Shown here piece by piece: positions 1 through 64,000 of a stretch of 64,000 nt of DNA; the first letter of the stretch is position 1; each line of letters starts with the position of its first letter. The position numbers and the translations under genes are program-made. Location: contig CASFOP010000003.1 in the NCBI GenBank assembly GCA_949296525.1, positions 62,001-126,000 of the forward strand, written 5' to 3'. This DNA comes from an uncultured bacterium (GTDB lineage Bacteria > Elusimicrobiota > Elusimicrobia > Elusimicrobiales > Elusimicrobiaceae). Below the pieces are notes generated by a model that worked only from the letters and a program-made list of their open reading frames with translations, was not told the origin of the DNA and ran no database searches.

Positions 1-5
1 TTTTT

Positions 6-845
6 TTAATCAGCACGGGCCGCCTCCTCTTTTTTGTATCCGCGTCCCAGACGCGAAACCACAAACGCGATCAATAAAAATACCAGATTGACCAAAATAA
101 TCGTCGCGCCCGACGGAATATTAAACAGAAAAGACAAATATACCCCGCTCCACACGCTGGCCAAAGCCAGCGCGGCGGCCAGCCACAACACCTGTTTAAA
201 CGTGCGCGCCAACAGCAGGGCGGTCACGGGCGGCAGGATAATCAGCGCGGAAATTAAGAAAATCCCCACCACTTTAAACGCCAGCACCACCGCCAGCGAT
301 GTAAACACAATCAGCGCGGCATTTAAACGCTTTACATGTACGCCGCGCGTACGGGCAAAAGCCTCGTCAAAGCTGGCAGCAATTAAATCCCGGTACCAAA
401 ACAGCAGAAACAGCAAAAGGGCCGCCAGCAATACCGCACACCAAAACACCTCCGCACGGCCCACGGTCAAAATACTTCCGAACAAAAACCCAAACAAATC
501 CGCATTAAACCCTCCGGCCAGCGCGGTAATAAAAATACCCAAAGCCAGGCCCGCCGCGCTGACAATGCCGATGGCGGCGTCCCCGTACACTTTGATTTTT
601 TCCATAATCTTCAAAATCCCCAGAGACGCCAACAACACCACGGGCACGGACATATATAAAGGGCTGGTCTGGGTCAGCAGGCCGACGGCCACGCCCGTCA
701 GACACACATGGCTGAGCCCGTCACCGATGAGCGAGAGCCTTTTCAGCACCAAAAACACCCCAAGCAAGGCGCACGCCACCGCCGCCAAAGAACCCGCCAG
801 CAGGCCGCGCTGCACAAAGCCGTAAGAGAGGAACTCGCTAATCAT
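6..845 (-). CDS. znuB: Metal ABC transporter permease (ZnuB/MntB-type)
   Basis: 279-residue, very hydrophobic inner-membrane protein with the arrangement of the ABC-3 permease family (ZnuB, MntB, TroC), which moves Zn2+ or Mn2+ across the inner membrane. The conserved family stretch LLKRLSLIGDGLSHVCLTGVAVG occurs near residues 33-55. Its start overlaps the end of the ATPase gene by 8 bp, so the two are translationally coupled. Third gene of a substrate-binding protein, ATPase, permease operon. Zinc is the preferred substrate guess, but manganese cannot be excluded from sequence. Confidence 0.9.
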   Translation of the reverse strand: MISEFLSYGFVQRGLLAGSLAAVACALLGVFLVLKRLSLIGDGLSHVCLTGVAVGLLTQTSPLYMSVPVVLLASLGILKIMEKIKVYGDAAIGIVSAAGLALGIFITALAGGFNADLFGFLFGSILTVGRAEVFWCAVLLAALLLFLLFWYRDLIAASFDEAFARTRGVHVKRLNAALIVFTSLAVVLAFKVVGIFLISALIILPPVTALLLARTFKQVLWLAAALALASVWSGVYLSFLFNIPSGATIILVNLVFLLIAFVVSRLGRGYKKEEAARAD

Positions 846-1671
846 GTTTGGCCTCCGCCCCGTGCGCCGCTTTATGGCCTGCCGGTTTTTCTACCGAACA
901 ATGACAGCCCAGCGGACAGTGCCCGTGATTGTGCAGGTGGTCTATGGTATGCTGGGCAAAGGGACCGAGTTTTTCGGCCACTTTCTGCGAATGGCAAAAA
1001 GCCTGCCTGTCACCAAAAAACACCATCTCTTTGTCTATATACATAAATTTGGAAATATATTTGCCCACCTCTCCCGTATCGTGGGTAATGAGCAGAATGG
1101 TTACACCGTGTTTCCGGTTTAAATCCGCCAGCAGATTAAAAAACATTTCGCGGCTGCCGGGGTCCATGGCGGCGGAAGGTTCGTCCAAAATCAGCAGCTG
1201 CGGTTTGCTGACCAGCGCACGCGCAAGCAGTACGCGCTGCTGCTGTCCCACCGACAGCGTGGAAAAAATACGACCCGCCAAATCCAGCGTATGCGTCTGC
1301 TGCAGTGCGCGGCGCACGGCCTGCAGATTTTCCGCCGTGGCCTCTTTATGTTTGGCGTCAAAACACAGCCCCATCAGCACCACTTCTTCCACCGACAGCG
1401 GGAAACGCGTCTGCGATACGGGGCTTTTCTGCGCCAAATAACCTATTTTTTGCCAGTCCTTAAATTTGCGCACGGGCACGCCGAAAAGCTCCATTTCCCC
1501 CGTGCCTTTTTCCAGCCCTAAAATCAGCTTCAGCAGGGTGGTTTTGCCGCCGCCGTTGGGGCCGATAATGCCCACATAATCCCCCGCTTCCACGGCAAAG
1601 GATACATCCTCCAGCACCGTCATACGGGTATAGGCAAAACTAACATCTTTGGCCTGCACTACGGGCGGCAT
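838..1671 (-). CDS. znuC: Metal ABC transporter ATP-binding protein with His/Cys-rich tail
   Basis: 277-residue ABC ATPase. Walker A GPNGGGKT is near residue 37, the signature LSVGQQQR is followed by Walker B LLILDEP, and the switch histidine lies in LITHD. It powers the permease encoded next to it. About the last 40 residues are not part of the usual ATPase fold and are very rich in His with three Cys (cluster around HLHNHGHCPLGCHC), which looks like a cytoplasmic metal-binding tail. It overlaps the end of the binding-protein gene by 13 bp. Confidence 0.92.
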   Translation of the reverse strand: MPPVVQAKDVSFAYTRMTVLEDVSFAVEAGDYVGIIGPNGGGKTTLLKLILGLEKGTGEMELFGVPVRKFKDWQKIGYLAQKSPVSQTRFPLSVEEVVLMGLCFDAKHKEATAENLQAVRRALQQTHTLDLAGRIFSTLSVGQQQRVLLARALVSKPQLLILDEPSAAMDPGSREMFFNLLADLNRKHGVTILLITHDTGEVGKYISKFMYIDKEMVFFGDRQAFCHSQKVAEKLGPFAQHTIDHLHNHGHCPLGCHCSVEKPAGHKAAHGAEAKHD

Positions 1672-2564
1672 TTAAGTCCCTCCCGCAGGTTATGCAAATT
1701 GCGCCGCATATATTCACCGTATGTAATTCCGGCGTCAAAATCTTTTTTGCTCACTTCCTCCACCGTATACAGCGGCAGCACACGCACTTTGGTTTCCCGT
1801 GCGACGGTGGCCGCCAAATCCTGCGAAAGCGTTTCTTCGGTAAATACGGCCGGCACGCCGTGTTTACGTATATAACGCACCAATCCCGCCAGCCTGTGCA
1901 CGGAATGTTCGCTCTGGTGGGAAGTGCCCGTCAAAGACTGCAAATGCAGGCCGTAGGTCTGCGCCAAATTGCCAAAAGCCAAATGCCCCACATGCACCAC
2001 GTCACGGCTTTGGCAGTCGGCAAACCCGTTCATAAAAGACGCATGCAGCTCTTTGATTTCGTTTTCAAATTCAATGAGGTTTTTTTTGTAATATGCTTTG
2101 CCGTCGGGGTCTGCCTTGGTAAGCGCTTTCGTAATACGTTTGGCCATTTCCAGCGCGCCGTAAGGAGTCATCCACACGTGCGGATCCTGCTCCGGAAAAG
2201 ACGGCCCCGCCTCCAGGGCGTTTACGCCGGAAAGCCCTTTCAAAATATCTTTCGTCCAGGGCTCCACACGCGGGGAAATATATATAAACAAATCCGCTTC
2301 GCTCACGGCAATAATGGAGCCCGGCGTGGGCTCAAAGCTGTGCGGCTCCGCCCCGGGCGGCACCAGCATATGCAGGTTTACCCTTTCCCCGCCGATTTGT
2401 TTAGCCAGCGTATACGGCACATAACCCGATACCGTTACTTCCAGTTTGTCCTTAGGCGAGGCGGAAGCAGGCGGCACGGCCGCGGTTTTACCGCCGCGCA
2501 ACCACCAGACGCCAAATGCCCCGAGCGCCAAAACAATCAATACGGCCAGCAGGCCTTTTTTCAT
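1659..2564 (-). CDS. znuA: Metal ABC transporter substrate-binding protein (ZnuA-type)
   Basis: 301-residue cluster A-I metal-binding protein. An N-terminal hydrophobic segment (residues 3-23) serves as signal or anchor; there is no lipobox Cys. Candidate metal ligands are the His in PHSFEP, the His in DPHVWM, the His in VGHLAFG and the Glu in FTEETL, which match the usual three His plus one acidic residue. A good AGGAGG ribosome site precedes the ATG. First gene of the metal-import operon. It lacks the long His-rich loop of many ZnuA proteins; the His-rich element here is on the ATPase. Confidence 0.9.
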   Translation of the reverse strand: MKKGLLAVLIVLALGAFGVWWLRGGKTAAVPPASASPKDKLEVTVSGYVPYTLAKQIGGERVNLHMLVPPGAEPHSFEPTPGSIIAVSEADLFIYISPRVEPWTKDILKGLSGVNALEAGPSFPEQDPHVWMTPYGALEMAKRITKALTKADPDGKAYYKKNLIEFENEIKELHASFMNGFADCQSRDVVHVGHLAFGNLAQTYGLHLQSLTGTSHQSEHSVHRLAGLVRYIRKHGVPAVFTEETLSQDLAATVARETKVRVLPLYTVEEVSKKDFDAGITYGEYMRRNLHNLREGLKCRP

Positions 2565-2589
2565 ACATCCTCCTAGACTTATTGTATGT

Positions 2590-2598
2590 ATTCTAGCA
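2590..2598 (-). promoter_or_regulatory. Extended -10 upstream of metal-import operon
   Basis: On the minus strand TGCTAGAAT matches the extended -10 form TGnTAnAAT, about 25 bp before the znuA start. No convincing -35 is seen. The same nonamer lies upstream of tRNA-Leu at 25225-25233. No clear Zur palindrome was recognised. Confidence 0.5.
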
Positions 2599-2785
2599 TT
2601 TTCCCGGTGTTAAAGCCTGCCAGCCTGCAAAAGACAACGAGCCACAAATATATTGCCTTAACCGCCAAATTTGCGTTTTACGGGAAGTTATATTAGAAAA
2701 TGATTTGTGATAAATGTGATTCGCAGACAATCCAAAAAATGATGTAAGAGCTTTAAAAAACCTACCAGACACCAGCCAAAAAACA

Positions 2786-2814
2786 GGCGGGGCAAAAAAC
2801 TGTCTTGCCCCGCC
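2786..2814 (-). terminator. Rho-independent terminator of tdh-kbl operon
   Basis: Perfect 10-bp GC-rich stem (GGCGGGGCAA with its complement) and a 9-nt loop, followed on the minus strand by a T-rich run. It lies 24 bp beyond the kbl stop codon. Confidence 0.85.
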
Positions 2815-2837
2815 CGCACAAAGCTGCCGTCCAGCGT

Positions 2838-4028
2838 TTACTTAATTACGCCCAGCTCTTTGCCTACTTTAATAAATTTCTCCGCGGCAAATTCCAGGTC
2901 TTTGCGTTCGTGCCCCGCTGTGACGATGGTGCGCAGGCGTTCTTTGCCGCGCGGCACGGTGGGGAACACAATGGCCAGCGCAAACACGCCTTCTTCAAAC
3001 AGGCGTTTGCTGAACTGCTGTGCTTCGGCGCTGCCGGGCACCATCACGGGCGTAACAGGCGTCTGGCTGTGGCCCGTGTCAAAGCCGGCCTTTTGCAGGG
3101 CCTCTTTAAAATAATGGGTATTGTCCCAGAGCTTTTTCAGGCGTTCGGGTTCGTTTTCAATCACGTCCAGCCCCGCCAGGCACGTGGCAATCACAGAAGG
3201 CGGCTGGGAGCTGGAGAACAGGAACGGGCGAGCGGTGGACACCATATAGTCGCGCAGTTTCTGCGGGCCGGCCACATAGCCGCCCACAGCGGCAAAAGCC
3301 TTGGACAGCGTGCCGATTTGTATATCCACTTTTCCCTGCATGTGGAAATGTTCCACGGTGCCGTGGCCGTGTTCGCCCAGCACGCCGGAAGCGTGTGCGT
3401 CGTCAATCATGGTAATTACGCCGTGCTTGTCGCACAGTTCCACAATGTCGGGCAAATTGCAAATGTCCCCGTCCATGCTGAACACCCCGTCGGTCACCAG
3501 CAGTTTGCGGCGGGCGTTTTTGACGTCGTCGCTTTCCAAAATTTCTTTTAAGTGCGCCATGTCGCTGTGGCGGTACACTTTTTTCTTGGCCTTGGCCAGA
3601 CGGCCGCCGTCAATAATACTGGCGTGATTGAGCTCGTCGGAAATCAGCACGTCTTCGGGTGAAGTCATCAGGCACTGGCAGGTAGCCGTGTTGGCCGTAA
3701 AACCGGACTGCGTCAGAATGGCAGCCTCGGCCCCCTTAAACGCGGCCAGGCGTTTCTCCAGTTCTTCATGCATGCTCATCGTGCCGATAATGGTGCGCAC
3801 GGCGGCGGTGCCGATGCCGTATTCTTCCACCGCTTTGACCGCGGCAGCTTTGACCCTGGGGTGCGTGGTTAAATTTAGGTAATTGTTGGAAGTTAAATTG
3901 ACCACCTTTTTGCCGTCAATGACCGCCACGGGGCTTTGGGCCGACTGCAAAATATGCAGCGTGATAAAGCGGTTTTCCGCTTTTAACTGCTTGATTTCAT
4001 CGTCCAGAAAATCAAATTTATGATTCAT
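2838..4028 (-). CDS. kbl: Glycine C-acetyltransferase (2-amino-3-ketobutyrate CoA ligase)
   Basis: 396-residue PLP-dependent alpha-oxoamine synthase. It cleaves 2-amino-3-ketobutyrate with CoA to give glycine and acetyl-CoA. The PLP lysine is K243 in GTLSKAF; the cofactor-binding Asp and His lie in MIDDAHASGVLGEHGHG (about 207-223). Length is typical of the family. It lies 9 bp after the dehydrogenase gene in the same operon, which together degrade threonine to glycine. The homologous 8-amino-7-oxononanoate synthase (BioF) is less likely because no biotin gene is nearby and tdh is. Confidence 0.93.
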   Translation of the reverse strand: MNHKFDFLDDEIKQLKAENRFITLHILQSAQSPVAVIDGKKVVNLTSNNYLNLTTHPRVKAAAVKAVEEYGIGTAAVRTIIGTMSMHEELEKRLAAFKGAEAAILTQSGFTANTATCQCLMTSPEDVLISDELNHASIIDGGRLAKAKKKVYRHSDMAHLKEILESDDVKNARRKLLVTDGVFSMDGDICNLPDIVELCDKHGVITMIDDAHASGVLGEHGHGTVEHFHMQGKVDIQIGTLSKAFAAVGGYVAGPQKLRDYMVSTARPFLFSSSQPPSVIATCLAGLDVIENEPERLKKLWDNTHYFKEALQKAGFDTGHSQTPVTPVMVPGSAEAQQFSKRLFEEGVFALAIVFPTVPRGKERLRTIVTAGHERKDLEFAAEKFIKVGKELGVIK

Positions 4029-4037
4029 ACGTTCTCC

Positions 4038-5075
4038 TTACGGCACCATAATGACTTTGCCGCATTTGTGTTCGGGATCGGTCATGGCGGCAAAGGCTTT
4101 TTCAAAGTCCTTCATTTCAAACTCATGCGTAATGACGGGACGCGGGTCTATTTTGCCGCTGCGCAGCAACGCGTCCATAGTATACCAACTTTCATAAATT
4201 TTGCGGCCGGTCAGCCCCTGCACCTGTACGCCTTTAAATACAATCAAATTGGCATAGTCCAGCGTAACCGGGCCTCCGGGCAAACCGAAAGCCACAAAAT
4301 GCCCCGCGGGTTTAATGGCGCGCAGGGCCAAATCTATACCGGCGGGGTGGCCAGACATTTCTATCACCACGTCCACGCCTTTTTCATCGCCGGACGCTTT
4401 AATGATTTTTTCCAACGCGCCGGATTCGGACGGGTCTATAATTACGTCAGCGCCCATGCGTTCGGCCAGTTTTTTGCGGAAAGCCGACATTTCCGTGGCA
4501 ATCACTTTGGCCGCACCGCAGGCTTTGGCCACATTGGCGGCGAACAGTCCCTGCGCGCCCATACCGTTGACCAATACCACTTTACCCGCGATGTCATTGG
4601 CCAGTGTGGCGTAGACGGCATTGCCCAGGGGCTCCATAATGGAACCAATATCTTTTAAACTGCCATCTTTATGTTTCCAACCGCAGCGCGCGGGAATGGC
4701 TGCATATTCGGCAAAGCCGCCGGGGCGATCCAGCCCGATGGTCTGGTTATGCGCGCATACGTCGCGGTGGTTGTTGCGGCATTCATAGCATTTGCCGCAC
4801 CAGACATGCGATTCTATGGAAATAAAATCGCCTTTTTCAAAACCGTGCGCGTCCGCCCCCACTTCCACTACTGTACCGCAAAGCTCGTGGCCGAAAATAA
4901 ACGGGATGGGGATGCGCTGCGGCGCCCAGCCGGTATAATTATATACCGGTATATCGCTGCCGCAAATGGATGTTTTATAAATTTTGACGAGGAGTTCGTC
5001 TTTTTGAATATGGGGAACGTCGGTGTCTATGTATTCCGCACCTTTGGCGGGTTTGGTTTTACAAAGCGCTTTCAT
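4038..5075 (-). CDS. tdh: L-threonine 3-dehydrogenase-type zinc alcohol dehydrogenase
   Basis: 345 residues when started at the ATG preceded by AGGAGG; an upstream in-frame ATG would add 12 residues but has no ribosome site. Medium-chain zinc dehydrogenase that oxidises threonine to 2-amino-3-ketobutyrate with NAD+. Catalytic zinc ligands C38 and H63-E64 are present, as is the structural zinc set at about C93, C96, C99 and C107. The Rossmann nucleotide fold follows (VLVNGMGAQGLFAANVAKA). Pairing with kbl supports threonine as substrate, although related sorbitol or butanediol dehydrogenases share this architecture. Confidence 0.88.
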   Translation of the reverse strand: MKALCKTKPAKGAEYIDTDVPHIQKDELLVKIYKTSICGSDIPVYNYTGWAPQRIPIPFIFGHELCGTVVEVGADAHGFEKGDFISIESHVWCGKCYECRNNHRDVCAHNQTIGLDRPGGFAEYAAIPARCGWKHKDGSLKDIGSIMEPLGNAVYATLANDIAGKVVLVNGMGAQGLFAANVAKACGAAKVIATEMSAFRKKLAERMGADVIIDPSESGALEKIIKASGDEKGVDVVIEMSGHPAGIDLALRAIKPAGHFVAFGLPGGPVTLDYANLIVFKGVQVQGLTGRKIYESWYTMDALLRSGKIDPRPVITHEFEMKDFEKAFAAMTDPEHKCGKVIMVP

Positions 5076-5181
5076 ATGTCCTCCTGCCCATACGGGGCCT
5101 GTTGTTTTCATTCTACATTAATTTTCCGTTTTTGTAATGGGAGGTTTAAAAGTAAAAAACGCCGGTTTTTCCCGGTAAAAA

Positions 5182-5190
5182 TGCTACAAT
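5182..5190 (+). promoter_or_regulatory. Extended -10 for DUF4912-GH57 operon
   Basis: TGCTACAAT matches the extended -10 consensus about 44 bp before the DUF4912 start. A -35 is not obvious. Confidence 0.5.
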
Positions 5191-5233
5191 AAAATGGAAT
5201 CAGTTTCAGTTTTATAAAAGGGTGAGGTTTTGT

Positions 5234-6127
5234 ATGGAGAAAAATTTATCTTCCGCCGTGTTTCAGCAAACGCGGCCCCCGGTGCCCCAGGAGCAGGGAG
5301 ATATTCCTTCCGGCTACGGCACCACCGAAAGCTATTTGCTTCCCAAAGATCCGGCGTGGATGTTCCTGTTCTGGGAAATCACGAACGAAACTTTTGATTA
5401 CGTGCGCAGCCAGTACGGCGCGGATGTATTAGACCACAGCCGCACGGTCATCCGCCTTTACGACGTTACCGGCAAAGATTATTTTGACGGCACCAACGCC
5501 AATGCCTACTACGACATGCCCGTCATTTTTGACGCCAAAAGCTGGTATATACACGCCCCGCAGGCCGGGCACGGTTATGTGGCGGACCTGGGCTTTATCA
5601 CGCCGCAGGGCCAGTTTATTTTGCTGACCCGCAGCAATATGATTACGCTTCCGCCGGGCAAAGTGTCCGATATCATTGACGACAAATGGATGAGCGTGGA
5701 AGGCGATTTTATTAAGCTGCTTCAGCTCTCGGGCGCCGACCGCATCGGCATGGGCGCCAGCGAACTGATGCAGGTGGTGGACCAGCGCTGGCGGCTGACT
5801 GAACTGGCCGGCGCGGGCAACGCACCTTCTTCGGCCCGCTCGTCCTGGACTTCTTTTGCCCTGCACACCGTGCCGGCCCCCGCGCCGGAAGGCGATGAAG
5901 ACATCTGGCTGCAGGCCGACTGTGAAATTATCGTATACGGTTCCGCTTCGCCCAATGCTTTTGTAACGATTAACGGCAAGGAAATCAAACTGCAAAACGG
6001 CAAGTTCTCCCTGCGCCAGGCGCTGCCCGCCGGTGCGGTATTGGATTTGCCCATTAAAGCCAGCAACAAAAAAGGCGACAAGACCCGCCAGGTGCACATC
6101 AAAGCCCTGCGCGAACAGGGGAAATAA
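5234..6127 (+). CDS. DUF4912 domain protein
   Basis: 297 residues from the ATG at 5234, chosen because AAGGGTGAGG sits about 7 nt before it (a GTG lies 12 nt earlier). Residues 25-160 match the DUF4912 pattern (YLLPKDPAWMFLFWEI, then RLYDVT, then YVADLGFI). The C-terminus has a short beta-rich segment resembling a bacterial surface or Ig-like fold (ITINGKEIKLQNGKFSLRQALPAG). No signal peptide, so cytoplasmic. It is 3 bp upstream of a GH57 branching enzyme; this pairing is recurrent in bacteria and suggests a role in glycogen handling. Biochemical function unknown. Confidence 0.8.
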   Translation: MEKNLSSAVFQQTRPPVPQEQGDIPSGYGTTESYLLPKDPAWMFLFWEITNETFDYVRSQYGADVLDHSRTVIRLYDVTGKDYFDGTNANAYYDMPVIFDAKSWYIHAPQAGHGYVADLGFITPQGQFILLTRSNMITLPPGKVSDIIDDKWMSVEGDFIKLLQLSGADRIGMGASELMQVVDQRWRLTELAGAGNAPSSARSSWTSFALHTVPAPAPEGDEDIWLQADCEIIVYGSASPNAFVTINGKEIKLQNGKFSLRQALPAGAVLDLPIKASNKKGDKTRQVHIKALREQGK

Positions 6128-6130
6128 AGC

Positions 6131-7756
6131 ATGGGACAGGAAAAAGGCTACCTCGCGCTGGTACTGCACGCGCATCTGCCGTTTATCAAACACCCGGAAT
6201 ATCCTGACTTTCTGGAAGAGGACTGGTTTTATGAAGCCATGGTGGAAACCTACCTGCCGCTTCTGAACGTCTTTGAAAAACTTACCGCAGAAGGCGTGGA
6301 CTTCCGCCTGACCATGTCCGTTACGCCGCCTCTGTGCAACATGATGAGCGACCCGCTGCTCATTGATCGTTTCAAACATTATTTAAACCAGCGGATGGAG
6401 CTCTCGGGCAAAGAAATTGAACGCACCAAAGGCACTGAATTTGAAGCCGTGGCACACATGTACTATGACAAATTCCGCCGCTTCAAAGACCTGTTTGAAA
6501 ACGTCTATCATTCCAATATTCTGGAAGGATTTAAAAAATTCCAGGATATGGGCAAACTGGAAATCATCACCTGCGGCGCCACGCACGGCTATCTGCCGCT
6601 GATGGTGCACAAGGAAAGCGTCAACGCCCAGGTCAAAGTGGCGGCGGCCGACTACCGCCTGCGCTTTGGCAAAAGCCCGCGCGGCATTTGGCTGGGCGAA
6701 TGCGCCTATAACCCGGGTGACGACAAATTCCTGCGCGATGAAGGCATTCGCTTTTTCTTCCTGGAATCGCACGGCATTCTGCACGGTACGCCGCGGCCGA
6801 AATACGGCATTTACGCCCCCGTGTACTGCCCGCAGACCGGCGTGGCCGCCTTTGCGCGCGATATGGAATCAGCCCAGCAGGTGTGGAGCGCCGACTCCGG
6901 CTATCCCGGCGACGGACGCTACCGCGAATTTTACCGCGATTTGGGCTACGATTTGGATTACGATTATATCAAGCCCTACCTGCACAGCGACGGTGTGCGC
7001 CGCAACATCGGCATGAAATACCATAAAATTACGGGGAAGGTGGCTTTAAATGAAAAAGCTCCTTACAACCCGCATGAAGCACGCGACGTGGCCGCAGTAC
7101 ACGCCGGCAACTTTATGTTCAACCGCCAGAAACAGATTGAATATCTCTCCACGCTTATGGACCGCAAACCGCTGGTGGTGTCTATGTACGACGCGGAACT
7201 GTACGGACACTGGTGGTATGAAGGCATAGATTTCCTGGAGTTTTTGTTTAAGAAAATCTATTACGACCAGACGGACATCAAGCTGGTTACCCCGATGGAA
7301 TACCTGGATATGTACCCCGTCAACCAAACGGTACAGCCGTCCATGTCCTCCTGGGGCGACAAAGGCTACCACGACGTGTGGCTCAATGCCGGCAATGACT
7401 GGATTTACCGCCACCTCATTAAAGCCGCGCAGCGCATGACCGAAATGGCCAACCAGCACCCTAATGCCGACGGCCTGCTCAAACGGGCACTCAACCAGCT
7501 GGCGCGCGAGCTGCTGCTGATGCAGTCTTCGGACTGGGCGTTCTTGATGACTACGGGCACCGCCAAGGAATATTCCACCAAGCGGACCAAAGACCACATC
7601 AAACGCTTCAACGAGCTTTATGAGCAAATTAAGCACAACCGCATTGACGAAGGCTATGTCTACCGCCTGGAAAACAGCGACTCTATTTTCCAGCAGATAG
7701 ATTACAATGTTTATTCGTCTGCGGCCAAAGACAAAGTCTTGGCGCAATATAAATAA
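6131..7756 (+). CDS. 1,4-alpha-glucan branching enzyme, family GH57
   Basis: 541-residue cytoplasmic GH57 protein. Conserved regions are HAHLPF (13-18), the nucleophile E190 in WLGECAY, and the acid/base D354 in MYDAELYGHWW. These positions agree with known GH57 branching enzymes, which make alpha-1,6 branches in glycogen. Length fits the branching-enzyme subfamily rather than GH57 amylopullulanases. Translated with the DUF4912 gene and followed by a strong terminator. No glycogen synthase gene is in the window. Confidence 0.9.
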   Translation: MGQEKGYLALVLHAHLPFIKHPEYPDFLEEDWFYEAMVETYLPLLNVFEKLTAEGVDFRLTMSVTPPLCNMMSDPLLIDRFKHYLNQRMELSGKEIERTKGTEFEAVAHMYYDKFRRFKDLFENVYHSNILEGFKKFQDMGKLEIITCGATHGYLPLMVHKESVNAQVKVAAADYRLRFGKSPRGIWLGECAYNPGDDKFLRDEGIRFFFLESHGILHGTPRPKYGIYAPVYCPQTGVAAFARDMESAQQVWSADSGYPGDGRYREFYRDLGYDLDYDYIKPYLHSDGVRRNIGMKYHKITGKVALNEKAPYNPHEARDVAAVHAGNFMFNRQKQIEYLSTLMDRKPLVVSMYDAELYGHWWYEGIDFLEFLFKKIYYDQTDIKLVTPMEYLDMYPVNQTVQPSMSSWGDKGYHDVWLNAGNDWIYRHLIKAAQRMTEMANQHPNADGLLKRALNQLARELLLMQSSDWAFLMTTGTAKEYSTKRTKDHIKRFNELYEQIKHNRIDEGYVYRLENSDSIFQQIDYNVYSSAAKDKVLAQYK

Positions 7757-7766
7757 GAGATTACAC

Positions 7767-7800
7767 AAAGCCCCCTGCCGTTTAGCAGGGGGCTTTATCT
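7767..7800 (+). terminator. Terminator after GH57 gene
   Basis: 12-bp perfect stem AAAGCCCCCTGC with its complement and a 6-nt loop, ending in TTT. It may also act on the converging pilin gene at 7818 because A and T runs flank both sides. Confidence 0.85.
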
Positions 7801-7817
7801 GTAAAAAATATCTTTTT

Positions 7818-8351
7818 TTACTTTAGCAAACCTTTCAGCGTATCACATAATTGGGAATTAGCGTCATTTCTACAGGTTATTTGTCCCGCTTGCGTCGGAT
7901 GCTGGTCATAATACCAATAAATTGTCGCCTGTAAATTACTGGAAGTATAGCAAGAAGCCGCACCAATTGCATTTTTCCCAGGACAATAAGTCAGAGCCAA
8001 TACTCTTGTAGATTTGGAATCATTTCCCCCTGCTCCGTCACCCATATTATCCAGCAACCAATCCGTACCGCACAGGATTTGATTGGCTCTGGAAGATCCG
8101 GACCAAATATGGCATTCAGAAGGAATAGATATATCCAAGGAAGGCACATCAAGAGTATAATCACCGTTGACCATGTAATACCGCTCCTGCGCTTCTTTGA
8201 TAGCCCGCATAAGAGGCATATACGTCATAAAACGGGTTTTCAAAACTGCTTTCTGATACTGCGGTACGGCTATAGCGGCCAAAATACCGATAATTAAAAC
8301 GACAACTAACAGCTCTATTAGGGTAAATGCGGCGTTTTTTTCACTCTTCAT
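7818..8351 (-). CDS. Type IV pilin-like protein
   Basis: 177 residues. Class III signal: short leader MKSEKNAA, then FTLIELLVVVLIIGILAAIA with the conserved Glu at mature position 5. The residue before the cleavage site is Ala rather than the usual Gly. The globular part carries six cysteines, including a YCPGK motif, and resembles the pilin at 57520. Minor pilin, major pilin or pseudopilin cannot be told apart. There is no Shine-Dalgarno; a -10 box ends 6 nt before the ATG and a T12 run lies in the promoter spacer. Confidence 0.88.
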   Translation of the reverse strand: MKSEKNAAFTLIELLVVVLIIGILAAIAVPQYQKAVLKTRFMTYMPLMRAIKEAQERYYMVNGDYTLDVPSLDISIPSECHIWSGSSRANQILCGTDWLLDNMGDGAGGNDSKSTRVLALTYCPGKNAIGAASCYTSSNLQATIYWYYDQHPTQAGQITCRNDANSQLCDTLKGLLK

Positions 8352-8385
8352 GCGAAAAGTGTATCAAAAAAAAAAAACGAGTCAA
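8352..8385 (-). promoter_or_regulatory. T12-spacer promoter of pilin 7818
   Basis: Minus strand: -35-like TTGACT, then CG, twelve T, GA, then -10-like TACACT, then 6 nt to the ATG. The spacer is 16 nt. The same 2+12+2 design is found at the three other type IV pilin genes in the window. Confidence 0.65.
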
Positions 8386-8499
8386 GGCTTGACCAATAAA
8401 CGGCAAAAATCAAACAAAAAAAGCTGCCTGCGGGCCCCACAGCACAGGCAATGAAGCAGGCTTCGAAAGCGGCATAAAGGGGCGGAGAGAAATCAATCC

Positions 8500-8855
8500 C
8501 TAGGCTTGTTTTCCGATTTACCGCCGCACGGACGTGTAAATTGATTTTGCTTTCTTCGTCCGTCGCTTCCAGTTTAAAGATAACGGGACGCAGACCGTCG
8601 TTGCGGCTGCATATGGCCACGCCGGGTTTCTTAATAATAAAACACGCCGTTTCCGGTCCCGTGCGCCGGCGCAAAAACATACTGGTAAATCGCTTTCCAA
8701 GCCTCGTCGCAGAAATCTTCCGGTTTGGCATAATCGGCATAAAACACCTGGCCGGCTTTCATCATCGGGCAGGGGCCGAGGCCTTCGGCCCCGTATTCCG
8801 CGGCTAGTTCTTTATCTAATGTAGTTTTCAAAACGGTAATTTTTACTTTTTTCAT
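8500..8855 (-). pseudogene. TIGR04076 family protein, frameshifted
   Basis: Starts at 8855 behind a GGAGG site with MKKVKITVLKTTLDKELAAE and the family core EGLGPCPMMKAGQVFYADYAKP. The first frame stops after GVFYY at 8631. The family continues with GDWIKKPGVAICSCNDGLRPVIFKLEATD, and here IKKPGVAICSRNDGLRPVIFKLEATDEESKINLH continues in another frame. The join fits loss of about 11 bp covering codons for GDW. Function of the family is unknown. The lower boundary is approximate; the second frame stays open to 8348. Confidence 0.7.
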
Positions 8856-8903
8856 TTTACATCCTCCTTCCCATATCCTAACAAAAAATATTCCCCGGTA
8901 CAG

Positions 8904-8932
8904 AAAAAAATGCGCTCCCGTCAGGGAGCGCA
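8904..8932 (-). terminator. Terminator after tRNA-Ser
   Basis: 9-bp perfect stem TGCGCTCCC with its complement and a 4-nt loop. On the minus strand it is followed by a T7 run, directly after the tRNA 3' end. Confidence 0.8.
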
Positions 8933-8938
8933 TGTAAA

Positions 8939-9028
8939 TGGCGGAGAGGGAGAGATTCGAACTCTCGATACGGTTTCCCGTATGCAGTCTTTCCAGGACT
9001 GTGCCTTAAACCGCTCGGCCACCTCTCC
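8939..9028 (-). tRNA. tRNA-Ser (anticodon GGA)
   Basis: 90-nt class II tRNA with a long variable arm. Acceptor stem GGAGAGG pairs with CCTCTCC, discriminator is G and CCA is encoded. Anticodon stem CAGTC/GACTG encloses loop CTGGAAA, giving anticodon GGA, which reads UCC and UCU. The T-arm GTTCGAATC is intact. Confidence 0.95.
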
Positions 9029-9059
9029 AAAAAGAGTTTTGCCTAAGAAAGCATATAAA

Positions 9060-9395
9060 TTATATCAAATTGGAAGCCTTTTGAACATCCGCCGCCAAAG
9101 CATCCAGCCAGGCGGCCAGTGAAGGAGTACCGCATATTTGCTTATCCAACTGTCCGCTGCGGTACAGAGAAAACAGGCGTCTTCCGGCACGGATATCAGT
9201 CAAATCATGGCCAGCAAATTTTGCCCATGGAACATATTCTGCTTGGCGGCTAGCTCCAGTTTTTGGCAGTAAGCGGTATTTATTTTCGCCCCATTTTAAT
9301 GCCCGACTCGCATAAAAGCGCAGCCTGACGCAACTGCGTTGGATTTTACGGAAAAGCCGCCTCCCCGAAGGGGTGGGCGCTTCTGAATTATTATA
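9060..9395 (-). pseudogene. Start-less open frame of 111 codons, probable gene remnant
   Basis: The stretch 9029-9512 has no intact gene. On the minus strand one frame is open from just after a stop at 9396-9398 to a TAA at 9060, with no ATG, GTG or TTG usable as a start. The translation looks protein-like, for example KWGENKYRLLPKTG, then YVPWAKFAGHDLTDIRAGRR and LFSLYRSGQLDKQ. I do not recognise the family. It may be the C-terminus of a decayed gene, or chance; a GC-rich imperfect hairpin (9357-9382) lies at its upstream end. Confidence 0.3.
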
Positions 9396-9443
9396 TTATT
9401 TTCACCGGTTCATTCACACGGCTTGAGACCCAAAAATCTTTTT

Positions 9444-9452
9444 TGATAAAAT
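9444..9452 (+). promoter_or_regulatory. Extended -10 for barrel protein gene
   Basis: TGATAAAAT matches the extended -10 form and would give a leader of roughly 55 nt before the ATG at 9513. A second candidate, TACAAT at 9491, is too close to be preferred. Confidence 0.4.
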
Positions 9453-9512
9453 TTATAAGTTGCCGCTTTACCCGCCGCAACGCATTCTTTTACAATTACC
9501 GGAGTACCACCC

Positions 9513-10274
9513 ATGTTAATAAAACGAACCATGGCCTGCGCGCTGTTGGCGCTGGCCGCTTTGCCCGCCTGTGCCCAGCTGCAGGAAGGCGTTTATGTAC
9601 ACGGCGTTATCCCGACGGAAAACGTAACTTCGCTGGAGCTGCGCCCGCGCTTTAAAGCCAAGGACGACAGCAAAAACGAAACCGTCGCCACGCTGGAATT
9701 TAAGCCTACTTTTAAATTAAACGACCATTGGAAATTTGGGGCGGAAATCCCGCTTTCGCGCTACAGCGAGGAAGGGTTTTCCGAAAAGGGTCTGGGCGAC
9801 ATTATGACCTCCTTTATTTATACGGACTATTCGCCCGAGAAAATATTTTCCTACGGCGTCGGGGCCGAAATTGTTTGGCCCACGGCCAGCCACGACAGCC
9901 TGGGCGACGGCAAAGTGGTGGCGGAACCCGAAGTGTTTTTGGTGTGGCAGCTGGCGCCGTGGTTCTTTGTGGAAACGGAATACCGCCACATTTTTTCCAT
10001 TGCCGGGGACGGCGGACGCGACGACATTAACGAAAGCCGCTACCGCATGATTTTCGGTTTCATGTTCCCTGACGAATGGTATTTTGAATTTGACCCGCGC
10101 TATACCGTGGACTATGAAAACCCGGGCGAAGCGGAGCTGATCGGCGAGTTTGAACTGGGCACCATGGTCAACGTCGGTTCTTCGGTTTACCTGCGCGGGG
10201 GCTGGCATTTAGCAGGCAACAAATATTCCCAGGACTGGGAAATTATGCTCGGCTTTAAAATCCTGTACCTGTAA
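9513..10274 (+). CDS. Outer-membrane beta-barrel protein, unknown role
   Basis: 253 residues. A signal peptide ends near CACAQ (about residue 22). The rest is alternating-hydrophobicity beta strands ending in LGFKILYL, as expected of a small barrel. Strand patterns such as ATLEFKPTFKLNDHWKFGAEIPL recall transporter-like barrels of the MetA-pathway/OmpA-like type, but the family is not certain. CCGGAG precedes the start. Single gene with its own promoter and terminator. Confidence 0.75.
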   Translation: MLIKRTMACALLALAALPACAQLQEGVYVHGVIPTENVTSLELRPRFKAKDDSKNETVATLEFKPTFKLNDHWKFGAEIPLSRYSEEGFSEKGLGDIMTSFIYTDYSPEKIFSYGVGAEIVWPTASHDSLGDGKVVAEPEVFLVWQLAPWFFVETEYRHIFSIAGDGGRDDINESRYRMIFGFMFPDEWYFEFDPRYTVDYENPGEAELIGEFELGTMVNVGSSVYLRGGWHLAGNKYSQDWEIMLGFKILYL

Positions 10275-10300
10275 AAAAGGCCCCGCACGGGGCCTTTTTT
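10273..10300. terminator. Bidirectional terminator
   Basis: Perfect 12-bp stem AAAAAAGGCCCC with its complement around a 4-nt loop. A and T runs on both sides let it serve the barrel gene (plus) and the small membrane protein gene (minus). Confidence 0.88.
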
Positions 10301-10550
10301 AACGCTTAAAAGTTTTTACCTGCATGCCCAGCACGCGGCCGAGCAACAAAAGCGGCAGGACAATAAACACCGTTACCACGGCCGTCACCAAAATCATAAT
10401 AAAACTAAACGCCAGCGCAATAAAACCGGACAGGAACCCCGCCCGCGCCTGATACACGCGTACGCGCTCCTGGGGCGTGTCCTGCACCACGGGCAGGCCG
10501 TTTTCGTCCAGCACTTCGGCTTCTATGACCTGGCTTTTCTTTTCTTCCAT
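10299..10550 (-). CDS. Small membrane protein of unknown function
   Basis: 83 residues: a charged N-terminal half (EEKKSQVIEAEVLDENGLPVV) and a long hydrophobic hairpin from about 38 to 74, then a basic tail. Cytoplasmic N-terminus with one or two membrane passes is likely. No recognised family. No Shine-Dalgarno; TGCGACAAT (extended -10) ends 6 nt before the ATG, so the message is probably leaderless. Codon use matches neighbours, and the shared terminator supports a real gene. Confidence 0.65.
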   Translation of the reverse strand: MEEKKSQVIEAEVLDENGLPVVQDTPQERVRVYQARAGFLSGFIALAFSFIMILVTAVVTVFIVLPLLLLGRVLGMQVKTFKR

Positions 10551-10624
10551 ATATATATTGTCGCATAATTTTCCCCGCTTTGGACAAAGAATAAAGCATT
10601 AGCAGGCACGGGAACGGGGCAAAT

Positions 10625-10633
10625 TGCTAAAAT
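10625..10633 (+). promoter_or_regulatory. Extended -10 for valS
   Basis: TGCTAAAAT fits the extended -10 form about 60 bp before the valS start. The leader is too short for a T-box. Confidence 0.5.
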
Positions 10634-10692
10634 ATATACAGGTTACGCGTGAAGTCACATCACGCAAATTTACAAACCGAAGGAAGAACAAC

Positions 10693-13410
10693 ATGCTGCC
10701 TAAAGCGTACGAACCGCAAGAAGTGGAAGAAAAACTCGTCAATAAATGGCAAGAAGCCAAACTTTTTGCCGCCAAAGTAGATAAAAACAAAAAACCCTTT
10801 GTCATCGTTATCCCGCCGCCGAATATTACGGGAGCCCTGCATATGGGCCATGCGTTAAACGATACCCTGCAGGACGCGCTGATCCGCGCGCACCGTATGT
10901 TTGGGCAGGAGGCCTACTGGGTGCCGGGCACGGACCACGGCGGTATCGCCACGCAAAACGTCATTGAGAAAAAGCTGTCCAAAGAACAGCACCTCTCCCG
11001 CCATGACCTGGGCCGCGAAAAATTCGTGGAAACCGTCTGGGACTGGTACAATGAATGCGGAAACGCCATTTTCAATCAATTTAAAAAAATGGGCTGGAGC
11101 CTGGATCTGTCCCCGGAAAACATCCGTTTCACCATGGACAAACAGCGCGCCAAATCCGTCTATGAATGTTTTAAACGCCTGTGGGAAAAAGGCTATATTT
11201 ACCGCGGCAAACGCCTGATTAACTGGTGCGTACGCTGCTCCACCGCCTTGTCCGACATTGAAGTGGAGCATGAACAGCACGCGGGCAAGCTCTGGCATTT
11301 GCGCTACAAAGGAGAGGACGGCGGCGAAGGCGTCGTCATCGCCACCACGCGCCCCGAAACCATTTACGCCGACGCGGCCATCGCCGTCAATCCCAAAGAC
11401 CCGCGTTATAAAGATCTGGTGGGCAAAAAAGTCATTATCCCGCTGGCAAACCGTGCCATACCCGTTATTGCCGATGAAGCCGTGGAAATGGACTTCGGCA
11501 CCGGCGCGCTGAAAATTACGCCCGCACACGACGCGACGGACTATGAAGTGGGCCAGCGGCACAACCTGCCCATGCTGACGGTCATCAACGACAAAGGCAA
11601 AATGATCAACTGCCCCGAAAAATACCTGGGCATGGACCGCGACGTCTGCCGCAAAGAAACCGTCAAAGATTTGGAAGAAGCGGGCCTGCTGGTCAAAGAA
11701 GAAAAATACAACAACGCCGTTTCCGCCTGCTACCGCTGCCACAACGCCATTGAGCCGTATTTGAGCGAACAGTGGTTCGTCAAAATGGACAAACTGGCCG
11801 CGCCGGCCATCGCCGCGGCGGAATCGGGCGAGCTGCAGTTCCACCCCGCCAGCTGGAAAACCCCGTTTGTCAACTGGCTTAAAAACATACAGGACTGGTG
11901 CATTTCCCGCCAAATCTGGTGGGGGCACCGCATCCCCGTGTGGTACTGCCGCCACTGCAGCGCCAAAGGGCTGACCTTTGCCACGGACAAGCAGGGCAAA
12001 GAACAGCTGACCAAAGTGTCCTTTGAAGACGGTGCGCAGCCCATTGTGTCTTTTGAAAAACCGGCGCAGTGCCCGCACTGCCACGGCCACGACCTGGTGC
12101 AGGACCCCGATGTGCTGGACACCTGGTTTTCTTCGGCGCTGTGGCCGATGTCCGTTTTTGGCTGGCCGGACGAAACCGAAGAACTCAATTATTTCTATCC
12201 CACCACGTCCATGGTCACGGGCTATGAAATTTTGTACCTGTGGGTGGCCCGCATGGTGATGATGGGACTGGAATTTAAAGGCAAACTGCCGTTCAAAGAC
12301 GTATTTTTAAACGGTATTGTGCGCGACAAGCGCGGCAAGAAAATGTCCAAATCTTTGGGCAACGTCATTGACCCGTTGGACATGACCGCCAAATACGGCA
12401 CGGACGCGGTGCGCTTTTCGCTGCTGATGCAGGCGGTGCCGGGCAAGGATATCCCCTACGCCGAAGAAAGCATCACCGGCGCGCGCAACTTCTGCAATAA
12501 AATTTACAATGCTTCGCGCTTTATCCTGATGAATATGGAAGGGATAAAAGGCCCGCTGGCCATGCCCAAAGAAGCCAAAGAGCTGGCCGACCGGTGGATT
12601 TTGGACCGCTATGAAAACGCGATAAAAACCGCGCGCGAAGGCATAGAGAAATACAACCTCGCTCTGACCGCCACCACGCTGTATCACTTTTTGTGGGGTG
12701 ATTTCTGCGACTGGTATATTGAGCTGGCCAAACAGCGCTTTCAAACCGATGAAAAAGAATACGTCATGGCGCTGTGCGTCAATATCCTGTACGGCACGCT
12801 CAAGGCCCTGCACCCGCTGATTCCGTTTATTACCGAAGAAATCGCGGCCAGCCTGCGCCCGTATGTGGACGAAAAAGGGGAATTTTTGCTGCAACAGAAA
12901 TATCCCGAATTTGACGCGTCGCTATTAGCCCCCGAAGCGGTCAAAAAAATGCAGACCGTACAGGGAATTACCAAAGAAATCCGCACCATACGCGCGCAGT
13001 TCAATGTGCCGCCCGGGCTGAAAATCAAAGCCCTGCTCTCGGCCAAAGACGAAGCGGAGCTGTCCGTCGCACGCCAGTATGAAGGATACATCAAACTGAT
13101 GGCCAAACTGGACGAACTGCAAAGCGGCGCGGATTTATCCAAGCCCAAACAAACCGCCACGGCCACTTATGGCAACATCGCTATTTATGTGCCGCTGACG
13201 GGACTGATTGACTTTGACAAAGAAAAGAAACGCCTGGAAAAAGACATCGCCGCCGCGCAGGCCAATATTGCTTCGCGCCAGGCGCGTCTGGCGCAGGAGA
13301 ACTTTATCAAAAACGCGCCGCAGGAACAAATAGACAAAACCAAGGCTGAACTGGCCGCCGCGCAAACCCTGCTCACGCAGGCGCAGGCCGCGCTGGCGGA
13401 TTTGGCTTAA
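10693..13410 (+). CDS. valS: Valine--tRNA ligase
   Basis: 905 residues from the ATG at 10693, behind GAAGGAAG; upstream in-frame starts have no ribosome site. Class I synthetase that charges tRNA-Val. HMGH signature at about 50-53, KMSKS at about 549-553, the CP1 editing domain between them, anticodon-binding domain after about 620, and the C-terminal coiled-coil arm (FDKEKKRLEKDIAAAQANI). Intact and of normal length. Confidence 0.97.
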   Translation: MLPKAYEPQEVEEKLVNKWQEAKLFAAKVDKNKKPFVIVIPPPNITGALHMGHALNDTLQDALIRAHRMFGQEAYWVPGTDHGGIATQNVIEKKLSKEQHLSRHDLGREKFVETVWDWYNECGNAIFNQFKKMGWSLDLSPENIRFTMDKQRAKSVYECFKRLWEKGYIYRGKRLINWCVRCSTALSDIEVEHEQHAGKLWHLRYKGEDGGEGVVIATTRPETIYADAAIAVNPKDPRYKDLVGKKVIIPLANRAIPVIADEAVEMDFGTGALKITPAHDATDYEVGQRHNLPMLTVINDKGKMINCPEKYLGMDRDVCRKETVKDLEEAGLLVKEEKYNNAVSACYRCHNAIEPYLSEQWFVKMDKLAAPAIAAAESGELQFHPASWKTPFVNWLKNIQDWCISRQIWWGHRIPVWYCRHCSAKGLTFATDKQGKEQLTKVSFEDGAQPIVSFEKPAQCPHCHGHDLVQDPDVLDTWFSSALWPMSVFGWPDETEELNYFYPTTSMVTGYEILYLWVARMVMMGLEFKGKLPFKDVFLNGIVRDKRGKKMSKSLGNVIDPLDMTAKYGTDAVRFSLLMQAVPGKDIPYAEESITGARNFCNKIYNASRFILMNMEGIKGPLAMPKEAKELADRWILDRYENAIKTAREGIEKYNLALTATTLYHFLWGDFCDWYIELAKQRFQTDEKEYVMALCVNILYGTLKALHPLIPFITEEIAASLRPYVDEKGEFLLQQKYPEFDASLLAPEAVKKMQTVQGITKEIRTIRAQFNVPPGLKIKALLSAKDEAELSVARQYEGYIKLMAKLDELQSGADLSKPKQTATATYGNIAIYVPLTGLIDFDKEKKRLEKDIAAAQANIASRQARLAQENFIKNAPQEQIDKTKAELAAAQTLLTQAQAALADLA

Positions 13411-13422
13411 CGGGCTTTATAC

Positions 13423-13448
13423 GCACTGCCCCGCATACGGGGCAGTGC
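13423..13448. other. Hairpin after valS without a T tract
   Basis: 10-bp perfect stem GCACTGCCCC with its complement and a 6-nt loop. No T run follows on either strand, so it is either a weak terminator or an RNA-stability element between valS and the next gene. Confidence 0.5.
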
Positions 13449-13474
13449 AAATATACTCCAAACGGGAGGAGCTT

Positions 13475-14815
13475 ATGAAAAAATTTTTACTGTTTGCGCT
13501 GTGCACCCTATTGCCGATGGCGGCGGCCGCACAGCAAAACTGGAAAGCCGTCGTCCGCTACAATAAGCAGGATGCCAAGACGAAATTGACGGACAAGTTG
13601 ACCGAATACGTTGTCTATGACACCCAGGCCGGGACGGACGCAGATACAACACCTTCCAGCAAAGGGCAAACCGCTTTTGCCAAAAAACTGGCCAAAGACT
13701 TAAAACGCATCGGAGCGCAAAATGTTACCGTGTCCAAAAGCGGCATACTGACAGCGGAGATACCGGCCACTTCCTCTAAACCGCTCCCAACGCTGCTTTT
13801 TGCAGCGCACCTGGACACTACCCCCTTCCTCTCCGGCAAAGACGTCAAACCGCAGGTTCACGCCAAATACAACGGCGGGGATATTGTTATTAATCCGCAG
13901 GCTAATTTACGCCTGACTCAGTACAACAGCCCACAACTGATGTCGGCCCGGACACATGATCTGATTACCGCTTCCGGCGGCACGGTGCTGGGCGCGGACG
14001 CCAAAGCGAGTGCCGCTATATTGCTGACATATGCGGATTATCTGTTGGGGAACACCTCCGTGGCGCACGGCCCGGTAAAACTGCTTTTCCTGCCGGACGC
14101 TTTGAGCGGACAAGGCATGCAGAAGCTGGATCCTAAGTCTTTGGGAGCAGATTATGCCTATGTGCTGAATGCCGGAAATACCGGTGAATTTACCTCCGAA
14201 AATTTCAATACCCGCTACTTTACCGCCGTATTTGACGGTAACCGCAATATAACCCCCGGGGAAGCCATGTATTCGGACTTTGCCGATAACCTGCTGATGG
14301 CGGCCGATTTCCACACCCTGTTGCCGCGTCACCGCCGGCCTGAGACTACCGCCGGAAACCGTGGATTTATCTGGGTCAATACTGTAACGAATGAGGGAGA
14401 CAGAAGCATCGTGCGGGGCGAAATCAGCGCCTTTACCGACGAGGAAATGAAAGAACTCTCCGATTTGGTTACCCAATCGTTCAATACGGTTAAAAGCATG
14501 CATTCCAAAAACAAGGGAGCAGAGTTAACCTTTACAAACGGTGCCAAAAACCTGCGTCCTGCGCTCCCCGCCCTGATACTAAGCCAAATACAGACAACCA
14601 TGCAGCAGGAAGAAACCACCCCCGCTCCCGTCGTACGGCGCGACAACGGCGGGCTGGCGGCGGCTTTAACAGCCGGCGGGCTGCCGGCCGTAGGGCTGTT
14701 TAACGGGTCATTCAACACCGGCACGGAACTGGAATACGCCGATGCGGATGTTATGGAATCGGCCCTGCGCACCTTACTGACCCTGACGGCGGACTGGCCA
14801 GCCGCGCAAGATTAG
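13475..14815 (+). CDS. Secreted PepT-like M20 paralogue lacking catalytic residues
   Basis: 446 residues from the ATG at 13475 (GGGAGGAG before it). Signal peptide ends about residue 19. It aligns along its length with the intact PepT-like protein encoded next. The first metal motif AHLDTTP (H112, D114) is kept and GADDKAG has become GADAKAS. The catalytic Glu motif TPNEDVG is replaced by LPDALSG, the metal-binding FDFDGG by VLNAG, and the final His motif NPHAFTE by FNTGTEL. It therefore should not be an active aminopeptidase; a regulatory or binding partner role is an inference. Confidence 0.8.
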   Translation: MKKFLLFALCTLLPMAAAAQQNWKAVVRYNKQDAKTKLTDKLTEYVVYDTQAGTDADTTPSSKGQTAFAKKLAKDLKRIGAQNVTVSKSGILTAEIPATSSKPLPTLLFAAHLDTTPFLSGKDVKPQVHAKYNGGDIVINPQANLRLTQYNSPQLMSARTHDLITASGGTVLGADAKASAAILLTYADYLLGNTSVAHGPVKLLFLPDALSGQGMQKLDPKSLGADYAYVLNAGNTGEFTSENFNTRYFTAVFDGNRNITPGEAMYSDFADNLLMAADFHTLLPRHRRPETTAGNRGFIWVNTVTNEGDRSIVRGEISAFTDEEMKELSDLVTQSFNTVKSMHSKNKGAELTFTNGAKNLRPALPALILSQIQTTMQQEETTPAPVVRRDNGGLAAALTAGGLPAVGLFNGSFNTGTELEYADADVMESALRTLLTLTADWPAAQD

Positions 14816-14825
14816 CCTTTTGCAC

Positions 14826-14853
14826 AACCCCGCCCGTACGGCGGGGTTTTTAT
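14826..14853 (+). terminator. Terminator after degenerate PepT-like gene
   Basis: 9-bp stem AACCCCGCC with its complement and a 5-nt loop, then TTTTATT. It separates the two PepT-like genes into different transcription units. Confidence 0.85.
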
Positions 14854-14903
14854 TAAAAATATAGACAAGAACAGACCTAGTCTTTTTGTAGGACTTCTGG
14901 CCC

Positions 14904-14933
14904 TTGTAAAAAATAAGGCGGATTGATTACAAT
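14904..14933 (+). promoter_or_regulatory. Promoter for pepT-rdgB
   Basis: TTGTAA, an 18-nt spacer, then TACAAT; about 60 bp before the pepT start. Confidence 0.45.
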
Positions 14934-14992
14934 AAGAAAATGAAGGCCCCGGATCGCGCAACTTTGATAAATTTTACCACAGGAGAATTTCT

Positions 14993-16318
14993 ATGAGAAA
15001 ACTATTGGCCTGGCCCGTAGTATTTGCCCTGCTTTTCAGTGCGGCGGCGGCATTTGCCCAAACCAACATTGCCGATAAATACCGCACGGGGATGATCCCG
15101 CGCTTTGTCAAATATGTACAAATAGACAGCATGAGCGACGTAAACGCCGAATGGATGACTCCCGGGCAGGAAAAAATGGCCCAGGCTTTATACGAAGAAA
15201 TAAAGACCTTCGGTTTCCCGACCTATTTTTCCAAAGATAAATATATTTACGTCAACATTCCTTCCAATCTCAAAGACCGCCAGGCACCGGTACTGGGGCT
15301 AAGCGCCCATTATGATACCACGCCCGATATTATCGGCGTAGGGGTGAAACCGCAAGTCATCCGGAACTATGACGGGAAGCCCATCACGCTTAAAAACGGG
15401 CATGTTATTAATTTTGACAGTGACCCGTATCTGCGCAACATGATTGGCAAAACCATCGTCACCTCCGACGGCACCACCAACCTGGGCGCCGATGACAAAG
15501 CCGGCGTAACCATTTTGGTCACCCTGCTGCAGACGCTGGCCGAAAACCCAAAACTGCCGCACGGCCCCATCCAGGTGGTCATTACCCCCAATGAGGATGT
15601 AGGCCGCAGCGCCGAACGCTTGGAACTGGAATATTACCATCCCGATTATGCCTTTGACTTTGACGGCGGCGTAAACGGTGAAGCGTTAGTCGGCAATTTT
15701 TCCGCAGACCGTATCGTGGTCACTGCCCAGGGCGTCAACGGCCATCAGTCCTATGCGGCTGAAAACGGTTACCGCAACTCGGTCAAGCCGATTGCCGACC
15801 TGATTGCCAAAGTGGTGCCGACCCAGAGCCTTCCCAACAACAGCTCGGGCACCGAAGGATATATAGAACCGCGCGAACTGAAAAGCGATCTGCAAAATAA
15901 CACGACCTCGGCCGCCTTCCATGTGCGTTCTTTTGATGAAAAAGAACGCCAGGGCTACCTCCGGGCCATTAAGCACAACGCCGACAGCTTATCCAAGGCC
16001 TTGGGCGTGGCCATTGAAGTGGAAATTATCAAACAATATGAAAACGTGGAATACGGCGTAAAACCCGAAGCGCTGGATTTGCTCAAAAAAGCCATGGAAG
16101 ACGCGGGCGTCACGCCCAATCCCAAAAAAGAACGCGCCGGCACCACCTCGGCCATGATTATGGCCAAATACGGTTTCGGCGGCTACACCATATTCACGGG
16201 GCAGAACAATCCGCACGCTTTTACCGAATGGCTCAGCGAAGAAGATATGTTCCGCTCTTATCTGACGGCCCTGAATTTAGTGAAATACACCGCGCAAATG
16301 GGTATTTCGGATAAATAA
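14993..16318 (+). CDS. pepT: Peptidase T-like M20 metallopeptidase with signal peptide
   Basis: 441 residues. Family M20B tripeptide aminopeptidase: H106 and D108 (AHYDTTPD), bridging D167 (GADDKAG), catalytic E201 (TPNEDVG), D224 (FDFDGG), dimer-domain H251 (GVNGHQS) and final ligand H408 (NPHAFTE). An N-terminal signal peptide (cut about residue 22 after AFA) is unlike E. coli PepT, which is cytoplasmic, so this protein likely trims peptides in the periplasm. AGGAGAA precedes the start. rdgB follows after 2 bp. Confidence 0.88.
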   Translation: MRKLLAWPVVFALLFSAAAAFAQTNIADKYRTGMIPRFVKYVQIDSMSDVNAEWMTPGQEKMAQALYEEIKTFGFPTYFSKDKYIYVNIPSNLKDRQAPVLGLSAHYDTTPDIIGVGVKPQVIRNYDGKPITLKNGHVINFDSDPYLRNMIGKTIVTSDGTTNLGADDKAGVTILVTLLQTLAENPKLPHGPIQVVITPNEDVGRSAERLELEYYHPDYAFDFDGGVNGEALVGNFSADRIVVTAQGVNGHQSYAAENGYRNSVKPIADLIAKVVPTQSLPNNSSGTEGYIEPRELKSDLQNNTTSAAFHVRSFDEKERQGYLRAIKHNADSLSKALGVAIEVEIIKQYENVEYGVKPEALDLLKKAMEDAGVTPNPKKERAGTTSAMIMAKYGFGGYTIFTGQNNPHAFTEWLSEEDMFRSYLTALNLVKYTAQMGISDK

Positions 16319-16320
16319 TC

Positions 16321-16929
16321 ATGAAAATCCTCATCGCTACCGGCAACGAGCATAAATTCAAAGAAATTACAGACATCCTCCCCCGCAAAACCAAAACGGG
16401 GGAGGATATAGAATATGTCAGCTTGGCCGGTATCGGAGGGTTAAGACTTCCCCCGGAAACGGGAACCACCCTGACGGAAAATGCAGAAAAAAAGGCCGTT
16501 TATGCCGCCAAAGAAACGGGGCTGCCGGCCATCTCTGATGATACGGGGTTGGAAGTGGAGTTTTTAAACGGAAGGCCCGGCGTGCGGACGGCCCGCTACG
16601 CGGGAGAACATGCCGATGCCGATGACAACAACCGCAAATTGCTAAACGAGCTGGAAGGCCTGTTTTTGGGCAAGCGCGCCGCCTGTTTCCGCACCGTAGC
16701 CTGCCTGGCCACCCCGAACGGTGACATATTGCATTTTGAAGGCTCCCTGGATGGGTTTATCGGCTTTGGGTACCGGGGTACAAACGGGTTTGGCTATGAC
16801 CCTATTTTTATTGTCGCCGGTATGCGCAAAACATTGGCAGAATTGACCGAACAAGAGAAAAACACCATCAGCCATCGGGGAAAAGCTTTCCGTCAGCTGG
16901 CGGCATATTTGGAAACATTAAAACAGTAA
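16321..16929 (+). CDS. rdgB: XTP/dITP diphosphatase (RdgB/HAM1)
   Basis: 202 residues. Hydrolyses ITP, dITP and XTP to monophosphates to keep them out of nucleic acids. Typical motifs: ATGNEHKFKEI at the N-terminus, catalytic SDDTGLEV near 72-79, and GFGYDPIF followed by SHRGKAFRQL at the C-terminus. No own ribosome site is visible; with only 2 bp from the pepT stop, it is probably translated by coupling. Confidence 0.93.
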   Translation: MKILIATGNEHKFKEITDILPRKTKTGEDIEYVSLAGIGGLRLPPETGTTLTENAEKKAVYAAKETGLPAISDDTGLEVEFLNGRPGVRTARYAGEHADADDNNRKLLNELEGLFLGKRAACFRTVACLATPNGDILHFEGSLDGFIGFGYRGTNGFGYDPIFIVAGMRKTLAELTEQEKNTISHRGKAFRQLAAYLETLKQ

Positions 16930-16994
16930 TTTTTCCCCCCGCTGCAGCAGATATGCCGGGGTTTATATGGACCGAACCCTTCCGGGCCAGCCGC

Positions 16995-17777
16995 TCAAAT
17001 TTGAATGAACAGCATTTCCGGGCGTACCAAGTAAAACAAATTAATCAGTGCACCCGCACTCAAAAAGGGGCCAAAAGGGATAGCGTCCTCTTTTTTCTTG
17101 CCTTTAAACAACATCAGGAAAACGGAATAAGCAAGCCCCAGCGCGGAAGCAAACACAATCGTGGTAATGACTCCTTCCCACCCCACAAAAGCGCCGATGC
17201 CGCCCATCAGTTTGACATCCCCTCCGCCCATGGCTTCTTTTTTAAACATCAGGCTGCCCAGTACGGCCACGGCCAAAGTGCCGAAAAACCCTACTGCAGC
17301 CCCTAAAAGGCTTTGCAAAAACATCCCCCAGCCCGATCCCTCAAAAACCGGGTTCAGCCAGCAAAAAGCAAACCCCAGGACAATCAGCCCCAGGGAAAAG
17401 CGGTCGGGGATAATCATCAGTTCCCAGTCAATGACGGACAAAATAATCAGCGCATATACGGCCGCCAGCAACACGCCAGTCCAAGCCGTCAGCCCCCAGC
17501 GCCAGACAAAAAGCACCGTCAGCAGGCCGGCCAGCAGTTCAACTATGGGGTATTGGCAGGAAATCGGGGCCTTGCAATGGCGGCATTTCCCCCGTAAAAT
17601 AATGTAGCTGAGCACGGGGATATTGTCATAAAATTTAATATGCGCACCGCATTTCGGGCAAAAAGAAGGCGGCCAAACAATAGACTTATTTTGCGGAATA
17701 CGGTAGATACACACATTTAAAAAACTGCCGATTATCAAACCAAACAATGCGGAAAAAAATAAAATCAACCCGTCCAT
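16995..17777 (-). CDS. pilD: Prepilin peptidase (type IV leader peptidase/methylase)
   Basis: 260 residues from the ATG at 17777, 8 nt after AAGGAG; the GTG 9 nt upstream abuts the ribosome site and is rejected. Multi-pass inner-membrane aspartyl protease that cuts prepilin leaders and methylates the new N-terminus. Zinc-type cysteine pairs CPKC and CRHC are in the cytoplasmic loop. Catalytic Asp residues lie in IDWELMIIPD and GGGDVKLMGG. It presumably processes the four pilins and the pseudopilin of this window. Confidence 0.94.
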   Translation of the reverse strand: MDGLILFFSALFGLIIGSFLNVCIYRIPQNKSIVWPPSFCPKCGAHIKFYDNIPVLSYIILRGKCRHCKAPISCQYPIVELLAGLLTVLFVWRWGLTAWTGVLLAAVYALIILSVIDWELMIIPDRFSLGLIVLGFAFCWLNPVFEGSGWGMFLQSLLGAAVGFFGTLAVAVLGSLMFKKEAMGGGDVKLMGGIGAFVGWEGVITTIVFASALGLAYSVFLMLFKGKKKEDAIPFGPFLSAGALINLFYLVRPEMLFIQI

Positions 17778-17796
17778 TATCAACACTCCTTTTTAC

Positions 17797-17823
17797 ATAA
17801 AAAAGCCCCCGCCTTCCGGCGGG
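17797..17823 (-). terminator. Terminator after GspG-like gene
   Basis: Stem CCCGCC/GGCGGG with a TTCC loop and, on the minus strand, GGC then T6. It separates the pseudopilin gene from pilD. Confidence 0.75.
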
Positions 17824-17831
17824 AACCAAAA

Positions 17832-18248
17832 TTAATGGGTATTCCAGGCCTTGCCGTAACTGTCCTCTTTGTCCGTATTGACAAATACGTCTCCAAACCG
17901 CGGGTCGGAGGCATCACTGACATAAGCCCAGCCGCCGGTTTTGTCAAAGGCCTGTTCGTACGAACCGGACGACACTTTATTTGTTGGCTCAAAACCGGGC
18001 ACATCCGCCTGCGGGATGGCCTCTATATAACGCGGCACCAGGCTGCTTAAATCATCGGTGGGATACATACCCTGGTTTTCGCCGTAATAGGCCGCTATGG
18101 CACTGCGCAGGCGCACCAGCTGGTGCTTGGTGCTGCCCTCACGCGCCTTATGCACCAAAGTAATAAATTTGGGCACCGTCAGCCCCAACAACACGGCAAA
18201 AACAAGCACCGTTACGGTTACTTCCACCAGGGTAAAACCTTTTTTCAT
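17832..18248 (-). CDS. GspG-like pseudopilin
   Basis: 138 residues. Very short leader MKKG cut before FTLVEVTVTVLVFAVLLGL, with Glu at mature position 5. The C-terminal domain has the GspG pattern: PxDDLSSLVPRYIEAIPQ, then GGWAYVSDASDPRFGDVFVN. GspG is the major pseudopilin of type II secretion; no other gsp gene is nearby, so a minor-pilin role is possible. AAGGTGG precedes the start, unlike the leaderless pilin genes. Confidence 0.82.
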   Translation of the reverse strand: MKKGFTLVEVTVTVLVFAVLLGLTVPKFITLVHKAREGSTKHQLVRLRSAIAAYYGENQGMYPTDDLSSLVPRYIEAIPQADVPGFEPTNKVSSGSYEQAFDKTGGWAYVSDASDPRFGDVFVNTDKEDSYGKAWNTH

Positions 18249-18260
18249 ACTGCCACCTTT

Positions 18261-19496
18261 TTATTTTAAATTCATAGCCGCCAATAAAAACACTTTGGCG
18301 TCTCCGATGGTATTTTTAATGCTGGAATATTCATTGGGCTGGTGCATGGTTTCGTCCAGCTTGGAATACACCACCGCCGGGAAACCGGCGTTGCGCAGAT
18401 ATGCGGCCACCGTGCCGCCGCCCACGCCCTGCACTTTGGGCCGGTTACGGTATACTTCTTTTACATATTTCGCCACCAGTTTGACAATCGGGGCGTTTTT
18501 GTCCGTGGGGCGGGAACTTTCATTAATAATGTCTTCCACCGTAATTTTTACTTTCAGTTTTTTCTCCACGCTTTTGGCTATTTTCACCGCGGCGTCCACC
18601 ACCTGCTTATTGGTATAGCAAGGCAGGACGCGGCAGTCCACATAAAATACATCGCTGCCGGGGATGGTGTTCACATTGGGCACGTTTGCTTCGTGTTTGG
18701 TGGGTTCAAACACGCTGTACGGTACGTCAAACAGGCGGTCCCTCTTATTAAACTGTTTATACAAATCACGCAAAGCCACCACCAGATGGCTGGCCGCTAC
18801 AAAGGCATTATTGCCGTTTTGCGGGGTAGAGGCATGGGTTTGCTTACCGGTAACGGTAACTTTCAGCCACAGCAAATTCTTTTCCGCCACTTCCACCATA
18901 TCCCCTTTGGCATTGCCGCCGTCCGGCACGATAAAACAATCATCCTTGCCGAAAATTTTCCCGTATTTTTTTAATACGGTAATAATGCCATAGTCGCTGC
19001 CCAGCTCTTCATCGGCATTTAAAAGCAAACCGTAGTTTACCGGAGGGCGGACCCCGGCATCCATCATGGCCTTAACGGCCAACAGGCCCGACACCAGGCC
19101 CTGCTGGTTGTCCTCCGTGCCTCGGCCGTAAATTTTATCCCCCTTCACAACGGCCCGGAACGGGTCTGTTTTCCAGGCGGCCAAATCCCCCGGGGGCACC
19201 ACATCCATATGGGCCATCACCCACAGCGTTTTTTTGCGGTTTTCCCCATAATATTTGGCCACAATATTGGGCCGAACCCCCGTCGGGGAAGCAGGGTCTT
19301 TGGCCTCCAGCACCCGGATTTCGTCAAATTTCATGGCTTTCAGCGTTTTCAAAAGCACTTCGGCCTTGGCCGTTTCCCCCAGCCCGCCTTCCGTATGCGG
19401 CGTAACGGCGGGGCAGGCAGTCATCTTGGTTTGTAAATCAATAATAAAATCCCGGTATCCGTCTATATTTTTAAGCAAATTTTTTATGTCCGTCAT
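18261..19496 (-). CDS. M20 family metallopeptidase (dipeptidase/DapE-ArgE type)
   Basis: 411 residues, no signal peptide. All M20 metal and catalytic motifs are present: AHMDVVPPGD, GRGTEDNQQG, NADEELGSD, IVPDGGN, the dimer-domain HASTPQNG, and DETMHQPNEY near the end. Substrate is uncertain; it is closest in pattern to cytoplasmic dipeptidases rather than DapE. GGGAG site 6 nt upstream. It is 12 bp after the pseudopilin reading direction and 11 bp from the Nif3 gene, forming a likely operon. Confidence 0.87.
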   Translation of the reverse strand: MTDIKNLLKNIDGYRDFIIDLQTKMTACPAVTPHTEGGLGETAKAEVLLKTLKAMKFDEIRVLEAKDPASPTGVRPNIVAKYYGENRKKTLWVMAHMDVVPPGDLAAWKTDPFRAVVKGDKIYGRGTEDNQQGLVSGLLAVKAMMDAGVRPPVNYGLLLNADEELGSDYGIITVLKKYGKIFGKDDCFIVPDGGNAKGDMVEVAEKNLLWLKVTVTGKQTHASTPQNGNNAFVAASHLVVALRDLYKQFNKRDRLFDVPYSVFEPTKHEANVPNVNTIPGSDVFYVDCRVLPCYTNKQVVDAAVKIAKSVEKKLKVKITVEDIINESSRPTDKNAPIVKLVAKYVKEVYRNRPKVQGVGGGTVAAYLRNAGFPAVVYSKLDETMHQPNEYSSIKNTIGDAKVFLLAAMNLK

Positions 19497-19507
19497 AAGG
19501 GATCTCC

Positions 19508-20260
19508 CTAAATTGGATTTTGTATGTCAATAAACTGTGTCTGTACATTAAACCGCTCCCGAACCAGTTTCATCAGCGCCCACACGCCGGGCTTTTCGGA
19601 ATTGTAATGGCCCAGCGCCACGCAATTTAACGCGCCTTCCCGGCACAGTTCCTGCGCGGGCTCATCCAAAGAACCGGTAATAAACAGATCCAGCTTTTGG
19701 GCGGCGGCATCGGGGATCATGCTCCATCCCCCGCCGCTGACCGCACCTACCGTGCAAATCTTTTTGGCCCCGAAAGGCAAAACCAGCGCTTTGGCACCGC
19801 AAAACTTTTCCAGCGTGCGCACCACGGAAGATAAAGCCGCGGGTTTGATTTCCCCGCAAAAGCCGATATCCTGCCCGTGATAATTGCCAAATGGGCGTAT
19901 GTTTTGCACAGATAACTCTTTAAGCAACAACGCATTGTGCCCGATTTGCGGGTGTTTGTCCAGTGGCAGATGATATCCCAGCAAACTGATATCATGACGC
20001 AATAAAAAGCCCACACGGCGGCCAAACGTCCCCGTCAGCGGCTGTTCTTTACCCCACAAAAGGCCGTGGTGCACAATAACCATATCCGCCCCGGCAGCAT
20101 GGGCCTTTTTAAAAAGTTCCAGCCCGGCCGACACGCCAAACACTATTTTACGCACGCGTGCGCGGCCTTCCACCTGCAGCCCGTTACGGCTGCTGTCTGC
20201 GATGTCGGCACTGTGCAAATATTCATCCAAAAAACGAACTACGTCCTCGCGCGTTGTCAT
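19508..20260 (-). CDS. Nif3-like dinuclear metal centre protein
   Basis: 250 residues of the Nif3/YbgI (GTP cyclohydrolase I type 2 homologue) family. Metal ligands are in MVIVHHGLLWG, GYHLPLDKHPQIGHN and ALGHYNSEKPG. Members form hexameric toroids; a role in cell-wall or nucleotide chemistry has been proposed, but the reaction is unsettled. No Shine-Dalgarno; TGATAACAT ends 6 nt before the ATG, so it is probably leaderless. Confidence 0.9.
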   Translation of the reverse strand: MTTREDVVRFLDEYLHSADIADSSRNGLQVEGRARVRKIVFGVSAGLELFKKAHAAGADMVIVHHGLLWGKEQPLTGTFGRRVGFLLRHDISLLGYHLPLDKHPQIGHNALLLKELSVQNIRPFGNYHGQDIGFCGEIKPAALSSVVRTLEKFCGAKALVLPFGAKKICTVGAVSGGGWSMIPDAAAQKLDLFITGSLDEPAQELCREGALNCVALGHYNSEKPGVWALMKLVRERFNVQTQFIDIQNPI

Positions 20261-20285
20261 AGATTTATGTTATCATTTTTGTAAC
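20261..20285. promoter_or_regulatory. Compact divergent promoter
   Basis: Only 25 bp separate the two start codons. ATGTTATCAT at 20267-20276 contains overlapping extended -10 elements on both strands: TGTTATCAT (plus) and TGATAACAT (minus). Neither gene has a Shine-Dalgarno site. Transcription of the two genes from this spot should be mutually exclusive. Confidence 0.45.
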
Positions 20286-22151
20286 ATGAAAAGAACACTT
20301 TTATGGGCGGGAGCATGCTTCTTGTGCAGCCTGGCCGCTTACGGGCAGGATATTCCCGTTGCCCCTTATTTGCCCGCCATGAGCGGCCCCAAAGCCCAAA
20401 ACGCGCCGATTACCGTCCAATACCCGCATGAAAACATGACGGTACTGCGCGGGGCGAAAAAAGTGTATCTTTTCGGCAAACTCCATCTAAAAAATGCCTC
20501 CCTGGATATTAACGGGCAAAAAGTACCCGTCAACAAAAACGGCACATTTATCACTTTCTTACCCGTAGAACAGGGCAGTTTCTCCTTTGTGCTGACGGCC
20601 CAAAGCAACGGCAAAACATATCGGGCGGTGCGCCATATTACCGTGCCCGGCACACCCATAGCCCACTTTGAAGACAAAGCGCAATTTGACGAAGATGAGG
20701 TTTATCCTGCCCTCCCTTTATGGGTACTGCCAACCGATACGGTGGCCCTGGCCGTACGCGGCACGCCCGGCGCCCAGGTAACAGCTTCGCTGGGCGGCTT
20801 GCCTTCGGGGAAAAATATCCGGCTTAAAGAGGACAGCCGCACCCCGGGATTATACCGCGCCCAATACGTCATACCGGATAATGTTTCCCCGCGGGAAGTC
20901 AAAGTTTCTTATTCTTTATATGACCCCGCCAGCGACACCCGTGCAAAAATAACGGCAAAAGAACGTATACGCATCTTGGAGCCAGAAGATCTCCGCCCCG
21001 CCCAGGTAACCGACCCGGGTGTTAAGTTGCGCCAGCTGGCGGTCAAACAGGGCAGCCTGTACCCGCATTACCGGGCCTACGGGGAAGTGTTATTGGACGG
21101 GCGGGATAACGGACTGTACCGCATGGATTTGGGCGGCGGGCAAAAAGCCTGGCTGGAAGAAAACAAACTGACGGCCGTGCCGCCGGAAGTATATCTGCCC
21201 AATGTCGTTTCCGGCCTGGATACGCTGGCCGGGGAATCTTCCACCAAAATTACCTGGCACAATATAAAACAAGTCCCCGTATCCATACATGAATTTTCCA
21301 ACCGTCTGGAAGTGGCGTTTTATTATACCCATGAATTTATAGAAAATTTCAGTTTGGACGCCACTAGCCCTGTTCTGGGACACATAGAGTGGAACGAACC
21401 CGGACAACAAAGAATGCTTAAATTCATCTTGTATTTTAAAAATAACCGGCCGCCCTGGGGATACGCTTACCGTTATGAACACAATGATTTTATCGTGGAT
21501 CTGCGCCACAAACCCGCTATTTCCCCCCGCCCCGGCAAACCGCTGGCAGGCGCGCGCATTCTGCTTGACGCGGGGCACAGCCCAAAGCGCACCCCCCCTT
21601 ATGACGGCACCATCGGCCCGTCCGGCTTTTTGGAATACGAGGCCAACTTGGCCCTGGCCAAAGAGTTAAAACCCAGGCTGGAGGCCGCAGGGGCCACGGT
21701 GATTATGACCCGGCACGGGGGCAACCATATGAACCTCCCGGCCCGTTACCGCTTGGCGTTGGAACAGGATGCACACATTTTTGTCAGCCTGCACCAAAAT
21801 GCCCTGCCTGATACGGTCAACCCGCTGGCCGCCCCGCGAGGCTACTCCGTTTATTATACTTATCCGCACAGCTTCGCCCTGGCCGAAAGCGTATACAAAG
21901 CGTTTAACCGCCTGGTGCCGCTGCCGGACAACGGGCTGATTGCCAATGATGTGCTGTTTATCCCGCGCATCCCGGAAATGCCCAGTATTTTGGTGGAAAA
22001 CGCATTTTTAATCATGCCCGAGCAGGAAGAATTGTTGCAAACTCCCAAAGGACGCGCCCCGTTTGTAGAAGCGCTGTATCAGGGGATTTTGGCTTTTTAC
22101 GGCGCTGCGCCCCTGCCCAAACGTTCCAAACCCCGATATATACGCCCATAG
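20286..22151 (+). CDS. N-acetylmuramoyl-L-alanine amidase (Amidase_3)
   Basis: 622 residues from MKRTLLWAG. Signal peptide to about residue 20. Residues 40-420 form several beta-rich domains, including an SH3-like segment (VKQGSLYPHYRAYGEVLLDGRDNGLYRM). The C-terminal Amidase_3 domain (about 430-610) carries zinc ligands in LDAGHS, FLEYEAN and SLHQNAL and the catalytic Glu in VENAFLI. It cleaves stem peptides from muramic acid in the periplasm. Heads a wall-remodelling cluster with M23 peptidase and bactofilin. Confidence 0.9.
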   Translation: MKRTLLWAGACFLCSLAAYGQDIPVAPYLPAMSGPKAQNAPITVQYPHENMTVLRGAKKVYLFGKLHLKNASLDINGQKVPVNKNGTFITFLPVEQGSFSFVLTAQSNGKTYRAVRHITVPGTPIAHFEDKAQFDEDEVYPALPLWVLPTDTVALAVRGTPGAQVTASLGGLPSGKNIRLKEDSRTPGLYRAQYVIPDNVSPREVKVSYSLYDPASDTRAKITAKERIRILEPEDLRPAQVTDPGVKLRQLAVKQGSLYPHYRAYGEVLLDGRDNGLYRMDLGGGQKAWLEENKLTAVPPEVYLPNVVSGLDTLAGESSTKITWHNIKQVPVSIHEFSNRLEVAFYYTHEFIENFSLDATSPVLGHIEWNEPGQQRMLKFILYFKNNRPPWGYAYRYEHNDFIVDLRHKPAISPRPGKPLAGARILLDAGHSPKRTPPYDGTIGPSGFLEYEANLALAKELKPRLEAAGATVIMTRHGGNHMNLPARYRLALEQDAHIFVSLHQNALPDTVNPLAAPRGYSVYYTYPHSFALAESVYKAFNRLVPLPDNGLIANDVLFIPRIPEMPSILVENAFLIMPEQEELLQTPKGRAPFVEALYQGILAFYGAAPLPKRSKPRYIRP

Positions 22152-22199
22152 TCCCATATCATATCCGGATATCCCCTTCAATATGATAAAATGAAGGAT

Positions 22200-23117
22200 A
22201 TGGGTTTTAAACTCAATTCCGCAAACCGTTTCCTCAGCGACCGCGTAGATATTATTTTTATGCCTCGCACGGGTGTTTCGCGTAAATTTAAGCTGATGGG
22301 CCTGACGCTGGTTATGTTGGCCGCAGGATGGCTGTTGTTGACACTGGGTGCCTTGTGGATTTGGAGCCGGGCCTATGATTATCAGCTGACCAAAGCGGAC
22401 AATGAACTCATGCGGACGAAAATGAAATTAATCGCCGATGAATTGGAAAGAGGGCGGAAATACCTGGAACTGACGCAAACCACCGATAAACAAATGCGCC
22501 AAATGCTGGGCATGCCCGGCGGCAAATTTATTAACCTGCCAAAAGGATTGGAAGAAAAAAACAAAGAAGACGACCGGGCCAAAGAGTTGTTCGGGTCCGA
22601 TTTAAAAGATTTTGATACGGAAGAATTTGAAAAATATATAGACAGCATGCAGGATAATGCCCAGGAACGGCTGGCCTCATTCCAGGAAATTGCCTGGTAT
22701 TATGCCAACCAACGCGAGGGATTGCATTCCACTCCGTCCATCCGTCCGTCTTCGGCGCGTATCAGTTCCGGATTCGGATATCGGCGCGATCCCTTCGGCA
22801 AACCTGTTGGGGGAATGCACAGCGGATTGGATTTTGCCGGCAAGCCCGACAGCCCCATTTTGGTAACCGCAGACGGCGTGGTACGACACACGGGCTGGGT
22901 AAACGGCTACGGACAGGCGGTACTGGTGGACCATGGTTTTGGCTATTCTACGCTGTACGCGCACGCCACGGGCATTAAAGTAAAACCGGGCGATGTAGTC
23001 AAACGCGGGCAGCAAATCGCTTTTATGGGCACCACGGGACGCAGTACGGGGACGCATTTGCATTATGAAGTGTGGAAAGACGGAAGGCCCGTTAATCCGC
23101 GGGACTATTTTAAATAA
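22200..23117 (+). CDS. M23 family metallopeptidase (LytM domain)
   Basis: 305 residues from the ATG at 22200; TGATAAAAT ends 7 nt upstream, while a further ATG at 22191 overlaps that -10. One transmembrane segment (about 35-60), a charged coiled-coil (about 65-165), then an M23 domain with GGMHSGLDF and HLHYEVW zinc motifs, so active. Such proteins cut peptidoglycan cross-links or bind it. Placement directly before a bactofilin gene matches the known M23-bactofilin cell-shape pairs of Helicobacter and Caulobacter relatives. Confidence 0.92.
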   Translation: MGFKLNSANRFLSDRVDIIFMPRTGVSRKFKLMGLTLVMLAAGWLLLTLGALWIWSRAYDYQLTKADNELMRTKMKLIADELERGRKYLELTQTTDKQMRQMLGMPGGKFINLPKGLEEKNKEDDRAKELFGSDLKDFDTEEFEKYIDSMQDNAQERLASFQEIAWYYANQREGLHSTPSIRPSSARISSGFGYRRDPFGKPVGGMHSGLDFAGKPDSPILVTADGVVRHTGWVNGYGQAVLVDHGFGYSTLYAHATGIKVKPGDVVKRGQQIAFMGTTGRSTGTHLHYEVWKDGRPVNPRDYFK

Positions 23118-23132
23118 ATTTTGGGAGGAAGT

Positions 23133-23525
23133 ATGGGATTTTTAAAGAAAGACTCTGATTTTGCATCAGGCGAACATTTCTCCATCATCAGCACGGAATG
23201 TTACTTCCAGGGGACGCTGAGCGTACAGGGATCCCTGCGCGTAGATGGGAAGCTGGAAGGTTCCGTGGACAACGCACGGCAAGTAATTTTGGGTGAAGGA
23301 GGAAAAATTACCGGAGACGTTTCGGCGCAAACCGTCATCTGCGGCGGAGATATTGAAGGGAATGTCTGCGCCGATATGCTGGAAATTTTGGGCAAAGCAT
23401 CCATCAAAGGAGATATCCGCGCCCAAAAAATGATTGTGGAAGAAGGCGGACGTATAGAAGGACTGTGCAAAATCGGCGGAGAAGAAAAAGAAACCGCCGA
23501 AACAGAAGACGAAGACGACAAATAA
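23133..23525 (+). CDS. Bactofilin
   Basis: 130 residues from the ATG at 23133 (GGGAGGAAG before it). Right-handed beta-helix built of short repeats (GTLSVQGSLRVDGKLEGSV, then KITGDVSAQTVICGG, then SIKGDIRAQ), flanked by short charged tails. Bactofilins polymerise without nucleotide and place wall enzymes for curvature or stalk growth. The 15-bp distance from the M23 gene suggests co-translation. Confidence 0.93.
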   Translation: MGFLKKDSDFASGEHFSIISTECYFQGTLSVQGSLRVDGKLEGSVDNARQVILGEGGKITGDVSAQTVICGGDIEGNVCADMLEILGKASIKGDIRAQKMIVEEGGRIEGLCKIGGEEKETAETEDEDDK

Positions 23526-23539
23526 GGAGTGTTTCTGGC

Positions 23540-24229
23540 ATGATTTCTTTTCTGATTAAATACAAAAAGGCTATCTTAATTATCACGCTGGCGTTTTTCA
23601 TCGGCAGCATCGGATATATTGGGTTGGATTCCTACCGCCGCGGCTCTTTCAGCAGCAATGTAGCCATGGTTGGCTCGCAACCGATTACCTACCGCGACCT
23701 TTATAAAGCGGCTGACGCCCAGGCACGCGTTTTGCGCAACAACGGCGTAGATGTGGACGAAGAAATGACCAAATACCTCAATCAGCAGGTACTTAGTGCA
23801 CTGATCAGCGAGGAAGTGCTGGTACAGGCGGCCAAGCAGTTCGGCTTGGATGTGGCCGACTATGAACTGGCTTTGGAAATCCATTCTTCCCCCGCTTTTA
23901 ACCAAAACGGCCAGTTTAACAAAACTGCCTATGAATATGCCCTGCGCCACCAGTTGGGCGTAACGCCCTTGCAGTTTGAAGAACAAATCCGCCGCAGCAA
24001 GCTGGCCGACCGTTTCCGCATGGCGTTGTATTCCTTTTACAAACTCACGCCGGAAGAAGTGCGTTTTTCCTATCAAATCCAAAATGGCAGCATGGACGGA
24101 TTTGAAGAAAATAAAAAAGACTTTGAAAAGCAGTTGTTTGAAACCAAAATGGAAACGGCCCAGCAGGCTTTCTTTGACGATTTCAACAACCGCGTGGAAA
24201 TCAAAACTTATTTAAACGAACAGGCTTAA
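23540..24229 (+). CDS. SurA-N-like membrane-anchored chaperone without PPIase domain
   Basis: 229 residues. One N-terminal transmembrane segment (about 10-28), then a SurA N-terminal-like domain (VGSQPITYRDLYKAADAQ ... QVLSALISEEVLVQAAKQFG). It resembles the first part of PpiD but ends before any parvulin domain. Likely a periplasmic folding factor tethered to the inner membrane. AAGGAG is 12 nt before the ATG, and the gene lies 15 bp after the bactofilin gene. Confidence 0.78.
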   Translation: MISFLIKYKKAILIITLAFFIGSIGYIGLDSYRRGSFSSNVAMVGSQPITYRDLYKAADAQARVLRNNGVDVDEEMTKYLNQQVLSALISEEVLVQAAKQFGLDVADYELALEIHSSPAFNQNGQFNKTAYEYALRHQLGVTPLQFEEQIRRSKLADRFRMALYSFYKLTPEEVRFSYQIQNGSMDGFEENKKDFEKQLFETKMETAQQAFFDDFNNRVEIKTYLNEQA

Positions 24230-24232
24230 ACC

Positions 24233-25141
24233 GTGAAAAACCAAGTACTTGTGGTAGGTTCCGTCGCTTTTGACACCGTGGAAAATGCCCATGGCCGCGC
24301 CGAACGCGTGCTGGGAGGAGCGGCCAGTTACTCCTCCATTTCCGCCAGTTATTTTGCCGATCCGGCCGTAGTGGCCGTGGTGGGCACGGATTTTGCGGCT
24401 AAAGACAGCGCTCCGTTTAAAAAACGCGGCGTCAATTTGGACGGCCTTCAGGTAAAAGAGGGTAAAACCTTTCACTGGGGCGGCAGCTACGACAAGGACC
24501 TTAAAAACGCTGTTACCAAATTCACGGATTTAAATGTATTTCAGGATTTCAACCCCACGCTTACACCGGAGCAAAAAGAAGCCAAAGCGGTGTTTTTGGC
24601 TAATATTGATCCGGAGCTGCAGCTGTCCGTTTTAAAACAGGTGAAAAATCCCAAACTCGTCGCCTGCGATACGATGAACTACTGGATTACCTCCAAACGC
24701 GACGCCATCATTAAAGTTTTAAAACAAACGGATTTGTTCTTTTTAAACGAAGCCGAAGCGCGCCAGCTGACCGGCGAATATAACCTGATCACCGCGGGCA
24801 AAAAAATCCTGAAACTCGGCGCGGAACATGTTATTATCAAGTTGGGCCCCAACGGCTCCATGTTGGTCAGCAAACTGGGCATCGTGCAGTTTCCGCCGTA
24901 TATTTTAGAACATGTATATGACACCACCGGCGCAGGGGATACCTTCGGCGGAGGTGCAACGGGTTATTTGGCCAGTCTGCGCAAATGGGACACGCTGTCC
25001 GCCATCAAACGGGCCATGATGATAGGCAATGTGATGGCCTCTTTTGCCATAGAATCTTTTAGCGTCAAACGCCTGGCAAATATTAAGGAAGGCGAAATTG
25101 AAAAACGCCTGCAAGACTACACGTCCATGTTGCGCTTTTAA
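24233..25141 (+). CDS. PfkB family sugar/nucleoside kinase
   Basis: 302 residues, GTG start 3 bp after the previous stop. Ribokinase fold: N-terminal VVGSVAFDTVENAHGRAERVLGGAA and C-terminal DTTGAGDTFGGG with the catalytic Asp and anion hole. Substrate not determinable; close to PfkB proteins often annotated as adenosine or sugar kinases. Last gene before tRNA-Leu. Confidence 0.88.
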   Translation: MKNQVLVVGSVAFDTVENAHGRAERVLGGAASYSSISASYFADPAVVAVVGTDFAAKDSAPFKKRGVNLDGLQVKEGKTFHWGGSYDKDLKNAVTKFTDLNVFQDFNPTLTPEQKEAKAVFLANIDPELQLSVLKQVKNPKLVACDTMNYWITSKRDAIIKVLKQTDLFFLNEAEARQLTGEYNLITAGKKILKLGAEHVIIKLGPNGSMLVSKLGIVQFPPYILEHVYDTTGAGDTFGGGATGYLASLRKWDTLSAIKRAMMIGNVMASFAIESFSVKRLANIKEGEIEKRLQDYTSMLRF

Positions 25142-25203
25142 TACGTGCTGCAGGCGCCTGCCGTATTGTCAGACCGCCGAAAAGACCGTTTATGGAAAGC
25201 GGG

Positions 25204-25233
25204 ATGACAAGCCGAAAAGAAATTTGCTAGAAT
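25204..25233 (+). promoter_or_regulatory. Promoter of tRNA-Leu
   Basis: ATGACA, an 18-nt spacer, then TAGAAT, with the extended TGC before it. The -10 ends 17 bp before the tRNA 5' end. Confidence 0.65.
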
Positions 25234-25250
25234 AGAAAAAGAGATTTATT

Positions 25251-25334
25251 GCCGGGGTGCTGGAATTGGTATACAGGATGGTCTCAAAAACCATTGCCCT
25301 TTCGGGCTTAAGGGTTCAAGTCCCTTCCCCGGTA
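25251..25334 (+). tRNA. tRNA-Leu (anticodon CAA)
   Basis: 84-nt class II tRNA with long variable arm. Acceptor GCCGGGG pairs with CCCCGGT (first pair G-U), discriminator A, no encoded CCA. Anticodon stem ATGGT/ACCAT encloses CTCAAAA, giving CAA, which reads UUG. Confidence 0.94.
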
Positions 25335-25351
25335 AGATTTGAAAAAATCAG

Positions 25352-25383
25352 ACCCTTTGACCAACAGGTCAAAGGGTTTTTTG
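25352..25383 (+). terminator. Terminator after tRNA-Leu
   Basis: 11-bp perfect stem ACCCTTTGACC with its complement and a 4-nt loop, followed by TTTTTTG. Confidence 0.88.
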
Positions 25384-25436
25384 TATCTAATTCCCAGTCC
25401 TTTCCGGGGGATATGTTGTGCAAAAATAAAGGGGCT

Positions 25437-26057
25437 CTATTCAGCAGCCGGCACAGGCGATTCCTGTCCGTTTCCCAGCATATCTTCCAGTTCCGTTTCC
25501 CAGTTTTCCAGAATTTCCGTGCTGTTGCTCACATCATCTATTTTCCAAAAACCTTCCGCTTTGGACAGGCCCAATACCAGCCGGATCTCTTCTCCTGTTT
25601 CCGGGTCCGATACAATCAGTTCCACGGAAGCCCGGTCCCCTTCTTTTGACAGCGTCTTTATCCGTTTTAAGCGAATATCCTTCCCGGCCTCAGCCTGCGG
25701 TACTTCTGCGCCGGCAGCAGGTTCCGGTTCTATACTTGCCACAATCATTTCCTTGGCCATAGACACAGCCATCGGTTTTAAAAATCCTGCTATTCCCATA
25801 GCAAAGATTTGCATATCCGGGTCTGTTTCTTCCGCATTTTCTTTTATGGCACCCTCCATATAGCGGCCAATGACATTATCCAACAAAGTGTCCAAATCTA
25901 CATACTTCTCAAATAACGCCTTATCATGCGAACGCCATGCTTCGCCTGCCTGTTTTATTGAATATACAGGACTCCTCTTCCAATTTATATACAGCAATCC
26001 GCCGGCCAGCAAGCACAACGTCAAGACAACACTTACCACAGCTATTGTTTTTTTCAT
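25437..26057 (-). CDS. DUF2939 domain protein, membrane-anchored
   Basis: 206 residues from MKKTIAVV (GGGAGATAGT before the ATG; an upstream in-frame start has no site). One N-terminal membrane segment (5-25), then the DUF2939 pattern: SPVYSIKQAGEAWRSHDKALFEKYVDLDTLLDNV. The rest is an alpha/beta lipid-transport-like domain and an acidic tail. Function unknown; likely exported to the periplasmic face. Confidence 0.78.
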   Translation of the reverse strand: MKKTIAVVSVVLTLCLLAGGLLYINWKRSPVYSIKQAGEAWRSHDKALFEKYVDLDTLLDNVIGRYMEGAIKENAEETDPDMQIFAMGIAGFLKPMAVSMAKEMIVASIEPEPAAGAEVPQAEAGKDIRLKRIKTLSKEGDRASVELIVSDPETGEEIRLVLGLSKAEGFWKIDDVSNSTEILENWETELEDMLGNGQESPVPAAE

Positions 26058-26097
26058 ACTATCTCCCTTGCTATTATTTTCCAAACGATATATCTTT

Positions 26098-26761
26098 TTA
26101 AAACTTCACTCCCAGTGTCAGCACGCCGTAACGGTGGACAGCCACTGATTGCTATATTTAAAGGCCTGGGCCCGTCCTTCCAATCCCAGGGCCAAGCTGC
26201 TGGTCAAATCATACTCCAGGCCAAGCCCGCTGTATACGTACAGCCCATCACCCACCTTTTCGTCTTCTTTATATGGTTCCTCTTCCCAATCCGTCCATGC
26301 CGGCCAGTCAAACGCATATTCATACTGCGTTTCATGCTTTAAGGACATATATCCCACCCCGGCCGGAATATACACCCTGAAACGGGAATCGGGATTAAAA
26401 TAGATCCTGCCGGCCGCGGCAAGACCCCAGGCAGAGAAATAATTGTCTTTTTCCTGCATCCACGGGCGCCAAAACGGAGCCCCGTTATAAGGCAGGCCTC
26501 CCCCTTTTGCATCCATTTGAAAAAAAGCTCCTTCCAGGCCCAATGCCACATATTTATCTATAAAGAAAAGCAGAGAAAGCGCCCCGGAAAATACTCCCCG
26601 CTGCATCAGCTCCTGGCGACCGTCTACATGTACTCCGCCCCCTGCGGATACGGCCAACTGCACGGAATGGGAAGCCGCCTCTTCTGCTCCCGCAGCGGCA
26701 CACGGCCCACATACTATACAGCACCACAGCAGACAAATCCCAATTTTTTTATATTTTCCAT
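26098..26761 (-). pseudogene. Outer-membrane beta-barrel protein with two frame breaks
   Basis: The open frame 26118-26663 encodes barrel strands (VSAGGGVHVDG ... SLALGLEGRAQAF) but lacks both ends. Upstream in the same frame a signal peptide is readable (IKKIGICLLWCCIVCGPCAAAGA) but has no start; the ATG at 26761 is one base out across an A7 run at 26744-26750. At the 3' end the classic OMP terminus YGVLTLGVKF, stop at 26098, is again one base out. Both are single-base losses. This is either a decayed gene, slippage, or assembly error. Confidence 0.6.
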
Positions 26762-26808
26762 GCTAAGATTTTATCATATTCATCTGTGGCATTATGCCTG
26801 GATAATTT

Positions 26809-26837
26809 TTGTTTCCCTCCCCTTTTTAAAGTACAAT
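26809..26837 (+). promoter_or_regulatory. Promoter for thioredoxin lipoprotein-DUF2339
   Basis: TTGTTT, a 17-nt spacer, then TACAAT, about 48 bp before the start at 26886. Confidence 0.5.
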
Positions 26838-26885
26838 ATAAAAAGTATGGCATAAACCATTCAAACTATATTAAAAGGAGTTCTT

Positions 26886-27380
26886 ATGAAATGGAACCGT
26901 CTGTTACTTGCCATTTGCACGGTGTTTTTGGTAGCTGCCTGTGCTAAAATGGACATTCCCCAGCCGCCTCAGTTAAATGTATCTTTGCCAGTAGCCGGCG
27001 CAGAAGAAGCGGTTTGGTCTTCTTCCGAACATCAAGGCCAGCCCGTACTGGTGGCCGTTATGGCTTCGTACTGCGGCTGGTGCAAGCGTTCCCTGCCCGC
27101 TCTGGAAGCGGCCAATGCGGAATTTAAAGACAAAGGTGTGGAAGTCGTGGGCATTTACGTAGATGACGATGAAGACGCCGTTTTGGATATTATAAACCAA
27201 TATGGCCTGAAAAGCACCATCCTCTACCAGGGCGGGCAAACTGCACAGGATTTAATGGTGCAGGGTTTCCCGCATATTATGTTGTTTGACAAAGACCATA
27301 ATATGATTAAAATCTGGAGCGGTTACTCCGACACGCTGGCCGAGGAATATCAAAAAGAAATCAATAAACTGCTGGATTAA
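26886..27380 (+). CDS. Thioredoxin-fold lipoprotein (TlpA/ResA-like)
   Basis: 164 residues. Lipoprotein signal with lipobox LVAAC (Cys19). Thioredoxin domain with redox motif CGWC (63-66) and the cis-Pro in QGFPHIML. Periplasmic disulfide reductase or oxidant-defence role is likely. AAAAGGAG precedes the start. The DUF2339 gene follows after 20 bp. Confidence 0.88.
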   Translation: MKWNRLLLAICTVFLVAACAKMDIPQPPQLNVSLPVAGAEEAVWSSSEHQGQPVLVAVMASYCGWCKRSLPALEAANAEFKDKGVEVVGIYVDDDEDAVLDIINQYGLKSTILYQGGQTAQDLMVQGFPHIMLFDKDHNMIKIWSGYSDTLAEEYQKEINKLLD

Positions 27381-27400
27381 CTGCAAAAAGGAGAAGAAAC

Positions 27401-30319
27401 GTGATCTTACTTATATTACTGATCTTAGCTGTACCCATAGCCCTTTTTGTATCCCTGGTGGTGTTGTTTGACCGCACAAGCCGCTTGAATTACCGCCTGA
27501 AGATATTGGAACAGCAGCTAAAAGAAGCAGCCTCAAAAAATCAGGCTATTCCCGTTTCTTCTCCTTTACCTGAACCGCAGGAACCGGCCGTTGCACCGGA
27601 GCCGGCGGTGGAGGACCGTGATTTTTTCACTTTTACAGACCCTGTACAACATACAGAGCCCTCCCCCGGTCTGGCAGAACAAGTCTCCCCCGTTCCCGCA
27701 GAACCCGACACGCAGGCAGCTGCTGTCTGCGCGGCGGCCCCCTCTAAAGAGGAGCCGCCGCAGGAGCTTTCTCCCGCAGCGGCCAAAACTTCTGCTCAGC
27801 AGGTCAAGCCTTTGATAGACTGGGAAAATTTTACCACCGCCAAACTTTTCTCCTGGATCGGCGGGTTCACGCTGTTTTTGGGTTTTGCGTTTTGGATAAA
27901 GTACTCCATTGAAAACAACCTGATTAGCCCGGCCATGCGCATTATTTTAAGCGCGCTGCTGGGGCTGGCTCTGTTAGGCATCGGCTTATTTATCCGCCGG
28001 GAAAACCTGAAAACTATGGCCGATACGCTTTGCGGCTGTGGCTTAGCCGTACTGTACGCTTCCATTTTCGGTGCGTATTCCTTTTACAGCCTGATCGGCT
28101 TTCCCTCCGCTTTTGCCCTGATGGCAACAGTAGCCTTGCTGTCCTTTGGCGTGGCTATATACAAAAACGCCAAATACGTCGGTTTCCTGGCGGAAATCAT
28201 CAGTTTCCTGACTCCATTTATACTTTCCGGCGGCAGCGAAAATTATATTTTCTTCTTTTCTTATGTAGCTTTTATCAATGCGGCGGCAGCCGTTACCGCG
28301 CTGACCCGCCGCTGGAACGGCCTGCTTATAGGTGCCTGTATTTTTACCTTTTTGTGTCAAACGGCGGCGGCAAATATTCTCAGCACGCAGGCCGGGACAT
28401 TTGCTCTTTTCGCCGCTTTATATGCTGCGGCGGCCGCTGCGGCCGCATGGAAATACAAAGACCGGATTTCCGAAATTACCCAGGAGGTACTGGCCTTTTT
28501 TACCGTTGGCGGGTTTCTGTTTGTCTGCTCTGCGCTGAATGCCAATGCCATTCATTTATCCCACGCATTGGTGTGGCTGGCTTTGGGCCTATGGTTAAAT
28601 ATTTTGCTGGCGTTTTTGGCATACCGCCAACCCGGCAGATATACTTCCGCCTTTATTGTTGGCAAATTTTTTGTATTTATTGCCCTTTGCCTTTGGATAC
28701 GCAACATAAACAGCCAGCCGCTGCTGACGCTGACGGCATTTTTGGCTTTTTTCGCCGTCAATGCCGCGCCGGATTTGCTGCTGTATAAAAAACAAGAAAA
28801 ACTCCCCTCAGCACTGTCTGTCATCCTGCCGGGGGCCTTCATGTTGCCGCTGCTGTTTAGTCTGCCCCAAGCCAATGAACAGGCTTTTGCGGCGGCATTT
28901 ATATTAATGGCCGTATTCGTGGCCCTGTCAGCCCTGTTCGCCGCTTTAAACGGCAAAATGCTGGCGGCGCTCGGGGCCTGCGTCGCATTTATCATAGCCT
29001 TGATTATTTATGCTCTTTTCAGGCCGGCCGCGGTGCCGTCCTGGATTATCCTGGCTCTGGCCTTTGTCCCTTCTTTACTCATCGCCGTCGTGGCACGCTA
29101 TGCCGTAAAACAAACCGACAAGACATTATCCCCCACCTTGTTTGCCACCGCATTAATGCCGTATATACTCATATCCATAATGAGTGCCAGACAGGACGTC
29201 TCCATCCATCTGCTGATGGGCTTTACGCTGGCTTTTAACCTGCTTTGCGCCCTATTTGTATATATTTACAGAAACGGCAAGCCGCTGCTGGCGGCTTTAT
29301 GCGGCAGCACGCTGCTGCAACTGACACAAATAGTCCAGCTGCAGGCAGGAGCGGCACAAGCGTTTATTTATTGGACGCTGGGTATCTTTTTGTGTTTTGC
29401 CGTGTATCCGTTCTTTTTCAAAAAACGCTTTTTAGATGACACGGCAGCCTGGATATGCAGCGCGTTGTCCGGGGTGGCGGCTGCGCTGCTTATCTATGTA
29501 ACCATGCAGGCCTATTTTGTCGTAGCGCATCCGGGGCTGCTGCCGCTGGGTTTTGCGTTGCTCTATGCAGCTGCTGTTTATAAAACCGCTTTTTGGCAAC
29601 CGCTGCCGGAAGGGATACAACGCACACGTTTGGCTTTGCTGGGCGGAGTGACGCTGTTTTTTATTACACTGGTTTTCCCGCTGGAACTGAGTAAAGCGTG
29701 GCTGACTGCGGCATGGGCGCTGGAAGGGGCGGCCCTTGTATACTTAAACCGTTTCCTGCGCCATCCGGGCCTGACCCGCACGGGGTTTGCCCTGCTGCTC
29801 ATCGTATTTGCCCGGCTGGTATTAAACCCGGCAATACCCCACTATTATCCTGTGGAAAATAAAATATTCAACTGGTATCTGTATGTGTTCGGCCTGGCGG
29901 GGGCAATGTCTTTGCTGGCAGCACGCTGGTGGCAACCGAAGGAAGAAACCGGTTTCCGGGCCTGGCTTAAAGCTTTGGGCGGCATACTGCTTTTCGTACT
30001 GATGAATATAGAAATCGCTTCTTATTTCTCCGCTGGAAGCACATTAACCTTTGATATGTTCGGTGCGTTTAATTCCGCTATTGCCTATACGGTGGGCTGG
30101 ACGCTGTTCGGCGCCGCTTGCCTGCTTTTGGGGGCCAATAACAAAAGCACTTACACGAAACGTACAGGCATCCTATTGATTGCACTGGCCCTGTTGAAAT
30201 TGTTTTTCTCGGACATTTGGGCGTTGGGCGGCCTGTACCGCGTGTTTGGGCTGTTCGGCGTGGCGGCGGTGTTGATAGTGATCTCTTTTATCTATCAACG
30301 TTTCCGGCAGACACGCTGA
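27401..30319 (+). CDS. DUF2339 multi-pass membrane protein
   Basis: 972 residues, GTG start behind AAGGAGAAG. One N-terminal membrane segment, a Pro/Glu-rich linker (about 45-135), then the DUF2339 region opening with DWENFTTAKLFSWIGGFTLFLGFAFWIKYSIE and about 24-28 further hydrophobic segments to the end. Function of the family is unknown; membrane-only proteins of this size may handle envelope lipids or polymers. Cotranscribed with the thioredoxin lipoprotein. Confidence 0.85.
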   Translation: MILLILLILAVPIALFVSLVVLFDRTSRLNYRLKILEQQLKEAASKNQAIPVSSPLPEPQEPAVAPEPAVEDRDFFTFTDPVQHTEPSPGLAEQVSPVPAEPDTQAAAVCAAAPSKEEPPQELSPAAAKTSAQQVKPLIDWENFTTAKLFSWIGGFTLFLGFAFWIKYSIENNLISPAMRIILSALLGLALLGIGLFIRRENLKTMADTLCGCGLAVLYASIFGAYSFYSLIGFPSAFALMATVALLSFGVAIYKNAKYVGFLAEIISFLTPFILSGGSENYIFFFSYVAFINAAAAVTALTRRWNGLLIGACIFTFLCQTAAANILSTQAGTFALFAALYAAAAAAAAWKYKDRISEITQEVLAFFTVGGFLFVCSALNANAIHLSHALVWLALGLWLNILLAFLAYRQPGRYTSAFIVGKFFVFIALCLWIRNINSQPLLTLTAFLAFFAVNAAPDLLLYKKQEKLPSALSVILPGAFMLPLLFSLPQANEQAFAAAFILMAVFVALSALFAALNGKMLAALGACVAFIIALIIYALFRPAAVPSWIILALAFVPSLLIAVVARYAVKQTDKTLSPTLFATALMPYILISIMSARQDVSIHLLMGFTLAFNLLCALFVYIYRNGKPLLAALCGSTLLQLTQIVQLQAGAAQAFIYWTLGIFLCFAVYPFFFKKRFLDDTAAWICSALSGVAAALLIYVTMQAYFVVAHPGLLPLGFALLYAAAVYKTAFWQPLPEGIQRTRLALLGGVTLFFITLVFPLELSKAWLTAAWALEGAALVYLNRFLRHPGLTRTGFALLLIVFARLVLNPAIPHYYPVENKIFNWYLYVFGLAGAMSLLAARWWQPKEETGFRAWLKALGGILLFVLMNIEIASYFSAGSTLTFDMFGAFNSAIAYTVGWTLFGAACLLLGANNKSTYTKRTGILLIALALLKLFFSDIWALGGLYRVFGLFGVAAVLIVISFIYQRFRQTR

Positions 30320-30363
30320 TGAAAGCCCCGGGCGTCTTCCTGCAGTTTATGTGGAATATATTT

Positions 30364-30391
30364 AAAAACCCCGCCTTTCGGCGGGGTTTTT
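30364..30391. terminator. Bidirectional terminator
   Basis: Stem AAAAACCCCGCC with its complement and a 4-nt loop; T5 on both strands. Shared by DUF2339 and the converging lipoprotein gene. Confidence 0.88.
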
Positions 30392-30406
30392 ACTTCTGAA
30401 AGTATG

Positions 30407-31084
30407 CTACTTGTCCGAAGGATTTGCCCGGTAGTCCTCACAGGCAAATTCCGTACAGGCGTCATTTATATAAGCTTCCCGCTCATTTAACGGGACAATA
30501 TGTTTGCTCTGAATGTTTTTTTCTATTTCCTCTATTATACGCCGATTATAATCTGCAGAGCACGGCCAGGTCGTGGCAGCATATTTTTTCAATTCTTCTA
30601 ACGTAGTTCCTTTTTCATACACTATTTCCCATGCCCAATAACGACCGTCCAACTTTATACATTGTTCTGCTGTTAAAGAAGCTATCAGTTCTTTATCCTG
30701 CGTAGCCGGCGCAATGACGGCGCGCGCGGCTTGGTTGACTTGCTCTAACATCTCTTCTTCGTCCCGGGTTAAAGGATGCGTATTGCCCGTGTCCAGATTC
30801 TGCCGGATTTTTTCCATTAAACGGCGGTTGCATTCTTCTCCGCCAAACCAGTGGTGACTGTTCTGTTCCAACTCCTCATAGGTCACATCTCCGGCCACTA
30901 TACGCCCCGCCCAATACCGGGCATCCAAATCCCGAACGGGCTCCTGCAATCGGCATACTTCCTCATTTATTTTTTGATTTTCCTCCTCGGTCATATAGTA
31001 GGGAGATCGGTATTCCTCCTCCTGAATCGGAGTACACGCCCCCGCCACAAACATCATCATGAAGATGAAAATTACTTTTTTCAT
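30407..31084 (-). CDS. Lipoprotein with duplicated module
   Basis: 225 residues from the ATG at 31084, 6 nt after GGGAGG. Lipobox VAGAC near residue 17. Two copies of a roughly 45-residue alpha-helical module: LDARYWAGRIVAGDVTYEEL ... CNRRLMEKIRQNL, and LDGRYWAWEIVYEKGTTLEEL ... YNRRIIEEIEKNI. Cysteines occur in matching places (CRLQ/CIKL, ECNRR/CSADYNRR). Family not recognised; role unknown. Confidence 0.75.
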   Translation of the reverse strand: MKKVIFIFMMMFVAGACTPIQEEEYRSPYYMTEEENQKINEEVCRLQEPVRDLDARYWAGRIVAGDVTYEELEQNSHHWFGGEECNRRLMEKIRQNLDTGNTHPLTRDEEEMLEQVNQAARAVIAPATQDKELIASLTAEQCIKLDGRYWAWEIVYEKGTTLEELKKYAATTWPCSADYNRRIIEEIEKNIQSKHIVPLNEREAYINDACTEFACEDYRANPSDK

Positions 31085-31191
31085 CTTCAACCTCCCAAAT
31101 TAAAACTATAAAAATGCCGACCCAGCTACTTTTATTTCAACAAACAAATGCCCTTCTCTTTCGATAGACCACCATTAAATATTATAAATTT

Positions 31192-31965
31192 TCAAAAAAT
31201 GAGCAAAGACAGCGCCATCACCATCATGCCGCCGATAACGCCCCAAATAACACCGTGCCCGTCGCCGTATTCGTGCGCGGTGGGCAGCAGTTCGTCCAAC
31301 GAAATATACACCATAATACCGGCCACAAAGGCAAACATCACGCCGAAGGCGGCCTCGCTGAGTATACTGCGGAAAAGGACATACCCCAATATGGCTCCCA
31401 ACGGTTCGGCCAGGCCCGAAAAGGTGCTGTACCAAAACGCTTTGCTTTTGCTGCCCGTGGCGTGGTAAACGGGCAAAGCCACGGCAATGCCTTCCGGGAT
31501 ATTGTGTATGGCCACGGCCACCGCAATGGATACGCCCAGCGTGATATTTTCCATAGACGCCATAAAGGTGGCCAGCCCTTCCGGGAAATTATGTACGGCC
31601 AGGGCCAGCGCGGTAAAAAGCCCCAGGTGTTTGAGTTTATTTTTCTTTTCCAGCGCGTCGGAATGCACATGGTGCGACGGCATAAACCGGTCAATCAGCC
31701 ACGCCAGCACCACCCCCAAAAAGAAAATCCCCACGCTCATCCAGGCGCCGGGATTTTCCCCGTACAAGGCCGTCAGCGAGGCCTTTGCCTGCGGCATCAT
31801 TTCCATAAAGGACACATACAACATAACGCCGGCCGAAAAGCCCAACCCCAGCGCCAGCGCGGCAAAATTGTCTTTTTTGACAACAAAGGCCAGCAGGCCG
31901 CCCACACTGGTGGCAGCCCCGGCCAAAAAACTTAAAACTAAAGCGGCGGCAATGGATGCACTCAT
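31192..31965 (-). CDS. zupT: ZIP family metal transporter (ZupT-like)
   Basis: 257 residues, about eight membrane segments. The two metal-site helices carry HNFPEGLATF and HNIPEGIAVALP, the hallmark of ZIP transporters, with a short His-containing cytoplasmic loop (PSHHVHSD). Imports Zn2+ and other divalent ions. TGCTATGAT ends 6 nt before the ATG and there is no ribosome site, so a leaderless message is likely. It is the second metal importer in the window. Confidence 0.93.
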   Translation of the reverse strand: MSASIAAALVLSFLAGAATSVGGLLAFVVKKDNFAALALGLGFSAGVMLYVSFMEMMPQAKASLTALYGENPGAWMSVGIFFLGVVLAWLIDRFMPSHHVHSDALEKKNKLKHLGLFTALALAVHNFPEGLATFMASMENITLGVSIAVAVAIHNIPEGIAVALPVYHATGSKSKAFWYSTFSGLAEPLGAILGYVLFRSILSEAAFGVMFAFVAGIMVYISLDELLPTAHEYGDGHGVIWGVIGGMMVMALSLLIF

Positions 31966-32054
31966 AGAAACATCATAGCAAACTAGCGCTCGGAAGATGC
32001 AGAAAAAACAGAACTATCCGCTGCGGCCTTGCGGAGCAAATAGTATAATGAAGT

Positions 32055-33395
32055 ATGTTTTTTTCACCCGAACCCGGACAGCACATAGAAATCACCGATG
32101 AATTTAAAGACGCCCTGGCCCTGCTGGACGCCCCCGCCCGCTTGCACCCGCTGATTTTTATTACCGGCAAGGCCGGCACCGGCAAAACCACCCTGTTGAA
32201 ATTTTTTGCGCGCAACACCGTTAAAAACACCGTCGTGCTGGCCACAACGGGCATTGCCGCCGTTAACGTACGCGGGCAGACGGTGCATTCGTTTTTTCAT
32301 TTAAAACCCGGCAATTTATTGGATTTACCCTCCCTGAAAAAACTGCCGCGCCGCACGGTGGACGCGCTGGAAACCATTATCGTGGACGAAGCCTCCATGC
32401 TGCGCGCCGACCTGCTGGACGCCATGGACCACATCCTGCGCATTTCCACCCGGGAAAACATACCCTTTGGCGGCAAGCAAATCATTTTGTTCGGGGATTT
32501 ATTTCAACTGCCTCCCGTGGAAGAAAACCCGCAGGGCGGCCTTTTTGATTATTTCCGCGCTTTGTATCCCAGCCCGTTCTTTTTTGACGCACGCGCGGCG
32601 CAGGAAACAAAAATAGAAGTCTTTGAACTCAACCGCATTTTCCGCCAGAAAGACGACGATACTTTTGCCCGACTGCTCAACAAAATACGCGAAGGAACCG
32701 TGACCCAGCCGGAGCTGGACCGCCTGCTCAACTGCCGTAAAACAGACCAGGAACCCGATGATTTAGATGACGCCATTATTTTATCCCCCACCAATGAAGG
32801 CGCGGCCTGGCGCAACCGCGACCGTTTGGCACAGCTGAACGGACAGGAATTCGTTTACCGCGCCACAGTAGACGAAACCTTCAAGAAAAAAAGCGTTCCC
32901 GCCGAAGAAGCCCTGCACCTTAAACGCGGGGCCAAAATCATGATGCTGGCCAATAATCCGGACTGCCACTGGGTAAACGGGGATATCGGCACCGTCTATG
33001 ATTTAGGGGAAGATTTCATTAAAGTAGAATTGAAGGGAAACATTTACCAGGTAGAACCGTATGTCTGGGAGGACGTGAAATATGTATTTAATCCGCTGTC
33101 CCAAAAACTGGAGCCTAAAGTGAACGGTTTTTTTAAGCAATATCCGCTTAAGCCCGCCTGGGCCATCACCATACACAAAAGCCAGGGGCTGACGTTTAAC
33201 GGAGTGTATTTGGATATTGGGCGCGGCGCGTTTGCCCCGGGGCAAACCTATGTGGCGCTCAGCCGCTGCCGCACATTGCAAGGCATACAATTAAAAAAAG
33301 ACATTACGCTTAAAGACATCCGCTGCGACGCACGCGTACAAGCGTTTTTCCGCCGCGTACGCGGTATAGCCGCCCCGCGCCGCACTTTTGCCTGA
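32055..33395 (+). CDS. PIF1-like / AAA-type DNA helicase
   Basis: 446 residues, superfamily 1B. Walker A GKAGTGKTTL near 38, motif II IIVDEASM, motif III LFGDLFQLPPV, and the C-terminal motifs AITIHKSQGLTF and YVALSRCRTLQGI. Compact form typical of bacterial PIF1-like helicases (RRM3/PIF1/RecD2 group). TATAAT ends 5 nt before the ATG with no ribosome site, so probably leaderless. Confidence 0.9.
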   Translation: MFFSPEPGQHIEITDEFKDALALLDAPARLHPLIFITGKAGTGKTTLLKFFARNTVKNTVVLATTGIAAVNVRGQTVHSFFHLKPGNLLDLPSLKKLPRRTVDALETIIVDEASMLRADLLDAMDHILRISTRENIPFGGKQIILFGDLFQLPPVEENPQGGLFDYFRALYPSPFFFDARAAQETKIEVFELNRIFRQKDDDTFARLLNKIREGTVTQPELDRLLNCRKTDQEPDDLDDAIILSPTNEGAAWRNRDRLAQLNGQEFVYRATVDETFKKKSVPAEEALHLKRGAKIMMLANNPDCHWVNGDIGTVYDLGEDFIKVELKGNIYQVEPYVWEDVKYVFNPLSQKLEPKVNGFFKQYPLKPAWAITIHKSQGLTFNGVYLDIGRGAFAPGQTYVALSRCRTLQGIQLKKDITLKDIRCDARVQAFFRRVRGIAAPRRTFA

Positions 33396-33503
33396 ACCCC
33401 GATGTTAGCTGCCAGCGGCGCCTCTTGCCGCGCGGCCGAACCGGGCCGCTTTGCATAGACGGGAACGTCCCGGGTACAGGCAAAAATAAGCTATAATATA
33501 TAT

Positions 33504-34727
33504 ATGAAGCAACAGAAAACCTGGCAGGGAACCTCCGCAACAAGGCGCAATTCGGCCTTGTTTTTATTTGTTCTTCTGGGCATGTTAACGGCCTTTGGTC
33601 CGTTCGTGACCGATATGTACCTACCCAGCCTTCCGGCCATGGCGGATTATTTTTCCGCTTCCGCTTCCTGGGTACAGTTGGGGCTGACTTTTTCCATGCT
33701 CGGGCTGGCCGCGGGGCAAATCTTATTTGGACCGCTTAGTGATAAATACGGCCGCCGTGCGCCGCTGCTGGCGTCCATGATGCTGTATCTGCTGGCCACG
33801 CTGGGCTGTATCTTTGCGCCGAATATTGAGTTTTTCGTCGCGCTGCGTTTTGCACAGGGCATTGCCGCGGCGGGCGGGATTGTCATTTCCCGCTCTATTG
33901 CCACAGATAAATTCAAAAGCAAAAATTTGGCCAAAGCCCTGGCCATTGTGGGGGCCATTAACGGCATAGCCCCCGTGGCCGCACCGGTCATCGGTGGGCT
34001 GGTACTGGGAGTAACGGGTTGGAGAGGAATATTCGCGGTATTATTTATCCTGGGGCTGGCTTTGACGGGGGCGTGCGTTCATTTCAACGAATCGCTTTCC
34101 CGCACCAAACGGTCCAAGGAAAAACTGAGCAAAACCTTTCGCCTGTTCAAACCGCTGTTTTCCAACCGCAAATTTATTTTTTACACGCTGCAAATGGCAT
34201 TTGCCCAGGGCATATTGTTCGGCTATATTGCAGCTTCGCCGTTTATTATTCAGCAGCATTACGGCTATTCCCCGCTGGCATTTAGCTTGTTTTTTGCGGT
34301 GAATGCTGTGGCTATCGGCGTTGGCGCCGCAATGGCCGTAAAATTTAAACGGCAGGAAAACGCCGTGAGTGTCAGCTGCGGCGGCATGCTGCTTTTTGCC
34401 GTTCTGGTGACGGCGGCTTTGGCCGCAGGAGCGGGCATCTGGGTCTTTGAAATACTGATGATTTGTTTGCTGTTTATTATGGGGCTGACGTTTACCGCCG
34501 CCACCACATTGGCTATGGACTGTGCCCGCGAACAGGCCGGTTCCGCTTCGGCGCTGTTGGGAGCGCTGGGCTTTTTATCCGGCAGCATCGTTTCCCCGCT
34601 GGTGGGGCTGGGGAGTATTCTAATATCAACCGGTATAACGTTTATTATTTGTGCCGTGTGTTCAGCCGCCTGCGCATTTCTGGCACAGTACAAAAAAACG
34701 GCTGGGTACTTGCGGCAAAACACGTAA
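33504..34727 (+). CDS. MFS multidrug efflux protein (Bcr/CflA family)
   Basis: 407 residues with about 12 membrane segments. Signature stretches: FVTDMYLPSLPAMADYF in helix 1, PLSDKYGRRAPLL in loop 2-3 and the motif C region GGLVLGVTGWRGIF. Proton-driven drug export at the inner membrane. A perfect TATAAT ends 6 nt before the ATG and no ribosome site is seen. Confidence 0.9.
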   Translation: MKQQKTWQGTSATRRNSALFLFVLLGMLTAFGPFVTDMYLPSLPAMADYFSASASWVQLGLTFSMLGLAAGQILFGPLSDKYGRRAPLLASMMLYLLATLGCIFAPNIEFFVALRFAQGIAAAGGIVISRSIATDKFKSKNLAKALAIVGAINGIAPVAAPVIGGLVLGVTGWRGIFAVLFILGLALTGACVHFNESLSRTKRSKEKLSKTFRLFKPLFSNRKFIFYTLQMAFAQGILFGYIAASPFIIQQHYGYSPLAFSLFFAVNAVAIGVGAAMAVKFKRQENAVSVSCGGMLLFAVLVTAALAAGAGIWVFEILMICLLFIMGLTFTAATTLAMDCAREQAGSASALLGALGFLSGSIVSPLVGLGSILISTGITFIICAVCSAACAFLAQYKKTAGYLRQNT

Positions 34728-34769
34728 GCAAAGCCGAAAATATCCCGGCCGGGCCGGAAAGTTTCAGAA

Positions 34770-34799
34770 AAAACGGAGCGGGATTCCCGCTCCGTTTTT
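34770..34799. terminator. Bidirectional terminator
   Basis: Stem AAAACGGAGCGGGA with its complement and almost no loop; T5 and A6 flanks. It lies between the MFS gene and converging greA. Confidence 0.85.
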
Positions 34800-34820
34800 C
34801 TTGAAATTTCCGCCGGATAA

Positions 34821-35291
34821 TTATTTATATTCCAGCTTAACCAATTTATATTTATGGGGCCCTTTGGGCAGCTGCGCCTCAAATTCATCGCCTTCTTTGT
34901 GCCCCAGTACGCCGGATGCCAACGGGCTTTTTACGGACAGGAGCCCTTTGTCCGGGTTGGACTCCATGGATCCCACCAGCGTATAGGTAAACTCTATGTC
35001 CGCTTCCAAATCTTTAATCGTCACGGTCGCCCCGATGCGCGCCTCGCTGCGGTCCACGTCCAAATTGTCCGTAATTTCCGCATTTCGCAGCGTGTTTTCC
35101 AGTTCCTGAATGCGAATAAGCGTTTCCGCCTGTTTGTCTTTGGCAGCGTGGTATTCGGCGTTTTCCTTCAGGTCCCCTTGGGCAGCAGCTTCGCCGATTT
35201 CTTGTGAAAGCTGCGCCTTGGTATCTTTTAAATTCTTCAGTTCTCCCAACAGGGATTCGTATTTTTTACGGCTGATATAAACTTTTTCCAT
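34821..35291 (-). CDS. greA: Transcription elongation factor GreA
   Basis: 156 residues. N-terminal antiparallel coiled coil with the acidic tip region (AAAQGDLKENAEYHAAKDKQ), then the FKBP-like C-terminal domain (VGSMESNPDKGLLSVKSPLASGVLGHKEGDE). Rescues backtracked RNA polymerase by stimulating transcript cleavage. TAGGAG precedes the start. Confidence 0.95.
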   Translation of the reverse strand: MEKVYISRKKYESLLGELKNLKDTKAQLSQEIGEAAAQGDLKENAEYHAAKDKQAETLIRIQELENTLRNAEITDNLDVDRSEARIGATVTIKDLEADIEFTYTLVGSMESNPDKGLLSVKSPLASGVLGHKEGDEFEAQLPKGPHKYKLVKLEYK

Positions 35292-35408
35292 ATAACAAAC
35301 TCCTACACGGCACTGCCGCTAAGTAAAAGTTTACAATTTATGTATCCGCTTGGCAAATGAGCTCCGGGGTCCCTGCCAAAAGAAACGTAAATTTATATAA
35401 TCATTTAC

Positions 35409-36158
35409 ATGAAACGTTTGCCCGTTTGCCTCTTATTCCTGAGTGTGTGCCTATGCGTACAGGCCAAAACACGCGTGGAAATAGCCGAAGAAAATTCCCC
35501 GGCCATTGTGGCCGTTAACGTACTCAAAACAGACGGATCCACTTTTACGGGCACAGGCTTTGTCGTTACTGAGGACGGCGTTATTGCCACCAGCCGGCAC
35601 GTGCTGGATGATGCACTATATGTAAATGTTACTTTCAATACGGGGGCCGTATCCGGCCAGGCCGTAAAACTGGACGAAGCAGATCAGGTAGACCTGGCCC
35701 TGCTGAAAATAGACGCCCGTTATTTGCCTGCCGTCACGCTGGGAGATTCCGATTATGTATTGCCGGGGCAGGAAATCACCGTCATCGGCAATCCGCGCCG
35801 CCTGCAAAATACGGTATCTTCCGGCTTAATCAGCCAGGTACGGCGCAAAAATGACGGCACCCTGCTGCACCAAATCAGCGCCCCGATTTCCCCCAGTTCC
35901 AGCGGAAGCCCCGTGTTTAATGAAGACGGACAGGTGATTTCCGTCGCTTTCGGCAGCTATAAGGGAGAGGGGAACCAGAACCTGAATTTTGCCGTCCCCT
36001 CCAACTATTTGCTCCCGCTGCTCAGCAAACAACACTATTACCTCCCCGCAGCCACACCTGTACAGCCAGCCACCCGTTTAAGTGTTTGGGATAGGTTTAA
36101 AGCCCACATAGCCAAATCCTGGGAAATGACCCAAAGGCTTTTTTCCCGTTTGTTTTGA
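35409..36158 (+). CDS. Exported trypsin-like serine protease without PDZ
   Basis: 249 residues. Signal peptide to about residue 19, then one chymotrypsin-fold domain of the DegP/S1C type: H64 (TSRHVL), D95 (QVDLALL) and S165 (SPSSSGSPV). There is no PDZ domain; a basic amphipathic C-terminal tail follows (about 220-249). Periplasmic protease. TATAAT ends 7 nt before the ATG and no ribosome site is present. Confidence 0.85.
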   Translation: MKRLPVCLLFLSVCLCVQAKTRVEIAEENSPAIVAVNVLKTDGSTFTGTGFVVTEDGVIATSRHVLDDALYVNVTFNTGAVSGQAVKLDEADQVDLALLKIDARYLPAVTLGDSDYVLPGQEITVIGNPRRLQNTVSSGLISQVRRKNDGTLLHQISAPISPSSSGSPVFNEDGQVISVAFGSYKGEGNQNLNFAVPSNYLLPLLSKQHYYLPAATPVQPATRLSVWDRFKAHIAKSWEMTQRLFSRLF

Positions 36159-36228
36159 GAGACGGTCCCCTTTCCAAAAACTCCTTGCCTCTTTCGGAAA
36201 AAATGGCTAAACTTTATATAAATATATT

Positions 36229-38229
36229 ATGCGGGGAAAGGCCATGTCTAAGCAAAAAAAGACTAAAAATGTAGGCAAATTTGTCATTCTCATGCTGTGT
36301 TTTGCCATCCTTTTCTTTCTATTGTTACCGTTTTTGGAAGATCCTGCTTCCGGCACGGGAAAGCATGCCCGCCTGACAAAACCCTCTCCCCAGATTTTCA
36401 CTTCCAACCCGTTGACGGAACTGGCACATAAGTTATACGCGCTTTTTTCCGGCAGAAAGCCTAAGCAAAACCGGCCAGAGAGGCTGCCTGCGTCCCTTGG
36501 GGAAACGTATATAACGCCTTCGGACGGCCATCCATTTTCAGCGTCCGTGACGGATGCGGGCATTTCCCGCGCAGCAGCGGATGCCCCACAGGCTGCCCCC
36601 GACGGGTCTTCAGCCGGGTCTTCTTATTTTCCGGAAACCTATGATTATGGGAGGGCGGAATTTTTGAATGAAGAAGGGGAATGGGTCTTGGTGCGCCAAA
36701 CCGCCCCGGACGCGGCACAGCGGGGCATGCATGACATCAACACCTCTGATACGCCCTATGACCGCTTTATCCGCCTGGAACGCGCCGCCAAATATACCCC
36801 CGCCCAAAGCCCGGCATCCATCCCGGACTCCCGGTTGGCCAGATGGTTTAGTCCGCTGGTAAATTGGTTCGGCCGGGAGGATTCCGCTCAAGGCACACCG
36901 TCTGATTCTTCCGCTTCTGTTCAGCAGGCGGCATCCGCCGCCGGGGTTTCCCCCGCAGGAGGCGGGCTGGCGCTGGGCGCCGCGCGACGGCCGACACAGC
37001 ATTTCCAGCGGGCAGAGAGCCCCTCTTTAAATATACCGGGGTTTTCCGCGGGAAACGATTTCTTCCGCAATACGGGGCCAAATAACTGGAGCATCTTAGA
37101 CATCTTGGATACCGAACGGGGCCTTGAACGGCTGCGGGATACCGTAAACAATTGGTATCAGCCCGCAGAAGGTGCGCAGGAGCTTTCCCCGGCTGACAAA
37201 AACCGCCGGGAAGAAGCGTTGAAAATCATTGCGGAAAAACATATACAATTTCGCCAGGAAAGACTGGCCCAAATCCAGCTGGATGCAGCCGAACAGGAAC
37301 CAGCCGTATTAGAAGACACATTCCTCTGTTACGGGACAGCGTCTGCCTCCTATCACTCGTCTGATCCGACCTCTTGTGCCCTGCCGCCCAGCCCCGAGGA
37401 GCAGGAACAACAAAAACAAAAGGAAATGGCCGCAGCCCGTGAACAGGGAAACATATCACTCAATGCGCTAACGCAAGCCCTGGGCTTTGTTCCTCCCCCG
37501 CTAAATGTGGTTGTTGTGCTGGGCAAAGAAAAGGCCGACATGCAACTCCAGGGATACGAACCGCAACAGGAAGCCTTAACGAAAGAGTTTTACAATTTCA
37601 TGTCCGCTTCCAACTGTCCTGACGGCCAGTGTTACTGGGTGGCCTCCAATAACGACGCACAAGCATTAGCTGCAGCCATGGGCGGTGAATTGTACACCGA
37701 TCCGCTGAAAATTACATCGGATAGCTTGCAGGCCTTTAAAGAAACCAAACTGCAACAGGCCCGGGAAGAGGGCAAAAACGAAGAAGAAATCCAGCAGCTC
37801 CAGACAGAGCTGGATGGGCTTCAGCCCCCTTATGTCGCCTATAATGCACAACAATGGAAAGAGTTACAGGCTTACCCTTCCTCTTCTAACCAGGAAAATA
37901 AGGTCAAACCCAGCCTTTTTATCACCCCTACGGCTGCCAATGCCCAAACATTTGCGGCTGATACCCGTCTGCCGGCGGCCATTTTCTACGACACCACCGG
38001 CCAAGTACTTAACGGGGATGCCGGCTTGCCTCCGGCCCAGCAGGGAGCGCTCCTGACGCAGCAAATGGTAAACCGTATAAATGAATTGAAGCAGGAAATG
38101 CAGGAACTGGAAAAGACATTGGCCCATATGCGCTTAGACGGGGCATTAAGCGACCAAATGCAACAGGCGCAACAGGAACTTGAACAAAAGAAAAAAGAAT
38201 GGGAACAGCTGCGCAATATGTCGCGTTAA
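36229..38229 (+). CDS. Large membrane-anchored protein of unknown function
   Basis: 666 residues (661 if started at the ATG at 36244, which has GGGGAAAGG 6 nt before it; TATAAA ending 6 nt before 36229 favours the first ATG with a leaderless message). One transmembrane segment (about 17-38), then a long low-complexity Pro/Ser/Ala/Gln-rich periplasmic region, a middle part with two adjacent Cys-containing stretches (SNCPDGQCYW), and a C-terminal coiled coil (about 605-664). The segment VVVLGKEKADMQ ... FFLITPTAANAQTFAAD resembles TraU/TrbC-like or periplasmic conjugal-type proteins only faintly. I do not assign a family. Confidence 0.7.
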   Translation: MRGKAMSKQKKTKNVGKFVILMLCFAILFFLLLPFLEDPASGTGKHARLTKPSPQIFTSNPLTELAHKLYALFSGRKPKQNRPERLPASLGETYITPSDGHPFSASVTDAGISRAAADAPQAAPDGSSAGSSYFPETYDYGRAEFLNEEGEWVLVRQTAPDAAQRGMHDINTSDTPYDRFIRLERAAKYTPAQSPASIPDSRLARWFSPLVNWFGREDSAQGTPSDSSASVQQAASAAGVSPAGGGLALGAARRPTQHFQRAESPSLNIPGFSAGNDFFRNTGPNNWSILDILDTERGLERLRDTVNNWYQPAEGAQELSPADKNRREEALKIIAEKHIQFRQERLAQIQLDAAEQEPAVLEDTFLCYGTASASYHSSDPTSCALPPSPEEQEQQKQKEMAAAREQGNISLNALTQALGFVPPPLNVVVVLGKEKADMQLQGYEPQQEALTKEFYNFMSASNCPDGQCYWVASNNDAQALAAAMGGELYTDPLKITSDSLQAFKETKLQQAREEGKNEEEIQQLQTELDGLQPPYVAYNAQQWKELQAYPSSSNQENKVKPSLFITPTAANAQTFAADTRLPAAIFYDTTGQVLNGDAGLPPAQQGALLTQQMVNRINELKQEMQELEKTLAHMRLDGALSDQMQQAQQELEQKKKEWEQLRNMSR

Positions 38230-38249
38230 TCCCGGATGTGTTTTATTTC

Positions 38250-38276
38250 GCCCGCCTTTACGGCGGGCGCTTTTAT
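38250..38276 (+). terminator. Terminator after the 666-residue protein gene
   Basis: 7-bp stem GCCCGCC/GGCGGGC and 5-nt loop, followed by GCTTTTAT. Confidence 0.7.
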
Positions 38277-38394
38277 GTTCCTTCGTTTTTCTTTTACTGT
38301 TCGTTCCCTCCTTTTTATCGGGCTTTATGCGTGCGCATTAGTCCCACGGAAATAGTATGTGCCGCACGCACGTGCGCGCACGTTGAGCTTTCTC

Positions 38395-38424
38395 TTGTCA
38401 AACCGTCAAAAAAACAGTTATACT
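38395..38424 (+). promoter_or_regulatory. Promoter of the six-gene envelope operon
   Basis: TTGTCA, an 18-nt spacer, then TATACT; start at 38480 is 56 bp downstream. Confidence 0.6.
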
Positions 38425-38479
38425 GGAAATAAGGGGTTTTGCTGCCCGGTATTTTTATTTTCCGCAAAACGGAGCTGTC

Positions 38480-39040
38480 ATGAAAAAACTGTTTTTTCCT
38501 CTTTTGCTCTGCGCCGTTATCCTGACCGGCTGCCACCAGAAAAAAGAAGAGCCGCCTACTTACAACCGCACTTTTAACGCCGATACGTATGAACGTAATT
38601 TTACCAGCAATGTGTTTGCCGCCTGCATGGATGAGGGAAAACCGTATGCCACGTATTCGCTGGCGCGCATCAACCGCAAACCGACGGAATGCGATCCGTG
38701 CTTTAAAGTAACCTTTGTCAACGGTCCCTGCGAAGGAAAAACTGTGTTCACTCAGGACGTTATTGAAAAAACTTCCCCTGTCAGCGGCGGGCACCTGACC
38801 AAAGGACAGGTGGTGCTGCGGGACTACTGGAACCCCCGCACACTGGACAAAGACACCGCCGAGCTGAACCGCTGGAACCGCGGCGTGGTATACGACACCT
38901 CCCGCATAGACGAAGGAGTGGTGGAATTGGAATTTCCGCGGGATAAAAATGACTTCATGGCCGCCCGGGAATTTATTTTTCTGCACAATATACGCTATAT
39001 TGAAAAACCCGAACAAAAAGACCCGCGCACCTGGCTGTAA
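38480..39040 (+). CDS. Lipoprotein of unknown function
   Basis: 186 residues. Lipobox LTGC (Cys near residue 17). Mature part is beta-rich with three further Cys (AACMDEG, ECDPCF) and a basic-acidic stretch GQVVLRDYWNPRTLDKDT. No recognised domain. First gene of an operon whose other members are an outer-membrane protein, a HAMP protein, TolC, a patatin and a TPR protein. Confidence 0.78.
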   Translation: MKKLFFPLLLCAVILTGCHQKKEEPPTYNRTFNADTYERNFTSNVFAACMDEGKPYATYSLARINRKPTECDPCFKVTFVNGPCEGKTVFTQDVIEKTSPVSGGHLTKGQVVLRDYWNPRTLDKDTAELNRWNRGVVYDTSRIDEGVVELEFPRDKNDFMAAREFIFLHNIRYIEKPEQKDPRTWL

Positions 39041-39067
39041 ATGTGTGTGTTTAAAGGAGACAAATTG

Positions 39068-39775
39068 ATGATAAAAAAATATTTGCTGGCTGTTTTCTGT
39101 GCTTTTATTCCTTTTTGCGCCCTGGCGCAAGATTATGACGGATACGCCCCGGAGACTCTGTTGATTGATGTTCCCACCGCCAATGTGCTGGATAAATACC
39201 AGGCTTCTTTTCTGACCCGTACCTATGCCGACGGCAGCGTGATGGAAAGCCTGGATTTCGGGGTCATTCCACAAATTAATATCGGCTTTTCCCTGGCCAT
39301 ATATGAATTGATCGGCAGTTCGGACGATATCAAAGTGCTGGATCCGGATTTTCAGGTAAAATGGAAAATTTTTGACGGCAGCCTGTACCTGCCCGCCATC
39401 GCCATTGGTTATGACGGCCGCCGTTACGGATATAGCCGTTCTTCCGATGAATATATGGATGACCGCAAAGGCGGTTACATCACCATGACGCGCGAGATTT
39501 TTACCCCAGGGCTTAACGCTTCCGCCGGTATGAATTTGTCCGACTTTGACCGCCACGATTTATATTTTTTCCTCGGCATGTCTTGGCGCTTAAGCGAATG
39601 GGTGTCTGTGGTGGGTGAATGGGACAACATTAACAATGTCCGCGATTCCCGCCTCAATTTAGGCGCCCATATAAACATCACTCCTTCTCTGACTCTGTCG
39701 GGTGCGGTGCGCCGCATAGGCCGCGGCGATGAAAATGAGCGCATGCTGCAATTGCGTTACGTTACCAATTTCTAA
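39068..39775 (+). CDS. Outer-membrane protein, YjbH-like
   Basis: 235 residues from the ATG at 39068, preceded by AAAGGAGA; the upstream frame opening at 39041 is ignored. Signal peptide to about residue 20 (CALAQ). Beta-strand pattern to the end, with final LRYVTNF typical of barrel termini. The opening APETLLIDVPTANVLDKYQASFLTRTYADGS ... IPQINIGFSLAIYELIG recalls YjbH-type barrels linked to polysaccharide export. Confidence 0.75.
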   Translation: MIKKYLLAVFCAFIPFCALAQDYDGYAPETLLIDVPTANVLDKYQASFLTRTYADGSVMESLDFGVIPQINIGFSLAIYELIGSSDDIKVLDPDFQVKWKIFDGSLYLPAIAIGYDGRRYGYSRSSDEYMDDRKGGYITMTREIFTPGLNASAGMNLSDFDRHDLYFFLGMSWRLSEWVSVVGEWDNINNVRDSRLNLGAHINITPSLTLSGAVRRIGRGDENERMLQLRYVTNF

Positions 39776-39793
39776 CACTTTTGGGGAGAATTT

Positions 39794-40261
39794 ATGGACA
39801 AGCAGCAGCCCGCCCCGGGCACTACGCAGTTCAAAAGACGTACGATATTTATTAAGAAAAATCTCCAGTTCAGCTATATGACGCTTATTATTTTAAGCGT
39901 ATTGGCGGGACTGCTTATTATGGCTTTTGAGCTGACATTTACATTAAACGATATTTTTGACCAGTATCCCGTATTGCTCCAGCCTCTCTACGACCATTTC
40001 CCCGCTTTGGCGTACGGATTTATATACAAGTTGGTGATTTATGTCGTCTTTGTGGTGCTGATTTCCGCCATTGTGTCTCATAAAATGGCCGGGCCCGTAT
40101 ATCGTTTTGAACAAACCTGCAAGGCCATTGCCAAAGGGGATTTCAGCCAGCGGGTACATTTGCGCAAAGGCGACCAGCTGATGGATTTGCAGAATGAATT
40201 TAACAAAATGATGGACCGCGTGGAAGAAGAAATCAAAAAAAATAAAAACGGGGGCGTATGA
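39794..40261 (+). CDS. HAMP-domain membrane protein without output domain
   Basis: 155 residues. Two membrane segments (about 28-50 and 73-95) around a short periplasmic loop, then one HAMP domain (HKMAGPVYRFEQTCKAIAKGDFSQRVHLRKGDQL ... FNKMMDRVEEE) and a Lys/Asn-rich end. No kinase or chemotaxis domain follows. Its stop overlaps the TolC start by 4 bp. May sense or transmit a signal within the envelope machine; partner unknown. Confidence 0.8.
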   Translation: MDKQQPAPGTTQFKRRTIFIKKNLQFSYMTLIILSVLAGLLIMAFELTFTLNDIFDQYPVLLQPLYDHFPALAYGFIYKLVIYVVFVVLISAIVSHKMAGPVYRFEQTCKAIAKGDFSQRVHLRKGDQLMDLQNEFNKMMDRVEEEIKKNKNGGV

Positions 40262-41559
40262 AAAAATTATTTTTGCTGGGGCTGGCTCTGTGCCTGGCCC
40301 TGCCCGCAGCGGCTCAACGTGAATACGGGCTGCGTTTCTCCAGTCTGATTAATGATGAATTGACGCTGGAAAACGCTATCCGTCTGGGTTTGGAAAACAA
40401 CAGCGATTTTTTGGCCGCCCAGCAGGAAATTATCATTGCGGAACAGAAAGTAAAGGAAGCCAAATTTCTCTTTTTACCACAGCTGTCTCTGCAGGGAACG
40501 GCTACTTGGTACGATTTGGATTACCCCATGGTATTGCCCGACTCCCTGGCCAACCGCTTTATCCCTAACAACGACTTAATGTCTGATGGCATGAGACACC
40601 AGTTTTTCGGAGCGGGCATTACGGGTACGCAATATCTCTATACAGGCGGTCGGCTGCGCAATACGCTGAAAATGGCCCAGGCCAATTTAAAACAGGTGGA
40701 AAGTAAATATGAAGCGGTCAAAAACGCTACGGTGCTCAACATCAAAAAAGCTTTTTTCCGTTTGCTTTATGCCCAAAACAACGTGCAATTGGCCGACGAA
40801 GTACAACAAAAAGCCCGACGCTATGCCCGCTCGTTAAATACGGGGTCTTGGGATAAAATTAAAGCACAATATTTGTTTTCGCGGCTGACAACGCTGCGCA
40901 ACAAAGCGGACAATGAATTGCAAAAAGCGCAACTGGGAATGCTGGTCAGTTTAAATAAAGAGCTTAACTCCCACATTACGGTACGCGGTGATTTTAAGCC
41001 AGTGGAAGTGGAGCTGGATCTGCCCAAACTTAACTTATGGTCCATGGAATTCCGCCCGGAACTTAAAGCCGCCATTTATGCGCTGGAATTGGACAACCTG
41101 GCCATTGACCTGGCCCTTTCCCGCCGTTACCCGGACTTGATTTTAAACGCCAGTTACGAACGTTTGGGCTTCAATGATTTTGACGATGAAAATAAACAGG
41201 TATCCGTTGCCGTACGGCTGCCGCTGCCTTATAATTTATCCACTCAAAACGCCCAGCGAAAAGCCGAACAAAAACAAAGCACGCTCCGCCGCGCAGCCAT
41301 AGAAGATGCCATACGCGTCCAAGTGGCGGAAAACTATGCCGATTTAAAATTTTGGCAAGCAGAAGTGCTCAACCGGCAACAAGCCTGGCGCAATGTACAA
41401 AAAATGCTCACCAGAGCGGAACGTTCTGCCGCGCCTGACTTAAATGCACTGGAAGCCTTGGATGCGTACTATCAGACGGGCCGCGCCTATTATGAGGGAA
41501 TTTTACAGAATTTGACAGCAAAAGCAGGCCTGGAGTGGGCAATCGGGCAGGATTTATAG
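40258..41559 (+). CDS. TolC family outer-membrane channel
   Basis: 433 residues. Signal peptide to about residue 19. Two repeats typical of TolC/OEP proteins: LTLENAIRLGLENNSDFLAAQQEI near the N-terminus and the second coil with PDLILNASYERLGF, PLPYNLSTQNAQRKAEQK and a C-terminal helical repeat. Forms a trimeric exit duct. No membrane-fusion protein or pump is encoded beside it, unlike most efflux operons. Confidence 0.87.
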   Translation: MKKLFLLGLALCLALPAAAQREYGLRFSSLINDELTLENAIRLGLENNSDFLAAQQEIIIAEQKVKEAKFLFLPQLSLQGTATWYDLDYPMVLPDSLANRFIPNNDLMSDGMRHQFFGAGITGTQYLYTGGRLRNTLKMAQANLKQVESKYEAVKNATVLNIKKAFFRLLYAQNNVQLADEVQQKARRYARSLNTGSWDKIKAQYLFSRLTTLRNKADNELQKAQLGMLVSLNKELNSHITVRGDFKPVEVELDLPKLNLWSMEFRPELKAAIYALELDNLAIDLALSRRYPDLILNASYERLGFNDFDDENKQVSVAVRLPLPYNLSTQNAQRKAEQKQSTLRRAAIEDAIRVQVAENYADLKFWQAEVLNRQQAWRNVQKMLTRAERSAAPDLNALEALDAYYQTGRAYYEGILQNLTAKAGLEWAIGQDL

Positions 41560-41574
41560 GACGGAGTCTGCCGC

Positions 41575-42531
41575 ATGAAAAAATTTTTCGCGCTGATATG
41601 CTTGCTGCTGACAGTAATATTTGCACCGCCTGCACGGGCCTTACCCGCCATTACCCAGGATACTATTTTGCGCGATTTTCTGTGGGAAGAGTTTATCAAT
41701 CTTCCTACCGAAGAAAGACCCAAAGTCGGGCTGGCCCTGTCTGCCGGAGGCGTGCGCGGCTTTGCCCATGTGGGCGTTCTGGAAGTGCTGCACAATGCCG
41801 GCGTACCCATAGACATGATGGCGGGCACCTCTATGGGAGCGGTAGTAGGTTCTTTGTATGCAGCCGGTTTGCCCACGGATAAATTATGGGAAATCAGCCA
41901 GCATATTCAAATGGACACCATCACGCCGGATTTCAACCTGATGGGCCTGCTTAAATTGCTGTTTTTGCAAAAACTTCCCTCTTCGCGCAATTTGCAAGAC
42001 TTTTTTAATCAACAAATCGGCCATATGCGTTTTGAAGATATGGTCATCCCTTTTGCCACGGCCGCCATGGACGTAAAAACCGGTGAGCAGGTGGTCTTTG
42101 ATTCCGGTCCGGTGGACATAGCCGTACGCGCCAGCATGAACCTGCCCGGCGTGTTTGACCCCGTGCCTTACCGCCACCGCTATTTGGTGGACGGGGCGGT
42201 GGTAAATTACCTCCCGGTCAATTTAGTCAAACAAAAAGGTGCTGATTACATTATTGCTTCCATCACGCCGCCGGATTTTTACTCCCAGGCTCCGCAAACC
42301 GTAGCCGCCTATTTATTGCGTATAGGAGATGTGCGCGGGGCCGCCATGATAGAAGAGTCGGCCCAGCGGGCAAACTTCGTTATTCAAAACCGCGTGCTGG
42401 ATATCGGCACACTGGAGTTGGACAAGCTGCACGAAGCCGGCGAAGTAGGCATACGCTCGGCTAATAATGAGCTGGAGGCGCTGCAGGAAGACCTCATCCT
42501 GTTTGCGATAGACGATGTGGTGCAAAAGTAA
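41575..42531 (+). CDS. Patatin-like phospholipase, exported
   Basis: 318 residues. Signal peptide to about residue 22. Ser-Asp dyad lipase fold: oxyanion GGVRGF (58-63), nucleophile S86 in GTSMG, and D206 in DGAVVNYLP. RssA/YchK-like bacterial patatin size. Expected to cleave phospholipids in the envelope. Starts 16 bp after tolC and overlaps the TPR gene by 17 bp. Confidence 0.9.
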   Translation: MKKFFALICLLLTVIFAPPARALPAITQDTILRDFLWEEFINLPTEERPKVGLALSAGGVRGFAHVGVLEVLHNAGVPIDMMAGTSMGAVVGSLYAAGLPTDKLWEISQHIQMDTITPDFNLMGLLKLLFLQKLPSSRNLQDFFNQQIGHMRFEDMVIPFATAAMDVKTGEQVVFDSGPVDIAVRASMNLPGVFDPVPYRHRYLVDGAVVNYLPVNLVKQKGADYIIASITPPDFYSQAPQTVAAYLLRIGDVRGAAMIEESAQRANFVIQNRVLDIGTLELDKLHEAGEVGIRSANNELEALQEDLILFAIDDVVQK

Positions 42532-43480
42532 ACTTTTTATTCCACTCCTTTTCATCTTCTTCTGCGGCGGGCAGGCGCAGGCGGGGCTGTTTGGCATCAG
42601 CTTTAAGGACAGGCAGGAATTTGTGGACGCGCGCGAAACCTATAACCGCGGCGATTACCGCCAGGCCGTTATAGAACTGAGCAATTATATTTATAAAACC
42701 AAAAATATTAAACGCCGCGAAGCCCGCGCCTACCGTCTGCTGGGACTAGCCTATGAACACTTAAACCGTCCGGAAAAGGCCCTGGAAGTCTATTTGGAGG
42801 CCCTGGAATTCCATGACAAAGACGTGCCCCTGCTGCTGGCGGCCGCGGCTTTGTATCAGCGTACCGGGCTGGCGGACCGCTCCATTGAACTCTATGACCG
42901 GGCTCTGGCGTTGGAACCGAACAATTTGGAAGCCCTTTCCGGGCAGGCGGAAAATTATATTGAAATGGGGTTTTATTCCAAAGCGCGCCAATATTATGAC
43001 GAATTTTTCCGTTTAAACCCACAGGCCCCGCCCATCAACCGCGCACGCTACGCGCTGACTTTTCTGCAGCAGCGTAATTATGCGGATGCATTTATCAATA
43101 TTACCATGGCCAAGACCGAAGACCCGGAAAACCCGTCCTACTGGCTGCTCAGCGCGCGCGCTTATAAGGGCCTAAACCGCCTCGGCGATGCGCTGGCGGA
43201 TTTGGATATGGCTCTGCAGCTGGCGCCGCAGCGGGAAGATTTAAAACCGCTGCGGGCCATGTGGCTGTACCAGGCTGGGAATTATGGGCAGTCGCTGGAA
43301 TACACGCAGGATTTGTTGGCACAAGACCCCGACAATGAACTGGCCCTGTTTATGCTGTATATGAACCTGCAGAAAATGGGACAAACCAAACAGGCGCGCG
43401 AACAGCTGAAAAAAATACAAGATTTGGACAAAGATTCTTTCGCCCACCGCGTAGCCGACAAACTGCTGTCGGAAAAATAA
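42515..43480 (+). CDS. TPR repeat protein, exported
   Basis: 321 residues. Short N-terminal hydrophobic signal (KLFIPLLFIFFCGGQAQA), then about seven TPR motifs (for example REARAYRLLGLAYEHLNRPEKALEVYLEAL, and DNELALFMLYMNLQKMGQTKQAREQL). Scaffold for protein partners in the periplasm. Overlap with the patatin gene points to coupled translation and shared function. No terminator is visible before the converging pilin gene. Confidence 0.85.
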   Translation: MWCKSKLFIPLLFIFFCGGQAQAGLFGISFKDRQEFVDARETYNRGDYRQAVIELSNYIYKTKNIKRREARAYRLLGLAYEHLNRPEKALEVYLEALEFHDKDVPLLLAAAALYQRTGLADRSIELYDRALALEPNNLEALSGQAENYIEMGFYSKARQYYDEFFRLNPQAPPINRARYALTFLQQRNYADAFINITMAKTEDPENPSYWLLSARAYKGLNRLGDALADLDMALQLAPQREDLKPLRAMWLYQAGNYGQSLEYTQDLLAQDPDNELALFMLYMNLQKMGQTKQAREQLKKIQDLDKDSFAHRVADKLLSEK

Positions 43481-43484
43481 CATT

Positions 43485-44027
43485 TCAGGGCAGTTCGTAA
43501 AAGCGGAAACAAAAATCCCCGTTCACTACCGGCTCGCCTTTTGCCCCCATTACATCTTTGCAAAAACTGCCGGCGGATACCCCGTAGCAGGCATACTCGG
43601 CACACACCAGCGGATAGTTTCGGGAGGCATCCCGGGCATGCAGCTGTGCCCCGTATCCGCCGGACTTATCACCGTATGTTTTTATGGGTTCCGCCACCAG
43701 CACGCGGAAAATATATCCGCCATACTCCCATAAAAAAAGCGACGTATCCGGCGCTTTTGTGCTGGAAGCGTCAATGTTTACCGTGGGCCATTTTTGTTTA
43801 TAATCCAAATTCAATTCTTCTATATTGCCCGTATAGCGTCCGTTAGCCATAAAATATTCCTGCTCCGCGTCCACAATGCGCCTGACCCACACGGCCGCTT
43901 CCGCCGCGCGCGCACGCCGGACGGCCTTTTGGTATTGCGGCACGGCTATGGCTGCCAAAATACCGATAATTAAAACAACGACTAACAGCTCTATTAGCGT
44001 AAATGCGGCGTTTTTTTCACTTTTCAT
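43485..44027 (-). CDS. Type IV pilin-like protein
   Basis: 180 residues from MKSEKNAAFTLIELL; upstream open frame is non-coding promoter. N-terminal 28 residues are nearly the same as those of the 7818 pilin, again with Ala before the cleavage site and Glu5. The C-terminal domain differs (NYPLVCAEYACYGVSAG ... DFCFRFYE; four Cys). Leaderless: TACACT ends 7 nt before the ATG. Converges on the TPR gene with only 4 bp between stops. Confidence 0.86.
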   Translation of the reverse strand: MKSEKNAAFTLIELLVVVLIIGILAAIAVPQYQKAVRRARAAEAAVWVRRIVDAEQEYFMANGRYTGNIEELNLDYKQKWPTVNIDASSTKAPDTSLFLWEYGGYIFRVLVAEPIKTYGDKSGGYGAQLHARDASRNYPLVCAEYACYGVSAGSFCKDVMGAKGEPVVNGDFCFRFYELP

Positions 44028-44062
44028 ACGAAAAAGTGTATCAAAAAAAAAAAACGACGCAA
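44028..44062 (-). promoter_or_regulatory. T12-spacer promoter of pilin 43485
   Basis: Minus strand: TTGCGT, CG, twelve T, GA, TACACT, then 7 nt to ATG. Spacer 16 nt. The remaining bases up to 44201 show nothing else supportable. Confidence 0.65.
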
Positions 44063-44201
44063 GGCCCACCGGATAAACGGCAAAAAACACGGCTTAAAAA
44101 CAACCCCACAAAACGGGTGTCCGCGCTTCCCTGCCGCCGCACAGCCGCCGGCCGGTACAAAGGCACAATGGGGCACAGACTTATGGCAAACCGGGCTGCG
44201 G

Positions 44202-44795
44202 CTATAAAAGATATATATCCGGGTAGGAATCATTTGCCCTGGTCCCCAGGGCCCGGCAAAGCCGCCTTCCCGTATCATCGGCCTGCAGGCTATAACAATA
44301 GAGCGCCCCGCTTAAAACCTCCGGCGGGATATCCGCCGAAGTAGTCCGGTAGTCCCCGCTGTATATCAGCAAATAATTATGTTCCCGGTGCTGCAGGGCA
44401 AAACGCCCATAGGCGGCCTCTTGTACATTATTAACCATAAAAAATTCGTCTATATTCTGCGGCGGCACCATCCCCAGGGCCTCAAACTCTTCCGCATACA
44501 CCCCGTTGGCCATGTAATAGATTTCTTCTGCATCTTTCCAAGCTTTTAAAAAAGTAACCGCCTGCATGGCCCGGCTTTTTTCAACAGCCAGCCTATACTG
44601 CGGCAAGGCCACCGCGGCCAGTATGCCAATAATCAATACTACAACCAACAATTCTATCAACGTAAAGCCGGCCTGTTTGCAGGTCGGCGAATAAGCGTAA
44701 GAACGGCCCGCAATAGCTATACGGACAGAAACTCCTAAAACGCCTTTAGCGCGGCTTTTACTTCCCGGATACATTTTTTGATAAATTTTGCCCAT
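44202..44795 (-). CDS. Type IV pilin-like protein with long leader
   Basis: 197 residues from the ATG at 44795. GFTLIELLVVVLIIGILAAVAL begins about residue 43, so the leader is roughly 43 residues, far longer than the usual 6-25. It opens with MGKIYQKMYP, identical to the pilin at 57520. Mature domain has two Cys (LYCYSLQADDTGRRLC). Leaderless: TAAATT ends 6 nt before the ATG. The start codon sits in the loop of a perfect 14-bp inverted repeat. A later start within the leader cannot be excluded. Confidence 0.8.
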   Translation of the reverse strand: MGKIYQKMYPGSKSRAKGVLGVSVRIAIAGRSYAYSPTCKQAGFTLIELLVVVLIIGILAAVALPQYRLAVEKSRAMQAVTFLKAWKDAEEIYYMANGVYAEEFEALGMVPPQNIDEFFMVNNVQEAAYGRFALQHREHNYLLIYSGDYRTTSADIPPEVLSGALYCYSLQADDTGRRLCRALGTRANDSYPDIYLL

Positions 44796-44811
44796 ACGCA
44801 AAATTTATCAA
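44778..44811. repeat. Inverted repeat spanning pilin start codon (copy 1)
   Basis: TTGATAAATTTTGC, six bases containing the CAT of the start codon, then the exact complement. It covers the -10 and the start of the gene at 44795. Identical copy at 58132-58165. Confidence 0.8.
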
Positions 44812-44829
44812 AAAAAAAAAACAATGCAA
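44796..44829 (-). promoter_or_regulatory. T12-spacer promoter of pilin 44202
   Basis: Minus strand: TTGCAT, TG, twelve T, GA, TAAATT, 6 nt, ATG. Spacer 16 nt. The -10 is inside the inverted repeat 44778-44811. Confidence 0.65.
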
Positions 44830-44897
44830 GCCCTTTTAAAAAGCGTTGCCCAAACATACACCTGTCCCGTTTTGCAAACGGCTTTATAATGGGCTGC

Positions 44898-44926
44898 AAA
44901 AAGGCGGCCCCGCAAAGGCCGCCTTT
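44898..44926 (-). terminator. Terminator of the TldD/TldE-like operon
   Basis: Stem AAAAGGCGGCC with its complement and a 7-nt loop; T5 follows on the minus strand, 9 bp beyond the stop at 44935. Confidence 0.85.
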
Positions 44927-44934
44927 TTCATCTG

Positions 44935-46581
44935 TTACGGAAGAGGGACAAACGGCGCACGGTCCGGCTTGCGCTGCGTAGGTAAAATCTCTATTTCATC
45001 CACCAGTACGGAAGGGGCAATCACCGCAAAAGAAAGCATGGTCGTATTATCCGTAAACACGGATACTTCTTCGTCCGCGCCTGCCGCCAGCACGTCACGC
45101 AAACTGCGTGTGGTTACGCCTTCCAAGCGCAGACCATAGACAGGCTCTTTGCGCCCGTCGGCCGTATAAATACGCCAGGCAAAATTAACCTCCCCCGTGC
45201 CGTCTTTTAATTGGGCAAACCGCGGGAAAATGTAGCCGTATTCCAGGCCCAGCTCCCGGCAGCGCTCCAGCAGTTTTTGCTCCAGTTCCGCATCAGATAC
45301 GGAAACCCTCGGCGTGAAAAACACATGGGTCAGCGCCGCGCGCGGCAAAGTCCGGCCGCTCATGCGTGCATGGCCGTTGCTCTGCTTTTGGCCCGCAATC
45401 AGGCTGCGTATGGTGGGAAGGGCCAGCAGTTTGCCGCCCTGCACCAGCTGCAGCTCCTGCGCCTCCACCCCTTCATCGTCCAGCGGCATAAACGCCGGCA
45501 GGGGCCGGCCTTTATACTCCCGCAGTTGCGGGCGGTCATACACATCCAGCAAATGGCTGATGACGCGCATGCCCAGTTTGTCCTTAAACTGTCCGGCGGT
45601 ACCATCCGTTTCTGCCTGGGCCGACAACAAAGGCTTGGAATTATTGGCGTTGCGCACAAACAGCTGGTTAAAAAACCCGCCTGCGGCTTTGGGCTCCAGC
45701 AGGACAGGGCCCAAATAAGGCTCGGCCTTTTGGGCGCGGTACATATCTTGCAGGCGGGCCAAAAATTTTTCCGTTTCCGCACGCAGTTCTGCTTTGTCCG
45801 GCGTTTGGAAACACTCCAGCGGGATGTTTTCCGTCAGATTTTCTTTATAGCCGTCTTTATTACGCAGGGAAGACGAAAGATTCAGAGAACAGGAGGGGCG
45901 GCTGTACTGGTAAAAATCCCCTTCGCTGTCCAGGAAATAAATGTCCTGTTGCCTCATGCGCAAAGAAGCGGCGAAATTTTCCAAATAGGGCAGTTTCCTG
46001 CCCATTGCCGAAAGTTCGTTTACCAACTGCTGGTATGGCTGTCCGTCCACCTTCGGGAAAGGGGTAATATCTCTCACATAGGAGGCCTTGGGAGCCTTGG
46101 AAAAATCCGGCAAATCGTCCGTTATATTTTTCTGGCGTTTATAGGCCATTTTCTTGGCATAGGAATCCCCTGCCGCCACATATTTTATATCCGTCGCCTG
46201 CCACAGCATCCGGCGCAGTCCCTCATAACTTGCGGGGACGGAGGTTATCTGTGCAGGCTCAAAATAATACATATTATTCACAAAACCGGAGCTGTTGTCT
46301 TTGGCGTCTCCGGCATACATATATACCGCAGCCTGCAGCCAGGTTTCCGGCTCTTTCGGGGAAGCATACGGAGCGCCAAACTGCGCCGAAAAAGTTTGTG
46401 ATGTAACGGCTGTTACTTTATATACCGTAAAGTACGGTTTGGGGCTTCCTTTGACGCGCAGCTGCTTTTGGGTGCGCTGCATTTCATCATTCATTGCGCG
46501 GAAAAACATATTGTCCGGCAGTGGCCCCGCCCCCAGCGGGCACGCCAGGGCAATAAGCAAAAGATAAAAATACTTTTTCAT
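44935..46581 (-). CDS. Exported TldE/PmbA-like protein lacking the zinc motif
   Basis: 548 residues. Signal peptide to about residue 18. Aligns with the next gene product in the TldD/PmbA fold but where TldD has HExxxH this protein reads GPVLLEPKAAGGFFNQLF. C-terminal landmarks of the family remain (FMPLDDEGVEAQELQLVQGGKLLALP, and GVTTRSLRDVLAAG). In E. coli, TldE is likewise the inactive partner of TldD, but those are cytoplasmic. Its first base overlaps the last base of the active gene. Confidence 0.82.
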   Translation of the reverse strand: MKKYFYLLLIALACPLGAGPLPDNMFFRAMNDEMQRTQKQLRVKGSPKPYFTVYKVTAVTSQTFSAQFGAPYASPKEPETWLQAAVYMYAGDAKDNSSGFVNNMYYFEPAQITSVPASYEGLRRMLWQATDIKYVAAGDSYAKKMAYKRQKNITDDLPDFSKAPKASYVRDITPFPKVDGQPYQQLVNELSAMGRKLPYLENFAASLRMRQQDIYFLDSEGDFYQYSRPSCSLNLSSSLRNKDGYKENLTENIPLECFQTPDKAELRAETEKFLARLQDMYRAQKAEPYLGPVLLEPKAAGGFFNQLFVRNANNSKPLLSAQAETDGTAGQFKDKLGMRVISHLLDVYDRPQLREYKGRPLPAFMPLDDEGVEAQELQLVQGGKLLALPTIRSLIAGQKQSNGHARMSGRTLPRAALTHVFFTPRVSVSDAELEQKLLERCRELGLEYGYIFPRFAQLKDGTGEVNFAWRIYTADGRKEPVYGLRLEGVTTRSLRDVLAAGADEEVSVFTDNTTMLSFAVIAPSVLVDEIEILPTQRKPDRAPFVPLP

Positions 46582-48278
46582 TATTTCCCCTCCTCTTCTG
46601 CATCCGGCGCGGGCAGTACGGGCGGCTTAAAGTCGCTTTTTTGGGTCTTTTCCATTTCCAGGTTTTCAAACAACAGACTTGGAGCTATATTACTTTGCGG
46701 CACCCAGCCGGACTCGGCCCCGCAGGAACCGTTAAACAGGGTGTCGTCATCCCCCGCCGCCAAAATTTTGTTAAAGCTCACCAGCGGCGTGCCGACCACA
46801 TCCAGTCCGCGCACCACTTCTTTGCGCCCGTCGGGGTACACGCGCAACACCCGCTTGGCCTCCAGCTTAAAGCTCTGCGGCAGGCCGGTGCCCGTCAGCG
46901 TAAAACCGCCGCCCAGATCCTCCACGATAAACCCGTACGGCTTGCCCTGGCGTTTGATTTCTTCCACCAGCATTTCTTCCAGTCTTTCATAAGGTACGGT
47001 CTGTGAAGCCGTAGCGCGGATGACACTCATGCGCGCTTCGGCGCGGCGGCCGGTTTGTTTGCGGCCGTGACCATTGGAAACGGGGAAACCTTCTATGGGG
47101 CTGCTTTGCATGAGGAAATTTTTCAGCACACCGTTTTCTATCAGCGTTACGGGGCGGGCTTTGACGCCTTCGTCATCATATTCATAATGGCCGCGCAAGG
47201 GCTCGCCTTTAAACTGCGTTTGCGTGGGGTCGGCCGTAATGGTAATCAGCGGTGAAATGACCTGCTGGCCCACCTTGCCGGCCAATGTTTGCCCGTCGCC
47301 GGCGTTTTTCAGGCGGTACCCTTCCAGGCGGTGCCCCATAACCTCGTGCACAAACACCGCCGCGGCGCGCCCCTTTAAAATGGTTGGGGCGTTATACGGG
47401 TCCCCTTCCGGAGCATTGGACAGTTCTTCCAATTCCTGCAGGGATTTTTTCACATCAGCCAGCAATTTTTCGCGCGACGGGAAATCCTGCGGGGACAGTA
47501 CGTCATAAATGCCGTCGCGGCTGATTTCCAGCCCATCTTTGCCGCGGCCGGAAAACTGATACGCCATACGGAAAAAAGAAAACGGCGTTTTCAGGCGCGT
47601 ACCGCGGCTGTCGGCAAAATAACGGTGCCCCTGTTCGGCACTGACGGAAAAAGACGCATTAAGCACAAACTTTTTTCCGCGCGCCAGACGGGAAGCTTCT
47701 TTAAGCATATCTTCATATTGCGTTAAATCTATTTTTTGCAATTTTTCCGTACGACAATAGTTTTCTTTGGGAGGAAAGACAAAATCATCGGACTGGTCGC
47801 GCACGACCGCCATGGAACGCACATTGGACTGCACCCGGCTGAAGTCCCGCTGGGCATCTTCCGCTGCCTGTTGCGTGCCCTTCCACCAGGCCGTCAGAAA
47901 CCCTTTGGGGTCGGACGGATCCGGCACCGGGGCGGACCAGACAGGCAGGATCCAGTTTTCCCGTTCGCCGCGCAGGGCGTGGGTATTATCCAGCTTCACG
48001 CTGCCCACGCGGGCCATTACTTCAGCAGAGGACACGGGGTTTACGCTTTTATCAGCTACGCCGTCATATGCCACGGACAGGAATGCGTTCTCTCCCTCTT
48101 TATAAGTATAAGACAGATAATAGATAGGCGGATTTTGTTTTTTTAAGATTTTAAAACTGCGCGTCAGTTCCTGTTCCATCAGTTGGAGCGGCACTTCTCC
48201 CCCCGTATTACAATTTGGCTCGGCCGCTATTCCGAGCACAGGCCAGGCAAGTGCCAATAACAAAACATATTTCTTCAT
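46581..48278 (-). CDS. Exported TldD-like metallopeptidase
   Basis: 565 residues. Signal peptide to about residue 18. Zinc motif HEVMGH (H311, E312, H316) followed by RLEG, as in active TldD. Family C-terminal blocks are also present (YEYDDEGVKARPVTLIENGVLKNFLMQ; VEDLGGGFTLTGTG). TldD/TldE in other bacteria digest unfolded or modified peptides such as microcin precursors and CcdA; here both partners have signal peptides, so the complex should be periplasmic. CGGAGGA precedes the start. Confidence 0.88.
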   Translation of the reverse strand: MKKYVLLLALAWPVLGIAAEPNCNTGGEVPLQLMEQELTRSFKILKKQNPPIYYLSYTYKEGENAFLSVAYDGVADKSVNPVSSAEVMARVGSVKLDNTHALRGERENWILPVWSAPVPDPSDPKGFLTAWWKGTQQAAEDAQRDFSRVQSNVRSMAVVRDQSDDFVFPPKENYCRTEKLQKIDLTQYEDMLKEASRLARGKKFVLNASFSVSAEQGHRYFADSRGTRLKTPFSFFRMAYQFSGRGKDGLEISRDGIYDVLSPQDFPSREKLLADVKKSLQELEELSNAPEGDPYNAPTILKGRAAAVFVHEVMGHRLEGYRLKNAGDGQTLAGKVGQQVISPLITITADPTQTQFKGEPLRGHYEYDDEGVKARPVTLIENGVLKNFLMQSSPIEGFPVSNGHGRKQTGRRAEARMSVIRATASQTVPYERLEEMLVEEIKRQGKPYGFIVEDLGGGFTLTGTGLPQSFKLEAKRVLRVYPDGRKEVVRGLDVVGTPLVSFNKILAAGDDDTLFNGSCGAESGWVPQSNIAPSLLFENLEMEKTQKSDFKPPVLPAPDAEEEGK

Positions 48279-48377
48279 ACAAATCCTCCGGCAGAATATA
48301 TACTATTGTAGCACAATGATGCGGGGGCGTTTGTAGGGCCGCAAGTAAATTTGATATGATAAAAGTAAGTAAATTAC

Positions 48378-48450
48378 GCCGAGATAGCTCAACTGGCAGA
48401 GCAACGGTTTTGTAAACCGTAGGTTGTGGGTTCGACTCCCATTCTCGGCT
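48378..48450 (+). tRNA. tRNA-Thr (anticodon TGT)
   Basis: 73-nt tRNA. Acceptor GCCGAGA pairs with TCTCGGC, discriminator T, no encoded CCA. Anticodon stem ACGGT/ACCGT encloses TTTGTAA, giving TGT (reads ACA). T-arm ends with GGTTCGACTCCC, which is copied twice downstream. Confidence 0.94.
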
Positions 48451-48850
48451 GTAATTTGTCCGCGGGAGCGGACACGAGAAAGCGGGCAAACTGCTTTGCC
48501 CGCGTTGGGAGGCGAAGGCCGCAGCGATGTTTTTGTTTGAGGCCAAAGGCCGAAAGGCAAAAACCGCGAGGCCCGGCCCGCGCGAGGCCCGGCCCGGAGG
48601 AAAATCCCGTCAGGAATTTTACCGCAGGGGACTCCCATTCTCGGCTGTAATTTATTCGCGCAAGCGGGCACGAGAAAGCGGGCAAACTGCTTTGGTCGCG
48701 TTGGGAGGAGAAGGCCGCAGCGATGTTTTTGTTTGAGGCCAAAGGCCGAAAGGCAAAAACCGCGAGGCCCGGCCCGAAGGAAAATCCCGTCAGGGATTTT
48801 ACCGCCGGGGGACTCCCATTCTCGGTTGTAATTTATTCGTAAAAGCGTAC
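48434..48850 (+). repeat. Tandem repeats copying the tRNA-Thr 3' end
   Basis: Three direct units begin with GACTCCCATTCTCGG: at 48434 (inside tRNA-Thr), 48630 and 48811. Unit lengths are 196, 181 and a partial third. Units share a GCGGGCAAA-CTGC-TTTGCCCGC hairpin (intact in unit 1, decayed in unit 2), then GAGGCCAAAGGCC and GAGGCCCGGCCC, the latter duplicated in unit 1. The 467 bp between the tRNA and the TerC gene hold no gene. The 265-residue minus-strand frame across it is a by-product of the repeat. Confidence 0.85.
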
Positions 48851-48918
48851 AAAACAAAGACGGGCACTGCTTTATCTCTTTTCGGCAGCCGTTTTCTATC
48901 TTTATTACCGGAGTGTCT

Positions 48919-49860
48919 ATGGAACCTGTCACCACCACCGTATCAGTTGCGATGTGGGTCGCTTTTTGGATCGTTGTATTAACTGCTTTATTTATTGACC
49001 TGGCCGTACTGAACAAACACAAAGGCCATGTATCCATTAAAGAAGCCGCACTGATGGTCACGGCGTGGGTGTCTTTGGCTGCGCTGTTCGGCGGGGCCAT
49101 TTGGCTTTTTGAAGGGCCGCGTCATGCGCTGGAGTTTTACACGGGCTATATCCTGGAGTATTCCCTGTCCATAGACAACATGTTTGTCTTTATCATGATT
49201 TTCGGCTATTTCGCCGTACCGCATGATTTGCAGCCCAAAGTGCTGCTATGGGGTATTTTGGGCGCGGTAATCATGCGCTTTATCTTCATTTTTGTGGGTG
49301 TACAGCTGATTTCGGCTTTCTCCTGGATGATTTATGTGTTCGGTGCACTGCTGATTTTTACCGCCGCAAAAATGCTTTTGCAAAAAGAAGACGAAAAAAT
49401 GGACCCGGGCAACTCGTTTATCCTAAAAGTTTTTAAGAAAATCATGCCCATCAAAACGGATTACCACGGTAACAACTTCTTTGTCAAAGAAAACGCCAAA
49501 TGGTTCGCCACCCCGCTGTTTGCCGCGCTGCTGGTGATTGAAATGTCCGACGTGATTTTTGCCATAGACTCCATTCCCGCCGTACTGGGCATTACGCGGG
49601 ATACGTTTTTGGTGTACTCCTCCAACATTTTTGCCATTATCGGGCTGCGCTCGCTGTATTTCCTGCTTTCGGGCATGGCGGGGCGTTTCCCGTACCTCAA
49701 ATACGGCATTTCCGTCATTTTGTTCTTTGTGGGCGTAAAAATGCTGATTTCGCACCATGTCAAAGTACCGGTACCGCTTTCTTTGGGCGTCATCGTATGC
49801 ATTTTGGCCCTGTCCATCTTTGCCAGCAAGATTTTTCCGCCCAAAGAACAAGTCCATTAA
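48919..49860 (+). CDS. TerC family membrane protein (Alx-like)
   Basis: 313 residues from the ATG at 48919, 5 nt after GGAG. About nine membrane segments; family motifs FYTGYILEYSLSIDNMFVFIMIF and LFAALLVIEMSDVIFAIDSIPAVLGIT carry the Asp/Glu residues linked to metal transport. TerC/Alx proteins export Mn2+ or load exported metalloenzymes. No yybP-ykoY riboswitch is recognised upstream. Confidence 0.9.
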   Translation: MEPVTTTVSVAMWVAFWIVVLTALFIDLAVLNKHKGHVSIKEAALMVTAWVSLAALFGGAIWLFEGPRHALEFYTGYILEYSLSIDNMFVFIMIFGYFAVPHDLQPKVLLWGILGAVIMRFIFIFVGVQLISAFSWMIYVFGALLIFTAAKMLLQKEDEKMDPGNSFILKVFKKIMPIKTDYHGNNFFVKENAKWFATPLFAALLVIEMSDVIFAIDSIPAVLGITRDTFLVYSSNIFAIIGLRSLYFLLSGMAGRFPYLKYGISVILFFVGVKMLISHHVKVPVPLSLGVIVCILALSIFASKIFPPKEQVH

Positions 49861-49889
49861 TGGACAAAAGCGGCAATATTTACTAGAAT
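49861..49889 (+). promoter_or_regulatory. Promoter of rpmB
   Basis: TGGACA, 17-nt spacer, TAGAAT; about 38 bp before the rpmB start, which has AAGGAAGG. Confidence 0.7.
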
Positions 49890-49927
49890 ATAAAGACCGA
49901 ATTTAACTCAATACAAGGAAGGAATTT

Positions 49928-50122
49928 ATGGCGTATAAATGTGCAATTTGTGGCAAAGGCCCCGTGTCCGGCGGTTCTTACAGCCACTCCAACCTCAGAA
50001 CCAAACGCACCTTCAACCCCAACCTGCAAAAACAGAAAGTGGTCCTGGAAGGCAAAACGCAGACGGCCTACGTGTGCACCAACTGCATTAAAAGCGGACT
50101 GGCCAAAAGACCGACCAAATAA
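49928..50122 (+). CDS. rpmB: 50S ribosomal protein L28
   Basis: 64 residues. Typical L28 sequence with SHSNLRTKRTFNPNLQ. It has two Cys pairs, CAIC and CTNC, so it is the zinc-binding form. Bacteria often use zinc-free paralogues under zinc limitation; none is in the window. Has its own promoter and a strong terminator, separating it from bamA. Confidence 0.97.
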   Translation: MAYKCAICGKGPVSGGSYSHSNLRTKRTFNPNLQKQKVVLEGKTQTAYVCTNCIKSGLAKRPTK

Positions 50123-50155
50123 CTCGGTCCGGCGTTTTTTTGTTTTCTGACAATC

Positions 50156-50188
50156 AGCCCGCGCTGCAGCGTTGCGCGGGCTTTTTTA
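50156..50188 (+). terminator. Terminator after rpmB
   Basis: 9-bp stem AGCCCGCGC/GCGCGGGCT with a 9-nt loop, then T6. It lies between rpmB and the bamA start and rules out the upstream TTG at 50140 as bamA start. Confidence 0.82.
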
Positions 50189-50214
50189 TTGAAATTTCCC
50201 CGAAGGAGCGGCTT

Positions 50215-52578
50215 ATTACGCTTTTCAATAAATGGACTGCTTTGTTTCTGCTTTTGCTGGTGCCGTGTTTGGTCTGGAGCCAGGACGCAGATGACATTGA
50301 CCCCAACGGCCCGTGGATGGTGTGCGATGTGGCCGTAGACGGTTTGCGCAACATCAGCAAACGCACGGTCACCAAAGCCGCCCATGCCGAAAAAGGCCAG
50401 CTTTACGAACGCTACACCGTCAATGAGGACATTATGGACGTGTCCGCGCTGGGCAATTTTGACAGCGTACAGGTGGATGTTTCTCGTATGGCCGGCACGC
50501 GTAGAGACGATTTAGGGGCGGAGTATGACTGCCACCGCATTACCTATATCGTAGAGGAAAAGCCGATTTTTGACCGTATTGTTTACGAAGGCCGCAAAAA
50601 GCTGGGCAAAAATGCCATAGCCACAGCCATGACGCTGAAAGTCAATGACCCTTTTAACGAGGCCAAATTAGAAGGGGATTTGGACCGTATTAAAGCGAAG
50701 TATGCCGAAAAAGGTTATATCAGCACCGAAATTTCCTACGAGCTTCTCCCAGACGAAAAACTTAATACCGTTACAGTTAAATTAATTATAGACGAAGGGC
50801 CGCGCGTGCGTGTGGCGGCGCTAAACCTGGAAGGGCTGCCTGAAGATACGCCCCTGCCGCTGGAAAAAATCCGTAAAAAAGCCTCCAACCGCCCGGACAA
50901 AGTATTTAAACCCCAAAACCTGCAGCGCGACTGGGTAAAAATGATTTTATATGCCCGCAACAAAGGTTTTTCCCAGTTTAATTTAAGTGAACCTCAAATA
51001 GATATTAATGAAGACAAAACAGCCGTTAGCCTGACTTATCAGGCTACGAACAGCGAACAGGTGGATTTTGGTTCCGTTTCTTTTGAAGGGAATAATGTGT
51101 TTACCGCACAAGAACTGGACAAACACGTTTATATCCGTGAGGGTAAACTCTATAACCAAAAAGATTTCGACGATACGATTATGGCCATCCAGCAGCAATA
51201 CGCTAACAAAGGTTACCTGCAGGTGCGTGTAGACCCCAAAACCACCATTGAAAACGGCCGCCTAAACATTAATTATGACATTTCAGAGGGGCATATTTTC
51301 TATGTGGACCATGTAGACGTCACCGGTTATGAAAACACCAAAAAATACGTTTTTACGCGCGAACTTTCCATTAAACCCGGGGATTTGTACGATTCGCAAA
51401 AAATACAGCGCAGCCAGACCAAAATTTTAAACCTCGGTTTCATTAACGACGTACAAATAGATATTCAGCCCACTCCCGATCCGGAAAAGGTGGATTTGAA
51501 CTTTAACGTGGTGGAAGGGCGCCCGGGTATGTTTACCGCCGGATTGGCCATGAGCTCGCTGGACGGACTGTACGGCGAAGTATCCATCAACCATATGAAC
51601 CTGTTTGGCCGTGCGCAGCGTTTGTCCCTGCGTACATTGTTCGGTGAAGAAATTTTGGACTACACCGTCAGCTGGACCACCCCTTGGATTTACGACAAGC
51701 CCACTTCTCTGGGCATTGACCTGTTCAATACGCGCCGCTACCGCTCTTTTGCAGACGAAAACCAAGCTTATACCGAAAAACGCATTGGCGGACGCGTGCG
51801 CATCGGCCCGCGTTTTAACGACGATATTTATCAGTTAAGTTTCGGCTATTCGTTTGAAAACATTGATATTTACGATATTGACGACCGCTTTACAGAGCCC
51901 GCCACACACCCGGGCGCGGACAACTACATCGCCAAAGGCGATACCTATATGTCCACGTTAAGCGCCGATTTTGCCATAGATACGCGCGACAATATTTGGG
52001 ACCCCACCTCCGGCTGGCGCAACTCGCTGGGGCTGTCCCTGGCCGGCGGACCCATCGGCGGCGATTTGGATTTGTGGTACTTAAACGCCTCCTCCGTGTT
52101 TAACCACACGGTATGGAATATCGGCGGCAACTATCCCATTGTATTTGTATTGTCCAATAAAATAGGTGCCGTGCGCTCATACGGACGCACCGACGAAGTT
52201 CCCCCGTATGAAAAATTCTTCCTCGGCGGCGCAGATACCGTACGCGGCTATGACCGCGCGGGCGAAGTCGGCCCCGAATACGGCGGCACCACCTACTATG
52301 TCATGAATGCGGAACTGCGCTTCCCGCTGGCGCGCGAAGGCCGCCGCACTATGGCACAGTTAGCTTTGTTCTTTGACCTGGGCAACTCGTGGAACCACTT
52401 TGACGATGTGGAGTTTTCCCTCGGTTCCGATGAAAACCAGTTTAAAGCCGGCGTGGGCGTAGGCTTGCGCTTTACGACCCCATCCCTGCCCATACGCATA
52501 GACTGGGGCTATGGTTTGAACCATAAAAATAACGAGGACCGCTCGCATTTCTACTTCAATGTGTCCAATATGATGTAG
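50215..52578 (+). CDS. bamA: Outer-membrane assembly protein BamA, apparent ATT start
   Basis: 787 residues if begun at ATT 50215. Signal peptide LFNKWTALFLLLLVPCLVWSQ, five POTRA domains (about 35-430), then the Omp85 barrel with VRGYDRAGEVGPEYGG near the end. Inserts barrel proteins into the outer membrane. GAAGGAG lies 6 nt before the ATT. No ATG, GTG or TTG is in frame between the terminator at 50156-50188 and the signal sequence. Heads the outer-membrane operon through lpxI. Confidence 0.9.
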   Translation: MTLFNKWTALFLLLLVPCLVWSQDADDIDPNGPWMVCDVAVDGLRNISKRTVTKAAHAEKGQLYERYTVNEDIMDVSALGNFDSVQVDVSRMAGTRRDDLGAEYDCHRITYIVEEKPIFDRIVYEGRKKLGKNAIATAMTLKVNDPFNEAKLEGDLDRIKAKYAEKGYISTEISYELLPDEKLNTVTVKLIIDEGPRVRVAALNLEGLPEDTPLPLEKIRKKASNRPDKVFKPQNLQRDWVKMILYARNKGFSQFNLSEPQIDINEDKTAVSLTYQATNSEQVDFGSVSFEGNNVFTAQELDKHVYIREGKLYNQKDFDDTIMAIQQQYANKGYLQVRVDPKTTIENGRLNINYDISEGHIFYVDHVDVTGYENTKKYVFTRELSIKPGDLYDSQKIQRSQTKILNLGFINDVQIDIQPTPDPEKVDLNFNVVEGRPGMFTAGLAMSSLDGLYGEVSINHMNLFGRAQRLSLRTLFGEEILDYTVSWTTPWIYDKPTSLGIDLFNTRRYRSFADENQAYTEKRIGGRVRIGPRFNDDIYQLSFGYSFENIDIYDIDDRFTEPATHPGADNYIAKGDTYMSTLSADFAIDTRDNIWDPTSGWRNSLGLSLAGGPIGGDLDLWYLNASSVFNHTVWNIGGNYPIVFVLSNKIGAVRSYGRTDEVPPYEKFFLGGADTVRGYDRAGEVGPEYGGTTYYVMNAELRFPLAREGRRTMAQLALFFDLGNSWNHFDDVEFSLGSDENQFKAGVGVGLRFTTPSLPIRIDWGYGLNHKNNEDRSHFYFNVSNMM

Positions 52579-52593
52579 GATAGGAGTATGGGT

Positions 52594-53547
52594 ATGCGTA
52601 AAACTTTTTTATGGCCCGTTTTACTGCTCAGTTGTGCCCCTCTTGCCGCACAGGAAGCGTCTGTAGATGAACTGACGGCGGAAGAGCTGGCTGTTGTACA
52701 GGCCATTAAGGCCCAAAACCGTACCCCGGAGGAAAATGCCCAGTCCGCTGCGCCCGCAGAACCCATGCAAGCTCCCAAATCCGTTTCTGACACAGAGGAG
52801 ACAAACGGAGAGATTAAACTCTCCGAGCAGGCCAAGCAGCAGGCTTGGGATGAACAGAAACAAACACAGGCCGAAACACCGCAAAGCGAACCGTTAAGTC
52901 CGCAAGAAAAAGAACAGTGCATGACGGTGGCCTTTGTGGATATTGACGAAGCTTTTAACCAGCATCCGCGTACACAGGCCGTTAAAAAACAGATAGACGA
53001 CAAAATCCGCTCCAAAGAGAGAGAGGTAGACAATGCCAAAGAAGTTATTGCCGCGCTGGAAGCAGAAAATAATTTACTGACACGGCAACTGGCGGAATTG
53101 AAACCGTTTTACCAACGCATTGTTACGGACCAGGAATTGCTGCCCAAAGTACCCGAAAGCGCCGACGGATTGGATTTGGCAAATACATTGAACCAGCTGA
53201 CTTTTGCGGGCAGCGAAATTATTACCACCTCCCCGCTTAATTCCCCGGCGCGGCTGGAAGACGTAACGGAGCGTATAGCGGCCAACAAGAAAATTATTGC
53301 CGAAAAGAATTTTTTTATTGATAATTATAAGTACCAGACACGCGAAGAAATTTTAAATTTAGAAAAAGAAGAAGTTAAAAATATTTTACAGGATATTTAC
53401 ACGGAAATTAAATCTTTTGCGCAAAAAAGAAACATCGGTGCCGTGGTGCGCAAAGACGAAATACTGTACGGGCAGCAACCCGTCAATGTAACCAAGGATT
53501 TTGTGAGCACGCTCAAAAAATCCAAGAAATACCGGAAACAAAAATAA
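52594..53547 (+). CDS. OmpH/Skp-like periplasmic chaperone
   Basis: 317 residues from the ATG at 52594, 7 nt after AGGAG; the ATG at 52588 touches the site. Signal peptide to about residue 19 (PLAAQ), an acidic Gln/Glu-rich linker (20-105), then the OmpH/Skp region opening VAFVDIDEAFNQHPRTQAVKKQIDDKIRSKEREVDNAKEVI, which forms long coiled coils. Larger than E. coli Skp because of the linker. Follows bamA by 15 bp, the usual pairing. Confidence 0.88.
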   Translation: MRKTFLWPVLLLSCAPLAAQEASVDELTAEELAVVQAIKAQNRTPEENAQSAAPAEPMQAPKSVSDTEETNGEIKLSEQAKQQAWDEQKQTQAETPQSEPLSPQEKEQCMTVAFVDIDEAFNQHPRTQAVKKQIDDKIRSKEREVDNAKEVIAALEAENNLLTRQLAELKPFYQRIVTDQELLPKVPESADGLDLANTLNQLTFAGSEIITTSPLNSPARLEDVTERIAANKKIIAEKNFFIDNYKYQTREEILNLEKEEVKNILQDIYTEIKSFAQKRNIGAVVRKDEILYGQQPVNVTKDFVSTLKKSKKYRKQK

Positions 53548-53560
53548 CCGGAGGGATCCT

Positions 53561-54586
53561 ATGGAACTGACGCTGAAACAAGCGGCCGAGATTACCGGCG
53601 CGGAAATAAACGGAGATGAAAATTTTGTTATTAGGCATATTTGCGATTTAACCGAACCAAAACCGGACGGAGTGTGTTATGTCAGCCATATAGAAAAAGT
53701 AAGCATCCCCGCCGGTTTTGTCACGGGGGCTGTATTTTTGCCTAAAACGGCAAAAAGCATGCCCCTGCCATTGAAAACCAATTTTTTATACGTAGACAAC
53801 CCCGAATGGGCCTTTACGCAGCTGCTGCAATACTGGGACGCGCAAACGCCCAAGCACACCCCGGGCATACACTCCACCGCCGTTATCAGCCCGTCTGCCA
53901 AACTGGGCAAAAATGTGTCTGTGGGCGCTTACAGCGTGATTGAGGATGGCGCCGTTATCGGCGACAATACCATCATTTTCCCCCAGGTCTATATCGGCAA
54001 GCGCGTGCAAATTGGCCACGACTGCATTTTATACCCGCAAGTAACGGTGCGTGAAGACTGCGTGCTGAAAAACCGCGTCATTTTGCAGTCCGGCGCGCGC
54101 ATCGGCGGGGACGGGTTCGGTTTTATTTTTCATGAAGGCCGGCACCAAAAAATCCCGCAAATCGGCAACGTCATTATTGAAGACGATGTGGAAATACAAG
54201 CCAACTCCTGTGTGGACCGCGCCAAGCTGGCCCACACCGTAGTGGGAGCCAATACGAAGGTGGACAACCTGGTGCAAATTGCGCATAATGTAAAAGTAGG
54301 CCAAAGCTGTATTATGTGCTCCCAGGTGGGCATTGCAGGCACCACTACCCTTGGCAACGGCGTGGTGGCTGCGGGACAGGTGGGCATTATCGGGCATCTG
54401 CACATCGGCAACGGGGTGCAAATAGCCGCCCAGTCCGGAGTAACCTGCGACATCCCGGACGGCGTGCCTTATTTCGGCACTCCGGCCAAGCCCATGAAAG
54501 AAATGCTGCGCATTTTGGCCGTACAGGGCAAACTGCCGGAAATTTACAAAGAACTAAAACTGATTAAAAAGGCCGTGGAAAAATAA
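53561..54586 (+). CDS. lpxD: UDP-3-O-acylglucosamine N-acyltransferase LpxD
   Basis: 341 residues. N-terminal uridine-binding domain, then a left-handed beta helix of hexapeptide repeats (about 110-280) with catalytic His in LVQIAHNVKVG. Adds the N-linked acyl chain, third step of lipid A synthesis. GGAGGGA site before the start. One base separates it from lpxC. Confidence 0.95.
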   Translation: MELTLKQAAEITGAEINGDENFVIRHICDLTEPKPDGVCYVSHIEKVSIPAGFVTGAVFLPKTAKSMPLPLKTNFLYVDNPEWAFTQLLQYWDAQTPKHTPGIHSTAVISPSAKLGKNVSVGAYSVIEDGAVIGDNTIIFPQVYIGKRVQIGHDCILYPQVTVREDCVLKNRVILQSGARIGGDGFGFIFHEGRHQKIPQIGNVIIEDDVEIQANSCVDRAKLAHTVVGANTKVDNLVQIAHNVKVGQSCIMCSQVGIAGTTTLGNGVVAAGQVGIIGHLHIGNGVQIAAQSGVTCDIPDGVPYFGTPAKPMKEMLRILAVQGKLPEIYKELKLIKKAVEK

Positions 54587-54587
54587 T

Positions 54588-55412
54588 ATGCGCAAAACCA
54601 TTTTACAATCCGTCAGCGTCAGCGGCGTGGGCCTGCATACGGGCGCGCCTTCGGTGATGACCTTTAAACCCGCCGAGAACGGCATTCATTTTATCCGCAC
54701 GGACATAGCGGGCTCTCTGCCCATTAAAGCGGATTTAAACCATGTGGGTTCCACCCTGCGCGGCACCAATTTAAAGAATGACACCGCCGAAGTATGGACG
54801 GTGGAGCATGTGCTTTCCGCCCTCAATGCCCTGGGTATTACGGATCTGACCGTGGAAATGGACGGCCCCGAACCGCCGGTGACGGACGGCTCCGCAGGCG
54901 TTTATCTGGAACATTTGCAACAGGCCGGCCTGAAAGAGTTACCCGGAGACAGGCCCGTCTTAAATCTTAAACAGCCGGTTACTTATACATCCGGCCCCAT
55001 TTCATACAGCGCCGAACCGGCCGACAAATTAACCGTTACTTTTATTTACGAACACAAACACCCGCTGGTAGGCCGACAGGAATATACCGTAGAGTTGACC
55101 GAGGGCAATTATGAAACTCAAATTGCCCGGGCGCGGACATTCGGCTTTGAAGAAGAACTTGCTTTCCTAAAAGCCCACGGCCTGGCCAAAGGCGGCAGTT
55201 TGGAAAATGCCGTCGTAGTGGGTAAAGATAAATTTTTAAACGAGCTGCGCTACGCCGATGAGCTGGTGCGGCATAAAATTTTGGACCTGGTCGGCGATTT
55301 CAGCCTTACGGGCAAAAGCCTGGGCAAGCTGAAAATTACCTGCCGCATGGGCGGACATAAACATAATGTGCTGTTTGCGCGGTTGCTGCTGGCCAATTCG
55401 GAGGAAAAATGA
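54588..55412 (+). CDS. lpxC: UDP-3-O-acyl-N-acetylglucosamine deacetylase LpxC
   Basis: 274 residues. Zinc-dependent second step of lipid A synthesis. Zinc ligands H74 (VEHVLSAL) and the His/Asp of VRHKILDLVGDF, plus catalytic GGHKHN. Not fused to FabZ as in some phyla, but overlaps it by 4 bp (ATGA). Confidence 0.95.
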   Translation: MRKTILQSVSVSGVGLHTGAPSVMTFKPAENGIHFIRTDIAGSLPIKADLNHVGSTLRGTNLKNDTAEVWTVEHVLSALNALGITDLTVEMDGPEPPVTDGSAGVYLEHLQQAGLKELPGDRPVLNLKQPVTYTSGPISYSAEPADKLTVTFIYEHKHPLVGRQEYTVELTEGNYETQIARARTFGFEEELAFLKAHGLAKGGSLENAVVVGKDKFLNELRYADELVRHKILDLVGDFSLTGKSLGKLKITCRMGGHKHNVLFARLLLANSEEK

Positions 55413-55900
55413 AAGAGAAGCACCCGTCTCTGGCTCCTTTGCTGGATATGCCCGTGCAAAAAACGCTCAGCCAGGAAGACATCAAACATAATATCCCACA
55501 CAGAGAACCTTTCCTGCTGGTGGATGAAGTGCGCGTCGTTGAAGACGGCAAAACCTGTGTGGGCATTAAACACGTAAAAGGGGACGAATATTTTTTCAAA
55601 GGCCATTTCCCGCAGAAACCTATTATGCCGGGCGTATTGATACTGGAAAGCATGTCCCAGACGTTTGGCGGCGCGATTATGGACCGCGTCAATAAAAATG
55701 GTAAAGGGCTGCCGCTTTTCCTGGGGGTGGAAAACGCCAAATTCCGGGGAATGGTTGTACCGGGAGACACTTTGCAAATGCCCGTGCAAATTCTGCGCCT
55801 TGGCAAGCTCTCGCGCATTTACGCGGAAGCGTACGTCAACGGCAAACTCTGCACGGAGGCTTACCTGACGTTTATATTAGGAGAAAACCTAAATGTCTGA
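55409..55900 (+). CDS. fabZ: 3-hydroxyacyl-ACP dehydratase FabZ
   Basis: 163 residues. Catalytic H66 (KGHFPQKP) and E80 (PGVLILESMSQ) at the usual 14-residue distance, with HREPFLLVDEV upstream. Carries a 28-residue N-terminal extension rich in charged residues, perhaps the former fusion linker to LpxC. Supplies unsaturated acyl-ACP and balances lipid A against phospholipid synthesis. Confidence 0.95.
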   Translation: MKEKHPSLAPLLDMPVQKTLSQEDIKHNIPHREPFLLVDEVRVVEDGKTCVGIKHVKGDEYFFKGHFPQKPIMPGVLILESMSQTFGGAIMDRVNKNGKGLPLFLGVENAKFRGMVVPGDTLQMPVQILRLGKLSRIYAEAYVNGKLCTEAYLTFILGENLNV

Positions 55901-56699
55901 CACTCGCATCCACCCCACCGCTATCATAGATCCGAGCGCGAAAATTGATCCGACCACCGTTATTGGGCCCTACACCATTATCGGACCCAACGTGACGATG
56001 GGCAAAAACAACCGCATCGGACCTTTCTGCATGATAGAAAACACGGTCATGGGCGACGACAATGAAGTTATCTCGCACGCATCCATCGGCGTTAAGCCGC
56101 AGGATTTGTCTTACAACGGCGTGCCAAGCATGGTGATCATGGGCAGTCGCAATAAAATCCGCGAATGCGTTACCATTCACCGCTCTACCAGTCTGGACAA
56201 TCCGACCCGCCTGGGCGACGACTGTCTGCTGATGGCCAATTCCCACGTGGCGCATGACTGCCAGCTGGGCAATCATATTATTCTGGCCAACAGCACCGGC
56301 ATTGCCGGCCATGTACATTTGGCCGACCGTGTCATTACTTCCGGTATGGTCGGCGTACACCAGTTTGTCCGCGTGGGCAAGCTGGCCATGCTTTCCGGCG
56401 GGGCTATGGTTCCGCTGGATGTCCCCCCCTTCTGCACCGCCCAGGGCGAACGTGCCCGCCTGGTGGGCCTGAATGTGGTGGGCATGCGCCGCGCCGGCAT
56501 GAAACGCGACGAAATTATGGCCGTCAAACGCGCATTCAAGGTTCTGTTCCGCTCCAAAATGCTACTTAAAGACGCCATTGCACAGCTGGAAGCAGACCAG
56601 CCCATTCCCGCTGTAACGGAAATGTTGGAATTTTGCAAACACACCAAACGCGGCATCACGGCGGCCAAATTAAAAATACAACACGGCGATGACGAATAA
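55893..56699 (+). CDS. lpxA: UDP-GlcNAc O-acyltransferase LpxA
   Basis: 268 residues. Left-handed beta helix from residue 5 to about 190 with catalytic His in NSHVAHDCQLG, then the C-terminal helical domain (MRRAGMKRDEIMAVKRAF). First step of lipid A synthesis. Overlaps fabZ by 8 bp and lpxI by 11 bp. Confidence 0.96.
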   Translation: MSDTRIHPTAIIDPSAKIDPTTVIGPYTIIGPNVTMGKNNRIGPFCMIENTVMGDDNEVISHASIGVKPQDLSYNGVPSMVIMGSRNKIRECVTIHRSTSLDNPTRLGDDCLLMANSHVAHDCQLGNHIILANSTGIAGHVHLADRVITSGMVGVHQFVRVGKLAMLSGGAMVPLDVPPFCTAQGERARLVGLNVVGMRRAGMKRDEIMAVKRAFKVLFRSKMLLKDAIAQLEADQPIPAVTEMLEFCKHTKRGITAAKLKIQHGDDE

Positions 56700-57516
56700 A
56701 AAACTGGGCATTATTGCCGGTGAAGGCAAAATGCCCGTTTACATTGCCCGGCAGGCCGCCCAAAAAGGCGTGGTCGTAGCCGTGGCAGGGCTGAGAGGGA
56801 ATGCGCGGGAAGAAGATTTCCGCGGCATTTGCTCCGCATATAAAAATTTCCGCCTGGGCCAGATGGGCGCAGGGCTGAAATTTTTTAAAGAAAACGGCGT
56901 CACCCGCGTGCTGATGGCCGGACGCGTGCAGCACACGTCCATATTTTCCAACCTCATGCCGGATTTGCGCGGGGCCAGGTTCCTGGCCTCGCTCAAATCC
57001 ATGCAGACCAAACATATCCTTTCCCGTGTTATTGAAGAATTTAAAAAAGAGGGGTTGGAATTTGTCAGTTCCGCGCTGTATTTGGAACACTTCATGCCCC
57101 CCGCCGGCGTGCTGACCCGCCGGCAACCAACTGAAGAAGAACAGAAAACCGTACAATATGGCTTCAAGACTGCCAAAGCCGTGGCCGCATTGGACATCGG
57201 CTTGACCTGTGTGGTCAGCCAAAATGCCGTCATCGCCGTGGAAGGCATGGAAGGCACCGACGCGTGCATACGCCGCGCCGGAGAACTGTATAAAAAATCT
57301 GCTGAGAAAAAAAACTGTGTGGCCGTAGTCAAAGTGGCGCGCCCGAACCAGGACGACCGCTTTGATTTGCCCGTCATCGGCAAAGGAACCATGCAGGCTA
57401 TGGCGGACGCAGGCTTTAAATTGCTGGCCTTTGAAGCGGAAAAAACACTGGTGCTGGATTTGGAAGAAGTGGTGGAAACGGCCGATAAAAACGGCATTTG
57501 CCTAACGGCTATTTAA
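56689..57516 (+). CDS. lpxI: UDP-2,3-diacylglucosamine pyrophosphatase LpxI
   Basis: 275 residues of the DUF1009/LpxI family: LGIIAGEGKMPVYIARQAAQKG at the N-terminus and VEGMEGTDACIRRAGEL plus KVARPNQDDRFDLPVIG at the catalytic C-domain. Replaces LpxH. Last gene of the run; the partner lpxB is 4.2 kb away behind Gfo/Idh. Confidence 0.94.
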   Translation: MTNKKLGIIAGEGKMPVYIARQAAQKGVVVAVAGLRGNAREEDFRGICSAYKNFRLGQMGAGLKFFKENGVTRVLMAGRVQHTSIFSNLMPDLRGARFLASLKSMQTKHILSRVIEEFKKEGLEFVSSALYLEHFMPPAGVLTRRQPTEEEQKTVQYGFKTAKAVAALDIGLTCVVSQNAVIAVEGMEGTDACIRRAGELYKKSAEKKNCVAVVKVARPNQDDRFDLPVIGKGTMQAMADAGFKLLAFEAEKTLVLDLEEVVETADKNGICLTAI

Positions 57517-57519
57517 TTT

Positions 57520-58149
57520 TTAAGAGCCCCAGCTGCTGCACACTCTGTTTCCGCGTTTGCTGACGCCGGAATGGCAGACTATTTTACCGGCATTGGCCGT
57601 ATCGGCGGCATGATCATAATACATCAAAAATCCCCATGCCTCCGTATTTCCTCGGATGCAACTGTCCCAGCTGTTTGTCTTACCCGGGCAATAATATACA
57701 TATAATACCCCTTTTGCCACATAGGAAGCGGAAGTATTATTAAAAAAATAATCCGTATCGCACACAAACTCATTGTTCATACCGTTTCCTATGGAAGTAC
57801 AGGAGGACGGCAAGCTGATATCCAACTTATCAAAACCCGCTGAATAAGATCCGTTGGCCATATAGTATCTTTCCTGCGCGTCTTTAACAGCTTTCGCCAA
57901 AGGCAAATAGCCAGTTAACCGGGCCTTGTCCACGGCGGTTTGATATTGCGGCACAGCAATGGCCGCCAGGATGCCGATAATCAACACTACTACCAAAAGT
58001 TCAATAAGTGTAAAGCCGGCACGTTTGCAAGAAAAAGGATGAGATTCTGAGTTACAACTTCTCAGAATGACGCAATGAATAAAGCCGTCTAAAATGCCCG
58101 CAGAAAGGTTTTTAGCGGCCGGATACATTTTTTGATAAATTTTGCCCAT
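57520..58149 (-). CDS. Type IV pilin-like protein with long leader
   Basis: 209 residues from the ATG at 58149. Leader of about 45 residues opening MGKIYQKMYP, cut before FTLIELLVVVLIIGILAAIAV. Mature domain is close to the 7818 pilin: KDAQERYYMANGSY, then ISLPSSC and a YYCPGK motif, six Cys. Part of the leader is encoded by a short inverted repeat (ATTCTGAG ... CTCAGAAT, about 58047-58071) like widespread intergenic repeats. Leaderless promoter and inverted repeat as in 44202. Stop lies 3 bp from the lpxI stop. Confidence 0.82.
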   Translation of the reverse strand: MGKIYQKMYPAAKNLSAGILDGFIHCVILRSCNSESHPFSCKRAGFTLIELLVVVLIIGILAAIAVPQYQTAVDKARLTGYLPLAKAVKDAQERYYMANGSYSAGFDKLDISLPSSCTSIGNGMNNEFVCDTDYFFNNTSASYVAKGVLYVYYCPGKTNSWDSCIRGNTEAWGFLMYYDHAADTANAGKIVCHSGVSKRGNRVCSSWGS

Positions 58150-58165
58150 ACGCAAAATTTATCAA
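58132..58165. repeat. Inverted repeat spanning pilin start codon (copy 2)
   Basis: Same 14-bp perfect arms and 6-bp loop as at 44778-44811; loop holds the start codon of the gene at 58149. Confidence 0.8.
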
Positions 58166-58183
58166 AAAAAAAAAACAATGCAA
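58150..58183 (-). promoter_or_regulatory. T12-spacer promoter of pilin 57520
   Basis: Minus strand: TTGCAT, TG, twelve T, GA, TAAATT, 6 nt, ATG. Identical to the promoter at 44796 from -35 to start. Confidence 0.65.
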
Positions 58184-58260
58184 GCCCTTTTAAAAACATC
58201 CGCCCACCAAATTAAAAACTCCTGTTAACATACAACCCATATCCCCAGGCCCACACAAGC

Positions 58261-58290
58261 AAAAAAATCCACGGGCACAGCGCCCATGGA
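58261..58290 (-). terminator. Terminator after GH3-like gene
   Basis: 8-bp stem CCACGGGC/GCCCATGG with one mismatch and, on the minus strand, A then T7. Confidence 0.65.
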
Positions 58291-58320
58291 TAAACGGAGC
58301 AAATTATTTGAAAAAGCGTT

Positions 58321-59268
58321 TTATGATTTTTTAAAATTTCGGGCCATTTCAAAAGCTTCTTCCGGGCTGAACAAATACGCGGCGGAAGTAAGCACTTTGC
58401 TGATCAGCATTTCCTGGCTGGATACGCTGCGTATGACCGCATCTGAAATAGTACCTTTATCAAATTCTTTTTCCACCGCGTCCAGCACCGCGTCCGCATT
58501 TTGCGGGGCCAATATCATCTCCACCCCGCAGCCAATCATTTTCAGCGCGGCAGCCGCCTCATGCTTAATGCGGCTTTTATACAAAGGGGCCCCAACCACA
58601 CAACCCTTATAATTCAGGCGTTTCTTTAAAAGTTCCTTAATAATTTTGTCGGACATCATAGCCCGGCTGGCGGGATCTATATTGGCAAATACCATATCCG
58701 AAGGCATAATGGCGTCGCAGCGGCGGAACATGTGTTTATAAGGCACAAATTCCGCATCTTCCATTTGCGCCAGCGTCTTTAGAATGCCGCTGACACCCGG
58801 GAAATATTTTATACAGTTGAGCGCGCCGCCGTTGGCCACGCCGGCCACATAGTCCCCCGCCAAATGCGCCACAGACATGGGAACCTCGCAGAATGCCGGA
58901 CTTTGGTAGCCGATGTCTACCACCGGCGCCAGCAGCCAGTCTATGCCCACGCTGCGGGCCATGCGCGCACTGACAAGCCCTTTGCGGTAGGCGCCTTCGG
59001 TATCATTTTTGCCCCCCAGGCAGGCATTGGAAGGAAGAGGCGGCGCGTCCGTCACTACCTCGGACAAATCTTCCTCTATGTCGGCACAAATCAGCATATG
59101 GTCATAGAGGGAAGCCTCCCGCACGGTATCTGAAAAATGCTTGATTTGTTGGGCCGTGCCTCCGTATACGCAAAACCCGCCCACACCTCGCGCGGCCTGG
59201 GCTTTCGCTTCAGTCAGTTCACTTTCGCCAAACCAAAAACCGGGGAAAACAATACGGGCAGGTTTCAT
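58321..59268 (-). CDS. GH3 N-terminal domain protein, NagZ-like but lacking catalytic residues
   Basis: 315 residues, no signal peptide. TIM-barrel pattern of NagZ (beta-N-acetylglucosaminidase): GVGGFCVYGG, ICADIEEDLSEV, GIDWLLAPVVDIG, LNCIKYFPGVSGI. But NagZ's KHFPGHG...DSH general-acid motif reads IKYFPGVSG here, and the nucleophile motif SDDLxM reads VVGAPLYK. So it is unlikely to be a standard hexosaminidase. AGGAG site before the start. First gene of a minus-strand set with the hydrolase and ndk reading the same way. Confidence 0.75.
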   Translation of the reverse strand: MKPARIVFPGFWFGESELTEAKAQAARGVGGFCVYGGTAQQIKHFSDTVREASLYDHMLICADIEEDLSEVVTDAPPLPSNACLGGKNDTEGAYRKGLVSARMARSVGIDWLLAPVVDIGYQSPAFCEVPMSVAHLAGDYVAGVANGGALNCIKYFPGVSGILKTLAQMEDAEFVPYKHMFRRCDAIMPSDMVFANIDPASRAMMSDKIIKELLKKRLNYKGCVVGAPLYKSRIKHEAAAALKMIGCGVEMILAPQNADAVLDAVEKEFDKGTISDAVIRSVSSQEMLISKVLTSAAYLFSPEEAFEMARNFKKS

Positions 59269-59296
59269 AAAGTCTCCTGTGCCTCCGTTTGTCGCT

Positions 59297-60142
59297 TTAC
59301 ATCAATACGGACGGCACCAATGCTTCTTCGGTGGCCGAAGGAGCCACGGGCTCATAAGAGCCGTACGGGTCCTGCTCAATGGCCAAATCCAATATATCCG
59401 GCTTAATCTCGGGCCGCAGCGGAGTCAGCAGCCACTGAATCAGCTCCGGCGCAATCCAGCGGTCCAGCAAATCATGCCCGCTTTGGTCATAGGCCGTGGC
59501 AAACACCACTTTGCCTTCGCCTGAGCTTAAAAATGCCACATTGCGCAGCAGGCTGGCTTCCAAAAAAGTTTTCTTGTCATCCGCCGCAGCGGCAATAAAA
59601 ACATTTCCTTTATATACCCGCAAAGCCGGGATAGACAGCACATCGCGAAAATTGGTTACCGGCGTAATCAAGGCCACCCCTCCGACGGACGGCCACAGGC
59701 TGGCCGCTTTGGCCGCCACATTAGCCCCCATCCCCGCACCAATAAACACCATGGCTTCTTCCGGGATGTTCCGCTCCTTAAAGAAGGCCATGGCGGCATC
59801 CACGTCGCGCGTCATTTTATTGTAGTCATTATCCACGCCTTCTTTGGCAAAATCCTCATACGAACCGATATTAACGCTTTCCCCGTGACCGCGCAAATCC
59901 AAAGCCAAATAACCAATACCGTTGGCCTGCAATTTGCCGGAAAATGTAGTAAACTCATTTTTGTTCTTACCGACGTCATGCAACAAAAGCACCGTCGGTT
60001 TTTCCGCTTCGGCGGGCTGGTAAACGGCAGATATTTCCCATCCGTCCTGCGTGCGCAACACGGCGGCAGTGCCTTTTACCTGCGCCTGCAGGGCAGGCAG
60101 GCAAAACAAAACGGCAAAAGTAAAGAAAGCGTATTTTTTCAT
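59297..60142 (-). CDS. Exported alpha/beta-hydrolase with Gly at nucleophile
   Basis: 281 residues. Signal peptide to about residue 20 (ALQAQ). Alpha/beta-hydrolase fold: PTVLLLHDVGKNK, LALDLRGHGES, acid at D188/D189 and H223 in QSGHDLLDRW. The nucleophile elbow reads GAGMG (135-139) instead of GxSxG, so Ser is Gly137. Overlaps ndk by 4 bp. A binding or structural role is inferred. Confidence 0.82.
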   Translation of the reverse strand: MKKYAFFTFAVLFCLPALQAQVKGTAAVLRTQDGWEISAVYQPAEAEKPTVLLLHDVGKNKNEFTTFSGKLQANGIGYLALDLRGHGESVNIGSYEDFAKEGVDNDYNKMTRDVDAAMAFFKERNIPEEAMVFIGAGMGANVAAKAASLWPSVGGVALITPVTNFRDVLSIPALRVYKGNVFIAAAADDKKTFLEASLLRNVAFLSSGEGKVVFATAYDQSGHDLLDRWIAPELIQWLLTPLRPEIKPDILDLAIEQDPYGSYEPVAPSATEEALVPSVLM

Positions 60143-60585
60143 GGCAACACTTCTTCGGGCTTAAACCACAGGGCAATTTCCCGCTCCGCTTCCTGCGGCG
60201 TGCCGGAGGCGTGCACGGCGTTCTGCATGACTCCGTCTTTAATACAGCCAAATTGGCCGCGCAGCGTCCATGGTTCGGCTTTTTCGGGGTTGGTGGCGCC
60301 TAATGCGACGCGCACGCGCGAAACGGCGTTTTCCCCGCGCAGCACAAAAGCATAAATGCGGTGATCGGGCAAATGGTTATAGTCGCCCATCATAAATTTC
60401 ACTACGCTATCTACAAACGGCGTACCTTTTAAGTTGGCGTAATGTTCGCGCAGCAATTCCTCGCTGGCGCGTACCACTTTGGCCGCGGCTATCTCCAAGC
60501 CCAGGGCTTCAAAGCGGGAAAGGATAATGCCCGTCAGCCTTTTCTCTATGGCATCGGGCTTAATTAAAATCAGTGTCTGTTCCAT
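60139..60585 (-). CDS. ndk: Nucleoside diphosphate kinase
   Basis: 148 residues from the ATG at 60585. Transfers phosphate between nucleoside di- and triphosphates. LILIKPDAIEKRLTG at the start and active H125 in NAVHASGTPQEAEREI. TATAAT ends 6 nt before this ATG, fitting a leaderless message; an ATG 6 nt earlier abuts the -10. The long upstream frame is not coding. Confidence 0.93.
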   Translation of the reverse strand: MEQTLILIKPDAIEKRLTGIILSRFEALGLEIAAAKVVRASEELLREHYANLKGTPFVDSVVKFMMGDYNHLPDHRIYAFVLRGENAVSRVRVALGATNPEKAEPWTLRGQFGCIKDGVMQNAVHASGTPQEAEREIALWFKPEEVLP

Positions 60586-60649
60586 ACGCATATTATACCT
60601 TATAAATCCCGCGCGCGTACGCGCGGCGCCGCGCCAGCTGCGGACCATA

Positions 60650-60658
60650 TGATATAAT
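60650..60658 (+). promoter_or_regulatory. Extended -10 for Gfo/Idh-lpxB-rel
   Basis: TGATATAAT, a full match to the extended -10 consensus, 28 bp before the start at 60686, which has AGAGAGG. Divergent from ndk. Confidence 0.65.
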
Positions 60659-60685
60659 AAGATAAATACAGAGAGGTATCCCCCT

Positions 60686-61747
60686 ATGGCAGATGAAAAC
60701 ACCCTGAAATTCGGCGTTATCGGCGCCGGGAAAATAGGTACTTTCCACACACGCACTTTATCCAAAATGAAAGGCGTCACGCTGGTCGGCGTTTGCGACC
60801 CCGACCTGATGCGCGCCCAAAAGCTGGCCTGGCAGTATAATGCCACGCCGTATTCCAAAATGGAAGAACTGGTCGGCCAGGTAGACGCGGTTATCGTGGC
60901 CGCACCGACACATCTGCACCATCAGATCGGTATGTACTGTCTGGAACACGGCGTACATACGCTGGTGGAAAAGCCCATCGCCACCACGCTGGACCAGGCG
61001 CGCGACCTCATCCGCACCGCCAAACTGCACGGCCTGGTATTGCAGGTGGGCCATGTGGAACGTTTTAATCCGGCCGTAGTGGAAGCCGTCAAATACATTG
61101 AAAACCCGAAATTTATTACCATGAACCGCCTGGGGCCTTATGACGCGCGCATGTCCAACATCGGGGTGGTGCTGGACCTGATGATACACGATTTGGACCT
61201 GCTGCTGACGCTGGTGCCCAGCGAGGTGGAAAGCATTGACGCCACGGGACTGAGCGTATTTTCCCACCATGAAGATATCGCCAATGTGCGCATACGCTTT
61301 GCCAACGGGGCGTTGGCAGACCTGACCGCCAGCCGCGCCAGTTTTGAACGCGCGCGTTTTATGCACCTGTTCCAGCAGGATGCGTATATCTCGGTAGATT
61401 TTATGAATGCGCGGGTAAAAATTTACAAGAAAGAAAAACCCGTCATAGAATCCATGCAGGATTTGACCGTTATTTATCCCCCCGTACAGAAACAGCTGCC
61501 CATTACCTCTGAAATTTTGCATTTTATAGATTGCATTAAGACCAACAAAACCCCCGCCCCCAGCGGCGAGAAGGGAAGCAAAGCGCTGGAGCTGGCCCTG
61601 AAAATCACGGACCAAATCAACCGCTATGACATTCCCAAAACCGGCCACCTGCACACACCCAAGCCTTTCCAGGTGGTGCATGACGTGGCCAAAGCTGCGC
61701 AAATTATGCTGGACGAAACCATCGGCCATCTAAAACGGGAAGATTAA
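60686..61747 (+). CDS. Gfo/Idh/MocA family oxidoreductase
   Basis: 353 residues. NAD(P)-binding GAGKIGTFHTRTL at 11-23 and family EKPIATTLDQARDL. In many bacteria such a gene sits between lpxA or lpxI and lpxB and oxidises UDP-GlcNAc on the route to diamino lipid A (GnnA); that role is possible here but no transaminase (gnnB) is seen nearby. One base before lpxB. Confidence 0.88.
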   Translation: MADENTLKFGVIGAGKIGTFHTRTLSKMKGVTLVGVCDPDLMRAQKLAWQYNATPYSKMEELVGQVDAVIVAAPTHLHHQIGMYCLEHGVHTLVEKPIATTLDQARDLIRTAKLHGLVLQVGHVERFNPAVVEAVKYIENPKFITMNRLGPYDARMSNIGVVLDLMIHDLDLLLTLVPSEVESIDATGLSVFSHHEDIANVRIRFANGALADLTASRASFERARFMHLFQQDAYISVDFMNARVKIYKKEKPVIESMQDLTVIYPPVQKQLPITSEILHFIDCIKTNKTPAPSGEKGSKALELALKITDQINRYDIPKTGHLHTPKPFQVVHDVAKAAQIMLDETIGHLKRED

Positions 61748-61748
61748 T

Positions 61749-62903
61749 ATGCCGACCATTACCCCCCTGTCCAAAAACATTTTGATTGTCGCCGGCGACG
61801 TATCAGGCGATCTGCATGCCTCCGGCCTGATCCGCGAATTAAAAAAAGCCGACCCGGACGTGCGCATTACCGCCGTGGGCGGCAAGCTCATGCAAAAAGA
61901 GGCCGACGTATTTTTGTATGATTTGGCTTCCCAGGGCGCCAGCGGGTTTATTGAGCCGCTGAAAAAAATGCCGCTGTGGCTGGAGCTGATGAAAAAGATC
62001 CGCGCGTATATGGAAACGCAAAATCCGTCCGCTTTGATTGTGGTGGATTTTTACGGATTTAACCATCAGGTGCTGGGCATGGCGGCGCACCGCGGCATAC
62101 CGGCTTATTATTACGTCACCCCGCAGGTATGGGCCAGCCGCCAGTACCGCGCCAAACAGCTGGCGCGCCTGACCAAAAAAATGTTCGTCATCTATCCTTT
62201 TGAAGCGGACTTCCACAAAAAATTCGGCGGCAATGCCGTATTTTTGGGCAACCCGCTTTTGGACATTATGCCCGACCCGCGCCCGCATACGGATGAGCTC
62301 ACCGCAGGCAAAGACAAAGCCTGGAAACTGGGCCTTTTACCTGGCAGCCGCATGGGGGAAATCAGCCGCCTGACGCCGGTATTTTACCAGGCTTTTAAAC
62401 AGGTGCTCAAAGAGTTCCCCAATACGCAGGCTTATTTGTTCCTGCTGCCGGACCGCGATGAAAAAATCATTTTAAACCTCATCGGCGAGGAACCTCACCC
62501 GAACTTTCATATCGTCAAAGACAAAAATTATGAAATGAGAAGCCAAATGGACTTCCTGCTGGCCTGCTCCGGCACTGCCACGCTGGAAAACGCGCTGTTG
62601 GGCGTGCCCATGGTGGTAGCCTACAAATTGTTCTGGCCGACATACCGCATTGCCAAGGCTGTCATTAAAGTGCCTTACATTTCCTTGGTTAACCTGCTGG
62701 CCGGCAAACAGGTGGTTAAAGAGCTGATACAAGGCGACGCCACCGCCCGCGCCCTGGCGGCGGAAACCATGGCCATGTTCCAAAACCCGGCCAGGCTGGC
62801 CGCCCAGCGCGCCGAACTGTTGAAACTGCGCGCCTCTTTGGGCGAAAAAGGCGTGGCGGCCCGCGCGGCCAAAGAAATATTGGCCGACATTGTTAAAAAA
62901 TAA
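61749..62903 (+). CDS. lpxB: Lipid-A-disaccharide synthase LpxB
   Basis: 384 residues. GT19 glycosyltransferase: N-terminal ILIVAGDVSGDLHASGLIRELKK, YYVTPQVWASRQYRAKQLA, LLPGSRMGEISRL, and the donor site CSGTATLENALLGVPMVVAYK. Joins the two acyl-glucosamines of lipid A. Completes the pathway begun at lpxA. Confidence 0.95.
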   Translation: MPTITPLSKNILIVAGDVSGDLHASGLIRELKKADPDVRITAVGGKLMQKEADVFLYDLASQGASGFIEPLKKMPLWLELMKKIRAYMETQNPSALIVVDFYGFNHQVLGMAAHRGIPAYYYVTPQVWASRQYRAKQLARLTKKMFVIYPFEADFHKKFGGNAVFLGNPLLDIMPDPRPHTDELTAGKDKAWKLGLLPGSRMGEISRLTPVFYQAFKQVLKEFPNTQAYLFLLPDRDEKIILNLIGEEPHPNFHIVKDKNYEMRSQMDFLLACSGTATLENALLGVPMVVAYKLFWPTYRIAKAVIKVPYISLVNLLAGKQVVKELIQGDATARALAAETMAMFQNPARLAAQRAELLKLRASLGEKGVAARAAKEILADIVKK

Positions 62904-62906
62904 TTT

Positions 62907-64000
62907 ATGCAGCTGAGCGAATTGGTAGCGCAATTTAAAGAATACAACCCCAACGCCGACACTACGATGTTGGAGAAAGCTTACCGTTTTGCCCAAAACG
63001 CCCACAAAGACCAAAAACGCGAAACCGGAGAGCCGTATTTCAACCACTGCTGCGCGGTGGCGCAAATCCTGCTGGATTTTAAAATGGACGAAGAAACCAT
63101 TTGCGCCGGCCTGCTGCACGACACGGTGGAAGACACGGGCGTCACCGCCGAAGAACTGAAAAAAGAATTTAACAAAGAAGTGGCCCATATGGTGCAGGGG
63201 GTAACAAAAATCAGCGATTTAAAGTTTTCCTCCACCGATGAGGAAACTGTGGAAAACTGGCGTAAAATGCTGGTGGCCGTAGCTGAAGACGTACGCGTCA
63301 TCCTGATTAAGCTGGCCGACCGCACGCACAATATGCGCACCATGGACGTTATGCCGCCGGAAAAGCAAAAATTTAAGTCCTACGAAACCATTACCCTCTA
63401 TGCCCCGCTGGCCCAGCGCCTGGGGATGTTTACCATTAAAACCGAACTGGAAGATTTGGCTTTTAAATACTTATATCCCGAAGAATATAAGGACCTTGTG
63501 CAGCAGGTGGAAAAACGCACCGCCGACAGGGAAGCGGCTTTAAACGCATTTAAAAAAGAATTGGAACCCGCTTTGCAACAGGAAAATTTGGAATACCGGC
63601 TGCTATCACGCGCCAAAAACTATTATTCCATTTACCGCAAAATGCAGAAACAGCATTTGACGTTTAATGAAATACAGGATTCGCTGGGGGTGCGCATTAT
63701 TACCAAAACGGTGGCGGACTGTTACAAAGCGCTGGGCATTGTACATTCACGTTTTAAACCGTTGGCAGGTACGTTTACCGATTATATTGCCACCCCCAAA
63801 GCCAACATGTACCAGAGCATACACACCACTGTGCTGGTGCCTACCGGCGATATTGTGGAAATACAAATCCGCACTGAAGAGATGCACCGCACCTGCGAAT
63901 ACGGCATCGCCGCGCACTGGAGATACAAACTCGGCGCTGGCAAAAAAGACAAAAACTTTGACGAAAAAATAAACTGGATACGCCAGTGGATTGAATGGCA
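62907..64000 (+). CDS. Bifunctional (p)ppGpp synthase/hydrolase Rel/SpoT (5' part)
   Basis: ATG at 62907, 3 bp after lpxB; open to the window end, 364 codons visible. HD hydrolase domain: H47 in EPYFNHCCAV and H71-D72 in AGLLHDTVED, with KLADRTHNMRTM later. Synthetase domain: RAKNYYSIYRKM, IQDSLGVRIIT, YIATPKANMYQSIHTTV, RTEEMHRTCEYGIAAHW. TGS and ACT domains would lie beyond the end. Both halves look active. Confidence 0.94.
   Translation, partial: MQLSELVAQFKEYNPNADTTMLEKAYRFAQNAHKDQKRETGEPYFNHCCAVAQILLDFKMDEETICAGLLHDTVEDTGVTAEELKKEFNKEVAHMVQGVTKISDLKFSSTDEETVENWRKMLVAVAEDVRVILIKLADRTHNMRTMDVMPPEKQKFKSYETITLYAPLAQRLGMFTIKTELEDLAFKYLYPEEYKDLVQQVEKRTADREAALNAFKKELEPALQQENLEYRLLSRAKNYYSIYRKMQKQHLTFNEIQDSLGVRIITKTVADCYKALGIVHSRFKPLAGTFTDYIATPKANMYQSIHTTVLVPTGDIVEIQIRTEEMHRTCEYGIAAHWRYKLGAGKKDKNFDEKINWIRQWIEW

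Follow-up and report, generated by a model that had tools for sequence, protein, structure and literature searches.

Short structured elements tied to the 3' ends of tRNA genes in Elusimicrobiota, and their probable mobility

Why does a tandem array restart, unit after unit, with the 3' end of the tRNA gene that it follows? The question is raised by a tRNA-Thr(TGT) gene in the window, the 64,000-nucleotide stretch of DNA that we analysed as a whole. ARAGORN placed this gene at 48378-48450 on the + strand, where the Rfam tRNA model gave 71.5 bits, and the preliminary description had noticed that its 3' end comes back at 48630 and 48811, at spacings of 196 and 181 bp. Exact matches confirmed this reading: the 24-mer GACTCCCATTCTCGGCTGTAATTT occurs in the 64-kb window at 48434 and 48630 only, and its first 15 nt additionally at 48811 and at no other site on either strand. 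An exact repeat of 24 nt at such a spacing lies far outside what chance would give.

The first copy of the direct repeat, A1 (48434-48450, +), consists of the last 17 nt of the tRNA, from the T-loop to the 3' end, and is followed by a trailer, F1 (48451-48474, +), whose hairpin TGTCCGC-GGGA-GCGGACA lacks a U tract, so that read-through from the tRNA into the units is possible at this locus. Then come G' (CGAGAA, 48475-48480, +), complementary to the acceptor-stem 3' strand TTCTCG of the host according to the sequence and a permutation test over loci; the covarying hairpin H1 (GCGGGCAAA-CTGC-TTTGCCCGC, 48482-48503, +), which bears out the hairpins reported earlier for the interior; and G (GGGAGGCGAA, 48507-48516, +), which complements the host T-loop/T-stem 3' strand TTCGACTCCC with one mismatch. 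The core of unit 1 (48517-48598, +) contains a GCGATG..GTTTTTG..CAAAAAC..CGCGAG stem, and a further covarying hairpin, H4 (GGAAAATCCC-GTCA-GGAATTTTACC), leads together with the right end GCAGGG (48599-48629, +) up to unit 2 (48630-48810, +). Within unit 2, A2 occupies 48630-48646, G' 48671-48676, H1 48678-48699 and G 48700-48713 (all +), followed by the core, H4 (from 48779) and the right end; this unit gave a covariance-model match of 140.7 bits (G000:C3:110678-110808) and is 95% identical to unit 1 across a 147-nt alignment. The 15-bp difference between the two spacings is due to a 16-bp internal tandem duplication, CGCGAGGCCCGGCCCG, which sits in the core of unit 1 only (48565-48596). The third copy of the tRNA 3' end, A3 (GACTCCCATTCTCGGTT, 48811-48827, +), opens an incomplete unit whose trailer and H1 remnant (..ACTGCTTT, 48828-48873, +), recognised by comparison with G010 and G034, stop near 48873; in those two genomes the right copy likewise stops at CTGCTTT. 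Minimum-energy folds predicted in the window, as RNA and as DNA alike, pair A with G'/G.

The array has a TerC-like ORF shortly downstream (from 48913) and, as its other neighbour, a minus-strand metalloprotease-like ORF, both named from their translations alone. None of the ORFs around the array is integrase-like, as had already been observed; the Rfam scan of the window returned the tRNA alone at meaningful scores, and the comparison with phage DNA gave no match.

The preliminary description had proposed looking for the unit in its own genome, and further copies indeed lie behind tRNA-Thr(CGT), tRNA-Arg(CCG) and, in degraded form, tRNA-Arg(TCG). The tRNA-Arg(CCG) array closes contig C8 and opens contig C6, with the break inside a unit (end of L003, start of L005, G000), so unit numbers there are unreliable and the earlier worry about unit counts was well founded. 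A covariance model, R1, built from 31 units, found copies in 37 of 37 genomes of the genus (1-24 per genome) and in 104 of the 295 genomes sampled from the phylum; further genera of the same order carry copies as well. In these relatives, nearly every core match follows a tRNA of the same strand, some tens of bases from its 3' end. The 95 first units that we measured represent 23 isoacceptors in 31 genomes, and copies are almost always the first feature 3' of the tRNA, on its strand; of 60 additional loci, those that depart from this pattern are later units of an array (second or third), loci at a contig start and tRNA 3' remnants. Only the tRNA 3' end is left at L144, L152, L172 and L177, and some remnant loci look like they sit behind an inserted island. 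At L047 (G007, C9) the tRNA-Ser of two tandem units is present as a 3' end only, and a reverse transcriptase (RT) gene lies at about 57460, ~3 kb upstream of the units.

What emerges from our results is a genuine family of short structured elements, widespread and tied to tRNA 3' ends; we found no account of it in Elusimicrobiota within open-licence papers. The earlier suggestion of a mobile palindromic element aimed at this tRNA had the kind of element right and the restriction to a single tRNA wrong, many tRNAs being used. The alternative suggestion of a non-coding repeat holds in that the element is dispersed and structured, and its sites are tRNA 3' ends generally. Many copies away from tRNAs had been named as the mark of a dispersed repeat: copies are numerous, yet essentially every one sits at a tRNA.

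The element is ~140 bp long and its parts follow one another, in the direction of the tRNA, as A, F, G', H1, G, core, H4, right end (e.g., ACCGGAAGG) and A again, where A is the last 17-18 nt of the host tRNA, from the T-loop, and F is the trailer, usually with the tRNA's terminator. The direct repeat begins at T-loop position 56/57 and stops 0 to about 41 bp beyond the tRNA; the cleanest loci have a locus-specific repeat that is exact across 40-60 bp and reaches 20-41 bp past the tRNA. Since the unit is bracketed by a repeat of the tRNA's own last ~17 nt, the tRNA stays intact. The two arms are reverse complements of parts of the host tRNA, G of its T-loop/T-stem 3' strand and G' of its acceptor 3' strand, and complementarity to the own host exceeded that to other hosts in 41 of 41 units for G and in 38 of 41 for G'. 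The summed arm-host complementarity was reached by none of 2000 permutations, and the cross-controls (G with the acceptor, G' with the T-arm) were null. Reading the loci had led us to suspect that the arm is conserved better than the right-hand copy, but the counts gave no support: retention did not differ (7.53 of 10 for the G arm vs 7.55 for the right-hand copy), and continuing selection on the arms therefore lacks support. The predicted fold of the core is conserved and covarying, with compensatory change in 25 of 36 pairs. The sequence of H1 changes fast and is still perfectly paired in all units around a constant ACTGC(T/G) loop, the stem having 10 bp instead of 9 at most tRNA-Ser hosts; a derivation of H1 from the host tRNA was tested and none was found.

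Variants of this plan were also seen. At L051 and L057 (tRNA-Thr(TGT) in G011 and G004) a ~270-bp extension, in which we recognised no gene, lies in the loop after G and is bounded by inverted repeats TGGGTTGGCAAGG..CCTTGCCAACCCCA. A second core type, with the motif CAGCCATATCC or GACCCTTATGC .. GGGGCCGCGAG .. GACTTGTGGCC, occupies the same G', H1, G, A frame at L053, L069, L070, L072, L345 and L347, and the tRNA-Val units L120 and L131 (G043 and G047) are bigger, about 300 bp, with added GC-rich hairpins in the core. The tRNA-Val(CAC) host beside unit L078 (G011, C34) apparently has neither variable region nor T-arm (..CCTCACACGC meeting GACTGCCCA) and appears to be a damaged tRNA gene or an assembly error.

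Do the copies move? The nearest core lay at a different tRNA of the same genome 14 times vs 2.9 expected, and at the same tRNA of another genome 19 times vs 4.5 expected; these excesses point to inheritance in place together with spread within genomes. In G011, the cores behind tRNA-Asp and tRNA-Ser(GGA) are 96% alike, and their H1, G' and trailer differ. The tRNA-Thr(TGT)-terC locus, for which a comparison between strains had been advised, was compared across species and carries the unit in some of them and a single tRNA end with a single trailer in others. Behind tRNA-Met, G028, G031, G032 and G018 carry a unit, G019 has a truncated one, and the site is empty in G015, G011 and G033. Near-identical cores at different tRNAs and filled and empty orthologous sites thus make it quite probable, as far as sequence comparison goes, that copies move; no near-identical strain pair differing by one insertion was found among the compared genomes, so mobility is inferred at species distance. 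At tRNA-Met, G018 shares the left part (trailer and H1) with G028 and G031 but has a different core, which indicates that units are modular. The length of the target duplication ranges between about 15 and 60 bp, and many of these duplications are degraded, which is unusual for a transposase. Spread showed no bias toward similar T-arms (Spearman -0.075, permutation p 0.79), which gives no support to arm similarity as what steers target choice; it is therefore likelier that a copy takes its arms from the new host than that the arms select the host.

Next comes the level at which the element acts. G-U pairs are rare in its stems, with 5 of 760 in H4 and 3 of 853 in H1 (the H1 count is biased because the hairpin was located by requiring Watson-Crick pairs, the H4 count less so), compared with 37 of 665 in the tRNA acceptor stems and 35 of 612 in the trailer terminators of the same loci; in H4, G-U is not commoner than A-C or other mismatches. 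A terminator lies between the tRNA and the element in 78 of 95 units. Because of the rare G-U pairs and the intervening terminator we lean to an action at the DNA level, a claim that we would place slightly below even. Alternatively, the units may be an RtT-like family of structured ncRNA genes expressed from read-through tRNA transcripts, which we consider unlikely. In such an RNA, G'-H1-G-core-A would form a tRNA-like domain in which the core replaces the T-loop on the acceptor stem/T-stem, RNase P and tRNA 3' processing would trim the transcript, and selection for the fold would keep the arms matched to the tRNA. The covarying core agrees with this, and G' and G are both of the strands that a tRNA-like acceptor/T-stem stack needs. 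An RNA function is also possible because RtT, with an identical layout, has been detected as RNA in gammaproteobacteria, on Northern blots of A. pleuropneumoniae, where it adjoins tRNA genes (PMC4986893); the structure of RtT covaries and includes a tandem GA motif (PMC7657543, PMC8250186). However, apart from the terminators and the scarcity of G-U pairs, many right-hand copies are too decayed to close the fold, and a patchy presence at orthologous tRNAs with spread between tRNAs within genomes is ill-suited to a conserved gene.

tRNA 3' ends are classic att sites, and the preliminary description had suggested that the array could be a ladder left by repeated insertion or loss of elements at such a site, which we took as integrase-mediated gain and loss of larger islands. 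At L047, L144, L152 and L172 the 5' part of the tRNA is displaced by unrelated DNA, as would fit ordinary island insertion. Against such a ladder, a single covarying core is common to all units, no integrase lies near the window array (this genome has only four integrase-domain matches), and the direct repeats differ from tRNA to tRNA and at the cleanest loci run on past the tRNA; since an att core borne by the element cannot extend into a locus-specific trailer, we rejected this explanation, which is extremely improbable. Purely local tandem duplication of the tRNA flank, with gene conversion producing the likeness between loci, would account for arrays of 1-3 or more units and for the modular exchange at tRNA-Met, but it agrees poorly with single-copy insertions with a bracketing repeat at L004, L014 and L058 and with orthologous sites that are empty in some species, and we hold it to be very improbable. 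Another candidate is a guide-bearing element, whose RNA or ssDNA would pair G'+G with the tRNA T-arm/acceptor strand and direct a nuclease or recombinase there. Its arms are host-specific and complementary over about 17 nt to a site within the duplicated target, but recently spread cores were unbiased toward similar T-arms, an associated effector gene was not found, and both RT and the Y1 transposase family are missing from several high-copy genomes, which leaves the guide very improbable. No transposase, integrase or RT linked to the element was found. Matches to RVT_1 (RT) occurred in 7 of 37 genomes and were absent from G011, G015, G018 and G019; Y1 was absent from the same four, from G000, G004, G005 and G007, and from others. 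An RT-mobilised, SINE-like retroelement was discarded, the RT gene being missing from those four carriers, as was the analogy with a retroviral primer-binding site, because high-copy genomes lack RT and the repeat can take in the trailer.

The E. coli tyrT/tyrV repeats (RtT, RF00391; ncRNA RttR) are 178-bp tandem units directly behind the tRNA, each of which, like the Elusimicrobiota units, closes with the host tRNA 3' end. Their internal GGGGAAGGAT complements the host ATCCTTCCCC, GAGAA follows the arm, and a hairpin with a GUCA-like loop, then ACC/CCCGAAGG, lies near the right end. The Elusimicrobiota units show these parts in matching order. The closing stem of RtT is made of the arm and the tRNA 3' end, and a 5' arm likewise closes the structure in the Elusimicrobiota elements, although their arm is split by the H1 hairpin whereas that of RtT is unsplit. 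Among the RtT loci retrieved, those with a clear host all sit at tRNA-Tyr, in contrast to the 23 isoacceptors of Elusimicrobiota, but the tyrT unit itself had supplied the pattern used. The RtT model gave no match in G000 at E<=10 nor in ten element loci at E<=0.5, and R1 gave none in eight enterobacterial RtT loci; because the covariance models do not cross-hit, we do not claim membership of RtT and describe the elements as RtT-like in their layout. RtT has been treated as a structured RNA of tRNA operons (PMC4986893, PMC7657543, PMC8250186) and as similar to BIMEs (PMC2965389); the open-licence papers that we found describe it as an RNA and not as a tRNA-targeting element.

Other systems resemble the element in part. 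REP/BIME and MITE-like repeats are likewise short, non-coding, structured, dispersed and probably mobilised in trans, but the Elusimicrobiota element, unlike REP/BIME, occurs at tRNA 3' ends only, with target-specific repeats and arms, and Y1, the family of REP-type transposases, is missing from many of its carrier genomes. It shares with tRNA-targeting integrative elements and islands the tRNA 3' target, the restored tRNA and direct repeats at both ends; unlike them, it is ~140 bp, without integrase or large cargo between the repeats, and its direct repeat is locus-specific and sometimes goes past the tRNA instead of being one carried att core. Integron cassettes (attC) offer an analogy only, as tandem arrays of small units that each contain an imperfect folded site; for the present units no integron integrase or cassette genes were identified, and the arms match the host tRNA.

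Our preferred reading, which on balance we hold to be the probable one, is that of an RtT-like, structured mobile element, short (~140 bp) and non-autonomous, that lives directly behind tRNA genes. It would insert at the T-loop of the tRNA gene with duplication of the target sequence, and arrays would then lengthen or shorten through recombination between A repeats. The host tRNA may be the template from which the matching arms are copied, or by which they are corrected, either during insertion or later. The likelier route would be a DNA-level one, by template switching or quasi-palindrome correction, since G-U pairs are few, a terminator intervenes and spread is unbiased by T-arm similarity. 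A recombinase or replication step, supplied in trans, would probably act on a folded single strand paired with the tRNA 3' end; that a host or resident tyrosine recombinase does the mobilising seems rather unlikely. We propose only tentatively, and with some doubt, that these elements represent a new class of mobile DNA without an enzyme of its own, inserting at the T-loop, duplicating the tRNA 3' end and so sparing the gene, and having its arms re-templated by each host, with E. coli tyrT (RtT) as a second branch, long known but unrecognised.

To our knowledge, the E. coli tyrT repeats have stayed unexplained for decades. With a family that spans the phylum, sits behind two dozen kinds of tRNA gene and has arms matched to each host, the tyrT curiosity becomes a comparative system, in which it can be asked how a copy gains the complement of a new tRNA, which enzyme moves the unit and whether it affects tRNA expression. 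For these organisms, the arrays also mean disrupted genome assemblies at tRNA genes, and, if mobile, the unit would be a very small tRNA-targeting element.
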